A stretch of 25,753 nucleotides of DNA from a virus, in the IMG/VR virus record IMGVR_UViG_3300009433_000048, positions 1 to 25,753 of that record; one strand, written 5' to 3'. Below are positions 1 through 25,753 of the stretch, piece by piece. Each line of letters opens with the position of its first letter. Position 1 is the first letter of the stretch. The notes under the pieces are model-generated. The model worked only from the letters and a program-made list of their open reading frames with translations. It did not search any database and had not been told where the DNA came from. The position numbers and the translations under genes were made by a program.

Positions 1-218
1 ATATTCAAATAGGTGTTAGTGCACAATCTGTACAAAAAGTATTACCAGAAGTTGTTGATATTGCTCCTTTTGATTTAGATAAAGATGGTAATTCAAAATC
101 TGGTGAAGATTACTTAACAGTAAAATATGATAAGATAGTTCCATTACTAATAGAGTCTATAAAAGAACAACAAAAACAAATCGATGAACTTAGACGAGAA
201 TTAGAGGAGCTGAAATAA
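1..218 (+). CDS. C-terminal end of a tail fibre/structural protein with Peptidase_S74 intramolecular chaperone domain (5' partial)
   Basis: The gene enters from the left edge; complete codons begin at base 3 and the stop is TAA at 216-218. The 71 visible residues have the typical end of the endosialidase-type S74 chaperone: an [16 protein letters not shown] segment, then [20 protein letters not shown] and a short coiled coil ([15 protein letters not shown]). In known members this domain folds and trimerises a tail spike or fibre and then cleaves itself off; the catalytic region and the fibre body lie outside the window. The stop overlaps the next start (TAATG), so the two genes are probably translated together. 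The family call is confident; the identity of the parent fibre is unknown. Confidence 0.85.
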
Positions 219-1024
219 TGGCAGTTCCTGGTAGCGGTCAAATATCAATGCTAGGTATCTGGGGTGAAAAAAATGAAAATGATTATACTGCTAATAATAC
301 AGATGGTGAGAGTAATTTTAGTCTAAGAGGATTTTCTAGTGATAGTCACGATGACAGTACTAATGGAAATTATAATATAAATACTGCTGGTGGTGGTAAT
401 GGTGTACAGGGTCAAGCAGCTCCATACTCAATGAGTGAGTTTTATGGTTATGATCATGATGCTGTTGCGCTTCCATCGGTAGGCTCTTATGGTAATAGTA
501 GTAATACCCAAATGTTCTCAGGAGATCAAGGTACTGGTCAAGTAACTGTTTCAAATATAGATTTATCATCAGCAGCTTATGTAGGACAATCACTCATCGG
601 CGCGACAGGTCATATTTTCTTTAGATTTGAGTCAGGAACTTCTTTTAGATCTGATGCTCAGCTAAAAAGACTAATTTACAATGGTGGTTCTGTATTCAAA
701 TCATTTTCTTCATCAGGAGTCAATGGTATTCAAACAACATCCCTAACCACTAATACAGCATACAATCACAGCTCTACATGGATTCAAATCGCTAATGCAA
801 CTACGGCAGGAAGATGGAATCAACGTAATGGTACACCTCCGTCAAGTGGAACAGGAGTAAGTGCAGATGGTCTTTATTATGAATCAAGTGGTGCTGGTTC
901 TAACAAAGATGTTTATCTAAGGTTTCCTGAAATTACTTTTTCTTCTAATACCATGACTTATGAAGGCTATGGCTACGGATCAAATATGGGTACTCTTTTC
1001 TTAGGCATTTACATAACAGGATAA
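218..1024 (+). CDS. Putative fibre-type virion structural protein of marine phages
   Basis: 268 residues, rich in Gly, Ser, Asn and Thr with no membrane segment, as in fibre or adhesin proteins. The N-terminus ([20 protein letters not shown]) and the block APYSMSEFYGYDHDA near residues 67-81 resemble a short motif pair I recall from fibre-like proteins of marine phages, where the second block ends an N-terminal module before a variable beta-rich part. The remaining residues look like beta-sandwich sequence with many aromatic and Ser/Asn positions. The start overlaps the stop of the S74-domain gene, which supports a tail fibre role. I know no precise function, and receptor binding is inference. 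Confidence 0.6.
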   Translation: MAVPGSGQISMLGIWGEKNENDYTANNTDGESNFSLRGFSSDSHDDSTNGNYNINTAGGGNGVQGQAAPYSMSEFYGYDHDAVALPSVGSYGNSSNTQMFSGDQGTGQVTVSNIDLSSAAYVGQSLIGATGHIFFRFESGTSFRSDAQLKRLIYNGGSVFKSFSSSGVNGIQTTSLTTNTAYNHSSTWIQIANATTAGRWNQRNGTPPSSGTGVSADGLYYESSGAGSNKDVYLRFPEITFSSNTMTYEGYGYGSNMGTLFLGIYITG

Positions 1025-1028
1025 TGAT

Positions 1029-1274
1029 ATGAGTCTAATACATAGTGGGAGTTGCGATGGAACAACGCAATTATCCGAATCAATATACATATGTAGAACA
1101 GAAGATTATAGTATCATTAGTACAAAAGGAGCGACTTCAGGTTCATTACTAAAAATATCTTCAACTCACGATATAGATGGTGATGATGAAGAGATAGGAG
1201 ACTTTATAACAGGCTCATTTTGTCCTGAATGTAATCTATTTTGGGTAGGGAGTGAGGTTAGTGGTTCATATTAA
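1029..1274 (+). CDS. Small hypothetical protein
   Basis: 81 residues, acidic, beginning four bases after the preceding stop. It has Cys residues at both ends: two in the first 22 residues and an FCPECNLFW stretch near residue 64. The CxxC could bind metal or form a disulfide. I do not recognise a family. Its place directly behind two fibre-type genes, with no gap, suggests a fibre accessory or a virion protein, but nothing in the sequence proves this. Confidence 0.55.
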   Translation: MSLIHSGSCDGTTQLSESIYICRTEDYSIISTKGATSGSLLKISSTHDIDGDDEEIGDFITGSFCPECNLFWVGSEVSGSY

Positions 1275-1282
1275 AATTAAAT

Positions 1283-1317
1283 TTGCTTTTTGAGATAATA
1301 GTTAATATATATAATAA
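1283..1317 (+). promoter_or_regulatory. Putative promoter with TATATA box, possibly giving a leaderless mRNA
   Basis: TATATA at 1306-1311 ends six bases before the ATG at 1318, and a weak -35-like TTGCTT lies at 1283-1288 with 17-base spacing. No Shine-Dalgarno sequence precedes the ATG at 1318. If TATATA is a -10 element, transcription would begin at or next to the ATG. A very similar arrangement precedes the gene at 22104. AT richness makes chance matches common, so this is tentative. Confidence 0.3.
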
Positions 1318-1929
1318 ATGAAGGTTAAACAAATGAATTTCAATGATACAATAGGAATATACGAAAACGCTCTGTCAAAAGAGCAGTGTAAAGACTTGAT
1401 CAAATATTATGATAATAATTCTTCAAGCCATTTTCAAGGCTTCACAAACGGAGGAGATGATCTAACAGTAAAAAACTCAACAGACTTAATGTTATGGGAA
1501 GGTGATGAAATGGACATGTTATGTGACGTATCTAACCAACACATAAACAAATATATTGAAAGTCTCGGAGAATTAGATAAATATGATCCTTTCCAGATGT
1601 TTTCTGAAGGCTCATTATACAGATCTTGGCAAATACAAAAGTATGAAAAAGGCATAGGACACTATAAGGGTTGGCATAATGAAGAGCCACATATAAAGGC
1701 AAACTCAAACAGAATGCTAGTTACAATGTTTTATCTTAATGATGTTAAAGAAGGCGGTGAAACGTGCTTCTTGTATTCAGGACTAAAAATAAAGCCAAAA
1801 GCAGGTACTTTTATTGTATGGCCTACACCTTGGCCGTATGTGCACAATGGTGAGATTCCAATATCTTCAGACAAATATATTGCTACGACATGGTTACTTT
1901 CTGCACATAATTATGATTCAGATATATAA
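1318..1929 (+). CDS. 2OG-Fe(II) oxygenase (prolyl 4-hydroxylase-like), first of three
   Basis: 203 residues with the double-stranded beta-helix core of 2-oxoglutarate/Fe(II) dioxygenases. The metal site appears as H120-N-E122 in GWHNEEPH, so the usual HxD is HxE, with distal H176 in VHNGE. K186 in SSDKYIATTW, ten residues after the distal His, would bind 2-oxoglutarate. The core block YLNDVKEGGETCF (139-151) is typical of the cyanophage-type members. Such enzymes hydroxylate protein side chains or small molecules; the substrate here is unknown. The start at 1318 has no Shine-Dalgarno; the in-frame ATG at 1333 has AAGG at 1321-1324 and is an alternative. It opens a cassette of oxygenase and glycan genes, and its end overlaps the next gene by 17 bases. 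Confidence 0.85.
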   Translation: MKVKQMNFNDTIGIYENALSKEQCKDLIKYYDNNSSSHFQGFTNGGDDLTVKNSTDLMLWEGDEMDMLCDVSNQHINKYIESLGELDKYDPFQMFSEGSLYRSWQIQKYEKGIGHYKGWHNEEPHIKANSNRMLVTMFYLNDVKEGGETCFLYSGLKIKPKAGTFIVWPTPWPYVHNGEIPISSDKYIATTWLLSAHNYDSDI

Positions 1930-2521
1930 TGATTCTCCAAGGGCATTAATTGTTGATAACTTTTTAAAAAATCCAGATGAATTAAGAAATCTTGCGCTAT
2001 CCCTTAAAGATACTTACAAACAAAGAGGAAGTGCAGGTATAAGAACAGAACCTCAAAAGTGGGGATTAGAATTTAAACCACACTTTGAAAAGTTACTAAG
2101 TAAGAAGATAACAACTTTTAACTTAAGTGAAGAAGGTGGCGGAACAAATTGTTGTTTTCAATTATGTGATCAATATACAGAACAAGTAATTCACGCAGAT
2201 GAGTGCAACGCTGCAGGCGTATTATATCTAACACCAAATGCACCGCTGTCATCAGGAACAGACTTTTATGTGCATAGAAAGACAGGTTATAATTCAATAA
2301 AAGGATTAGGAAAAGAAGCTGTGGATAAATTATTTAGCACAGGTTGGCAAGACTTTACACCTTGGGAAAAAATAGATAGTATATCAAATGTTTATAATAG
2401 ACTCATTCTTTTTGATGGCAGATACTTTCATTCTGCTGCGCCTTATTTTGGAGATTCAATAAATAACGGGAGGCTGTTTATGGTCTTCTTTTTTAGTGTG
2501 GAGGAAAATAATGATTGGTGA
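1913..2521 (+). CDS. 2OG-Fe(II) oxygenase superfamily protein (DUF6445-like), second of three
   Basis: 202 residues from the ATG at 1913, which lies inside the end of the previous gene; a longer frame opens at 1814 but would overlap by more than 100 bases. The likely iron ligands are H94-A-D96 in QVIHADECNA and H173 in GRYFHSAAPYFG, with R187 in NGRLFMVFFF as the probable 2-oxoglutarate ligand. The blocks AGVLYLTPNAP (101-111) and NRLILFDGRYFH fit the DUF6445-like group as I recall it, which is found in bacteria and marine phages and whose substrate is not established. It is unlike its two oxygenase neighbours outside the ligands, so the three are not recent tandem duplicates. Translation is probably coupled to the gene before it. 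Confidence 0.7.
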   Translation: MIQIYNDSPRALIVDNFLKNPDELRNLALSLKDTYKQRGSAGIRTEPQKWGLEFKPHFEKLLSKKITTFNLSEEGGGTNCCFQLCDQYTEQVIHADECNAAGVLYLTPNAPLSSGTDFYVHRKTGYNSIKGLGKEAVDKLFSTGWQDFTPWEKIDSISNVYNRLILFDGRYFHSAAPYFGDSINNGRLFMVFFFSVEENNDW

Positions 2522-3074
2522 GTGGTGTTATATGAGCAACTGTTTTACTAGTGATGAATGCGATGAAATAGTAAAACTAGGTTTATCTCAAAAATTAGAA
2601 GAAGGAAAATTAGGTGCAAAAGGTTCTTTTGTAGACACTTCTTATAGAAAGAGTAAAAGAGCTTTCTTAAATTCAGGAAGAGAAACAGACTGGATATTTA
2701 AAAGATTTTGGGAAAAAGCAGCAACTGCAAACACAGACTATTTTCAAATAGACTACAATCAATTAGACTTTATCCAATTTACATCATACGAAAAAGATGA
2801 ATATTATCATTCTCATGCAGATTTATTTGTTTACGAAACACCACAAAGAAAGCTGTCTGTAACAATACAACTTACAGATGAGAGTAAGTATGAAGGAGGT
2901 GATCTTAACTTTGAAAACTTAGAGGAATATCCTTCAGAAGAAGCTAACGCTGCAATGAGGCAAAAAGGCACAGCAGTATTTTTTCCGTCTTTTATTAGGC
3001 ATAGCATTACAAATGTCACAAAAGGCAAAAGGTACAGTCTTGTTGGATGGTTTTTAGGTCCTGACTGGAAATGA
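2511..3074 (+). CDS. 2OG-Fe(II) oxygenase (P4H/PiuC-like), third of three
   Basis: 187 residues. The start at 2511 is chosen because GGAGG lies six bases upstream (2500-2504) inside the previous gene; an upstream ATG at 2496 lacks such a site. The ligands are H102-A-D104 in YHSHADLF and H164 in SFIRHSITNVTKG, with R174 (GKRYSLVGWFLGP) for 2-oxoglutarate. The block SVTIQLTDESKYEGGDL (116-132) is the usual core of prolyl hydroxylase-like and PiuC-like enzymes, with a canonical HxD...H...R set. It is probably catalytically competent, with an unknown protein or glycan substrate. It overlaps the previous gene by 11 bases and the next by four (ATGA). Confidence 0.85.
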   Translation: MIGEWCYMSNCFTSDECDEIVKLGLSQKLEEGKLGAKGSFVDTSYRKSKRAFLNSGRETDWIFKRFWEKAATANTDYFQIDYNQLDFIQFTSYEKDEYYHSHADLFVYETPQRKLSVTIQLTDESKYEGGDLNFENLEEYPSEEANAAMRQKGTAVFFPSFIRHSITNVTKGKRYSLVGWFLGPDWK

Positions 3075-4093
3075 GTTTAGCAAAAATATCACTTCAAAAA
3101 GGAGGTAAAATAATACCTCTGCATGTTAACAATACAGAGACACAAGGTTTAGGTGTCACAAATCCTTCAGTGTTAGTTGTTGGTGACGAAATACTAGTCA
3201 ATATAAGAAATGTAAAATATAATTTATTCCATGCTATTGGCGCTGAACATTATATGGATGAAGGTGGAAAGTATCAGAGTAAATGGGGCCCAATGTCGTA
3301 CATCCATAGAGATGCAGACAGGTTTTTAGTTACAGAAAACTTTCTCGCTTCTTACACAACAGACTTAAAAGAAAATTATACAAGAAAAATAGACACTTCT
3401 AAACATGATACAGAACCTAAATGGCTTTTTCACGGTTTAGAAGACGGAAGGCTTGCAAAATGGAATGGCAATCTTTATCTTATTGGTGTTAGAAGAGATA
3501 CAAATGATAACGGCATAGGAAGAATGGAATACTCAAAGCTAGAAATCACAAGAGATAAAGTTTTAGAAACAGAAAGAATTAGCATACAGCCACCAAAGGG
3601 TAGAGAAACAGATGTAGAGAAAAATTGGATGCCAGTTATAGACATGCCAGACTATTTTATGAGGTGGTCAAATCCAACAGAGCTAGTAAAAGTAGACTTA
3701 CAAAAAGGCCAGACAAACGTTGTGTTAGATAACGGAATATGGCAAGAAAAATATGGGCAACTTAGAGGCTCTTCACAGGTGGTAAGATGGAAGAATTGCT
3801 GGATAGCAATTGTACATGATACAAATTACTGGTACTTTTATGATAGAGGCGATGCAAATAAAGATGCATTTTATATGCATAAATTAATCGCTTGGGACAA
3901 TCAATGGAACTTAATACATGTATCTAATCCGTTTAAATTCTTAAATGGTCAAGTAGAATTTTGCTGTGGTGCTGATAAATTAGGCGATGATTTATTAATC
4001 ACCATGGGCTTTGAAGACAATGCAGGGTTTTTATTAAAAGTTCCAGAAAGTGTTATTGACTGGATGTTAGAAGATGAAGGAAATACACCGTGA
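3071..4093 (+). CDS. GH130/GH43-like five-bladed beta-propeller protein
   Basis: 340 residues with beta-propeller character. NPSVL (31-35) is followed by ILVNIRNVKYN (41-51), then FHGLEDGRLAKWNGNLYLIG with EDGR at 124-127 in the place of the EDPR-type signature of GH130 and GH43 propellers. Next come EKNWMPVIDMPD and the late VEFCCGADKLGDDLLITMGF block. In the GH130 family such proteins are mannoside phosphorylases; a related group travels with glycosyltransferases and may bind or trim glycans. The neighbouring FkbM/WavE gene supports a glycan role. The exact substrate and even catalysis are uncertain. ATGA overlaps with the previous gene, and the next gene starts in its stop (GTGA). Confidence 0.6.
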   Translation: MSLAKISLQKGGKIIPLHVNNTETQGLGVTNPSVLVVGDEILVNIRNVKYNLFHAIGAEHYMDEGGKYQSKWGPMSYIHRDADRFLVTENFLASYTTDLKENYTRKIDTSKHDTEPKWLFHGLEDGRLAKWNGNLYLIGVRRDTNDNGIGRMEYSKLEITRDKVLETERISIQPPKGRETDVEKNWMPVIDMPDYFMRWSNPTELVKVDLQKGQTNVVLDNGIWQEKYGQLRGSSQVVRWKNCWIAIVHDTNYWYFYDRGDANKDAFYMHKLIAWDNQWNLIHVSNPFKFLNGQVEFCCGADKLGDDLLITMGFEDNAGFLLKVPESVIDWMLEDEGNTP

Positions 4094-6147
4094 AGCATTT
4101 AGTAGAATTTGTTAACAATCCTTGGGATCCAGACGTATGTTATAATCTAGCAAAAGAATACTTTGAATTAGGTCAGTGGGCCGGAGCACAGTCTTTTTTT
4201 AGTAGATGTGCAGAAAGAACTTATGATGATGAAAAAGCTTATGAGTCTCTTTTGTACATGGGAAAGTGTTTTTATCATAATACAGAAAGAAATGAATCTG
4301 CTAGACAATGTGTTTTGCACGCAATCGCTTTAAAGCCAGAAAGGCCTGAAGGTTATTATTTTCAAGGTCTCTACATGGCAAGTTGTATAGAGGACTATTG
4401 GCAAGATGTGTATACAAATTCATGCACAGGTATAGAGATGATGAAATCAAATCCGCCAAGACTATTTAAAGAAGAAGTAGAACAAGGCTTATGGTTTAAT
4501 AAAGCTTGGTCTGCTTATTATGTAAACAGAATTAGAGAATCACATGATCTGTTTACTTATATTAATTTAAAATTTGATGTAATACCAGAGCTAAAACAGT
4601 ATGTTGATAATAATATTTTTAATAACAGACTAGACTATAATTTTACACAGCTAGGAAATGAAAGAAAAGTTGCAAAAGAAATAGATAATGAGGTTCTAAT
4701 AGAGAGAAGATATGAAAGAGAGCTCTGTGTAAATGAAGGCGAAATAGTTGTAGATATAGGCGCAAATGTTGGAGCTTTTTCTTACTCGATACTTAAAAGA
4801 AAACCTAAAAAGATTTATTGTTTAGAACCCTCAAAAAAATTACATGAAGTATTAAAACTTAATTTAGATAAAAGCAATGTAACGATAATAGGAAAAGGTA
4901 TATCTAATAATCTTACTTCCAAAAAAGATGCTTATGGAAACGGAAGTGATAGTGAATTTATTACATTTAGACAATTTATAGAAGATAACAAAATAAAAAA
5001 AATAGATTTTTTAAAAGTTGACTGTGAAGGTGGTGAATACGATATCTTTACAAAAGAAAATGTTGATTGGATAACAAAAAACGTCTCTAAAATTGTCTGT
5101 GAGTTTCATCTGTGGGGTGTAGAAGGTTGGTATGAAAACTTTAAGATATTTAGAGATTTATATTTACCCAGTGCAAAATTTTATAAAGCTGTTTATGTAA
5201 GAGATAATGATGACACATCACAAAAAATATTAGATGATAACTGGCTACAGACTTTTTCTGACTGGGCAATGCATGGTGGACAATTAATAATTAGTATAGA
5301 CTTTAAAGAAAAGCAAGAAGAAAAAGAAAAATTAGATATTGTTATACAGGGTAAGTACAATGACTATGTTGATGAGCTAATTAATCACTATCAACAATTA
5401 TATTTTGTAAACAATATTATAGTTTCTTGTTGGAATGGTGACAAAGAACCTTCATCTAGAGAGGGCGTAAAATTTAAATTTAGTTCATTGCCAGAAGATC
5501 CTGGAACAGGAAATAGAAACTTACAGATTAAATCTTCTTATGAGGGCTTAAAATGTGCAAAGACAAAGTATGCTATAAAAGTTAGATCAGATCAAAAGTA
5601 TTCATACAATTGTATGCTCCAAATGTATAATTTTTTTATTGATAATAAAGAAAGAGATCTCTCATATTGGCCAAACAATAAAATGCCAAGAAACAGTATA
5701 ATAACTGGCGGCATTTTTTCACCGTTTCCATTTCACCCTAGAGACCACATATTTTTTGGTAACACTGAGGACTTAATTGAACTTTTTGATATACCACACG
5801 AGACACCAAACTTTACAAAGAAGCATGGGATAGCAAAACAATTCGAGTCAAACCATTATGATAAACATATTAGGACTGAATCTTATATTGGAACGCACTA
5901 TTGCGCTAAGTTTAATACAAAGTTAAAAGACTTTTTAAAAGATCCTGAGTTATATTTACATGATGGCGCAAAAAATATAGACCAAGTTTTAGAGATCAGC
6001 AATGAGATTACACATAAAATTTTCAAACCAGTACCGTCTAGAATTTTAGAAATTGAGTGGCCAAAGTATAATTGGCAAGAATATCAAATAAGCTCACAAA
6101 GAGATCAATTTGGCGAAAGATGGGAAGAGGATTTTAAAGAGGGATAA
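4090..6147 (+). CDS. Three-domain fusion: TPR repeats, FkbM-type methyltransferase, WavE-like glycosyltransferase
   Basis: 685 residues starting at a GTG (4090) that overlaps the stop of the previous gene. Residues 1-180 are helical tetratricopeptide-like repeats (for example YFELGQWAGAQSFFSRCAER, 24-43). Residues about 200-405 are an FkbM-family S-adenosylmethionine methyltransferase: VDIGANVGAFS (221-231) is motif I and KVDCEGGEYD (309-318) is the FkbM hallmark. Residues about 415-660 match the WavE lipopolysaccharide-synthesis family: LDIVIQGKYNDY, IIVSCWNGD, GNRNLQIKSSYEGLK and KVRSDQKY. Together they suggest transfer of a sugar and O-methylation of a glycan, with the TPR part as scaffold or acceptor binder. 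Whether the target is the host surface or the virion is not shown. Confidence 0.8.
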   Translation: MKHLVEFVNNPWDPDVCYNLAKEYFELGQWAGAQSFFSRCAERTYDDEKAYESLLYMGKCFYHNTERNESARQCVLHAIALKPERPEGYYFQGLYMASCIEDYWQDVYTNSCTGIEMMKSNPPRLFKEEVEQGLWFNKAWSAYYVNRIRESHDLFTYINLKFDVIPELKQYVDNNIFNNRLDYNFTQLGNERKVAKEIDNEVLIERRYERELCVNEGEIVVDIGANVGAFSYSILKRKPKKIYCLEPSKKLHEVLKLNLDKSNVTIIGKGISNNLTSKKDAYGNGSDSEFITFRQFIEDNKIKKIDFLKVDCEGGEYDIFTKENVDWITKNVSKIVCEFHLWGVEGWYENFKIFRDLYLPSAKFYKAVYVRDNDDTSQKILDDNWLQTFSDWAMHGGQLIISIDFKEKQEEKEKLDIVIQGKYNDYVDELINHYQQLYFVNNIIVSCWNGDKEPSSREGVKFKFSSLPEDPGTGNRNLQIKSSYEGLKCAKTKYAIKVRSDQKYSYNCMLQMYNFFIDNKERDLSYWPNNKMPRNSIITGGIFSPFPFHPRDHIFFGNTEDLIELFDIPHETPNFTKKHGIAKQFESNHYDKHIRTESYIGTHYCAKFNTKLKDFLKDPELYLHDGAKNIDQVLEISNEITHKIFKPVPSRILEIEWPKYNWQEYQISSQRDQFGERWEEDFKEG

Positions 6148-6148
6148 A

Positions 6149-7210
6149 ATGAAAAATTTAATTGTTACAGCTGCAGGACTATCAACAAGATTTGAAGGGT
6201 TAAAACCTAAATGGATGCTAACACACCCCAAAGGTAACTGGATGATAGTAGAAGCTTTAAGAGAAATAGACTTTAATAATATAGATAATGTGTATTTTGT
6301 TTTCCTAGCAGAACATATAGAAATGTATGATTGTCATGAAGCAATAAAAATGTGCATAGAAGAAATAGGAATATCAGACAAGGCAAAAATAATTACATTA
6401 TCGAAACAGACAATGAACCAGCCGCATACTGTTTATGAGGCAATAAAACAAAATAATATAAAAGGGCAGATAATAATAAAAGAAGTTGATAATAAATTTT
6501 CTTTTAAAGTACAAGAAGGAAACTTTATGTGTTACTATGACCTCAATGACACAACATCAATCAACCCTTCAAATAAAAGCTATATAAAAATAAAAGATAA
6601 TACAATTACAGATATTGTAGAGAAAAAAGTAATTTCTTCAACTTTTGGCTGTGGTAGCTATTCTTTTGAAAGTGCTGAAGTATATTGTGAGCTGTTTGAA
6701 GATTTATCACACTCAGATAATAATTTATATTTATCACATATTATAAAAGAAATGATAAGAAGAGGTTATAAATTCTCACCAGTGCAAGCAAAAAATTATA
6801 TTGATTGGGGAACAAAAGAAGACTGGTTTGATTATGTTAGACAATATAAGACACTATTCGTTGATTTAGATGGGACTCTAGTAAAGAGTTCAGGAAAATA
6901 CACACCGCCCTACTGGGGTGATACAGAAGGCATAAAAGAAAACATATCGTTTTTAAACAGACTGCACGACACAGGAAAGGTCTATATTATTATAACAACT
7001 GCAAGACATAAGTCAGCAGAAGAAAAAACATTAAAACAATTAAAAAGAGAAGGCATAAAGTATGACGATATTATATTCAATTTATTTCATGCAAACAGAA
7101 CTATTATTAACGATTATGGCAGCTCTAACCCTTACCCTACTTGTGATGCTGTTAACATCGTTAGAAACACCAATGAATTAGAAAGGTTTTTAAAAGACTT
7201 AGGAAAATGA
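6149..7210 (+). CDS. Sugar nucleotidyltransferase fused to HAD-type phosphatase
   Basis: 353 residues from ATG 6149, chosen for the AGAGGG ribosome site at 6138-6143; the frame is open from 6110 but that start lies inside the previous gene. Residues 1-230 are an NTP-transferase domain: LIVTAAGLSTRFEGLKPKWM (4-23) is the nucleotide-binding signature ending in a PK pair, and NYIDWGTKEDW (216-226) is its typical closing metal-binding segment. Residues 231-353 are a HAD phosphatase: FVDLDGTLV with D239 and D241 as nucleophile and acid/base, and IIITTARH as motif II. The pair would dephosphorylate a sugar or polyol phosphate and activate another to an NDP-linked donor, which could feed the glycosyltransferase upstream. 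The substrate cannot be read from the sequence. Confidence 0.8.
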   Translation: MKNLIVTAAGLSTRFEGLKPKWMLTHPKGNWMIVEALREIDFNNIDNVYFVFLAEHIEMYDCHEAIKMCIEEIGISDKAKIITLSKQTMNQPHTVYEAIKQNNIKGQIIIKEVDNKFSFKVQEGNFMCYYDLNDTTSINPSNKSYIKIKDNTITDIVEKKVISSTFGCGSYSFESAEVYCELFEDLSHSDNNLYLSHIIKEMIRRGYKFSPVQAKNYIDWGTKEDWFDYVRQYKTLFVDLDGTLVKSSGKYTPPYWGDTEGIKENISFLNRLHDTGKVYIIITTARHKSAEEKTLKQLKREGIKYDDIIFNLFHANRTIINDYGSSNPYPTCDAVNIVRNTNELERFLKDLGK

Positions 7211-7662
7211 TATTAATATCACATAGAGGAAATTTATCAGGTGTGAATCCTGAAAAAGAAAATAATCCAGAATATTGTCAAGAAGCAATAGACGAAAATT
7301 ATAATGTAGAAATAGATGTTAGATGGCTACCAAAAAGAATGGGAAATGATACTTGGTGGACAGGACATGACAGTCCAAAGTATAGAGTTACAGAAGACTT
7401 TTTAAAAAATAGTAAAGTCTGGTGTCATGCAAAAGATATAATAACACTAAGCAAGCTATTAGATTTAGGTGCACATTGTTTTTGGCATGATAGAGATAAG
7501 GCAACATTGACGTCTAAAGGTTATATTTGGACAGCACCACTAGAAGAGCTAACACAAAGCTCTATATGTGTATTACCAGAGCGACAGAGAGACATAAATA
7601 TAAGCAAAGCTGCTGGAATATGCAGTGATTTTATAGCTGAAATACCATATAGCAGCAAATAA
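7207..7662 (+). CDS. Glycerophosphodiester phosphodiesterase-like (GDPD) TIM-barrel protein
   Basis: 151 residues, starting in an ATGA overlap with the previous stop. The N-terminus ILISHRGNLSG carries the His-Arg (H6-R7) of GDPD-family barrels; VEIDVRWLP (34-42) supplies the acidic metal ligands, and TWWTGHDSPKYRV contains the second His (GHD). It is shorter than classic glycerophosphodiesterases (about 240 residues or more), as in small GDPD-like proteins that sit beside sugar nucleotidyltransferases in surface-glycan loci. A role in releasing or moving a phospho-sugar or phospho-glycerol group is inferred from the context. It is the last gene of the coupled cassette. Confidence 0.7.
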   Translation: MILISHRGNLSGVNPEKENNPEYCQEAIDENYNVEIDVRWLPKRMGNDTWWTGHDSPKYRVTEDFLKNSKVWCHAKDIITLSKLLDLGAHCFWHDRDKATLTSKGYIWTAPLEELTQSSICVLPERQRDINISKAAGICSDFIAEIPYSSK

Positions 7663-7686
7663 TTTTACTTTTCAGTTTTTTAAATC

Positions 7687-7696
7687 ATATATATTA
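7687..7696 (+). promoter_or_regulatory. AT-rich promoter-like motif before the tail genes
   Basis: The sequence ATATATATTA lies 40 bases upstream of the ATG at 7727, in the 64-base gap that ends the glycan cassette. It resembles ATATTTATT found 49 bases before the sheath gene and 43 bases before the tube gene. A shared late-promoter role is possible but not shown. The gap has no clear terminator hairpin, only a T-run near 7675. Confidence 0.25.
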
Positions 7697-7726
7697 AAGA
7701 ATAAAACGTTATAAAGGAGTCTAAGC

Positions 7727-8059
7727 ATGGCTGACGAAATTAAATTTACAGAAGATGAAATGAAAGATCTTCAAGTAATCCGTGAAAAATACAACAACAT
7801 ACAATTACAATTAGGTGGCTTAAAAATGCAGCAAATTGCAGCAGAAAAGAATGCAACCAGGTTGTTGGAAACAGAAGAATCTCTAATGTCGGCATTAGAA
7901 GATCTTTCTACAGAAGAACAAGACACAGCAAAAGTTCTTAATGATAAGTACGGACCAGGATCATTAGATCCACAAACTGGTGTATTTACACCTAGCACAG
8001 TACCTTCAGCGCCACTTGATAGCAAAGAAGGCTATATAGAACCTGCCGAAAAGGGTTAA
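7727..8059 (+). CDS. Small conserved-type coiled-coil protein upstream of the sheath gene
   Basis: 110 residues with a good AGGAG ribosome site (7715-7719). Residues 1-70 are a heptad-rich, strongly acidic helix (FTEDEMKDLQVIREKYNNIQ and on); residues 73-90 (LNDKYGPGSLDPQTGVFTPS) resemble the short C-terminal motif of a small protein I recall from marine T4-like phages. No catalytic motif or membrane segment is visible. Its position suggests a structural or assembly role in head or tail, but this is unproven. Confidence 0.65.
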   Translation: MADEIKFTEDEMKDLQVIREKYNNIQLQLGGLKMQQIAAEKNATRLLETEESLMSALEDLSTEEQDTAKVLNDKYGPGSLDPQTGVFTPSTVPSAPLDSKEGYIEPAEKG

Positions 8060-8068
8060 TAACTTAAG

Positions 8069-8091
8069 TGCATTTTGAAATATTAAATGCA
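8069..8091 (+). other. Small hairpin in the intergenic region before the sheath gene
   Basis: TGCATTT (8069-8075) and AAATGCA (8085-8091) form a seven-pair stem with a nine-base loop, followed by TATTTATTTT. It could be a weak terminator for the small gene before it or a processing site. The stem is AT-rich, so confidence is low. Confidence 0.3.
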
Positions 8092-8099
8092 TATTTATT
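8091..8099 (+). promoter_or_regulatory. ATATTTATT motif upstream of the sheath gene
   Basis: This nine-base motif recurs exactly at 10607-10615 before the tube gene, at a similar distance from the start codon. Read on the other strand it is AATAAATAT, which contains ATAAATA, the core of T4-type late promoters; the direction would then be antisense. Either reading is tentative. Confidence 0.25.
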
Positions 8100-8139
8100 T
8101 TAAATTGTACTCTTAAAAAACACTTAACGGAGAAATTAA

Positions 8140-10524
8140 ATGGCAGAGAGAATTGTCTCACCGGGCGTATTTACTCGTGAAAAAGATCTCTCTTTCTTAC
8201 CTCAAGGTATTGCCGAAATAGGTGCTGCATTAATAGGTCCTACTAAAAAAGGACCTGCTTTTGTACCAACTGTAATTCGCAATTTCCAAGAGTTTGAAGA
8301 GATGTTCGGATCTTTAGATGATCGTTTTTACGTACCAATAACTGCTAGAGAATATCTACGAAGTGCGGGAACTGTAACAATTGTACGTGTTTTAGGTATC
8401 GGAGGATACTCATCAAACACCGTACAGATTTCTGCAGATAGAAGCGGCACAGAAGAAAAACAACTATACTTAGTACTAGCACCAAATGCTCTGACTGTAG
8501 GAGAATTAACACCTCTCGCATCTACACATGTATCTGGTACATTTAGTGCTTTTGATGTAAGTTCTGGAAGCTATCAGTTTTCCGCATCATTCGATGCCTC
8601 TAGTAACAAATACTATAAGGATGTCTTCAGTGACAATCCAATATCAACTAAAGCACAGGGTAATGACTGTCCCTTTTACATCTATAAGCAGTTTCCAGTA
8701 GGAGCTACAGCAAACGCTTCAGGTGGATCTGCTGTGACAGGCTCTGTTGTACCACTAAATCTTTTACAAGACTACAAGAAGGCATTAACACCTTCTATTC
8801 TTAGTCAAAAACAAGATGGTAATGCTGAGAACTTGTTTCAAGTTGCTTTAAGACATGATGGCGAAACTGAAACAAACAAGCACTTTAAAGTAGCTATATC
8901 AAATGTAAAACAGGCTTCAGAAGTACCAGGTTCAGACTACGGAACTTTTAGTTTACAAGTTAGAAAAATTGATCAGCAAACATTTGCAGCAGCAGATGAT
9001 GAAATTGTAGAACAGTTTGACAACTTAAACTTAGATCCTAAGTCAACAAACTTCTTGTGTAGAAGAGTTGGAACAAGGTGGATTTCTGTTGACTCAGATG
9101 GAAAAGTTAATTACAACGGTGATGCTGAATGGCCAAATCTCTCTAGATATGTCTTCATCACAGGTAGTGCAACATTAAATGAAGGTGGATTTTCAAAAAG
9201 CTTAGTACCTTACGGCCACGCTGCAATGAAGCTTCCACAGTCATGTTCAGTTGACGATCCAACTGATCAACTAGCACAGCTTGTTAATAATACTTTTACA
9301 ACTTCACAGGTAAGCTCAACAACAAGTCAATATGACACTAGTATCTTCTACGGGTTTGATTTCTCAACAGAAGATAATAGAAGTTTTCTAATGCCGTTGG
9401 CAACCGATGCAGCTGTTTATCACAACCCATCATTTAGTTTAGATGATATGGTAGGTGATGCTAAGGCAACATCAGCGTTGTTTGGAGGTGCTACTACTTT
9501 CGCATCTGCTTCAACAGCTGTTAGCTTAACACATTCAAATGTAGCACAAAGAAAATTCTTTGTACCTCTACAAGGTGGATTTGACGGTGTCAATCCTGCA
9601 ATAAAGAAGAATACAGGTAAGAATATTACAGCTGCTAACCAACAAGGACTTGATTGTTCATCATCAACATCAAGTGGATCAGTTGCTTATGAAAGAGCAA
9701 TAAAAGCAATTAGTAATGCTGATGAGTTTGATATAAACTTATTATCTACTCCTGGCTTGATCTACAATTTGCATCCAAGCCCAATAAATCTTGCACAACA
9801 AACTGTACAAGATAGAGGTGATACATTTTATGTATTTGACTCAGTAGCTTGGGGTGATGGTATAAACACTGCTGTCAACGCTATAACTAGTGTTGATACA
9901 AACTATGCAGCTACTTATTATCCGTGGGTAAAACTACTTGATGATACAGTAAACTTACCGATATGGGTACCACCTTCAGTGGTAATTCCTGGTGTGATAG
10001 CTCAAAATGATAGAGTTGCACATGAATGGTTTGCACCTGCTGGTTTGAATCGTGGTGGATTAAGAGGTGTATTAGAGGCTAAAACTAGACTAACACACGC
10101 TGAAAGAGACTTGCTGTATGAAAATAGGATCAACCCTATTGCATCATTCCCAGGTCAAGGCGTTGTAGTTTTTGGTCAAAAAACACTTCAATCAAAGCCA
10201 TCTGCGCTTGATAGAATCAATGTTCGTAGGTTGTTAATTAGGCTTAAGAAGTTTATTGCTAGTTCTTCACGCTACTTATTGTTTGAAAACAATACAGTTG
10301 CAACAAGAGCAAGATTCTTAAACATAGTTAACCCTTATCTTGATTCAGTACAATCAAATCAAGGACTAACTGGTTTTAGAGTTGTAATGGATGACAGTAA
10401 CAACACACCAGATGTGATCGATAGAAATCAGCTGGTAGGACAGATATTTATACAGCCTGCAAGGTCTGTAGAATTTATCGTTCTTGACTTCGTTGTTCAG
10501 CCATCAGGAGCAACTTTCCAATAA
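8140..10524 (+). CDS. gp18: Tail sheath protein (T4 gp18-like)
   Basis: 794 residues, against 659 in T4 gp18. The N-terminal part is the conserved sheath start (IVSPGVFTREKDLSFLPQG, then AALIGPTKKGPAFVPTVI and an FxEFxxxFG block). The C-terminal quarter is the conserved inner domain that wraps the tube: WFAPAGLNRGGL, LLYENRINPIASFPGQGVVV, FGQKTL, RINVRRLLIRLKKFI and the final FIVLDFVVQPSG. The middle, rich in Ser/Thr/Asn, holds the variable outer domains and accounts for the extra length. The protein polymerises around the tail tube and contracts on infection. A GGAG site precedes the start, and a strong terminator follows, separating sheath from tube transcription. Confidence 0.95.
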   Translation: MAERIVSPGVFTREKDLSFLPQGIAEIGAALIGPTKKGPAFVPTVIRNFQEFEEMFGSLDDRFYVPITAREYLRSAGTVTIVRVLGIGGYSSNTVQISADRSGTEEKQLYLVLAPNALTVGELTPLASTHVSGTFSAFDVSSGSYQFSASFDASSNKYYKDVFSDNPISTKAQGNDCPFYIYKQFPVGATANASGGSAVTGSVVPLNLLQDYKKALTPSILSQKQDGNAENLFQVALRHDGETETNKHFKVAISNVKQASEVPGSDYGTFSLQVRKIDQQTFAAADDEIVEQFDNLNLDPKSTNFLCRRVGTRWISVDSDGKVNYNGDAEWPNLSRYVFITGSATLNEGGFSKSLVPYGHAAMKLPQSCSVDDPTDQLAQLVNNTFTTSQVSSTTSQYDTSIFYGFDFSTEDNRSFLMPLATDAAVYHNPSFSLDDMVGDAKATSALFGGATTFASASTAVSLTHSNVAQRKFFVPLQGGFDGVNPAIKKNTGKNITAANQQGLDCSSSTSSGSVAYERAIKAISNADEFDINLLSTPGLIYNLHPSPINLAQQTVQDRGDTFYVFDSVAWGDGINTAVNAITSVDTNYAATYYPWVKLLDDTVNLPIWVPPSVVIPGVIAQNDRVAHEWFAPAGLNRGGLRGVLEAKTRLTHAERDLLYENRINPIASFPGQGVVVFGQKTLQSKPSALDRINVRRLLIRLKKFIASSSRYLLFENNTVATRARFLNIVNPYLDSVQSNQGLTGFRVVMDDSNNTPDVIDRNQLVGQIFIQPARSVEFIVLDFVVQPSGATFQ

Positions 10525-10544
10525 ATCTTGGTTGAAAAACAGTT

Positions 10545-10576
10545 AAAAAGCCCAGACTAATACTCTGGGCTTTTTT
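10545..10576 (+). terminator. Strong rho-independent terminator after the sheath gene
   Basis: A perfect 12-pair stem, AAAAAGCCCAGA (10545-10556) with TCTGGGCTTTTT (10564-10575), a seven-base loop CTAATAC, and a T-run continuing to 10576. The A-tract on the left makes it usable in both directions. It would end sheath transcripts and make tube expression depend on its own promoter or on read-through. Confidence 0.9.
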
Positions 10577-10606
10577 CTTTTATACAGTATTTTTCCTGAG
10601 TTCTTG

Positions 10607-10615
10607 ATATTTATT
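10607..10615 (+). promoter_or_regulatory. ATATTTATT motif upstream of the tube gene
   Basis: Exact copy of the nine bases at 8091-8099, located 43 bases before the tube start and just after the terminator, where a promoter is needed. Assignment as a late promoter is inference. Confidence 0.3.
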
Positions 10616-10649
10616 ACTGAATGAAATAAAACCTTTATGGAGAAATAGA

Positions 10650-11138
10650 ATGCCACAGCTGATAGATCCGACAGATATAATGTTTACTCAATTTGAACCA
10701 AAAGTTCAAAATAGGTTCATTATGTATATAGAGGGAATTCCAGCTTACACAATAAAAGCAGCTGCAAGACCTCAAATTAATTTCGAAGACATCACATTAG
10801 ATCATATTAATGTAAAACGTTATGTAAAAGGGAAAGGCGATTGGCAACCCCTAACAATAACAATGTATGATCCAGTTGTACCTTCCGCTGCGCAAGCAAC
10901 AATGGAATGGGTTAGATTATCACATGAATCTGTAACTGGTCGTGATGGCTACTCAGACTTTTATAAGAAAAACGTAACATTTAATGTTCTTGGACCTGTA
11001 GGTGACATAGTAGAAGAATGGCAATTAGTTGGAACTTATATCCAACAGGCTAACTTCGGCACACTTGATTGGTCTGCAAATGAGCCAGTCAATATTGAAT
11101 TGACACTCAGATACGATTACGCTGTACTACAGTTCTAA
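10650..11138 (+). CDS. gp19: Tail tube protein (T4 gp19-like)
   Basis: 162 residues, one less than T4 gp19. It has the typical features: MFTQFEPKVQNRFIMYIEGI (residues 11-30) at the start of the beta-barrel, then IPAYTIKAAARPQI, VKRYVKGKGDWQPLTITMYD and a final INIELTLRYDYA-like strand (NIELTLRYDYAVLQF). The protein stacks as hexameric rings inside the sheath. A GGAG ribosome site lies nine bases upstream. It is preceded by a terminator and followed by a structured intergenic region, so it may be expressed at its own, higher level. Confidence 0.95.
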   Translation: MPQLIDPTDIMFTQFEPKVQNRFIMYIEGIPAYTIKAAARPQINFEDITLDHINVKRYVKGKGDWQPLTITMYDPVVPSAAQATMEWVRLSHESVTGRDGYSDFYKKNVTFNVLGPVGDIVEEWQLVGTYIQQANFGTLDWSANEPVNIELTLRYDYAVLQF

Positions 11139-11151
11139 TCAAAAATTTATA

Positions 11152-11202
11152 GTGAACTGCTTCGACTTCCGTCGTGGCATTCTGATGTTAAAGTTAGTTC
11201 AC
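11152..11202 (+). other. Structured intergenic RNA element between tube and gp26-like genes
   Basis: An outer inverted repeat GTGAACT (11152-11158) / AGTTCAC (11196-11202) encloses a hairpin: GCTTCGAC (11159-11166), loop TTCC, GTCGTGGC (11171-11178), with one U-U mismatch and one G-U pair. The rest of the interval, 11179-11195, would be an unpaired bulge. This part of the gap is locally GC-rich compared with its surroundings and has no T-run, so it is not a plain terminator. It may be an RNA processing, stability or regulatory element ahead of the gene at 11240. Confidence 0.45.
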
Positions 11203-11239
11203 AACTAGTTATGTAAGACAAGTAAACAAAGGAGTTATA

Positions 11240-12007
11240 ATGTCTACAGTAAAAAAAGAAAGTAGGTTCCCTACTGAAGTAGTGGACCTTCCAAGCAAGG
11301 GACTCGTGTACCCAGAAGGCCACCCATTATCAAATGGTAAAGTCGAAATAAAATACATGACAGCAAGAGAAGAAGATATTCTAACGTCAGTCAATCTTAT
11401 ACAAGACGGAACTGTTATAGACGAATTGCTAAAATCAGTAGTTATTACTAAAGTTAATTTTGATGACATTATTATTGGTGATAAAAACGCAATTATGTTA
11501 GCAACAAGAATCTTAGGATACGGTAAAGAATATAAAGCAGAAGTTATCTGTAAAGAATGTGGAACAAAAGAAGAAACAGACTTCGATTTAACTGTATACA
11601 AATACAAAGATATAGATGAATCAAAATTCGCAAACGGAAATAAATTTGAGTATGAGCTTCCAAACTCTAAGAGAAAGATAGAGTTTAAATTGCTGACACA
11701 AGGAGACGAAGCAAAAGTAATCAAAGAGATACAGCGCCAAAGAGATGCAGGAATAAAAGCTATAGGTGAAATAACAACACGACTAAGGTATCAATTGATT
11801 TCTGTTGATGGTGAATCTGATCCTGAGACAATCACAAACTTTATTAACAATGAGTTTTTTGCTGTAGATTCTAGAGCTTTTAGAGAACACTATGCTGCTC
11901 TATCACCAGACGTAGATTTTAAGACACACTTTGGATGTGCTGCATGTAAAGCAGTACAAGACGTAGAATTGCCCATACAGACAAATTTCTTCTGGCCTTC
12001 CCGGTAG
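11240..12007 (+). CDS. gp26: Baseplate hub/assembly protein, T4 gp26-like (T4_baseplate family), zero-frame product
   Basis: 255 residues, against 208 in T4 gp26, with an AAGGAG ribosome site. The N-terminus carries the family signature: VVDLPSKGLVYPEGHPL (14-30) then VEIKYMTAREEDILTS (35-50), followed by VIDELLKSVVI. Two Cys pairs, C104xxC107 and C233xxC236, could form a zinc ribbon closing the fold. gp26 acts in assembly of the T4 central baseplate hub. It lies upstream of the tape measure gene, where other myophages keep their tail assembly chaperones. The zero-frame end is NFFWPSR and TAG at 12005-12007; a slippery heptamer at 11983-11989 could shift some ribosomes into the next ORF. Confidence 0.85.
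   Translation: MSTVKKESRFPTEVVDLPSKGLVYPEGHPLSNGKVEIKYMTAREEDILTSVNLIQDGTVIDELLKSVVITKVNFDDIIIGDKNAIMLATRILGYGKEYKAEVICKECGTKEETDFDLTVYKYKDIDESKFANGNKFEYELPNSKRKIEFKLLTQGDEAKVIKEIQRQRDAGIKAIGEITTRLRYQLISVDGESDPETITNFINNEFFAVDSRAFREHYAALSPDVDFKTHFGCAACKAVQDVELPIQTNFFWPSR
11983..11989 (+). promoter_or_regulatory. Candidate -1 programmed frameshift site, A AAT TTC
   Basis: The heptamer fits X XXY YYZ in the correct phase of the gp26-like frame: AAT (Asn249) and TTC (Phe250) can re-pair as AAA and TTT. The zero-frame stop follows 16 bases later. Only a weak CGG/CCG stem (12002-12004 with 12011-12013) is visible downstream and no clear upstream Shine-Dalgarno-like stimulator, so efficiency cannot be judged. 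Confidence 0.55.
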
Positions 12008-12216
12008 ACCCCGAATACAAGCCGATAGTACATGATGCAATATTCAGCCTCATTTACTACAGTGAAGGCGCATTTACATTCGGTGATGTGTATGAAATGC
12101 CAGTATACTTACGAAAATTTTATACTGATAAGCTGATCAAAGCTAGGACAAAAGAGAACGAGCAAGTCAAAAAAGTTTCTACAACATCAAGACCAAATAT
12201 ACAAAGACCTGGTTAA
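11989..12216 (+). CDS. Start-less ORF in the -1 frame, probable C-terminal extension of the gp26-like protein
   Basis: This stretch reads open for 75 codons to TAA at 12214-12216 in the -1 frame. The frame is open upstream only from 11950 and has no ATG, GTG or TTG before GTG 12088 and ATG 12097, which would leave about 40 codons. The sequence looks like real protein: PVDPEYKPIVHDAIFSLIYY, then SEGAFTFGDVYEMPVYLRKF and a charged tail. It resembles the short tail/baseplate proteins that follow gp26 in related phages, though I cannot confirm this. With the -1 shift after Phe250 the fused product would be 325 residues. Alternatives are a sequencing indel or an unusual start codon. Confidence 0.6.
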   Translation, partial: LLAFPVDPEYKPIVHDAIFSLIYYSEGAFTFGDVYEMPVYLRKFYTDKLIKARTKENEQVKKVSTTSRPNIQRPG

Positions 12217-12224
12217 TAATTTAG

Positions 12225-12268
12225 AAAACTCGATAATTATATCTGTATAATATTATATTAGGAGTTTT
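12225..12268 (+). promoter_or_regulatory. Hairpin that would mask the ribosome site of the small membrane gene
   Basis: AAAACTC (12225-12231) pairs with GAGTTTT (12262-12268), which includes most of the AGGAG ribosome site (12260-12264) of the gene at 12272. The inner sequence is AT-rich with partly complementary ATAATTAT and ATAATATTAT tracts. Transcripts starting upstream would fold and hide the site, while one starting inside would not. The T4 lysozyme gene is a known case of such control. Confidence 0.35.
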
Positions 12269-12271
12269 GCA

Positions 12272-12541
12272 ATGAAAAAATCTAAAATGAATGAAATAGC
12301 ACCAGCAGCGGTTGCAACATTTCTTATTGGAAGTTATATTTTATCTAAGCTAAAAGGGCAAGACTCTAAAGCAAAGAGAATAGCAAACCAAACAAAAGCT
12401 CTAGACTCAAAGATACAGTCACAATTAGATGCTATTGATAGACAAATAGATGCTAATGCAGAAGAAGTAAGAAAGAAAATAGAGAAAATGCCTGCTGATC
12501 AAAGGGCGAGGGTTGAAAAAATAGCAGCAATGTTTAAATAG
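12272..12541 (+). CDS. Small protein with N-terminal membrane segment and coiled coil
   Basis: 89 residues. After a basic start (MKKSKMNE) comes a hydrophobic segment, APAAVATFLIGSYILSKL (10-27), long enough for one membrane helix. The rest is a charged amphipathic helix (LDSKIQSQLDAIDRQIDANA, then EEVRKKIEKM). It lies between the gp26-like region and the tape measure gene. It could be a hub or tape-measure partner, or a membrane protein of the host envelope; no lysis-protein motif was recognised. Its ribosome site may be masked by a hairpin. Confidence 0.6.
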   Translation: MKKSKMNEIAPAAVATFLIGSYILSKLKGQDSKAKRIANQTKALDSKIQSQLDAIDRQIDANAEEVRKKIEKMPADQRARVEKIAAMFK

Positions 12542-12550
12542 GGAATATCA

Positions 12551-14824
12551 ATGCCCACAGTCACACAAAACGAAGTTAACTTACTAAAGCAGAAAGAAAA
12601 GCTACAAGAAAAAATAAATGATCTTGAAGCTAAGCAAGGTAGACTGTCACAAGCAGAAAGAGGAAAGCTTAAAGAGTTAGCAGTCCAGATGGATACACTT
12701 GATGTATCACTAACAAGTGTCACAAGTAAATTTGATATGGCTATTAAAAATCTTTCAGACCTTGCAAAAAGCGGAAGCGATGCGAAGATGGCATTTGAAA
12801 AGCTTGGCGCAACAAATGTTGACAAAGATTTAAGAAAAATAGCAGAGCAGTCGAATAAATCAGCAGAGTCTATAGCTTCTATGGTTGATAAGCTAAAAAC
12901 TCTTAATGCCCAGGGTCAAGGACAATCAAAAGCTGCAGCAGCAATAGAATCTTCACTAGCAATTGAGTCTGATATTCTTGGCATTTACGATGACAAATCA
13001 AAACTACTTACTTCAAATTTAATCTCTCTAGAGGCAGAAGTAGAGTTAGCTATATCTTTGCTTGATAAAAAAAGCGAAGAATATGAAATTGAATTAAATT
13101 TCTTAACTACTCAAAGACAAAGAGTACAAAATTTACAAACTCAACAGTCAAGGGCAAAGACACTAAATGATGTTGAGTCCAAAGGTGCAGAAATACAGAA
13201 AAAAATCGCTGAGTTTGCAAGTAATTTCGCTTCAGCTCAAGGGACAGCACTTATCGTAACAGGTGCTCTTGTTAAGGTTTTACAATTTGCTGCAAATGAA
13301 ACACGCGCAGTTCAAGAAGCAACAGGCGGTACGATAGGTAATTCAGCAGCATTAGCAGCAAATTTTAGAGCAAATTTAGGAACAACACAAAATTTATTAG
13401 GCACATTTACAGGTGTTAACTCAAAGATAAGAGATGCTGCATTTGAGGCTGGTAAAGTTGCAGACAATATGGATCTTGCAAATAATATGGCTATTGGAGT
13501 ATCTGACGCAACTCTTGCAATGCAGACAGGTTTAAGTAGCACACAAGTCGCAGAACTAGCTCAAATGATGTCAGAGGTCACTGATGTATCACGTGAAGGC
13601 GCATCTGCACAATTGGTAACCGTGCAAGCTCTAGCACAAGCTAACAAAGTTAACCCATCAAAAGTATTCGCATCTATGGCACAAAATGCAACAGTGTTAG
13701 CATCAATGACAGACGGATCTGCAGAGTCTATGGGTAAATTAGCAGTGCAGGCAGCGAAAGCTGGTGTAGAATTAAGCTCATTAGAATCTATTGCTGATAG
13801 CTTATTAAATATAGAAACATCAATAGCAGCAGAGTTTGAAGCTGAAGTATTGCTAGGTAGACAATTAAATTTAGATGCTGCTAGAAGATTCGCACTAAAC
13901 AACGACAATGAAGGCTTAATAAGAGAAATACAAAAGAATTTACAGGGTACAAGTTTTAGTGACCTAAACAGGTTACAAAGACAATCATTAGCTGCAGCAC
14001 TCGGAGTTAATGTAGCAGATCTCGGAAGAATAATAAGTCGTTCTGGAAATCAAAATGTTGTTGATGTTCAAGACCAGCAATTAAAAGGTTTAATGGAACT
14101 AAACGCACAAGGATCTTTAACTAATGATCTTTTAGGACAAATTTATAAGGCTGTATTTGCAATTGCAGCTGTTCAAGCTGTTGGAGGATTAAGTAAGATA
14201 GCAGAAAGCTTTAAAAATTTTAGTGGTGGTGGTATACTAAACTCATTTGGTAAAGGAATGCAAACATTTAATAGAGGCGGCGGTCCGGGTTTTGGTAGAA
14301 CACTATTAGGGAACGCAAGTAGACTCAAAGGTCCTGCAGCATTAGCAGCACTAACTGCAATTCCTGAGCTTATTGCATCACAAGATAAAGTTAGAGATGG
14401 AGCAGGAATATTTGGAAGAATTGGTGGTGGGATTGCAGCAGGTGCTGGATTAGGTGCTCTCGGAATGAATCCATATACAGTAATCGGTGGTGGTATACTA
14501 GGTGGAATATTTGGTGAAGCAGCGGTAGAAGGTTTAGTTGACTTGTTTAGAGGTGGATTTGCAAACGGTGGACCAGTAACAGAATCAGGTCTTGCAATGG
14601 TAGGTGAGAGAGGACCAGAGTTAGTAGCATTAGGTCGTGGATCACACGTAGTTCCGAATCACTATTTAGGTGGTTATCAAGGCGGTGCTACAAATATGAA
14701 AATTTCTGATCCAGATACACATCGTGCATTAATGACAATAGCATCACACTTAGAATCAATAAATACAAATACAGCAAACACTACAAAAGGTGTTAATAAT
14801 ATAGGCATAGCGACAGGAGCATAA
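12551..14824 (+). CDS. Tail tape measure protein
   Basis: 757 residues. The first 200 or so are coiled coil (LLKQKEKLQEKINDLEAKQG and on), the middle is Ala/Ser-rich helical, and residues about 620-665 form Gly-rich hydrophobic segments (GIGGGIAAGAGLGALGMNPY). The C-terminal region has the hallmark GGPVTESGLAMVGERGPELV with a following SHVVPN, near residues 673-702, as in tape measure proteins of many phages. The protein sets tail length; at roughly 1.5 angstrom per residue this would be near 110 nm, close to T4. It is expected to be ejected into the host. The start has a weak AGGGA overlapping the previous stop, and the stop overlaps the next start (TAATG). Confidence 0.88.
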   Translation: MPTVTQNEVNLLKQKEKLQEKINDLEAKQGRLSQAERGKLKELAVQMDTLDVSLTSVTSKFDMAIKNLSDLAKSGSDAKMAFEKLGATNVDKDLRKIAEQSNKSAESIASMVDKLKTLNAQGQGQSKAAAAIESSLAIESDILGIYDDKSKLLTSNLISLEAEVELAISLLDKKSEEYEIELNFLTTQRQRVQNLQTQQSRAKTLNDVESKGAEIQKKIAEFASNFASAQGTALIVTGALVKVLQFAANETRAVQEATGGTIGNSAALAANFRANLGTTQNLLGTFTGVNSKIRDAAFEAGKVADNMDLANNMAIGVSDATLAMQTGLSSTQVAELAQMMSEVTDVSREGASAQLVTVQALAQANKVNPSKVFASMAQNATVLASMTDGSAESMGKLAVQAAKAGVELSSLESIADSLLNIETSIAAEFEAEVLLGRQLNLDAARRFALNNDNEGLIREIQKNLQGTSFSDLNRLQRQSLAAALGVNVADLGRIISRSGNQNVVDVQDQQLKGLMELNAQGSLTNDLLGQIYKAVFAIAAVQAVGGLSKIAESFKNFSGGGILNSFGKGMQTFNRGGGPGFGRTLLGNASRLKGPAALAALTAIPELIASQDKVRDGAGIFGRIGGGIAAGAGLGALGMNPYTVIGGGILGGIFGEAAVEGLVDLFRGGFANGGPVTESGLAMVGERGPELVALGRGSHVVPNHYLGGYQGGATNMKISDPDTHRALMTIASHLESINTNTANTTKGVNNIGIATGA

Positions 14825-17343
14825 TGGCACTCGCAGATTTAGATATTAATAAAATAAGAAGCTTTACATATACAGTTTCTAATGAGCCGCAAACATTTGT
14901 AGCCAACGGTCAGACTGTGACTGGTAATAAAAAACCTATAGAACAAAACTTTATAGAATTACCTGATAGATTTGCATCAAAAACAGGAGCCAGTGTATTT
15001 GATAACTTTGTAGGTGATGATAACAGGACTCAAGAATACACAATCAATAACAGGGCAGGCCAGTATATTATTACAGGCATTAAAGGTACAAAATCTTCAG
15101 ATATAAACAGACTAAAATCAAACAGCCTTATTATTAAATCGTATGATGAAGCTCTTTCAGAAGGTACAATGTTTAATTTTATGACAGAGAACCGTACACT
15201 AGGTTTTAGACAAATACCGTTTGGATTTAAAGACATAGGAATAAAAGGCCTGACAGCACAGCCAGAAAGATTTACATCACCTCAAGTGAATCAACACAAT
15301 TCAATGACAAGAGGAGGATTATTTACAGATCCTATTGTTGAACACGACCAGTTTATATTAGGTGAGTCAGGTATACTAGAACAATTTAAAGCAAGCCAAC
15401 TTTTATTACAAGCAGATGCAATAAACCAAGACGGATTAGGGTTAAATCAATTATTTAATTCAATACAGTTTGATGCAAATTTAAGTCCTGGAATAAGAAC
15501 ATATAGACACGGTTTGACCGGTTTACCTGTTCCAAGATATGCACCTCAACCAGGCCCTAATATAAACCCTGACGGCTTGATGGGATTATTCAACATTGAT
15601 CTTACAAGTTTAGAAACAGCAATATCAGATAATTTAGCAGGAAGCATTCCTTATGAAGAAATAGGAAAAGGAACACCAAAAATATTAGGTTTATTTAATA
15701 GCATGATGTTAGGAAACACACCAGAGAAATCTGATAGAGGTGGTTTTTTCGGAGGTCTATTGGACACACTCCAGACATCAGCACCAATACTATTTCAAGA
15801 TCCTTACCCAATTGTACCGTCAGTAAATGTTGTTAATTCACCTTCTAGAAAAGACGGCATAAACACAATGTATGATTCTCAAAATATGTATGGCGCAACA
15901 AGTGGTGAACCATATGTAAAACCAGCAGGTGACCCTGGATCAATAATACAATTTGCTAATAATGATAGGTTTAAATTCTTCTCAAAAGCAAAACAGACAG
16001 AATTTACTACAATACCGAAATTAAATGATAAGGGAAACAGGCTTTTACATGAAGATACTGAAAGAGAAAAAGATACAATAAACAGAAATTATAGTCCATT
16101 AAGAGATAGTATTAGCACAACAAACGTTCCGAAGTCTGCTGGAGGTGTTGATAACGGTTTTACAATGCCAATAGACTCTAGGCTTAATAGAGGGATTGAA
16201 GGCGCACTAAATAAATTTAGCACACTATCTTATAACGCACTAGGCGCAAAAGATAACGGAGATAGAGTTGATCCAGGCGGCGCAAAATCTCTAATGTATG
16301 ATAAAACATTAAGGAGCCCATCTGAAATAAACCTAACAGCACTTCCAACTGTAGGTGGTGATGGCAACCCAAGAGTAGGAACACAGGAAATTGAAGAGAG
16401 TGTTAATTCTTTAAGTGGACCAAGAGGCGATCAATATATAACAGACAACTTAGGCGCTAGAGATTATTATCAAAAGAAAGTTTACGCAATAGGAAAACAA
16501 GGCGTTAGAGCTGTATTAACAGACAGTGCTAAGCAGACAAATGATGCTGAACCGTTTAGAGGTGTAATAAGAAAAGGTGGTGAAAGAGGTGATAAATTTA
16601 TTTCAGACGCAGTTGACAGAGTAAACATCTTACCTTATGGCGGAAATGTGACAAAGAAGAAATCAAAAGGTCCTACTGCAGATGAATTGCATAACAGTGC
16701 AGAAGAAATGGATTTTGTACCATTAGTTTTTGAAGATGTTTACAATAAAAAATCAATGGTGTTTAGATCTATATTAGGAGACATTACAGATACAATTACA
16801 CCTGATTGGCAACAAAAAGAATATATTGGTAGGCCACAAAAGGCTGCAGTTTATAAAGGTGTTGGTCGCACAATCGGCTTTAATTTTTCAGTGTATCCAA
16901 AGACAAAACAAGAATTTCCAGTATTATTAGAAAAGGTAAACTATCTCGTAGGACAGTGTTATCCAAATCTTGATAAGAATTTAAGACAGACAGGACCTAT
17001 GATAAGGTTAACTATAGGCGATATCTTGTACAAGCAGTTAGGATATATTACAAGCTGTACAGTAACATTTCCAAATACAAGCACATGGGAATTAGATCCA
17101 GGTCTAAGATTTACAAAACTAATTCAAGTATCAATTGAATATACACATATCGGTGGATATGTTCCTGTTGCAACTGGAAAACATTACGGATTACCTTGGT
17201 TAAAAGGCGGACAATATGATGGTAATCACGGAGGCTTTAACAATTATCCTAATAGAGAAGACGGCGGTGGAAGTGAAGCACCACCATCTGCGGTGAAAAA
17301 CTATAGACCACTATTTCAAGAACTAGGACAACAGGATCTATAA
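14824..17343 (+). CDS. Large baseplate/tail-tube-associated structural protein
   Basis: 839 residues with no signal peptide or membrane segment. Most of the protein is polar, loop-rich sequence. The C-terminal part, about residues 635-785, is compact: FVPLVFEDVYNKKSMVFRS, YKGVGRTIGFNFSVYPKTKQ, then FPVLLEKVNYLVGQCYPN and MIRLTIGDILYKQLGYITS. This resembles a C-terminal domain of large baseplate or tube-initiator proteins in marine T4-like phages, which has the general look of a tail-tube/LysM-partner fold. Position between the tape measure and a LysM protein supports a place at the tube-baseplate junction, perhaps the job of T4 gp48 or gp54. The exact counterpart is not certain. TAATG overlaps tie it to both neighbours. 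Confidence 0.65.
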   Translation: MALADLDINKIRSFTYTVSNEPQTFVANGQTVTGNKKPIEQNFIELPDRFASKTGASVFDNFVGDDNRTQEYTINNRAGQYIITGIKGTKSSDINRLKSNSLIIKSYDEALSEGTMFNFMTENRTLGFRQIPFGFKDIGIKGLTAQPERFTSPQVNQHNSMTRGGLFTDPIVEHDQFILGESGILEQFKASQLLLQADAINQDGLGLNQLFNSIQFDANLSPGIRTYRHGLTGLPVPRYAPQPGPNINPDGLMGLFNIDLTSLETAISDNLAGSIPYEEIGKGTPKILGLFNSMMLGNTPEKSDRGGFFGGLLDTLQTSAPILFQDPYPIVPSVNVVNSPSRKDGINTMYDSQNMYGATSGEPYVKPAGDPGSIIQFANNDRFKFFSKAKQTEFTTIPKLNDKGNRLLHEDTEREKDTINRNYSPLRDSISTTNVPKSAGGVDNGFTMPIDSRLNRGIEGALNKFSTLSYNALGAKDNGDRVDPGGAKSLMYDKTLRSPSEINLTALPTVGGDGNPRVGTQEIEESVNSLSGPRGDQYITDNLGARDYYQKKVYAIGKQGVRAVLTDSAKQTNDAEPFRGVIRKGGERGDKFISDAVDRVNILPYGGNVTKKKSKGPTADELHNSAEEMDFVPLVFEDVYNKKSMVFRSILGDITDTITPDWQQKEYIGRPQKAAVYKGVGRTIGFNFSVYPKTKQEFPVLLEKVNYLVGQCYPNLDKNLRQTGPMIRLTIGDILYKQLGYITSCTVTFPNTSTWELDPGLRFTKLIQVSIEYTHIGGYVPVATGKHYGLPWLKGGQYDGNHGGFNNYPNREDGGGSEAPPSAVKNYRPLFQELGQQDL

Positions 17344-17651
17344 TGTTTAACAGGTATAAAAATATAAGAAGAAAGAAAGATCCAAAGACAGGATTTAACT
17401 ATAGGATTCCTGTATTATATCCTAAGATAGAAGAACGTGATGATGATGTCCTTCATAGGGTTATTGTAGGAGAAAGATTAGATCTCCTAGCATACAGATA
17501 TTATAATGATTCTGGATTGTGGTGGATAATAAGCAGAGCAAACGGATTAGATCCTAGTATAATATCACCTGAAGTTGGGCTAGAACTAAAAATTCCTCAG
17601 AATACAGGAGACATCTTAACAAGATTTCAATCATTAAACTCTACAGAGTAA
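17343..17651 (+). CDS. LysM-like tail/baseplate protein (gpX/gp53 type)
   Basis: 102 residues. After a basic N-terminal arm (residues 1-35), the segment HRVIVGERLDLLAYRYYNDS (38-57), then GLWWIISRANGLDPS, ending VGLELKIPQ, is a LysM-type fold as in P2 gpX and the LysM part of T4 gp53. In tails this module joins hub or wedge proteins and does not act on peptidoglycan. It follows the 839-residue protein by a TAATG overlap, which fits a small hub or wedge adaptor. Confidence 0.75.
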   Translation: MFNRYKNIRRKKDPKTGFNYRIPVLYPKIEERDDDVLHRVIVGERLDLLAYRYYNDSGLWWIISRANGLDPSIISPEVGLELKIPQNTGDILTRFQSLNSTE

Positions 17652-17660
17652 GGTTATAAA

Positions 17661-20600
17661 ATGAACGGTAAAAATATACCTGAAGAAATACGAAGAGGCT
17701 TAGATGCTAGATTAGAAGCTATGAGTACTTTTGGTGATAAGACATTAAAATCACCAGCACTAGGTACAGTTTCTGAAGAAGCAGAAGAATTCAGACTTTC
17801 AAGAGAGGCAGTTGAAAACTGTTCACCGTTTATAAGAATGATAGGTGGAGGTGTAGCAGACTCATTTTATGTTATGTCAGGGATGTTTAATACAGACTCT
17901 AATCCAGAAGCTTTTGATGCAATACAATCAGACATAAACTATATAAACACAAGACCCTCAACATCCAATCTAACAGGCGCTGAGTCTTATTATGAATTAG
18001 GTAAGGGTGAAGATATAAGAGAAAAAAGGTTTGGGTATAAAGAACCTGGAATTAATACACTGTCTGTAACAAATCTTACAGACGGTGCAAAAGGTGGTGC
18101 TGTAAAACAAGCTGTAGTTCAATTTACAGTATGGAGAATGAATCAGCTAGACGACTTTCAAAGGCATTCTTTTTTATCACTAGGTGCAACAGTAATCATT
18201 GATTGGGGATGGGTTAGAGGAGATAAATCTATTCAGTCAGTTTTAGAGCCACCTTCAATTGTAGTAAAAGACGGCGATAAAGTATCATTAGACTTTAGTT
18301 TATTTAGTGAAGAAACATCACCAGAAGGTAAGACATTGGCGAGTGCGTGGACAAAACAATCTAAACTAAAATATGGTGATTGGGATGGGTTAATAGGTGT
18401 AGTTGCAAAAGTAGATTGGAAGGTAAACGAAGAAGGTGGATTTGAATGCGAAGCAGTAATCCAAGGAAAAGGATCACACGCATTCTCAGATCCTATAGCT
18501 ATTAAAGAAAGACATAATAGTATTCCACCGTTATACGCATCAGACACTGGTATACAAGACTTCGACACATTTAGATATGCGTGGATGAAGAAGACTGCAG
18601 ATAATACACAAGGACTTACACCTCAAGAACAAAAGGCGCTCGACGCAGGTTCTCTGGATGAGGCATTACAAAGAGCAAAGACTGGACCAGAAGTTAGCTT
18701 AATAGAACGAATAGCATCTCTTGATGTTGAAATAATCACAAAGTTATTTCCTGAGATAAAAAGCGAAGAAAAGGCAAAAAATGGTGATCCAAAAGCAGTA
18801 ATGTCTAAGAGAATGGAAGCAGCTATGATCTACAAGCCATATCAAAGAATAGATGAAAAAGGGAAGCCAACAGGCAAATATGCCACAGGAGTGTTATCAC
18901 AAGACAAAAAGACAGAAGAATTTTATAAAAATACACAATTTCAATATGAAATGTGGATTAACTGGGGCTGGTTCGAAGATAATGTTGTTTCTTATTACTC
19001 ACAAAAGTTCGGCAATAATGCGAAAGGTTCTGCTGTTTTTAGATCTATACAAATAGTTGATGAAGGCCTTAGATCTATTTCTATCGCAAACGATCCAAAC
19101 TTATTTACATTTACAAACGACTACATCTTACCAGGGCAGACACCTACAAATTGGATACCTGATGAAGTAGGAGATAAGAAAAATTTAATAAAAAATCCTT
19201 ATAAAGCTTTGGCGCAAGCTATGAATAAAAAAGCTGCAGCTTTTGCTTTACAAGGTAATCCTGAACTAGGAGCTTTAAGACATATTTATATCAACATAAA
19301 TTTGATAAGAGCAGCATTTTCATCGCCAGGAATTTCAATAAGTGGAGGAATGTTAGCACTCGCAGACTCTCTAAACAGGCATATTAAGTTATGGAATTTT
19401 GATTTAAAAATGAGTGAAAAGACATCTATTGGTGATCAAATAATACCAACAACTTATTCAATCGTTGAGACAAGACAAAAGAAAGAATATTTTGGATCTG
19501 ATGTTCTAGATCCTGGAAAATCTTATATTTTTGAAAATAATGGGCTAAATTCTCTAATACAGAGCTGTGATATATCAACTGATATTAGTTCGAGATTAGG
19601 TGCAGCAGCTTATATGGGAAGGCAGTCTAAACGTACTAGCTTAATAGATCATGTTTTAAAACAGAATGAGAGGCCGTTTCCTGATCAAGAAGAAGTAATG
19701 AATCTTGCTAGATTTTACGCAAACTCAGAAAATAAATTATTTGATACTGGTGACGGATATGTAATGACGACCGATCCACTATCAGAGCTTTTAAATGATT
19801 CTGTAGGTGATGGTGAAACATACAATAAAGAAAGAAGATTTTATTATGGTGCAGATCCGGGAATAGTTGGGTTTGGAAATTTTGTTAATGAAATATCTGA
19901 TACTGGCTTGAGTGGAGGACAATGGAACCATGATATAGATATTAATTTGAGAAGAGTATATCCTACTGCGCTTAGCGCAAGACTTGAGCAGTCAAATAGT
20001 TTATTAAAACAAATAAGTGAACAAGGAGACGCCGATCTAGACCAAAAGAAATTTATTTTAGATAATAAAGAGGGAATAAAAGAAGAAGTTAAAGAGTTAG
20101 GAATGTATGCATTTCCACCAAAATCAAAAGCAGCAGCCCAAATAAGTGAAAATGACAGTGATACAATAAGAAAAGAAAAGATGGCAAAATTTCCATATCA
20201 GGACGGATTTAATATGCATTACAACTGGCTAAGAACACTAGACTTTTATTTAAATGAAAATCCAGTAACTGCTTTATTGCAAGAGTCAGGCAAAAATGAT
20301 GTTGTCTTTCTACCTATAAAAGCTACAATTACTATTGATGGTATTGGCGGCATGAATCTTTTAGATATGTTTAGACTATCGTATCTTCCAAAGCTATATA
20401 AACAAGAAGGTGATAAGCCGGGAACATACTTCTTAATAATTGGGCTAAATCACACAATAGATGATTCAGGTTGGAAAACTGAAATTACAGGTCAAATACA
20501 AATTGATAATAGCCGCTTCTTAGATAAACTAGATAGTGAAAAAGAAGAATTGTTAAAGGAAGCAATGGTAGAAGCTTTTGAAGAATTATGGGGTGGTGCA

Positions 20601-20930
20601 ACAGAAACTGCGACAGATAATCCTCCTGATGAACCATTAGAATATGCAGGACAGCCTGCACCTCAACAGTTAAGAATTATAGAACCAGAAGATCAAATAT
20701 TAAGACCAATAATTTATGATCCAGCTAATGAAGACTCATATCACAGAATAGGTGACAGTAATACAAGTGTAGTTGATGAGTTGTCAGGACCACAAGATAA
20801 TCTTTATGAGTTATTTAAATATGATAATTTAGACCAATTTATGAGTTCAGACGCGCTAGAAGTAGATACATCAGTATTTAATGCCAAGGCAAAAAAGTTT
20901 CCAAATAGGCCCGAAGGATCAGGAGATTAA
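17661..20930 (+). CDS. Very large baseplate hub-type structural protein
   Basis: 1089 residues, the longest gene here. After an AAGG ribosome site, the N-terminal 300 residues hold SPFIRMIGGGVADSFY, KQAVVQFTVWRMNQLDDFQ and GATVIIDWGWVRGDKS, then GGFECEAVIQGKGSHAF; this order matches large virion proteins of marine T4-like phages. The C-terminal part contains ATITIDGIGGMNLLDMFRL, SYLPKLYKQ, YFLIIGLNHTIDDSGWKTEI and TGQIQID, the closing beta domain of such proteins, and then an acidic, disordered tail of about 140 residues. A hub role, binding the tube end and penetrating device, is inferred from position after tape measure, tube-junction and LysM genes. No lysozyme or protease motif was seen. 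Confidence 0.65.
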   Translation: MNGKNIPEEIRRGLDARLEAMSTFGDKTLKSPALGTVSEEAEEFRLSREAVENCSPFIRMIGGGVADSFYVMSGMFNTDSNPEAFDAIQSDINYINTRPSTSNLTGAESYYELGKGEDIREKRFGYKEPGINTLSVTNLTDGAKGGAVKQAVVQFTVWRMNQLDDFQRHSFLSLGATVIIDWGWVRGDKSIQSVLEPPSIVVKDGDKVSLDFSLFSEETSPEGKTLASAWTKQSKLKYGDWDGLIGVVAKVDWKVNEEGGFECEAVIQGKGSHAFSDPIAIKERHNSIPPLYASDTGIQDFDTFRYAWMKKTADNTQGLTPQEQKALDAGSLDEALQRAKTGPEVSLIERIASLDVEIITKLFPEIKSEEKAKNGDPKAVMSKRMEAAMIYKPYQRIDEKGKPTGKYATGVLSQDKKTEEFYKNTQFQYEMWINWGWFEDNVVSYYSQKFGNNAKGSAVFRSIQIVDEGLRSISIANDPNLFTFTNDYILPGQTPTNWIPDEVGDKKNLIKNPYKALAQAMNKKAAAFALQGNPELGALRHIYININLIRAAFSSPGISISGGMLALADSLNRHIKLWNFDLKMSEKTSIGDQIIPTTYSIVETRQKKEYFGSDVLDPGKSYIFENNGLNSLIQSCDISTDISSRLGAAAYMGRQSKRTSLIDHVLKQNERPFPDQEEVMNLARFYANSENKLFDTGDGYVMTTDPLSELLNDSVGDGETYNKERRFYYGADPGIVGFGNFVNEISDTGLSGGQWNHDIDINLRRVYPTALSARLEQSNSLLKQISEQGDADLDQKKFILDNKEGIKEEVKELGMYAFPPKSKAAAQISENDSDTIRKEKMAKFPYQDGFNMHYNWLRTLDFYLNENPVTALLQESGKNDVVFLPIKATITIDGIGGMNLLDMFRLSYLPKLYKQEGDKPGTYFLIIGLNHTIDDSGWKTEITGQIQIDNSRFLDKLDSEKEELLKEAMVEAFEELWGGATETATDNPPDEPLEYAGQPAPQQLRIIEPEDQILRPIIYDPANEDSYHRIGDSNTSVVDELSGPQDNLYELFKYDNLDQFMSSDALEVDTSVFNAKAKKFPNRPEGSGD

Positions 20931-20931
20931 A

Positions 20932-21597
20932 ATGATTGAACGTTCAAAAGTAGGAATTACAAGTTCAGGCCAATTTGTTTATGCTGTAAAAGATGCAGAT
21001 AATAATATTGTATATGTAAGAAAAGAACAAAAATACATTAAAGAGTATAAAGATACAAAAACAGTAATATACAGATTATTAAGAACAAAAGAAAGAATAA
21101 TAAAACTTGAAGAAAACGATTTAGTTGCTGTTTATAAAAGAGCAGGTAATGCAAGAAGACGTGACGAATATCCTATAAAAACATTTCCAACATCAGGAGA
21201 CTTGGCAGGTAAAAAAATCATCACAAGAATATTCGCTCAGAATAAGATTAGTGATACAAAAGAGATATTTGAAGTTGTTAAAAAGACAAATGCAACATCA
21301 TTCAAATTTACTGAATTTCAGTGGCAAGTAACAGGTCCAATAGAGCAATCTAAAAACTTTAACAGGCAGCAATTAATTTCAGCTGAACAATCAATAAAAG
21401 GCATTACAGCAGTATTACCACTAGACCAACTTCACATATCAAAATTTTTAGCTCTTGCTTCAATGAGACCAGAATATCAGAATATTCAACCCGGTCAGCA
21501 ACAAGAACAAAATACACAACCAACTCCTGCACAGCCACAGTCACCTACTGGACCTCCTCCTGGAGTTGTCACAGGTGGCGCAGGCGGTGGTTACTAA
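20932..21597 (+). CDS. Hypothetical virion-associated protein with Pro/Gln/Gly-rich tail
   Basis: 221 residues from ATG 20932, which has AGGAG six bases upstream (20921-20925); the frame is open from 20881 but that start lies inside the hub gene. Residues 1-70 are basic and beta-rich (GQFVYAVKDADNNIVYVRKE), the middle mixes beta strands and helices, and the last 45 residues are low-complexity Pro, Gln and Gly (QPTPAQPQSPTGPPPGVVTG). I do not recognise a family. As the last gene before a terminator in the tail operon it is likely a baseplate or tail accessory protein. Confidence 0.65.
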   Translation: MIERSKVGITSSGQFVYAVKDADNNIVYVRKEQKYIKEYKDTKTVIYRLLRTKERIIKLEENDLVAVYKRAGNARRRDEYPIKTFPTSGDLAGKKIITRIFAQNKISDTKEIFEVVKKTNATSFKFTEFQWQVTGPIEQSKNFNRQQLISAEQSIKGITAVLPLDQLHISKFLALASMRPEYQNIQPGQQQEQNTQPTPAQPQSPTGPPPGVVTGGAGGGY

Positions 21598-21598
21598 A

Positions 21599-21620
21599 AA
21601 GCCCCTTTTGACAGGGGCTT
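21599..21620. terminator. Bidirectional rho-independent terminator between convergent genes
   Basis: AAGCCCC (21599-21605) and GGGGCTT (21614-21620) form a seven-pair GC-rich stem with an eight-base loop. On the minus strand the stem is followed by a run of T (complement of 21596-21600), a good terminator for the TonB-domain gene. On the plus strand the following bases are AATTAGC, a weaker tail, with TTTT only later. Confidence 0.85.
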
Positions 21621-21633
21621 AATTAGCTCAATT

Positions 21634-21975
21634 TTAATCTTTGATCTTAATTGGAAGTTTGTAACGAACTCTTACAGGTCGACCGTTTTGTCGTGCTGGA
21701 TGGTATGCTGTCTTATTTACTTTATTTAAGACAATATCATCATAAGCATTATTAAACGTATCTAAGATAACAGCGTCATTTACATGACCATTTTCGTCAA
21801 CTATAAATTCAACATGAATTGTTCCAGTCCTAAGGTTAGTGCTTATAGGTGGCAGTTCGTTTGAACTTAAGTTAAACTCTTTTTTTGGTATGGGTGGGTG
21901 ACTCCCTTCATTTTCTAATGAAAAGTTTTGGGCTGTCACCAAGCCCATCAGCATTAAGAATGCCAGGTTCCTCAT
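21634..21975 (-). CDS. Exported protein with a TonB C-terminal domain
   Basis: 113 residues, the only minus-strand gene. An AGGAGA ribosome site (21982-21987) lies six bases before the ATG. Residues 1-15 are a Sec-type signal peptide (MRN, then LAFLMLMGLV, probable cleavage after VTA15). Residues 47-112 are a TonB C-terminal domain: GTIHVEFIVDENGHVNDAVI (51-70), a helix with DDIVLNKV, then AYHPARQNGRPVRVRY and LPIKI. In bacteria this domain contacts TonB-dependent outer-membrane receptors. Here the proline-rich linker and the membrane anchor with its ExbB/ExbD-contacting His are absent, so the product would be a free periplasmic domain that cannot transmit energy. It could block receptors or act as an envelope adaptor. 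Confidence 0.85.
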   Translation of the reverse strand: MRNLAFLMLMGLVTAQNFSLENEGSHPPIPKKEFNLSSNELPPISTNLRTGTIHVEFIVDENGHVNDAVILDTFNNAYDDIVLNKVNKTAYHPARQNGRPVRVRYKLPIKIKD

Positions 21976-22009
21976 TGTATTTCTCCTATATTCGGTATTT
22001 TTAGAGAAT

Positions 22010-22016
22010 CTAAATA
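22010..22016 (+). promoter_or_regulatory. CTAAATA, candidate late promoter in the divergent region
   Basis: CTAAATA at 22010-22016 fits the late-promoter core known from T4-like cyanophages. It is part of the near-palindrome TCTAAATATAGA (22009-22020), so it could also serve the minus-strand gene. It lies about 90 bases before the polymerase-like gene. The rest of 21976-22103 is AT-rich with no gene. Confidence 0.3.
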
Positions 22017-22090
22017 TAGACTTTAAAAAGTTAAAAGCTGAATTTTATAAAAATAACATAATTCTAACATTTTCCTAATGTAACTCTATA

Positions 22091-22103
22091 TATATAAGTA
22101 TAA
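22091..22103 (+). promoter_or_regulatory. TATATA box immediately before the polymerase-like gene
   Basis: TATATA at 22091-22096, within a longer run of alternating T and A, ends seven bases before the ATG at 22104. There is no Shine-Dalgarno, and an in-frame TAA at 22101-22103 fixes the start at or after 22104. If this is a -10 element, the mRNA would be leaderless. No good -35 is visible. Confidence 0.3.
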
Positions 22104-23408
22104 ATGGTTATAGAAACAAGTTCAAGTTATAAAGCTTTATTACAAAAGATTGCTGGAAAGTCTCTGCCAGCTGTTTTCATAAGAGATGATAATAGAAATC
22201 ATCCTGCAGAATCAAAGATAATTGCTGTATCTCTATTCGTAAACGGTGAAATAATCGATGTAATATATGATCACAGCGAATCTTTCTCTAAAGAGATGGA
22301 CGTTGAAGAACTTTCTTGTGTAAAAAGATTTTGGGTTGATAATGTAAAAGAGTTCTATCATTTGACAAAGATGAAAAACGGTTATGACGTTATAATGTCA
22401 GACTACTTAGATAATATAAGGCATGAACAGATATTGGAACCACAAGTTTTTAATAAAATATATGAGAATAGTTTTGCACTTAGAAAATCAAATAAAATTG
22501 TACCGATAGTAAAAGTCTTAGAATACGCACATGAAAGGCTAAACATAATAATTGATAGTATTCCAGAAAAGATAGACAAGACATTTATAAAATATAATAA
22601 AGCACTATATGAATTTGCGAAATTTGAAAACTGTGGAATGAAAATAACACCAAACTCATTCGGAACAGTATTTAGAAATGGTTACGGATACCCTAATTAC
22701 AATATGTTTACCGCAACAGGAAGACCTTCAAACACTTTTAGAGGTGTAAACTTTGGCGCACTAAATAAAAATGATGATACAAGAAATAATATTGTTAGCA
22801 GGTTCGATAAGGGCATGCTAGTAGAATTTGATTATGATGCATATCATCTTAGGCTATTAGCAGAAATGCTAGATTTTGATGTTCCTTTTGATAAATCACT
22901 ACACCAACACCTTGCAGATACCGTGTATAAAACGACTTACGAAGAATCTAAAAAAGTCTCATGGCAAATATTATATGGAAATATATCTGTAACTAAAGAA
23001 GAAAACCCTTTCTTTTACACAATTGAAAAAATGTCAGATGCACTATGGAAAATTTTCAACAGCAATAAATCGTTCAAATCTCATATTTATAAACGACAAT
23101 TTGTCTCTGATCAGATTTCTGATCCGAACAAAAATAAAGTCTTGAATTATTTTATTCAGTCTTATGAAACAGAGAGCAATATTGAGACAATTAAAAAAAT
23201 TAACAAACATCTCAAAGGTCGTAGTACACGCATGATGTTATATACGTACGATAGCTTCCTGTTCGATTTAGATAGGACAGAGGGCTTTAAAACAGTACTC
23301 CAGATAAAGAAAATTTTGGAGAACGGTAAGTACCCGGTCAAAGTAAAAGCTGGACTAAATTATGGTTCAATGCAAGACATAACGGAGAGGATTAATGAGT
23401 ATAAGTAA
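22104..23408 (+). CDS. Divergent compact family A DNA polymerase-like protein
   Basis: 434 residues. From residue 200 it follows the Pol I palm/fingers order: TGRPSNTF (205-212) and VNFGALN in place of TGRLSS and LQNIP; motif A VEFDYDAYHLRLLAEM with D243 as first catalytic Asp; O-helix KKVSWQILYG (283-292) keeping the Lys, aromatic (W287) and Tyr of Pol I K758, F762 and Y766; NYFIQSYE (348-355) matching the N845/Q849 region; motif C YTYDSFLF with D383 as second Asp. Changes are His for the Pol I steric-gate Glu (H248), loss of the R754 equivalent, and YDS for HDE. Residues 1-170 are unassigned and show no complete 3'-5' exonuclease motifs. It may be a gap-filling, terminal or inactive polymerase. 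It overlaps the next gene by 14 bases. Confidence 0.75.
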   Translation: MVIETSSSYKALLQKIAGKSLPAVFIRDDNRNHPAESKIIAVSLFVNGEIIDVIYDHSESFSKEMDVEELSCVKRFWVDNVKEFYHLTKMKNGYDVIMSDYLDNIRHEQILEPQVFNKIYENSFALRKSNKIVPIVKVLEYAHERLNIIIDSIPEKIDKTFIKYNKALYEFAKFENCGMKITPNSFGTVFRNGYGYPNYNMFTATGRPSNTFRGVNFGALNKNDDTRNNIVSRFDKGMLVEFDYDAYHLRLLAEMLDFDVPFDKSLHQHLADTVYKTTYEESKKVSWQILYGNISVTKEENPFFYTIEKMSDALWKIFNSNKSFKSHIYKRQFVSDQISDPNKNKVLNYFIQSYETESNIETIKKINKHLKGRSTRMMLYTYDSFLFDLDRTEGFKTVLQIKKILENGKYPVKVKAGLNYGSMQDITERINEYK

Positions 23409-25599
23409 AGTTATAAATGATGTAGTAGAAAAAGTATCTTATAAGACATCCAACGGAATGGTCGATGTAAAAGATCCATATCACTTATTTTTATTAAAAG
23501 AAGAATTTGAAAAATTATTAGATCCTGATCTTGTGCATGCAGCCTTATATGAAGCAGATACAGATAAAGAACCACCATTAGATGACGCTGAACAAGAAAA
23601 AAGAAAGAAAATGGGATTGGTGTGGAAAGGAAAAGGTTATGGTAAAGAAAATGAAGATGGTATAACACATAAAAATGATGGTGGAAAATTAGTTGCAATT
23701 GAAAAAGAAAAAGAAAAACAAAAAAATGATCCTCAAAAGCTGACAGCAAAAGATTTTACAACAAAGACTGGTGAGCAAGATCCAGAACAAAAAGGACCTC
23801 AACCTGGAGAAGAACATCACGGTGCAAAAATGCCAACACCAGAACAGACAAAGAAAGACACAGATAATAAGACACAAAAAGCTAAAGAAAAAGTAGATAA
23901 AATGCCTGATGGACCTGAAAAAGAAAATGCAAAAAAGGTACTTGATATGCTTTCACGTTTTGCAAATGCAAAAACAAAAGAAGAGAAAATAGCAGTACTT
24001 CAAGAGATGCAAGCCAGTGGTCTTATACAAAGAAATGACAGAGGAAGTGGAACAAAAAAGATTTATTTTTCAGGCGATACTGGTTTACATTATAAAGAGT
24101 TTGGACAGGATACTGCACTTCATAGAGAAATTGCTATACTAGATGAAGAACAATTTGAAGAGACAGGACAGGGATTACTGAATACAAAAGATCAAGCAAA
24201 TTATGGTAAGAAAAAAATGGCACCAATGAATTTATTTGATGGGCAAGAAAAAGAAGTTTCTGTAAAACAAAATGATGACGGCTCTGTTCAAATTGGTGAT
24301 GACCCAGGAACAACACTTAAGACATTACCAGATCCAAATGAAGATGATAATGCTGATAAAAAATTAAGAGAAAGAATAGATGAAGCGTATACAAAAGATG
24401 GTGCATTAAATAAAGAAGAATATGAAAAAGCAAAGATGGCAATAAAACGTCATAATTTACTTGTTAAAGAAATTGAAAAAGTAATTGCTGCAGGAGGCGG
24501 AAGTTTAAAATGTACAGACCCCATTCCAGGAGTTCAACCAGATACACAAGAGAATAGAGATAAGATAAAAAGCAAAACTGGTGAAAATGTAGCAAACAGA
24601 TTAGAGGAACTTTCAGGAGGAAACTTAACTGGAGCACAGAAAAAAATTATTGATAGACTTAATAAATTAAAGTCACCACCATTATCACAGGAAGAATATG
24701 AGACTGAATTAATGTCTCTAGCAACAGCGATACAAAATGATATTGATTTCTCAACAGGTTATGCAGATCTTGCTGAAACATTATCATATATGAGACATTT
24801 GAATAGAGGTAGTGTTGCATATTTACCTTCAGCTGGTAATTTTCCTCTTGGTGATGTACTCACATTCCCAGATACAGAAAATCAACCAGATTTTGAAAAT
24901 GATTCTCCTGAAGATATAGCATCAAAAATGAAGGCGATTTTTATATCAGTTGATAATAGAAGTATTAAGAAAGGCGAAGGAGGAGCTAGCTCAACACATA
25001 CAAAAGTTGAATTAACAGAATTTGTCGATATGGATAAAATTCCAGCAAAAGAAGTTGCAAAAGATCAAGCATGGTTATCTGACAAAGGATACGATCAAAT
25101 ATTTGGTGTTAGAGGTGAGAAAGAACCGACTAAAGAAGAAGTTAATACAGCACATGATGAAGTAAAAAAACAGGCAGAGAAATATGGTGTTGATGTAACA
25201 AGTAATGAACATATAGAACAAAGAAGAAAAAGGGTTGATAGCTCTATTGATAAAGTAAAAAGAGATAGAAAGAAAGCTAATAAGCCAGATCTTACTTCAG
25301 AAGAAGAATCATTAATGAGAAAGAAACATGAAGCATATTATGATCTTGGAAAAGTGCAGGCTGATGTTTACAATAGACAACTTGATCAAGGTGCAGTACA
25401 GTTGTATACAAATGAAGTATGGAAAGAAGACAAAGATGGAAATGCAACAACCAGTGAAACAGATGGCATGGACTGTAAAGCATATATAAAATTTGAATTT
25501 GCTGCAGGATGGTTAAAAAGTGGAAAACCAAACAATAAAGTTCCTTCTAGATTTAAAAATAAAAAGAGAGATGATCAAGGAAACTTAGTCGACTGCTAA
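23395..25599 (+). CDS. Large charged hypothetical protein, probably virion-associated
   Basis: 734 residues, starting inside the polymerase-like gene with AGAGGA upstream. It is highly charged with long Lys/Glu/Asp stretches. Residues 1-55 are helical (VINDVVEKVSYKTSNG and on), 70-200 look disordered with a GLVWKGKGYGKENEDG motif, 210-290 may be globular (KKIYFSGDTGLHYKEFGQDT), and the rest alternates helices with compact parts such as FSTGYADLAETLSYMRHLNR and a Cys-containing end (DGMDCKAYIKFEF). No catalytic family was recognised. I recall similar architecture in marine phage structural or injected proteins, but this is weak. Coupled translation with the polymerase-like gene suggests joint function or packaging. 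Confidence 0.6.
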   Translation: MSISKVINDVVEKVSYKTSNGMVDVKDPYHLFLLKEEFEKLLDPDLVHAALYEADTDKEPPLDDAEQEKRKKMGLVWKGKGYGKENEDGITHKNDGGKLVAIEKEKEKQKNDPQKLTAKDFTTKTGEQDPEQKGPQPGEEHHGAKMPTPEQTKKDTDNKTQKAKEKVDKMPDGPEKENAKKVLDMLSRFANAKTKEEKIAVLQEMQASGLIQRNDRGSGTKKIYFSGDTGLHYKEFGQDTALHREIAILDEEQFEETGQGLLNTKDQANYGKKKMAPMNLFDGQEKEVSVKQNDDGSVQIGDDPGTTLKTLPDPNEDDNADKKLRERIDEAYTKDGALNKEEYEKAKMAIKRHNLLVKEIEKVIAAGGGSLKCTDPIPGVQPDTQENRDKIKSKTGENVANRLEELSGGNLTGAQKKIIDRLNKLKSPPLSQEEYETELMSLATAIQNDIDFSTGYADLAETLSYMRHLNRGSVAYLPSAGNFPLGDVLTFPDTENQPDFENDSPEDIASKMKAIFISVDNRSIKKGEGGASSTHTKVELTEFVDMDKIPAKEVAKDQAWLSDKGYDQIFGVRGEKEPTKEEVNTAHDEVKKQAEKYGVDVTSNEHIEQRRKRVDSSIDKVKRDRKKANKPDLTSEEESLMRKKHEAYYDLGKVQADVYNRQLDQGAVQLYTNEVWKEDKDGNATTSETDGMDCKAYIKFEFAAGWLKSGKPNNKVPSRFKNKKRDDQGNLVDC

Positions 25600-25753
25600 T
25601 GATAAAATTAAAGGATATATTGATGGAAGAAAAAGTTATGGATACGGCTGGAATAATATTAAGAGATCCAGTTGCAGGTATTGTTTTATGCAAAGACACA
25701 GAAAAGTGGGGTATTCCAAAGGGTAAAGTGGAGCTCGGTGAAAGTCCTATTGA
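25599..25753 (+). CDS. Nudix hydrolase, N-terminal part (3' partial)
   Basis: The gene starts at an ATG in a TAATG overlap with the previous stop and runs off the right edge after 51 residues. It shows the beginning of the Nudix fold: AGIILRDPVAGIVLCKDTEK then WGIPKGKVELGES, where G42-x5-E48 is the first part of the Nudix box (GX5EX7REUXEEXGU); the rest lies outside the window. Nudix enzymes hydrolyse nucleoside diphosphates linked to another group, and T4 carries NudE. The N-terminal MIKLKDIL is a short lead-in before the domain. The substrate is unknown. Confidence 0.85.
   Translation, partial: MIKLKDILMEEKVMDTAGIILRDPVAGIVLCKDTEKWGIPKGKVELGESPI

Follow-up and report, generated by a model that had tools for sequence, protein, structure and literature searches.

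The tail assembly chaperones G and GT of phage lambda, described by Xu, Hendrix and Duda, are a short protein and a long, frameshift-extended protein produced by a -1 slip near the 3' end of a gene located between the tube and tape measure genes, and long-tailed phages are reported to share this tail-chaperone frameshift, 'except T4' (PMC5009743). In T4, gp26 and gp51 are counted among the hub assembly chaperones; gp51 is described as essential, without a known function and missing from the finished particle (PMC3004832). In PMC10885494, a 2022 study by Vladimirov, Gautam and Davidson, the title of which calls the T4-like genes TACs, is cited for T4-like phages in which two copies, one short and one long, take the place of frameshifting. 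This kind of system was therefore already known, to the extent conveyed by that citation; beyond the same study, as cited there, we found no literature on a frameshift in PF12322 genes.

The window, i.e. the whole 25,753-nucleotide stretch of viral DNA analysed here, carries a gene resembling lambda G/GT in all the aspects listed above: a short and a predicted frameshift-extended long form, a putative -1 slip near the 3' end and a position between the tube and tape measure genes. It differs from lambda in that no sequence relation was found by our searches, the phage has a contractile tail and the heptamer is A AAT TTC. The comparison with relatives presented below confirms that the out-of-frame arrangement is real, and indicates that the gene very probably makes a short and a longer tail-building helper protein via ribosomes slipping back one base near its end. 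The presence of such a pair in the T4 supergroup bears on the 'except T4' statement of PMC5009743. In addition, both the reversal of the slip direction and the lineage-wide survey appear to be new.

Gene layout around the probable frameshift site

A preliminary description of this DNA had proposed that a gp26-like gene is linked through a slippery heptamer to a 75-codon ORF in the -1 frame. On re-check, the coordinates, the length of the ORF, its phase and the heptamer all agree with that proposal (Table 1), and the fused zero-frame/-1 reading has the predicted length of 325 residues. This reading includes NFLLAFPVDPEYK, and the sequence TNFLLAFPVDPEYK lies within the peptide spanning the junction of the fusion. 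The gene order is tube, PF12322-gene/extension pair and tape measure, with the sheath gene further upstream; the site had been placed upstream of the tape measure gene, which is the case, with an 89-aa ORF intervening.

Table 1. Features of the locus in the window, with the evidence for their assignment
Feature	Coordinates	Strand	Evidence or remark
Tail sheath gene, contractile tail	8140..10524	+	PF04984 E 6e-13, PF17482 E 2.7e-11
Tail tube protein gene	10650..11138	+	phrog_4542 tail tube E 4e-26
Short product, gp26/gp51-family PF12322 protein, 255 aa, zero frame	11240..12007	+	PF12322, phrog_150, AF2 model
Zero-frame ends	ATG 11240; stop TAG 12005-12007	+	
Putative slippery heptamer A AAT TTC (X XXY YYZ), zero-frame phase	11983..11989	+	In all 18 distinct clade junctions
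-1-frame extension of 75 codons lacking a standard start codon, three predicted helices	11989..12216, stop TAA 12214-12216	+	
Predicted long product, 325-aa frameshift fusion	11240..12216	+	Short protein through F250, then LLAFPVDPEYK...
89-aa ORF between tail extension and tape measure gene	12272-12541		No convincing family match
Tail length tape measure gene	12551..14824	+	phrog_8892 E 1.5e-8

The zero-frame protein matches PF12322 ("T4_baseplate") with an E-value of 2.7e-13 (50.6 bits, against a curated cut-off of 24.5) and the baseplate hub family phrog_150 (E 4e-18). Reading in the -1 frame is uninterrupted between 11950 and its TAA, and the earliest ATG, GTG or TTG within it is a GTG at 12088, 33 codons into the 75-codon tail, followed by an ATG at 12097; the -1 ORF is thus devoid of a usable standard start, as had been claimed. 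The heptamer ends 15 bases before the zero-frame stop. Heptamers of the form X XXY YYZ (Y = A or T) occur in phase just twice in the gene, as AAAAAAA at 11251 and as AAATTTC, the latter being found in phase only twice in the 21 genes (8145 codons) of the window.

With considerable confidence, we interpret this gene as coding for a pair of tail assembly chaperones comparable to lambda G/GT, in which a minority -1 slip at AAT TTC yields the 325-aa fusion. Specifically, the majority of ribosomes would end at TAG 12005, releasing the 255-aa short protein, while a minority, with tRNA-Asn and tRNA-Phe on AAT TTC, would slip one base back onto AAA TTT (11983-11989) and read on to 12214, giving a 325-aa protein in which an extra helical tail extends the N-terminal body of the short form. 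In analogy to the lambda proteins, the body common to both forms would cover the tape measure protein, encoded downstream, and tube subunits would be recruited by the added tail. The comparison of sequences itself shows the order of the genes, the phase, the conservation of the heptamer, the constraint on codons, the purifying selection acting on a tail that has no start codon and the occurrence of the same pair in relatives by other routes; the slip, its frequency and the binding partners are inferred.

Conservation of the two parts and codon constraint at the junction

Both parts were looked for in viral contigs and in phage records, and 180 loci, corresponding to 128 distinct junctions, contain them together; the latter is the safer number, since loci from successive searches overlap. 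Order and overlap of the two parts are shared, and at none of the 180 loci do they lie in the same frame, the extension being in the +1 frame in 138 and in the -1 frame in 42. The locus LR756511 (L027), showing a -1 ORF with an ATG at +2 and no clear heptamer, was excluded from the counts of the window's clade. In this clade, all 18 distinct junctions carry AAATTTC, and the heptamer, its phase and the absence of a start are conserved as the preliminary description had anticipated. The dN/dS values of the window's tail compared with three relatives (L005, L006 and L008) are 0.01, 0.06 and 0.05, respectively, indicating that the tail is translated and under purifying selection. This selection, together with the out-of-frame position of the extension in 180 of 180 loci, argues that the arrangement is not due to chance.

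Two of the outcomes named beforehand as speaking against a frameshift can be compared with the relatives. The first, a continuous single frame, is absent in the phage relatives examined, T4-type phages with a separate full-length gp51 apart. The second is a start codon belonging to the second ORF: starts near its beginning are sporadic in relatives and not conserved. In a virus record of 25.7 kb, one might suspect that an error in sequencing or assembly has broken up a continuous gene, or that the second ORF is what is left of a decayed one, but the same break recurs in many independent contigs as well as in sequenced isolates, and the selection acting on the tail likewise leaves these explanations with a negligible probability.

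The second ORF could also be a separate small protein, with ribosomes restarting on a non-standard codon once they have terminated in the zero frame (translational coupling), in which case no fusion would be made. Such a reading would suit some cyanophage relatives, in which an ATG or GTG lies no more than 5 bases from the zero-frame stop and the ORF is annotated as a separate 57-aa gp51, as well as the injection-system locus L297, with its TGATG overlap. We nevertheless consider it quite improbable, because of the late position of the first standard start in the window's tail and because the starts of relatives are sporadic, often with none until +20 to +53, though the residues ahead of them are conserved. 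Moreover, it leaves unexplained the fixed slippery codons and the rule on the base preceding the T run described below, and T4 gp51 holds both parts in a single protein.

At the F-F motif of the window's clade, the Phe pair is encoded by TTC-TTC in 17 of 18 junctions, TTC accounting for 23% of the clade's other Phe codons; the binomial probability given codon usage is 2e-21, a value that ignores relatedness and so overstates the significance. The preceding Asn is AAT in 18/18. More generally, the codons for N, the first F and S are fixed across the clade junction, and the second F and R have a major-codon share of 0.94, compared with an average of 0.65 for conserved columns. In the +1 sister group the Phe pair is TTT-TTT in 100 of 109 cases, and the codon preceding the T run never ends in T (0/109), though 87 could. 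The cyanophage type shows TTT-TTC in 56/56, always preceded by a T-ending codon. This codon rule follows from the direction of the slip: a -1 slip requires T TTT TTC or A AAT TTC, and the +1 pattern is accounted for by the lack of backward pairing, yet with forward pairing on UUU-U or UUU-C. The -1/+1 split, with T before the T run for -1 and never for +1, amounts to a natural experiment on what determines slip direction. At the junction the nucleotides themselves are constrained, beyond the amino acids.

The T7 run of the sister group, in some cases with GC-rich hairpins directly after it, would be compatible with a fusion arising from RNA polymerase slippage instead of ribosomal slippage. 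We regard this as very unlikely, given that the window site is only AAATTTC, with homopolymers no longer than 3, and that the relatives include the T-run variants TTTCTTT and TTCTTTT.

Regarding stimulators of the putative ribosomal slip, no Shine-Dalgarno-like element was found at the usual upstream spacing in the window's clade, nor was a stable downstream hairpin at the window site (z +1.03), the alignment containing only 4 nearly invariant base pairs; a search of the junction against Rfam gave only one chance match, under the cut-off. A stimulated -1 site of the dnaX type has both an upstream Shine-Dalgarno and a stable hairpin, whereas the window site has neither. At the cyanophage site, a Shine-Dalgarno-like element lies 5-11 nt upstream (mean down to -6.7 versus a background of 0.19 kcal/mol), the downstream structure has a z of -2.35, and a hairpin with one compensatory pair was found in the S-PM2 subgroup. 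A single consensus hairpin for all cyanophage types was considered and rejected, the hairpin being confined to the S-PM2 subgroup and missing from a second one. Some +1 relatives (L115, L116, L118, L130, L146, L153, L176 and L183) carry a GC-rich inverted repeat (e.g. GCCGCC..GGGCGGC) directly after the T run, a possible stimulator.

Probable slip direction and the pair in the T4 supergroup

The site of the +1 sister group is TTT TTT TGG, with the tail in the +1 frame. The closest annotated relatives of the window's body, the gp26-like genes of Flavobacterium phage immuto and Microcystis phage Mel-JY01 (45% and 42% identity, respectively), differ from it in having the extension in the +1 frame, at TTT CTT TGG and TTT TTT TGG, and bear no frameshift annotation. 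Among the 76 bodies placed in a tree, those of the window's -1 clade form a supported group (SH-aLRT 99) nested in an otherwise +1 group (93), which indicates that the shift direction was reversed here; four state changes are counted across the tree, the deep branches of which are long and unsure. The tree was built quickly, with SH-aLRT as its sole measure of support, so that the evidence for a reversal in the window's clade is good but falls short of proof.

For the sister group, a slip of -2 was also evaluated and set aside in favour of +1, since re-pairing fails for L064 (TTC TTT TGG) and L023 (TTC TTT CGT). The UUU CGU sequence is the +1 frameshift site of influenza PA-X, and the TTC TTT CGT junction, which belongs to Streptococcus phage GXN1 (L023:4196-4229), resembles it.

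In the T4 supergroup, cyanophage S-PM2 and 80 of 80 related viral-contig loci have gp26 genes whose end carries an in-phase T TTT TTC, with a -1-frame tail after it. The same holds for the jumbo phages GAP32, CBB, Munch, PA5oct, Vibrio 2.275.O, Phosso, Atu_ph07 and an Erwinia phage, for OLIVR5 and for two Straboviridae, AS-yj and ValKK3; KVP40-like phages likewise show T TTT TTC with a -1 tail, and pf16 and phiM12 have T TTT TTT. The S-PM2 gene resembles that of the window in being of PF12322 type, with an out-of-frame tail, followed directly by a long gene in the tape-measure position; it differs in its T TTT TTC site with Shine-Dalgarno-like and hairpin elements, and in that its tail is annotated as a gene of its own. 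This 57-aa entry, 'gp51, baseplate hub assembly catalyst' (L209:36191-36364), appears to be the gp26 frameshift tail annotated separately, and similar entries exist in other cyanophages. The S-PM2 -1 tail peptide would be ISMFYNNLENYYR, and the junction peptide would end in SFFR. Many cyanophage genomes contain a 'gp51' entry of its own for the tail, and such entries should be merged with gp26 as products of frameshifting.

The preliminary description had remarked that T4-type phages are not the textbook case of such a pair, to which we add that T4 has the same pair, gene 26 coding for the short form and a separate gene 51 for the long one. The products of both match PF12322, and T4 and Aeromonas phage 25 share with the window the short and long forms, the long one with an extra C-terminal tail; unlike the single frameshifted gene of the window, the two forms are encoded separately in these phages. 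In T4 gp51 the body continues directly into a tail aligning with the cyanophage tail. Specifically, phrog_634 is common to the S-PM2 tail (E 8e-29) and to residues 147-246 of T4 gp51 (E 1e-23), and the S-PM2 tail matches gp51 of Aeromonas phage 25 by tblastn (E 6e-5). For window-type tails, no significant direct profile match to T4 gp51 was obtained, and the tie runs only through the cyanophage tails; weak matches to the gp51-tail family were given by 6 of 60 relatives, the best with an E-value of 0.02. Position, motif and these weak profile matches thus hint at a relation between the window's tail and the gp51 tail.

Because relatives make the pair by the opposite slip or from two genes, the pair itself would be what evolution keeps. 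We consider it likely that the short and long forms are retained while the route to them changes, through +1 slips, -1 slips, gene duplication in T4 and, in injection systems, perhaps fusion into one ORF; the window's clade would represent a +1 to -1 reversal that took place at one and the same codon motif, the frame downstream of it having been adjusted accordingly.

Predicted fold, role and injection-system loci

The earlier proposal that the gp26-like protein and its fusion form a tail assembly chaperone pair finds support in this comparison of relatives. The frameshift could also be real and the long and short proteins be structural parts of the baseplate hub, not transient chaperones. The families bear the name 'baseplate hub', the homologue of phage CBB is annotated as 'structural protein', and T4 genetic work puts gp26 in the hub (PMC3004832), which is ill suited to a purely transient chaperone. 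The same source, however, treats both gp26 and gp51 as chaperones of hub assembly, with gp51 absent from the final particle; the gene order fits tail assembly chaperones, and the title of the 2022 study, as cited in PMC10885494, gives the T4-like genes this name. A structural role therefore seems unlikely to us, and a chaperone pair remains our preferred reading.

Body and tail were folded apart. The AF2 model of the body (pLDDT 91) resembles predicted baseplate-hub proteins of many phages, and neither fold nor sequence searches gave a convincing match in the PDB. Among the fold matches, the HK97 tail assembly chaperone 2ob9 (rank 6, TM 0.44 by target, E 3.9) and YqbN 3klu (rank 22, E 5.8), neither of which is significant, offer only a hint. 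The model of the tail (pLDDT 85) consists of three helices (8-24, 31-35 and 39-66), and its fold search against the PDB returned no convincing match.

A similar two-part order is found in contractile injection system loci, which combine a PF12322-like part with DUF6760 (PF20546); in this case, DUF6760 is connected with the phage tail by a pattern and by one match at E 0.16. On the minus strand of L290 and L297, an ORF of about 124 aa occupies the position of the PF12322-type body and DUF6760 overlaps it in the -1 frame, with no ATG, GTG or TTG start in L290 and the above-mentioned TGATG overlap in L297; a frameshift or coupling is possible at these injection-system loci. In two further injection-system-like loci (L303:1357-2121 and L304:1324-2088), which came from a genome search within the phylum of G075, a single continuous ORF encodes both a PF12322-like body and a tail resembling DUF6760.

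Follow-up and report, generated by a model that had tools for sequence, protein, structure and literature searches.

A divergent phage family A DNA polymerase, divPolA1, has been described in 14 phages, including Flavobacterium phage vB_FspM_immuto (Yutin et al. 2024, PMC11348598). According to that text, divPolA1 has a truncated thumb, an inactivated exonuclease and retained catalytic palm residues, accompanies a regular PolA, PolB or PolC, and is followed downstream by a conserved replication neighbourhood; the authors conclude from the 14 phages that it takes part in replication. The same source describes divPolA2 (AUR84708 of MG592441.1), which is likewise a second, highly divergent phage PolA beside a regular DNA polymerase but has a different N-terminal domain and a variable neighbourhood. 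Its motif A, read by eye as DFKAFE, keeps the Glu at the steric gate. PolA of T. thermophilus phage Tt72 is also a phage family A enzyme and has its motif C Glu replaced by Ser, but it is full-length, proofreads strongly and retains the gate Glu (PMC9324360). A literature search returned no later paper using the name divPolA1.

We analysed a 25,753-nucleotide stretch of viral DNA (IMG/VR record IMGVR_UViG_3300009433_000048, positions 1 to 25,753), referred to throughout as the window. A preliminary description, made from the sequence alone, had pointed to a polymerase-like gene near its end. The features under discussion are as follows.

22104–23408, plus strand: divPolA1 gene, ATG start, 434 aa, identified from the ORF, an AlphaFold2 model, a fold match to Klenow/Bst Pol I and PF00476 matches in divergent relatives
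22104–22478, plus strand: N-terminal domain, approximately residues 1–125, a putative vestigial 3'–5' exonuclease, from alignments and from the model, whose first residue falls on Bst residue 302
22830–22847, plus strand: motif A, D243-Y-D-A-Y-H248, with the catalytic Asp and, where the steric gate lies (E. coli Glu710), a His
22938–22979, plus strand: motif B (O helix), Y279, K283, W287 and Y291-G292, from the alignment of distinct relatives
23247–23255, plus strand: motif C, Y382-D383-S384, with D383 in 131/131 (a count somewhat inflated by the fetch patterns) and position 384 Ser or Ala
23395–25599, plus strand: charged partner ORF (P0002), 734 aa, sharing its first 14 nt with the end of the polymerase gene

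The window adds a new member to divPolA1 and does not define a new family, since divPolA1 had already been published by Yutin et al. 2024 (PMC11348598). Queried alone against Pfam and PHROGs, it gave no real match, and recognising it as a polymerase requires profiles or structure. AlphaFold2, supplied with an alignment including 42 relatives, produced a model with a pLDDT of 92.0 and a pTM of 0.90. Foldseek returned Klenow fragments as the top PDB matches of this model (best E 9.3e-17), and VIA-align placed model residues 1–424 on residues 302–876 of Bacillus (Bst) Pol I with a Z score of 27.9 and an rmsd of 3.9 over 397 residues. D243 lies at a strand end and D383 in a hairpin turn, the same placement as in Pol I. 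The predicted structure thereby identifies the product of 22104–23408 as a family A polymerase, and this membership holds despite the loss of the gate Glu because the fold and the catalytic residues are those of the family.

Homology searches place the protein beside the described examples. Using tblastn, the window protein matched immuto gp001, annotated as 'DNA polymerase family A', with 29% identity over 90% coverage (E 7e-41); its other matches were an ORF of a huge phage and a hypothetical protein of a Microcystis phage. Immuto gp001 and the window protein were also recovered by one alignment model. The Pfam DNA_pol_A profile (PF00476) scored gp001 and a second relative, L053, above the cut-off once in-frame pieces were summed, and matched further divPolA1 relatives with E values of 1e-8 to 4e-4. 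In IMG/VR, a single-sequence query retrieved 228 relatives and an alignment query at least 578 matching stretches. Like the window protein, immuto divPolA1 has an apparently short thumb, an apparently dead exonuclease and a preserved palm.

The motif order previously reported, namely TGR (T205-G-R207), the motif A Asp, the O helix, N348-x3-Q352 and the motif C Asp, is correct and the ORF is as described; the family A likeness read from it is borne out by the model and its Pol I matches. The Klenow fragment of E. coli and Bacillus Pol I shares with the window protein its fold, the order of motifs A, B and C, the catalytic Asp residues, the O-helix Lys, the Tyr-Gly pair and the Gln849 equivalent (Q352). 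The two differ in length (434 versus approximately 600 residues, at ~14% identity), in the apparently shortened thumb and apparently inactive exonuclease of the phage protein, and at several active-site positions, where the gate Glu is replaced by His, Arg754 by Tyr (Y279) and His881/Glu883 by Tyr/Ser; W287 occupies the Phe762 position.

Conservation was counted over 131 distinct sequences, with each position scored where covered. The catalytic residues are kept in every relative covering them (Asp243 in 130/130, Asp383 in 131/131), counts that are somewhat inflated, as the patterns used to fetch sequences overlapped motifs A and C. K283 (130/130), Y291-G292 (131/131) and Q352 (approximately 130 distinct relatives) are likewise invariant, and Y279 is present in 129/130. 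At position 287, unlike most divPolA1, which have Phe (115), the window protein belongs to the 15 with Trp, while position 384 is Ser or Ala. The change of HDE to YDS that had been singled out is present but unremarkable on its own, since Tt72 PolA, in which D384 and D615 are critical for the active site, also has Ser at the motif C Glu position (PMC9324360). As that enzyme shows, a natural polymerase can do without the motif C Glu. Pairwise dN/dS values between divPolA1 and near relatives are approximately 0.04–0.18, and the polymerase core is under strong selection. With the catalytic Asp residues invariant and dN/dS low, enzymatic activity is likely; the preliminary description had called it plausible, and the free variation of the two Asp residues that it named as a counter-sign was not seen.

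The N-terminal region was originally thought not to resemble the usual exonuclease. It does not look canonical, although the model, whose residue 1 aligns with residue 302 of Pol I, marks it as a degenerate, shortened 3'–5' exonuclease instead of an unrelated domain. D29, H33, H57 and K82 are invariant or nearly so, with D29 mostly kept, and the position of the motif II Asp is occupied by Phe, Leu, Thr or Ala (F84 in the window). Aligning the exonuclease motifs by eye, we saw no invariant triad in the divPolA1 alignment. Both this by-eye alignment and Yutin et al. 2024 (PMC11348598) suggest that the exonuclease is inactivated. The 434-aa length and the helix pattern of the AlphaFold2 model are compatible with a short thumb.

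The replacement of the gate Glu by His, proposed at the outset, was confirmed by a profile-to-PDB (HMM) alignment with solved Pol I-type enzymes, which sets H248 opposite the Glu of DYSQxE. His248 is present in 130/130 distinct relatives; the single-sequence scan pattern, EFDYDAYH, held the gate His, the alignment-scan pattern did not, and the remaining patterns of the first scan lay outside motifs A and C. Twelve further divPolA1, fetched from long contigs with an immuto-type full-length PolA by a profile without a motif pattern, also have His (12/12). The control set, canonical full-length PolAs from the immuto lineage, carries the gate Glu in 65/65 aligned sequences and has the equivalents of Arg754, Lys758, Leu762 and Tyr766 intact. 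Because these canonical PolAs and divPolA2 keep Glu, the His gate is a trait of the divPolA1 lineage. His248 most likely stands in for Glu710 as the sugar-checking residue, paired with Tyr291. His has a bulky side chain and may still work as a gate. In Pol I, E710 is described as pairing with Y766 and as universally conserved in family A (PMC4882331). His at the gate together with Tyr for Arg754 could mean a different substrate. The text of Yutin et al. 2024 (PMC11348598) does not contain the words 'steric gate' and 'histidine', nor does it discuss the gate His, the Tyr for Arg754, the Trp or Phe at 762 or the overlapping partner.

The gene had been framed against gp43, the implied question being one of replacement. 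Comparison of related records instead indicates that divPolA1 is a second polymerase and not a gp43 replacement, as it occurs in relatives in addition to PolB, Pol III alpha or full-length PolA; among the longer records studied, a majority encode such a canonical replicase as well. PolB is present in 19/30 divPolA1 records and in 8/13 further records, all IMG/VR records being fragments, absence from which means little. Immuto encodes a full-length PolA (gp199, 777 aa), and among long contigs with an immuto-type PolA, 12/14 have divPolA1, the two lacking it being 97 and 121 kb. Within the clade to which the window belongs, four records (G004, G010, G011 and G015) have Pol III alpha, which sets this clade apart from immuto; the divPolA1 of G010 is 89% identical to that of the window. 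On the divPolA1 tree, in which some long branches leave the deep joins unsure, two changes suffice to explain the replicase label, and the records with Pol III alpha group as a single clade (support 100/99). The window, a 25.7-kb fragment ending at 25753, after the partner gene, contains no replicase; judging from its clade, the phage's own is probably Pol III alpha. We considered divPolA1 as the sole replicase of the phage and rejected it on the strength of gp199 in immuto and of PolB or Pol III alpha in the relatives.

Two further records illustrate the range of replicases. A window-related T4-like phage (L128) encodes at 5846–9478 a 1210-aa Pol III alpha with PHP, NTPase, finger and HHH domains, nested in a clade whose relatives have PolB, which implies a replicase swap. 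The 484-kb uncultured phage LR756508.1 (L088) combines divPolA1 with matches to DNA_pol_B (in pieces) and DNA_pol3_alpha.

The gene had first been assigned to a late region, and the genes upstream of divPolA1 are of the T4 tail type (sheath PF04984, baseplate PF12322). Because a hairpin-plus-T site (21615–21629) and a minus-strand gene intervene in the window, however, the gene would open the replication module and sit outside the tail operon, at the border between the two. The T4 late promoter TATAAATA occurs four times in the window, which equals the chance expectation, with none immediately upstream of the divPolA1 gene; the promoter scan as a whole gave results at chance level. The minus-strand gene (21634–21975) encodes a 113-aa protein with a signal-peptide-like start and a TonB_C match (PF03544, E 1.4e-8); G010 has a counterpart at the same place and G029 has one too. 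Such a phage-encoded TonB C-terminal domain could function in superinfection exclusion.

Downstream, the immuto and window lineages are alike in having a replication cluster, as they are in having a regular DNA polymerase elsewhere in the lineage. Gene by gene in G010, divPolA1 is followed by the partner, NUDIX, a hypothetical protein, an epimerase, a methyltransferase, another hypothetical protein, a gp32-type SSB and RecA/UvsX, and thereafter by a 5'–3' exonuclease, a DnaB-type helicase, class II RNR, deoxyribosyltransferase, a YfbR-like protein, ThyX, Pol III alpha and PhoH. Immuto and Mel-JY01 have a recombinase, a 5'–3' exonuclease and a helicase shortly downstream. The 5'–3' exonuclease (PF02739) is present in 21/22 records, typically ~3–13 kb from divPolA1. 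A DnaG-type primase was found in 3/3 named phage records, and on this basis we rejected divPolA1 as a substitute for a missing primase.

The coupling to a large charged protein noted earlier is real, in that the 734-aa ORF begins within the last 14 nt of the polymerase gene. More broadly, the N-terminal module of the partner follows divPolA1 at no more than 2.5 kb in 102/119 distinct loci, and where the next ORF has 390 aa or more, it overlaps the divPolA1 gene in 62/90 cases. Immuto, unlike the window, has no large coupled partner at that place, and the N-terminal module also occurs in gp078, a protein encoded in another part of the immuto genome (L086, about 4490). Among close relatives (L001, L003, L004 and L006), the N-terminus is conserved and the C-terminus exchanged. 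For instance, the polymerase of L006 is 99% identical to that of the window over the covered part, yet the L006 partner is ~80% identical over the N-terminal 133 residues and 24% in the C-terminal match; conversely, L004 has 72% polymerase identity but 90% over the whole partner. The exchanged C-terminus suggests modular recombination. P0002 had no match in Pfam, PHROGs or PDB sequences, and its AlphaFold2 model (pLDDT 81.5) gave no fold match above the common level, the best being helical with a Z score of 5.9 over 82 residues. A PD-(D/E)XK-like pattern (E...D...SVK) is visible by eye in the C-terminal part of some partners, and we make no claim from it. The co-translated partner probably binds or targets divPolA1.

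We favour, with moderate confidence, the reading that divPolA1 is an accessory family A polymerase of T4-like (immuto-related) phages, forming a split, phage-encoded Pol I together with a separate 5'–3' exonuclease. The polymerase would fill in short stretches, without proofreading, at gaps, flaps and recombination intermediates, and the stand-alone exonuclease would provide primer and flap removal, in the setting of Okazaki-fragment maturation and recombination-dependent replication. A split Pol I of this kind would serve whichever replicase the phage has and be largely independent of its type. Since phage 5'–3' exonucleases are common, their co-occurrence with divPolA1 is weak evidence for this arrangement. 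Hosts also supply their own Pol I, which counts against a phage needing one. A rather unlikely alternative is specialised recombination or repair synthesis, in which divPolA1 extends invading 3' ends prepared by RecA/UvsX and gp32, or copies across lesions, without acting in Okazaki maturation. The RecA-like and gp32-like genes do share the downstream cluster, and the apparently short thumb and missing proofreading resemble those of distributive, lesion-tolerant enzymes, but a lagging-strand helicase and the 5'–3' exonuclease sit in the same cluster and no lesion-specific insert was seen in divPolA1.

The altered gate raises another alternative, which we regard as improbable, that His248 lets divPolA1 accept or prefer ribonucleotides and thus extend or make RNA primers, or tolerate rNTPs when dNTPs are low. 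The uniform His of divPolA1 against the uniform Glu of the immuto-lineage PolAs speaks for it, as do the reported universality of Glu710 in family A (PMC4882331) and the finding that a mutated gate can by itself let rNTPs in (PMC4215692); against it, the bulky His may still exclude the 2'-OH, and the DnaG-type primase of the named phages leaves no primase missing. A wider version is doubtful: here divPolA1 would be a natural family A lineage with a rebuilt sugar-selection site (the His248/Tyr291 pair, Tyr279 and Phe/Trp287) and would take ribonucleotides or some other non-standard substrate, acting in complex with its fast-diversifying, co-translated partner. That the protein is a catalytically dead or structural relic is highly improbable. 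Although the exonuclease is degenerate and Arg754 is lost from motif B, D243, K283, Y291, G292, Q352 and D383 do not vary even among very divergent sequences, dN/dS is low, and Tt72 PolA is active with Ser at the third carboxylate position (PMC9324360).

Together, with at least 578 IMG/VR stretches set against the 14 genomes of the published account, these comparisons show that many T4-like aquatic (marine) phages carry a second polymerase whatever their replicase. The pairing of divPolA1 with a replicase resembles the bacterial division of labour between Pol III and Pol I. With an invariant His in divPolA1 and Glu-gated PolAs of the same phage lineage serving as a built-in control, sugar selection can be tested directly, and divPolA1 could yield a useful small polymerase.
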